Shown here: piece by piece, positions 1 through 7,820 of the stretch
How positions within the stretch are numbered: the stretch's first letter is position 1
How the letters are laid out: the number at the start of each line of letters is the position of its first letter
NCBI GenBank assembly: GCA_945836785.1
Contig: CAMAMD010000063.1
Location: 1 to 7,820 of the forward strand
DNA: 7,820 nt
DNA from: an uncultured Clostridium sp.
Lineage (GTDB): Bacteria > Bacillota_A > Clostridia > Lachnospirales > Lachnospiraceae
Direction: 5' to 3'
Notes under the pieces: generated by a model
What the model was told of the DNA's origin: nothing
What the model saw: the letters and a program-made list of their open reading frames with translations, nothing else
Databases searched by the model: none
Made by a program: the position numbers and the translations under genes

Positions 1-75
1 ACGGTGAACGCCGTCCTGGCCTCCAGCGGCGATTTTTATAAATTCCATTACAACAGAACAGGGGGATTTATATGA
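1..75 (+). CDS. C-terminal tail of an unidentified upstream gene (partial)
   Basis: Reading from base 1 gives 24 sense codons and a TGA at 73-75. The peptide begins TVNAVLASSGDFYKFHYNR and ends in GGFI. The TGA overlaps the ATG of the cyclase gene at 72 (ATGA arrangement), the usual geometry of translationally coupled genes, and this is the main reason to believe the frame. The stretch is also more GC-rich than what follows, which suits a coding end more than a promoter. I do not recognise the protein family from 24 residues. The alternative is that bases 1-71 are simply a 5' untranslated leader and the frame is open by chance. Confidence 0.4.
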   Translation, partial: TVNAVLASSGDFYKFHYNRTGGFI

Positions 76-1172
76 ATTCATTTATAAAATTACAGGGTGA
101 AGAGCGCAAAGCTTTTCTGCAATCTAAATTTGACTATTACAGAAAGATAAATACATATACTGTTATACTTTCCTGTCTTGCATCGATCACTTACTTCATT
201 TCCGACTGTCAGCTTTTCGGAAGATTTGCCCAGGAGACATTGATACCCCGTTTTTCAATTCTGATTCCGATGATGCTGTTTATATTAATCAATGCAAAAA
301 CACAGGACTATCGCATAATAAGCATTATATCTCAAATAATTGCCCATATGATTATGTGGTGTACAATCTGGTCAATCTATTATCTTCCGATTAAAATCCA
401 TGCAAACGAGGGCTTTATTATCATGCATTTAATTTTCCTTGCCCTTGCTTTTTCCGCACCATTTGAATATTGCACCATATCTCATGTTCTTCTGATTTTT
501 GATATTCTCATTTCCAATCTGTTCAATCACTATGAGAATATTGATATCATGTTGTCTCTCGGCATCCCATGTATACTTGCAATTACTGCGTGCAATTATG
601 TTATGTGCAGTTCATACTATGATAATTATATTATTAGGAAAAAAATGGAGGCATCCTTGGTTATTGATCCCCTGACGGGTGTTTATAACAGAAATATTAT
701 CACCAACATTACCAAAGAAAACCTTTTTACCTTTGTTCGTTCAAAATCAATCAGCGTGCTTATGGTAGATATAGACTGGTTCAAGAACGTAAATGACACT
801 TATGGACATGATAAAGGGGACATTGTCTTGAAAGCGGTTACAACAGTCATCCAAAATTGCACCCGCGGCGGTGATTATACGATACGCTGGGGTGGCGAGG
901 AATTTATTGTCATTATGCCAAACTGCGTCATAAACGAGGCTGCACTGGTAGCAGAAAGAATCCGGAGTCATATTATAGAATACGATAACACAGTATGTCC
1001 GATTACCGTATCTGTCGGCGTTTCCGAATATGACAATGTGAATTACGAAAATTCCATCCATCAGGCCGATAAGGCATTATACGTTGCAAAGCAAACCGGA
1101 CGCAACAAAGTTGTCTGCTATTCCAAGGGTTCTACAACTGACATACTGACATCGACAAAAAATCATTTCTGA
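72..1172 (+). CDS. Membrane-anchored diguanylate cyclase (GGDEF protein)
   Basis: Predicted to make the second messenger cyclic di-GMP from two GTP at the inner face of the membrane. Residues about 29-180 form roughly six hydrophobic segments (near 29-46, 59-73, 82-104, 114-129, 134-150 and 159-179) with no recognisable extracellular sensor domain, so the membrane block itself is probably the input module. The GGDEF domain fills about 195-350: DPLTGVYNR at 199-207, DIDWFK at 233-238 and the active-site signature GGEEF at 274-278, a functional variant of GGDEF. An RxxD inhibitory site (R265, D268) lies exactly five residues before the signature, so product inhibition by c-di-GMP is expected. 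The last 15 or so residues are a short polar tail. The ATG at 72 follows a G-rich ribosome binding site at 61-65 and overlaps the stop of an upstream frame. The signal it senses cannot be told from sequence. No phosphodiesterase (EAL/HD-GYP) gene is visible nearby. Confidence 0.93.
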   Translation: MNSFIKLQGEERKAFLQSKFDYYRKINTYTVILSCLASITYFISDCQLFGRFAQETLIPRFSILIPMMLFILINAKTQDYRIISIISQIIAHMIMWCTIWSIYYLPIKIHANEGFIIMHLIFLALAFSAPFEYCTISHVLLIFDILISNLFNHYENIDIMLSLGIPCILAITACNYVMCSSYYDNYIIRKKMEASLVIDPLTGVYNRNIITNITKENLFTFVRSKSISVLMVDIDWFKNVNDTYGHDKGDIVLKAVTTVIQNCTRGGDYTIRWGGEEFIVIMPNCVINEAALVAERIRSHIIEYDNTVCPITVSVGVSEYDNVNYENSIHQADKALYVAKQTGRNKVVCYSKGSTTDILTSTKNHF

Positions 1173-1192
1173 AAATTGTATTATAATGATTT
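1160..1192 (-). terminator. Possible weak terminator between convergent trxB and cyclase genes
   Basis: An 8-bp AT-only-plus-one-GC inverted repeat (AAATCATT at 1160-1167 and AATGATTT at 1185-1192) encloses a 17-nt loop. Read on the minus strand it runs directly into six T residues (complement of 1157-1162), as an intrinsic terminator for trxB would. The stem is weak and the loop long, and the element overlaps the 3' end of the cyclase gene. Read on the plus strand there is no T tract. It is the only terminator-like structure I can see for either convergent gene. Confidence 0.3.
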
Positions 1193-2089
1193 CAGATATT
1201 CACAAGCTGCCAACGCCGATACAGTCCCATCGGCCGCTGCTGTTGTCAACTGACGAATCGCTTTGGTACGGCAGTCTCCTGCCACAAAAATACCTGAAAC
1301 GCTTGTACGGCACGACTCGTCTGCTACTACAAATCCTTTTTCATCAATCGACACCAATCCCTCAAGATACGCGGTATCCGGCATACTGCCCACAGCAACA
1401 AACAGACCGTCTACAGGTAATTTGTGAATATTTCCCGTTTCATTATCCCGATAACTGATTGATGACACTACATCTGTTCCATTGACGGAAAGCATAGTTG
1501 CTTTTTCAATGATATTTATATTTCCTTTTTGTTTTATTTTTTCCAGTGTGCTGCGTTCCCCTCTAAATGAATCTCTTCTGTGAATCAGGTATACTTTTTT
1601 GCAAAAATCCGACAGATAGAGTGCTTCACTAAATGCAGAATTTCCCCCGCCGGCAACAGCTACCGTCCGGTTGCGATAAAACGTGCCATCACAAGTTGCG
1701 CAGTATGACACCCCGAGTCCTCGGAACTTATCTTCACCCGGTATATCCAGCTTGCGACGTTTCATGCCGGTAGCAATGATGACCGAATGTGCCTGATATT
1801 CCTCTATATTACCCTGCACAACAAAATCCCTATCGACACAGGATATACCATTCACTCTGTCATAAACCAATTTCATTCCAAGCTTATCTGCCTGTTCGTA
1901 CAGTGATGTCGCAAAATCATAACCGGAAATGTGCTGAAATCCCGGATAATTTTCTATATCAGGCGTATTTATGATTTGTCCTCCATAGTTTAGAGCCTCC
2001 AGAACCAGAACCGACTTTCCGGCACGCAAACCATATATAGCAGCCGAAAGTCCTGCCGTACCAGCGCCGATAATACAAATATCTACCAT
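1181..2089 (-). CDS. trxB: Thioredoxin-disulfide reductase (FAD/NADPH)
   Basis: Cytoplasmic flavoenzyme that passes electrons from NADPH through FAD and a redox-active disulfide to thioredoxin. At 302 residues it has the usual length of the low-molecular-weight bacterial type. Visible motifs in order are the N-terminal FAD-binding GAGTAG at 8-13; the catalytic CATC (C130, C133) followed by DG; the second dinucleotide fold GGGNSA at 147-152; HRRDSFR at 170-176, whose arginines are those that contact the NADPH 2'-phosphate and so favour NADPH over ferredoxin-type reduction; and the C-terminal FAD motif GIFVAGDCR at about 266-274, followed by the conserved QLTTAAADG. The ATG at 2089 sits 7 nt after a GGAGGA (complement of 2097-2102). 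That ribosome binding site lies in the 18-bp gap after the trxA stop, so the two genes are almost certainly one transcript and are made together. Its substrate is presumably the adjacent thioredoxin. Confidence 0.96.
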   Translation of the reverse strand: MVDICIIGAGTAGLSAAIYGLRAGKSVLVLEALNYGGQIINTPDIENYPGFQHISGYDFATSLYEQADKLGMKLVYDRVNGISCVDRDFVVQGNIEEYQAHSVIIATGMKRRKLDIPGEDKFRGLGVSYCATCDGTFYRNRTVAVAGGGNSAFSEALYLSDFCKKVYLIHRRDSFRGERSTLEKIKQKGNINIIEKATMLSVNGTDVVSSISYRDNETGNIHKLPVDGLFVAVGSMPDTAYLEGLVSIDEKGFVVADESCRTSVSGIFVAGDCRTKAIRQLTTAAADGTVSALAACEYLKSL

Positions 2090-2107
2090 GTCATCATCCT
2101 CCGGTTT

Positions 2108-2416
2108 TTAATCCAGCAATGCAAGAAGCTCACTCTTCGGCACAGCCCCAACAGATTTTTTATATATCTCTCCGTTCTTAAATACAACTACAAATGGTAT
2201 GCTCATAACCTTATATTGCACAGCAAGATCAGGATTTTCATCCACATTCACCTTACATACAAGCACATCGGTTCTTTCCTCCGCTATTTGTTCCATAATC
2301 GGAGAAAGCATCTTGCATGGCATACACCAGTCTGCCCAGAAATCAACCATCACGGTTCTGTCTGCCTTTAAAACCTTCTGCTCAAACTCCTCTGTTGTAA
2401 TATGTTCTACTGCCAT
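2108..2416 (-). CDS. trxA: Thioredoxin with WCMPC active site
   Basis: Small cytoplasmic dithiol protein of 102 residues, the normal thioredoxin size, that reduces protein disulfides and is itself recycled by the reductase encoded 18 bp downstream. The fold signatures are clear: VDFWADWCMPCK at 24-35 with catalytic C31 and C34, the conserved VNVDENPDLA around 56-65, the cis-proline P74 in SIPF, and FKNGE at 79-83. Two departures from the classic protein are a methionine between the cysteines (CMPC instead of CGPC) and a phenylalanine after the cis-proline where threonine is common. There is also an extra cysteine at 54. The start was moved from the longest frame (ATG at 2446) to the ATG at 2416. 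The latter has a near-perfect AGGAGGA seven bases upstream and gives the family's usual N-terminus, whereas the upstream ATG has no ribosome binding site and adds a charged ten-residue extension not expected in thioredoxins. Confidence 0.95.
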   Translation of the reverse strand: MAVEHITTEEFEQKVLKADRTVMVDFWADWCMPCKMLSPIMEQIAEERTDVLVCKVNVDENPDLAVQYKVMSIPFVVVFKNGEIYKKSVGAVPKSELLALLD

Positions 2417-2423
2417 ATCCGTA

Positions 2424-2430
2424 TCCTCCT
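2424..2430 (-). promoter_or_regulatory. trxA ribosome binding site that fixes its start
   Basis: The minus strand reads AGGAGGA here, 7 nt before the ATG at 2416. It is among the strongest Shine-Dalgarno matches in the window and lies inside the longer open frame that begins at 2446, so it argues directly for the shorter start. Confidence 0.85.
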
Positions 2431-2472
2431 TATTATCATCCTTCATATTTTAAAATTTCATCAGTTTACTTA

Positions 2473-2501
2473 TATATAGCTTTATTTTACGCATTTTGCA
2501 A
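2473..2501 (-). promoter_or_regulatory. Candidate sigma-A-like promoter for trxA-trxB
   Basis: In the 114-bp AT-rich gap between the GTPase-NYN stop and the trxA start, the minus strand carries TTGCAA (2501-2496, 4 of 6 to the -35 consensus), a 17-bp spacer, then TATATA (2478-2473, 4 of 6 to the -10 consensus). Several overlapping TATA-like runs make the exact -10 uncertain. No terminator hairpin was seen upstream, so read-through from the GTPase gene is also possible. Confidence 0.35.
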
Positions 2502-2530
2502 GTATATATACCATATGCTTTCCCATAATG

Positions 2531-5074
2531 CTAATTCAAATCATATTCATCCCGCAGCAAACGTGCAGCTTCCTCAATCACATCCTTAAGCTCTCTTGAT
2601 GATATAATTCGGCCATCCGCACCTCGGACAATCTGTTGTATCATACCATCTGAGGTTGCCACCGTAATTGCATACTTCTCTGCATTTTCATGGACGAATT
2701 TTTCGATATACTGGTCTGCCGTCTCATTTTCCTTTGTGTGCACAACTTTGATATTATCCATCATAACAGTACTTCCGCAATTGCCTTTTACCTTATATCC
2801 GTCAAAGACCAGAATTATCTCATAATCAATCATGCCCTGATAATTAGAAAGTACATGCAGCAGCCTGTCCTTTGCAGAATCGATATTATCCTGTGCAAGA
2901 GCGTGAAGTTCATCCCATGCAAATATCACATTATACCCATCCACCATAAGCAGCTTTGCTCTGTCAGAGCGATACGACTTTACACTGCGATACTCAGTCA
3001 ACGGTGCTTTTTTCTTCTTATATCCGGCATGCTTGTCCTCCCTGCGATTTGCCGCAAAGGTTCTCGCAAATATCGCATCTATCTCATCAAGATCAATCGT
3101 GTAATCAAACTGATTTACCGGACGGCCATATACCGGTCTTATCTCATCCGATGAATTCTCTATATCATCAAATACATGCATATAGTCCGAAACTTCATAC
3201 CATGGCACAATAAAACCTGCCCCATGGGAACAAAACACAGATGATGCCGGGTTTGCAATATCCTGTTCCGGATCATATCCACATCTTGCAATTACCTCCT
3301 GTGGATTATGGCACCGCTCGTACCCACTGAAAGTAACAGATATCGTTCCTGTCCCATGGGTATAAGAATTTAAATTTATCTGATAATCCCGCATGGTTGC
3401 CACCGGTCCCCGTCCGGTTAAAACCGCACGCTCACCAACTATGTCTGGGGGATCCATGACGCCATGCATATTTTCTATATCTGTCATGGCACGACCAACC
3501 ATCTCTGCGGGAATTTCCAGCCTGAAACTGTAATATGGTTCCAGCAATACACTTTCCGCCTGCATCAGTCCCTGTCGAACAGCTCTGTAGGTCGCCTGTC
3601 GGAAATCTCCGCCCTCCGTGTGCTTCTGATGTGCTTTTCCATTTATCAGAGTGATTTTGACATCCGTTAGATAGGAGCCTGTCAGAACACCGATAAAACT
3701 TCGTTCCCTTAAATGTGTCTGAATCAATCGCTGCCAGTTTTTATCCAGAATATCTTCACTGCAGTTTGCAGTAATTTGGATTCCACTTCCGGTTTCTCCC
3801 GGTTCCAGCAAAAGATGCACCTCAGCATAGTGCCTTAAGGGTTCAAAATGTCCCACACCGATAACAGGACTTGCGATTGTTTCCATATATGTAATCGTAC
3901 CCGTATCAAATGATGGTGTAAATCCGAATCTCTTGGCTATAATACCTGTTAAAATCTCAAGTTGTACCTGACCCATCAGCTTTACACCGATTTCTTCTGT
4001 CTGTTCATTCCATGTCACATTAAGCTCCGGTAATTCTTTCTCCAAAAGCTTTATTGACGGATATATCTGTCTGGTATTTACAGTATCAGGCAGAGACATT
4101 TTATAAGTAAGCACAGGTTCTATAAGAAACATGGTTCGCCCCGAATCAAAGCCAATTCCCTGCCCGGCAGCAGAATGTGTAAGTCCCGTCACTGTGCATA
4201 TGATTCCTGCTTCGGCTTCATTGACACTGTCATATCGATTTCCTGTATAGATACGTATTTGATTCACCTTTTCATCCATAACAGTATCTTTCACACGGAG
4301 CATTCCTCCTGTGATTTTCATATGTGTCATCCGGTTTCCAGTCTCATCTCTGGTTATTTTATAGATTCTTGCCCCAAATGTATCAGGATACTCCGGAGAC
4401 TGCATAAAGCGGTCCATAACATCAATCAATGCGTCAATACCCTCTAACCTGAGTGCCGAGCCAAACAGGCACGGAAAAATTTTCCGGCATGTTATCATCT
4501 GGGCTATCTGTTCATCGGAAAGAACTCCATCTTCCAGATACCGTTCCAATATATTTTCATCTGAAGACAAAACAGCCAGCTCCTCCAAAACCTCAGCCGT
4601 CAAGTCAGTAAAATCCACACAACCCTCGAAGATTTCATTTTGCAGAAGCTCCATAATCTTATCCCGTTGATTTCCAGGCTGATCCATCTTATTGACAAAA
4701 ATAAATAAAGGTATATCATATTGTTTCAACAATTTCCACAGTGTTCTCGTATGTCCCTGTATTCCATCCGAAGCGCTGATAACAAGTACAGCATAATCCA
4801 AAACCTGTAAGGTACGCTCCATCTCCGCGGAGAAATCCACGTGTCCCGGTGTATCCAGCCATGTTACATGCAGATGTTCCGTCTCAAAAACAGCCTGTTT
4901 GGAGAATACCGTAATTCCCCGCTCGCGTTCCTGAACATCATGATCCAGCAGCGTGTCACGGTTATCTACCCTGCCCAGATTGCGTATCTCTCCGGTACTA
5001 TATAAAATTGCTTCCGACAGTGTCGTTTTCCCTGCATCAACATGAGCAAGCACGCCCACTACAACATTTTTCAT
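2531..5074 (-). CDS. EF-G/TetM-like ribosomal GTPase fused to a YacP/Rae1-type NYN nuclease domain
   Basis: A single 847-residue chain in two parts. Residues 1 to about 635 match the elongation factor G/ribosomal protection protein family: P-loop AHVDAGKT 10-17, switch I RGIT 52-55, DTPGH 74-78 with the catalytic histidine, NKMD 128-131, a GSA G5 motif near 205-207, then domains II-V, including LLEPYYSF near 510-517. After a charged linker (about 640-703, with four lysines at 686-689) comes a NYN/PIN-like domain to the C-terminus: VDGYN with D712 and N715, VFDGY with D758, ETAD with D787, ATSDG with D809 and a closing SSREL. These are the acidic motifs of YacP/Rae1, which in Bacillus cleaves mRNA in the ribosomal A site. 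TetM proteins are about 640 residues and lack this tail. The domain IV loop reads HQKHTEGGDF (482-491) instead of the YSPVSTP type of TetM/TetO, so drug resistance is doubtful. The start at 5074 gives the family N-terminus (MKNVVVGVLAHVDAGKTTL). An in-frame ATG at 5113 adds 13 residues, and neither start has a good ribosome binding site. I infer a ribosome-surveillance or rescue role. Confidence 0.9.
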   Translation of the reverse strand: MKNVVVGVLAHVDAGKTTLSEAILYSTGEIRNLGRVDNRDTLLDHDVQERERGITVFSKQAVFETEHLHVTWLDTPGHVDFSAEMERTLQVLDYAVLVISASDGIQGHTRTLWKLLKQYDIPLFIFVNKMDQPGNQRDKIMELLQNEIFEGCVDFTDLTAEVLEELAVLSSDENILERYLEDGVLSDEQIAQMITCRKIFPCLFGSALRLEGIDALIDVMDRFMQSPEYPDTFGARIYKITRDETGNRMTHMKITGGMLRVKDTVMDEKVNQIRIYTGNRYDSVNEAEAGIICTVTGLTHSAAGQGIGFDSGRTMFLIEPVLTYKMSLPDTVNTRQIYPSIKLLEKELPELNVTWNEQTEEIGVKLMGQVQLEILTGIIAKRFGFTPSFDTGTITYMETIASPVIGVGHFEPLRHYAEVHLLLEPGETGSGIQITANCSEDILDKNWQRLIQTHLRERSFIGVLTGSYLTDVKITLINGKAHQKHTEGGDFRQATYRAVRQGLMQAESVLLEPYYSFRLEIPAEMVGRAMTDIENMHGVMDPPDIVGERAVLTGRGPVATMRDYQINLNSYTHGTGTISVTFSGYERCHNPQEVIARCGYDPEQDIANPASSVFCSHGAGFIVPWYEVSDYMHVFDDIENSSDEIRPVYGRPVNQFDYTIDLDEIDAIFARTFAANRREDKHAGYKKKKAPLTEYRSVKSYRSDRAKLLMVDGYNVIFAWDELHALAQDNIDSAKDRLLHVLSNYQGMIDYEIILVFDGYKVKGNCGSTVMMDNIKVVHTKENETADQYIEKFVHENAEKYAITVATSDGMIQQIVRGADGRIISSRELKDVIEEAARLLRDEYDLN

Positions 5075-5187
5075 ATGTAAACCATCTCTATCGTTAATTT
5101 TATGTATCGACATAAAAATATTTGTTTCGTTCTTTTAATTTATCATAAAACATATTAAAACACAACATAACACCATAAAACGACATT

Positions 5188-6936
5188 TTACTGTGGAATG
5201 CTGTCTCTCACGCAGAGAGTCCCCCATCCAAGCTGTTCATTCGGCCATGTGACATACCCCGGAAGCGTTCTCGCTCCTTTTATAAGGTAAGCCCGCACCT
5301 TTTCTCCGTATAAATACGGGTCATGATTCTCCACTATTCCCCATTGCATCAGCATGGCTGCTCCGGCCGCTACAAAAGGGGTTGCAAAGGATGTTCCCGA
5401 CACATAAACAAGTCCCCCTCCCGGTATCGGCACATCTATGTCTACTCCCGGAGCGGAAATGTCCGGTTTGACGACACCTCCGACAGTATACCCTCTGCCT
5501 GAAAACGGTGCATACGAAAATGTTTTCGAGTTATAAGCCCCGACGCTGATAACCGTAGATGCGCTTGCCGGTATTGACATGGATGTATCCGGTGTTGAAG
5601 CAAGAAAATGTACATTTGAACTGGTACTGGCCTCAACAGGAAGCCACATATCAAATCTTCCCTCTCTCACACTGCGGGGTAATATCCGCACAGTCCATAT
5701 TCCTTCTCGAATATAGGTTTGCTTTGGAATCATCGATATATATGTTTCCTGATTTCTGTTAATCGGTGTGGGATATCCATGCAAGACCTGAATATACATA
5801 TCAGTTAGTGTGTAAGACATGACCTCCTGATATTTTGAAAAAGGCCCAATCACTTCCCCCGTTGGTGTAATCAGGGATAAATCCACCTCATCCGAATAGC
5901 TGTACCATGCCTGAAGATTAAAAGCCGTCATATATGGCGGCACCTGTATTTCTATATTTTTTTCAATTCCACGTTCAAGCTCCGTACTGATATGCCTTCC
6001 CGTGTTTCCGTCATTTCCCATCCCAACCGCAATTGTAAGACGTGCGATACCTGCCAGGGAATCAAGATATGCCTCTAAAACAGAATTCCCGTTATGATTT
6101 CCATAGTTATTTCCAAAACTTAAGTTAACAACCAACGGACGTTGACGTTCTATCGCAAAACGTACCACATAATCTACCGCAAGCATTAGGGCTGTCGTTC
6201 TCGGAAACCCTCCCTCATCATCCGCATTCAACTTCACAACAATTAAATCTGCATCCGGCACGCAGGCAGTCACAACGCCACTGACGCCGGTTCCGTGTCC
6301 GCTGTTATCATAAGACATGATATTTGCCGACGGATCCTGCAATGCATGTTCTATATCTTCCTTTGTAAAAACAGCACCGATCGTCATACCCTCCGGTGGA
6401 TTTCCCTGTATACTTTGATCCCACAGGCTTAAAATCCTTGAACTGCCATCTGATCGAATAAAAGCCGGATGTCTGATATCAATACCGGAATCGATAACCC
6501 CAACCAACATACCGGTACCGGTCAGATTCCATGGTTCTATCTGAACCAGTCCCATACAGGACTGGTCAAATCCCTGAATATTTCCTGCACGGTAATTACT
6601 TACATACCGTTGATTTTGCAAAGGAGCAATATCATACTGTTCTGCATACAATTGTTTTGGTTTTTCGACAAAAATAATCTGTGGAAAATTTGTGAGTGTT
6701 GCAATATCTTCGCTGCGAATACGAATGATTGCATATCCATTTAATAATTCTGTATATGTAAAATCCAGGGCATTGCTTATATCTTCTATATCTCCCGTAT
6801 ATCTGACAATCAGCTCCCATTCTCGAAATTCTTCATTATATCCCACATTTAAATCCATTGAATTAACGCGCTCATCATAAGGCGTCTGCAAGGCGAGATT
6901 TAATTCTGTGCTCAGCTTCGATTCGTCCATATTCAT
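5188..6936 (-). CDS. CspA/B-like subtilisin-family (S8) serine protease
   Basis: A 582-residue subtilisin of the clostridial Csp group, whose best-known members cleave the pro-form of the spore cortex hydrolase SleC at germination. The catalytic triad is complete: D149 in GVIDSGID, H214 in GHGTGVSG and S516 in SGTSFATP, with oxyanion-hole N308 in GMGNDG. Residues 1 to about 100 look like an N-terminal prodomain, with no signal peptide or membrane segment. Residues about 318-455, between N308 and the serine, form an inserted beta-rich block at the position of the jelly-roll domain known in CspB. The phrase following the aspartate (HPAFIRSDGSSRILSLWDQ) is typical of this group. The ATG at 6936 follows GGAGGA (6946-6941) with a 4-nt gap; a second ATG two codons later is also plausible. 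The gene is divergent from spoIIGA across a region with Spo0A-box matches, but no clear promoter of its own was found. No sleC or second csp gene is in view, so a germination role is inference, and another processing role is possible. Confidence 0.9.
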   Translation of the reverse strand: MNMDESKLSTELNLALQTPYDERVNSMDLNVGYNEEFREWELIVRYTGDIEDISNALDFTYTELLNGYAIIRIRSEDIATLTNFPQIIFVEKPKQLYAEQYDIAPLQNQRYVSNYRAGNIQGFDQSCMGLVQIEPWNLTGTGMLVGVIDSGIDIRHPAFIRSDGSSRILSLWDQSIQGNPPEGMTIGAVFTKEDIEHALQDPSANIMSYDNSGHGTGVSGVVTACVPDADLIVVKLNADDEGGFPRTTALMLAVDYVVRFAIERQRPLVVNLSFGNNYGNHNGNSVLEAYLDSLAGIARLTIAVGMGNDGNTGRHISTELERGIEKNIEIQVPPYMTAFNLQAWYSYSDEVDLSLITPTGEVIGPFSKYQEVMSYTLTDMYIQVLHGYPTPINRNQETYISMIPKQTYIREGIWTVRILPRSVREGRFDMWLPVEASTSSNVHFLASTPDTSMSIPASASTVISVGAYNSKTFSYAPFSGRGYTVGGVVKPDISAPGVDIDVPIPGGGLVYVSGTSFATPFVAAGAAMLMQWGIVENHDPYLYGEKVRAYLIKGARTLPGYVTWPNEQLGWGTLCVRDSIPQ

Positions 6937-6992
6937 ATTGTCCTCCGAAAATAATTCATTATCAACAAAAAATCAACATATCCACAGACTTT

Positions 6993-6999
6993 TGTCGAA
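6993..6999 (+). promoter_or_regulatory. Spo0A box (perfect TGTCGAA)
   Basis: TGTCGAA matches the Spo0A binding consensus at all seven positions and is preceded by TT. It lies about 100 bp upstream of the inferred spoIIGA transcription start, within the divergent region shared with the Csp-like protease gene. Known spoIIG promoters are activated by phosphorylated Spo0A, so its position fits the downstream gene. A 7-base match alone can occur by chance. Confidence 0.55.
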
Positions 7000-7017
7000 T
7001 ATATCGTCACTCAAATA

Positions 7018-7024
7018 TGTCGAT
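7018..7024 (+). promoter_or_regulatory. Second Spo0A-box-like site (TGTCGAT)
   Basis: Six of seven bases match TGTCGAA, in the same orientation and starting 25 bp after the perfect box, so the two would lie on similar faces of the helix roughly two and a half turns apart. A more degenerate candidate (CATCAAA at 7054-7060) sits nearer the promoter. Taken together they resemble the multi-box layout of Spo0A-controlled spoIIG promoters, but only the first box is perfect. Confidence 0.4.
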
Positions 7025-7086
7025 TGCCTGCGAAATTATTAGAAATTGCATTACATCAAACGACGTTTTTTTTAATACAGACCATC

Positions 7087-7092
7087 TATAAT
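7087..7092 (+). promoter_or_regulatory. -10 element of the spoIIGA promoter
   Basis: TATAAT is a perfect sigma-A -10 hexamer ending 26 bp before the spoIIGA ATG, which gives a leader of about 20 nt containing the ribosome binding site. No TTGACA-like -35 is found at 16-18 bp upstream (that stretch is a T run) or at 22 bp. The lack of a -35 agrees with a promoter that needs an activator such as Spo0A-P. Confidence 0.5.
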
Positions 7093-7118
7093 CTAGTGAA
7101 AGAACCGGGGAGGTGAAC

Positions 7119-7820
7119 ATGACATATACCGTATATGCCGATGTCATGCTGGGCTGTAATATCCTGATTAACCTGTCTGTACTGATTTTGGCATCCTGTA
7201 TTCTGCATATGCCTATCCGAATACGGAGAATTCTATTCTGGTCTTTCCTTACCGGAATCATGACCGAAGCAGAATATATTTTTATGCTGAATCATAACAG
7301 ACTGATACATCACATATTATATGTTTCCATATACATAATTATGATATGCGGCTACTTCGGAACAACTCGGATTAAAAAGAATCTGTTCCATATTATTGCA
7401 ATCCTGTCATCCATGATACTGCTATATGGTGTACTGGCATGTATCCATATACCGCCTAACAATATCATGAAATATAAGATGCCGGGAATATTCCTTGCTA
7501 CATTTTTGCTTATATGCCTTGTAACATACATTGCACACAGAAATCTTACGGACCGGCACAGCTACAAAATAGAGCTGAGATACAATACAAAGACAATCAA
7601 ATGTGATGGCTACATGGATTCAGGAAATATGCTTCGCGACATAGAACATATGCCTGTCATCATCCTTGACTACCGGCTCATGAAACAACTTCTAGATATG
7701 CATGCTTACAAGCTGATTGAAGAATATCACAGCACCGGAAATTTTGACTATGCCGCATTTGCCGACGTATGTCCTATGCATATGTATCCTCTGCCCTATA
7801 AAACCGTAAATGCAGATTTT
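7119..7820 (+). CDS. spoIIGA: SpoIIGA, sporulation sigma-E factor-processing peptidase (3' end outside window)
   Basis: The first 234 codons are visible and the frame is open to the last base, so the protein is cut by the window edge; B. subtilis SpoIIGA has about 309 residues. SpoIIGA is a membrane-embedded aspartic protease that sits in the sporulation septum and cleaves the pro-sequence from sigma-E in the mother cell. The N-terminus MTYTVYADVMLGCNILINL is typical, followed by about five hydrophobic segments (near 10-30, 36-57, 65-82, 88-112 and 121-139). The soluble catalytic half starts near 148, with the key motif GYMDSGN (164-170). D167 is the expected catalytic aspartate and LRD follows at 172-174, as in the family's D(S/T)GNxLRD. 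The ATG at 7119 is preceded by GGGGAGG (7107-7113) with a 5-nt gap. Spo0A-box matches and a TATAAT lie upstream. The sigE gene would be expected just beyond the right edge, but that cannot be seen. Confidence 0.92.
   Translation, partial: MTYTVYADVMLGCNILINLSVLILASCILHMPIRIRRILFWSFLTGIMTEAEYIFMLNHNRLIHHILYVSIYIIMICGYFGTTRIKKNLFHIIAILSSMILLYGVLACIHIPPNNIMKYKMPGIFLATFLLICLVTYIAHRNLTDRHSYKIELRYNTKTIKCDGYMDSGNMLRDIEHMPVIILDYRLMKQLLDMHAYKLIEEYHSTGNFDYAAFADVCPMHMYPLPYKTVNADF

Follow-up and report, generated by a model that had tools for sequence, protein, structure and literature searches.

Gene organisation of the locus

The stretch of DNA analysed here, 7,820 nucleotides in length and referred to as the window, carries on its minus strand an open reading frame (2531..5074) in which a GTPase is joined to a NYN domain of the YacP/Rae1 type, as established from the ORF list, Pfam, an alignment of homologues and an AF2 model. 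Directly upstream of it on the same strand lies a gene for a subtilisin-like protease with a CspB prodomain, of the germination protease type (5188-6936), and the fusion is followed, again on the minus strand, by trxA and trxB (1181-2446). A GGDEF protein is also found among the neighbours, and a SpoIIGA gene, recognised by a profile match on the plus strand, is cut by the end of the window (7113-7820). Given the SpoIIGA gene the host probably forms spores, and the neighbours taken together suggest a spore-forming clostridium. In the region from 1000 to 7300, 11 promoter-like sites were found versus 17.4 in shuffled sequences, and 10 terminator-like sites versus 3.9.

Fused loci from 20 of the 67 fused genomes of a class-level sample (see below) were taken for comparison. 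Besides the window, TrxB was found in five fused loci of four genomes among the loci compared, TrxA in one other genome, in which the fusion-trxA-trxB trio recurs (L094/L126), and a Csp-like protease adjoining the fusion in one other locus only (L001). Conserved operon partners were therefore rejected as a clue to function, since all three recur too seldom among the fused loci.

Integrity of the fused gene and previous description

The frame consists of 847 codons and a stop codon with no interruption, and the single unbroken frame reported in an earlier note on this DNA, for which no strand had been given, is thus real and located on the minus strand. An alternative in-frame ATG at 5113 would extend the ORF to 860 aa; the Met at 5074 is the start in most of the 22 aligned homologues. 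A sequencing error or a chance joining of two genes can be excluded, since the identical join is present in 67 of the 196 genomes of the class-level sample, and PF05991 was present in all 120 listed of the 7991 scored protein matches. The fusion itself is therefore confirmed.

As an architecture it is not new. In ten Clostridiales species, Atkinson 2015 (PMC4342817) described a YacP-like NYN domain attached to Tet proteins; the window protein, a single chain that combines a GTPase of the Tet type with such a domain, is a member of this published Tet-NYN family. The earlier note had known of no experimental description; no functional test of the fusion was found in the titles and abstract openings covered by a literature search or in the available text of PMC4342817, but the architecture had already been published there. 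Among those titles and abstract openings no further paper was recognisable as dealing with the fusion.

The GTPase part

The GTPase part (residues 1-636; 3167..5074, minus strand), as delimited with Pfam, PDB matches and the AF2 model, comprises the G domain, domains II to V and a C-terminal subdomain with the end ...SSVFCSHGAGFIVPWYEVSDYMH. Pfam GTP_EFTU was matched at residues 4-225 (E 2.7e-53), and EFG_IV (residues 393-506) and EFG_C (residues 509-590) also scored over their cut-offs; EF-G_D2 and EFG_III fell marginally below theirs (25.8 and 22.6 bits, respectively, versus 27 bits). The G motifs, noted earlier as intact, were indeed conserved at the residues tested in all 37 fused proteins.

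TetM and TetO were the closest PDB sequence matches to this part, aligning over residues 1-586, and EF-G was matched as well. The AF2 model of the fusion, built from 39 sequences, had a mean pLDDT of 82.6, with residues 1-636 and 706-844 folded. When the model was used for a structure search, EF-G/EF-2-type chains were found among the 50 matches listed, with TM-scores by target of up to 0.69, and none of these 50 matched the NYN domain.

A candidate metal site is formed by C588, H589, C615, H617 and H633. C615 is conserved in all 57 subfamily rows (37 fused and 20 unfused proteins), H617 is replaced by Lys in 14 of the 20 unfused members, and H589 is variable. One fusion of 1040 aa (P0033) has the stretch around domains IV and V repeated, possibly as an assembly artefact.

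The NYN nuclease domain

The NYN nuclease domain (residues 706-844; 2543..2959, minus strand), defined by Pfam, PDB matches and conservation, contains D712, N715, D758, D787 and D809. NYN_YacP was matched at residues 709-843 with 138.1 bits (cut-off 24.6; E 3.5e-40), and the structures of Bacillus subtilis YacP/Rae1, 5mq8 and 5mq9, matched this part with an E value of 5.2e-18. A significant NYN match thus lies within residues 700-847, and with the EF-G-type domains found by Pfam the domain assignments of the earlier note are borne out. Its four acidic residues, D712, D758, D787 and D809, were correctly numbered and are kept in 37/37 fused proteins and in 20/20 stand-alone YacP proteins; N715 is likewise conserved in all 37 fused proteins. 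D712 and D787 correspond to D7 and D81 of Rae1, which we take to be the experimentally tested catalytic residues. With the Pfam match, the two structures and the conserved residues in agreement, the resemblance to Rae1 holds.

The domain had also been called complete, which is true of the catalytic core but not of its C-terminal end: the Pfam match stops at position 137 of 166, and the window protein has no C-terminal tail. Beyond the core, this tail has at least 31 residues in each of the 20 stand-alone YacP proteins compared, versus fewer than 20 residues in 24 of the 37 fused proteins, the window protein among them. In B. subtilis Rae1 the suppressor change R166P, near the C-terminus, was classed with loss-of-function changes (PMC6613710). 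In fusions that have lost the tail, ribosome contacts may therefore now come from the GTPase part, and short tails would be expected if it had assumed some of the ribosome binding.

Distribution of the fusion and of separate yacP

Three samples of genomes were searched. In the class-level sample of 196 genomes, whose completeness is unstated, frames of at least 700 aa were classed as fused and frames of at most 220 aa as stand-alone. By this division 128 genomes were YacP-positive, of which 67 carried the fused form (734-937 aa), 58 the stand-alone form (168-217 aa) and three the gene in pieces, and none carried both. All 67 fused genomes also matched the GTPase at E 1e-90. One genome (G435) was the sole case in this sample with two full fused genes (contigs C16 and C48). 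In the phylum-level sample, 108 of 199 genomes had a match over the cut-off, 12 of them fused, 95 stand-alone and one of 308 aa, again with none having both.

The third sample was drawn from one GTDB family, and NYN_YacP was present in 264 of its 299 genomes. Frames were longer than 700 aa for all but 16 of the approximately 150 matches listed, as counted by eye. A second match was found in six of the 264 genomes, and in none of the six was a complete separate yacP seen beside the fused gene, an edge fragment in G047 being unclassable; the second matches are consistent with contigs that are split or repeated, with fragments at the ends of contigs, with one protein matched in two parts, or with scores below the cut-off. 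Of the 35 family-sample genomes lacking YacP, the 20 listed had no match to the GTPase at E 1e-100. Most of the named fused loci come from Lachnospiraceae, and names among the protein matches to it include Eubacterium-like organisms, Roseburia and Anaerostipes.

The places of 20 stand-alone yacP genes were taken from 10 of the 11 such genomes in the family matches listed and from 10 of the 58 in the class-level sample. In 15 of the 20 loci yacP adjoins rlmB, mostly in the order cysS-mrnC-rlmB-yacP-sigH. RlmB was located by TIGR00186; the clustered neighbours are named here as we recognised them from their sequences, and are presumably CysS, MrnC and SigH. The corresponding rlmB loci (about 3.7 kb) were then taken from 12 of the 67 fused genomes, and yacP was absent from all 12; a SigH-like gene adjoins rlmB in five of them, in one case at only 45% identity. 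As the earlier note had anticipated, the carriers of the fusion sampled here thus have no separate yacP near rlmB, in keeping with the absence of genomes having both in the class-level sample. These data suggest that many Clostridia have exchanged their separate Rae1 gene for the fusion.

The position of stand-alone yacP next to rlmB and mrnC also bears on the substrate. A part in the maturation of rRNA and tRNA has been suggested for NYN domains (work cited in PMC4342817), and the NYN domain of the fusion might accordingly cut rRNA or tRNA, in maturation or in ribosome quality control, with the GTPase positioning it on a ribosomal subunit. The characterised relative, Rae1, however, is described as cutting mRNA in the A site (PMC6613710, PMC12320835), and we regard an rRNA or tRNA substrate as very improbable.

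Origin of the fusion

A quick tree of the GTPase was built from 37 fused proteins, 20 unfused proteins and three outer rows. The fused loci L002, L004, L007 and L013, the Bifidobacterium avesanii locus L017 and partial loci were left out of it, and L094 was dropped as a partial duplicate of L126. All 37 fused proteins fell into one clade (99), with unfused members from Bifidobacterium and Collinsella inside it. Since these lie within the fused clade and have no NYN domain, the domain can evidently be lost.

For the NYN domain, the stand-alone proteins compared were those of 19 of the 20 loci together with the one from Collinsella (L173), whose branch is very long; at the remaining locus (L111) the ORF caller gave no yacP, and it therefore lies outside the comparison. 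In a quick tree the fused domains formed a group with the YacP proteins that are encoded separately in the same GTDB family (SH-aLRT 99), and within this group the split between fused and stand-alone forms required one change, with low support (38). From this grouping, the native yacP seems to have been moved into the fusion. The simplest reading of the two trees is a single fusion event that drew on the family's own yacP, with later loss of the nuclease in some lineages. Because most carriers would then derive from one ancestral event, the finding that fused and separate forms never occur together does not amount to dozens of independent tests.

Linker and coupling of the two halves

A tether of approximately 60-80 residues, which includes a short conserved helix, joins the two halves. 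In the window protein the linker spans residues 637-700 (2975..3166, minus strand), as delimited by the AF2 model and a motif count; residues 639-665 and 671-700 have pLDDT values below 50, and a helix at 662-674 holds the conserved motif. This motif, [ET][ILV]xxI[FLIYM], was found in all 37 fused linkers and, after shuffling of the linkers, in 0.6 of 37 on average, the count being made on the same 37 sequences on which the motif was defined. It is absent from the short tails of the 20 unfused members. The linker of one fused locus (L018) reaches 205 residues and includes a Gly/Ala/Thr-rich stretch, the median being 80.

The GTPase subfamily is also found outside the fusion. In the class-level sample it was present without any YacP match in five genomes (G333, G338, G366, G382 and G484) and in a sixth that is interrupted at a contig end (G433), and together with stand-alone YacP in five others (G372, G423, G446, G469 and G490). 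This tally, which sets aside G353 and G448 (another subfamily) and three broken cases, led us to reject the idea that the unfused GTPase and a separate YacP generally go together. Since the GTPase occurs without a YacP match or alongside a separate YacP, it must have a function of its own.

It could then be argued that the chain holds two independent activities, a ribosomal task belonging to the GTPase and ordinary Rae1 action by the NYN domain, and that fusion merely couples their expression and dose. The GTPase-only genomes fit this explanation, as does the loss of the NYN domain in Bifidobacterium and Collinsella; in addition, eight of the 11 separate-yacP genomes among the family matches listed carry the unfused GTPase, on another contig, two of these eight GTPase matches being partial with an internal stop (G209 and G107). 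Independent halves, however, would leave the conservation of the linker motif in 37/37 fusions and the frequent loss of the Rae1 tail unaccounted for, and we consider this explanation unlikely. The motif and the tail loss suggest rather a mutual adaptation of the two halves.

Relationship to tetracycline resistance

Atkinson 2015 guessed at a resistance role for the Tet-NYN fusion (PMC4342817), so that the protein would be a ribosomal-protection tetracycline-resistance protein with an added nuclease. The closest PDB matches, TetM and TetO, point the same way, and NCBI annotation places the fusion of Agathobacter rectalis (L174, 5977-8778) among the tetracycline resistance proteins of the TetM/TetW/TetO/TetS family. 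The A. rectalis gene has as neighbours a toxin-antitoxin pair, with a toxin of the BrnT family and an antitoxin of the CopG family.

Nevertheless, the window protein scored 399.3 bits against the NCBIfam tet_protect model (NF012153), well below the cut-off of 775. TetM inserts domain IV into the A site, and its Pro509 clashes or overlaps with tetracycline (PMC7456112, PMC8161019). In the tip loop of domain IV of the window protein (residues 482-492, HQKHTEGGDFR; 3599..3631, minus strand), alignments place K484-H485 at TetM P509-V510 and H482 at the loop His of EF-G, and the position of Pro509 is occupied by Lys in all 57 subfamily rows, that is, in 37/37 fused and 20/20 unfused proteins. The spread of the gene is also unlike that of an acquired, patchily distributed one, the nuclease domain being present in 264/299 genomes of the family sample. 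Among 72,556 plasmid records the fusion covered most of the query in just two, both large (252 and 518 kb).

Unfused kin are carried on megaplasmids of Ligilactobacillus salivarius. A near full-length fused gene was also found in two unannotated phage records (MT835514.1 and MT835563.1, faecal 'Bacteriophage sp.'), in which bacterial contamination is possible.

Taken together, these observations make a resistance protein with an added nuclease quite improbable, and tetracycline displacement is probably not the main job of the fusion. The reading of the earlier note, a factor entering the A site of stalled or drug-bound ribosomes, keeps its likeness to an A-site nuclease and is weakened in its drug-bound part by the tet_protect score and the replacement of Pro509 by Lys. 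Where such fusions are annotated as resistance proteins, gut surveys could arrive at resistance counts that are too high.

Proposed function

By sequence the protein is an EF-G/Tet-type GTPase carrying a Rae1-type NYN core, with the key residues kept in both. Rae1 has been described as an A-site endoribonuclease that cuts mRNA and has been proposed to enter stalled ribosomes (PMC6613710, PMC12320835, PMC10100781), and S1025 is a known substrate of it in B. subtilis (PMC11780869). It is plausible that the two parts of the fusion act jointly, the GTPase bringing the nuclease to the A site. The reading we favour, with a probability of about 0.5, is that in this clostridial group the fusion acts as a translation factor of the housekeeping type, encoded on the chromosome, and has assumed the work of Rae1 through GTPase-delivered A-site cleavage.

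In such a mechanism, the GTPase would bind ribosomes whose A site is open owing to a stall and would place the tip of domain IV near the decoding centre. Hydrolysis of GTP would release it from the ribosome, whereupon the NYN domain, kept at high local concentration by its tether, would enter the vacated A site and cut the mRNA there in the manner of Rae1; the ribosome would then be rescued and the mRNA degraded. The two actions would have to be sequential, because there is probably not room in the A site for both domain IV and a Rae1-like domain.

More tentatively, the fusion might be a two-stage rescue device, in which the GTPase first probes and clears the stalled A site and the tethered Rae1 domain cuts the mRNA only when this fails, free Rae1 having been wholly replaced in much of one family. 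This more specific proposal is possible but rather doubtful. If it were true, A-site mRNA cleavage would be a GTP-dependent step and a 'tetracycline resistance' protein would be a core surveillance factor.

A 2025 review considered that the nucleases known to cleave mRNA on the ribosome do not yet form a complete set (PMC12320835). The fusion is a good test case for the cutting of messages on stuck ribosomes, as Rae1 is here tied to a ribosome GTPase and its free form appears to have been dropped in many Clostridia, which gives a directly testable pair. What is new in the present analysis is the replacement of separate yacP, the likely single origin of the fusion, the differences in the domain IV loop and the linker motif.

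Comparison with known systems

With EF-G of S. aureus and T. thermophilus, the fusion has in common the fold of its GTPase part and the loop His of domain IV, aligned with H482. It differs from EF-G in its extra C-terminal subdomain, linker and nuclease, and its score on TIGR00484 was 251 bits, far below the cut-off of 659.4. The five-domain EF-G-like GTPase is likewise shared with the ribosomal protection proteins TetM and TetO, which align over residues 1-586 of the window protein; the differences are the Lys in place of Pro509, another C-terminal subdomain, a mainly chromosomal location and the score short of the resistance model. Tet genes of phage records are 28-30% identical to the fusion. 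Rae1/YacP of B. subtilis shares the NYN core and has, in contrast to the window protein, a C-terminal tail of about 30 residues. Finally, Rae1 is a free protein encoded beside rlmB, in the rlmB operon, whereas in the fusion its counterpart has become a C-terminal domain at another place in the genome, with csp, trxA and trxB as its neighbours in the window.
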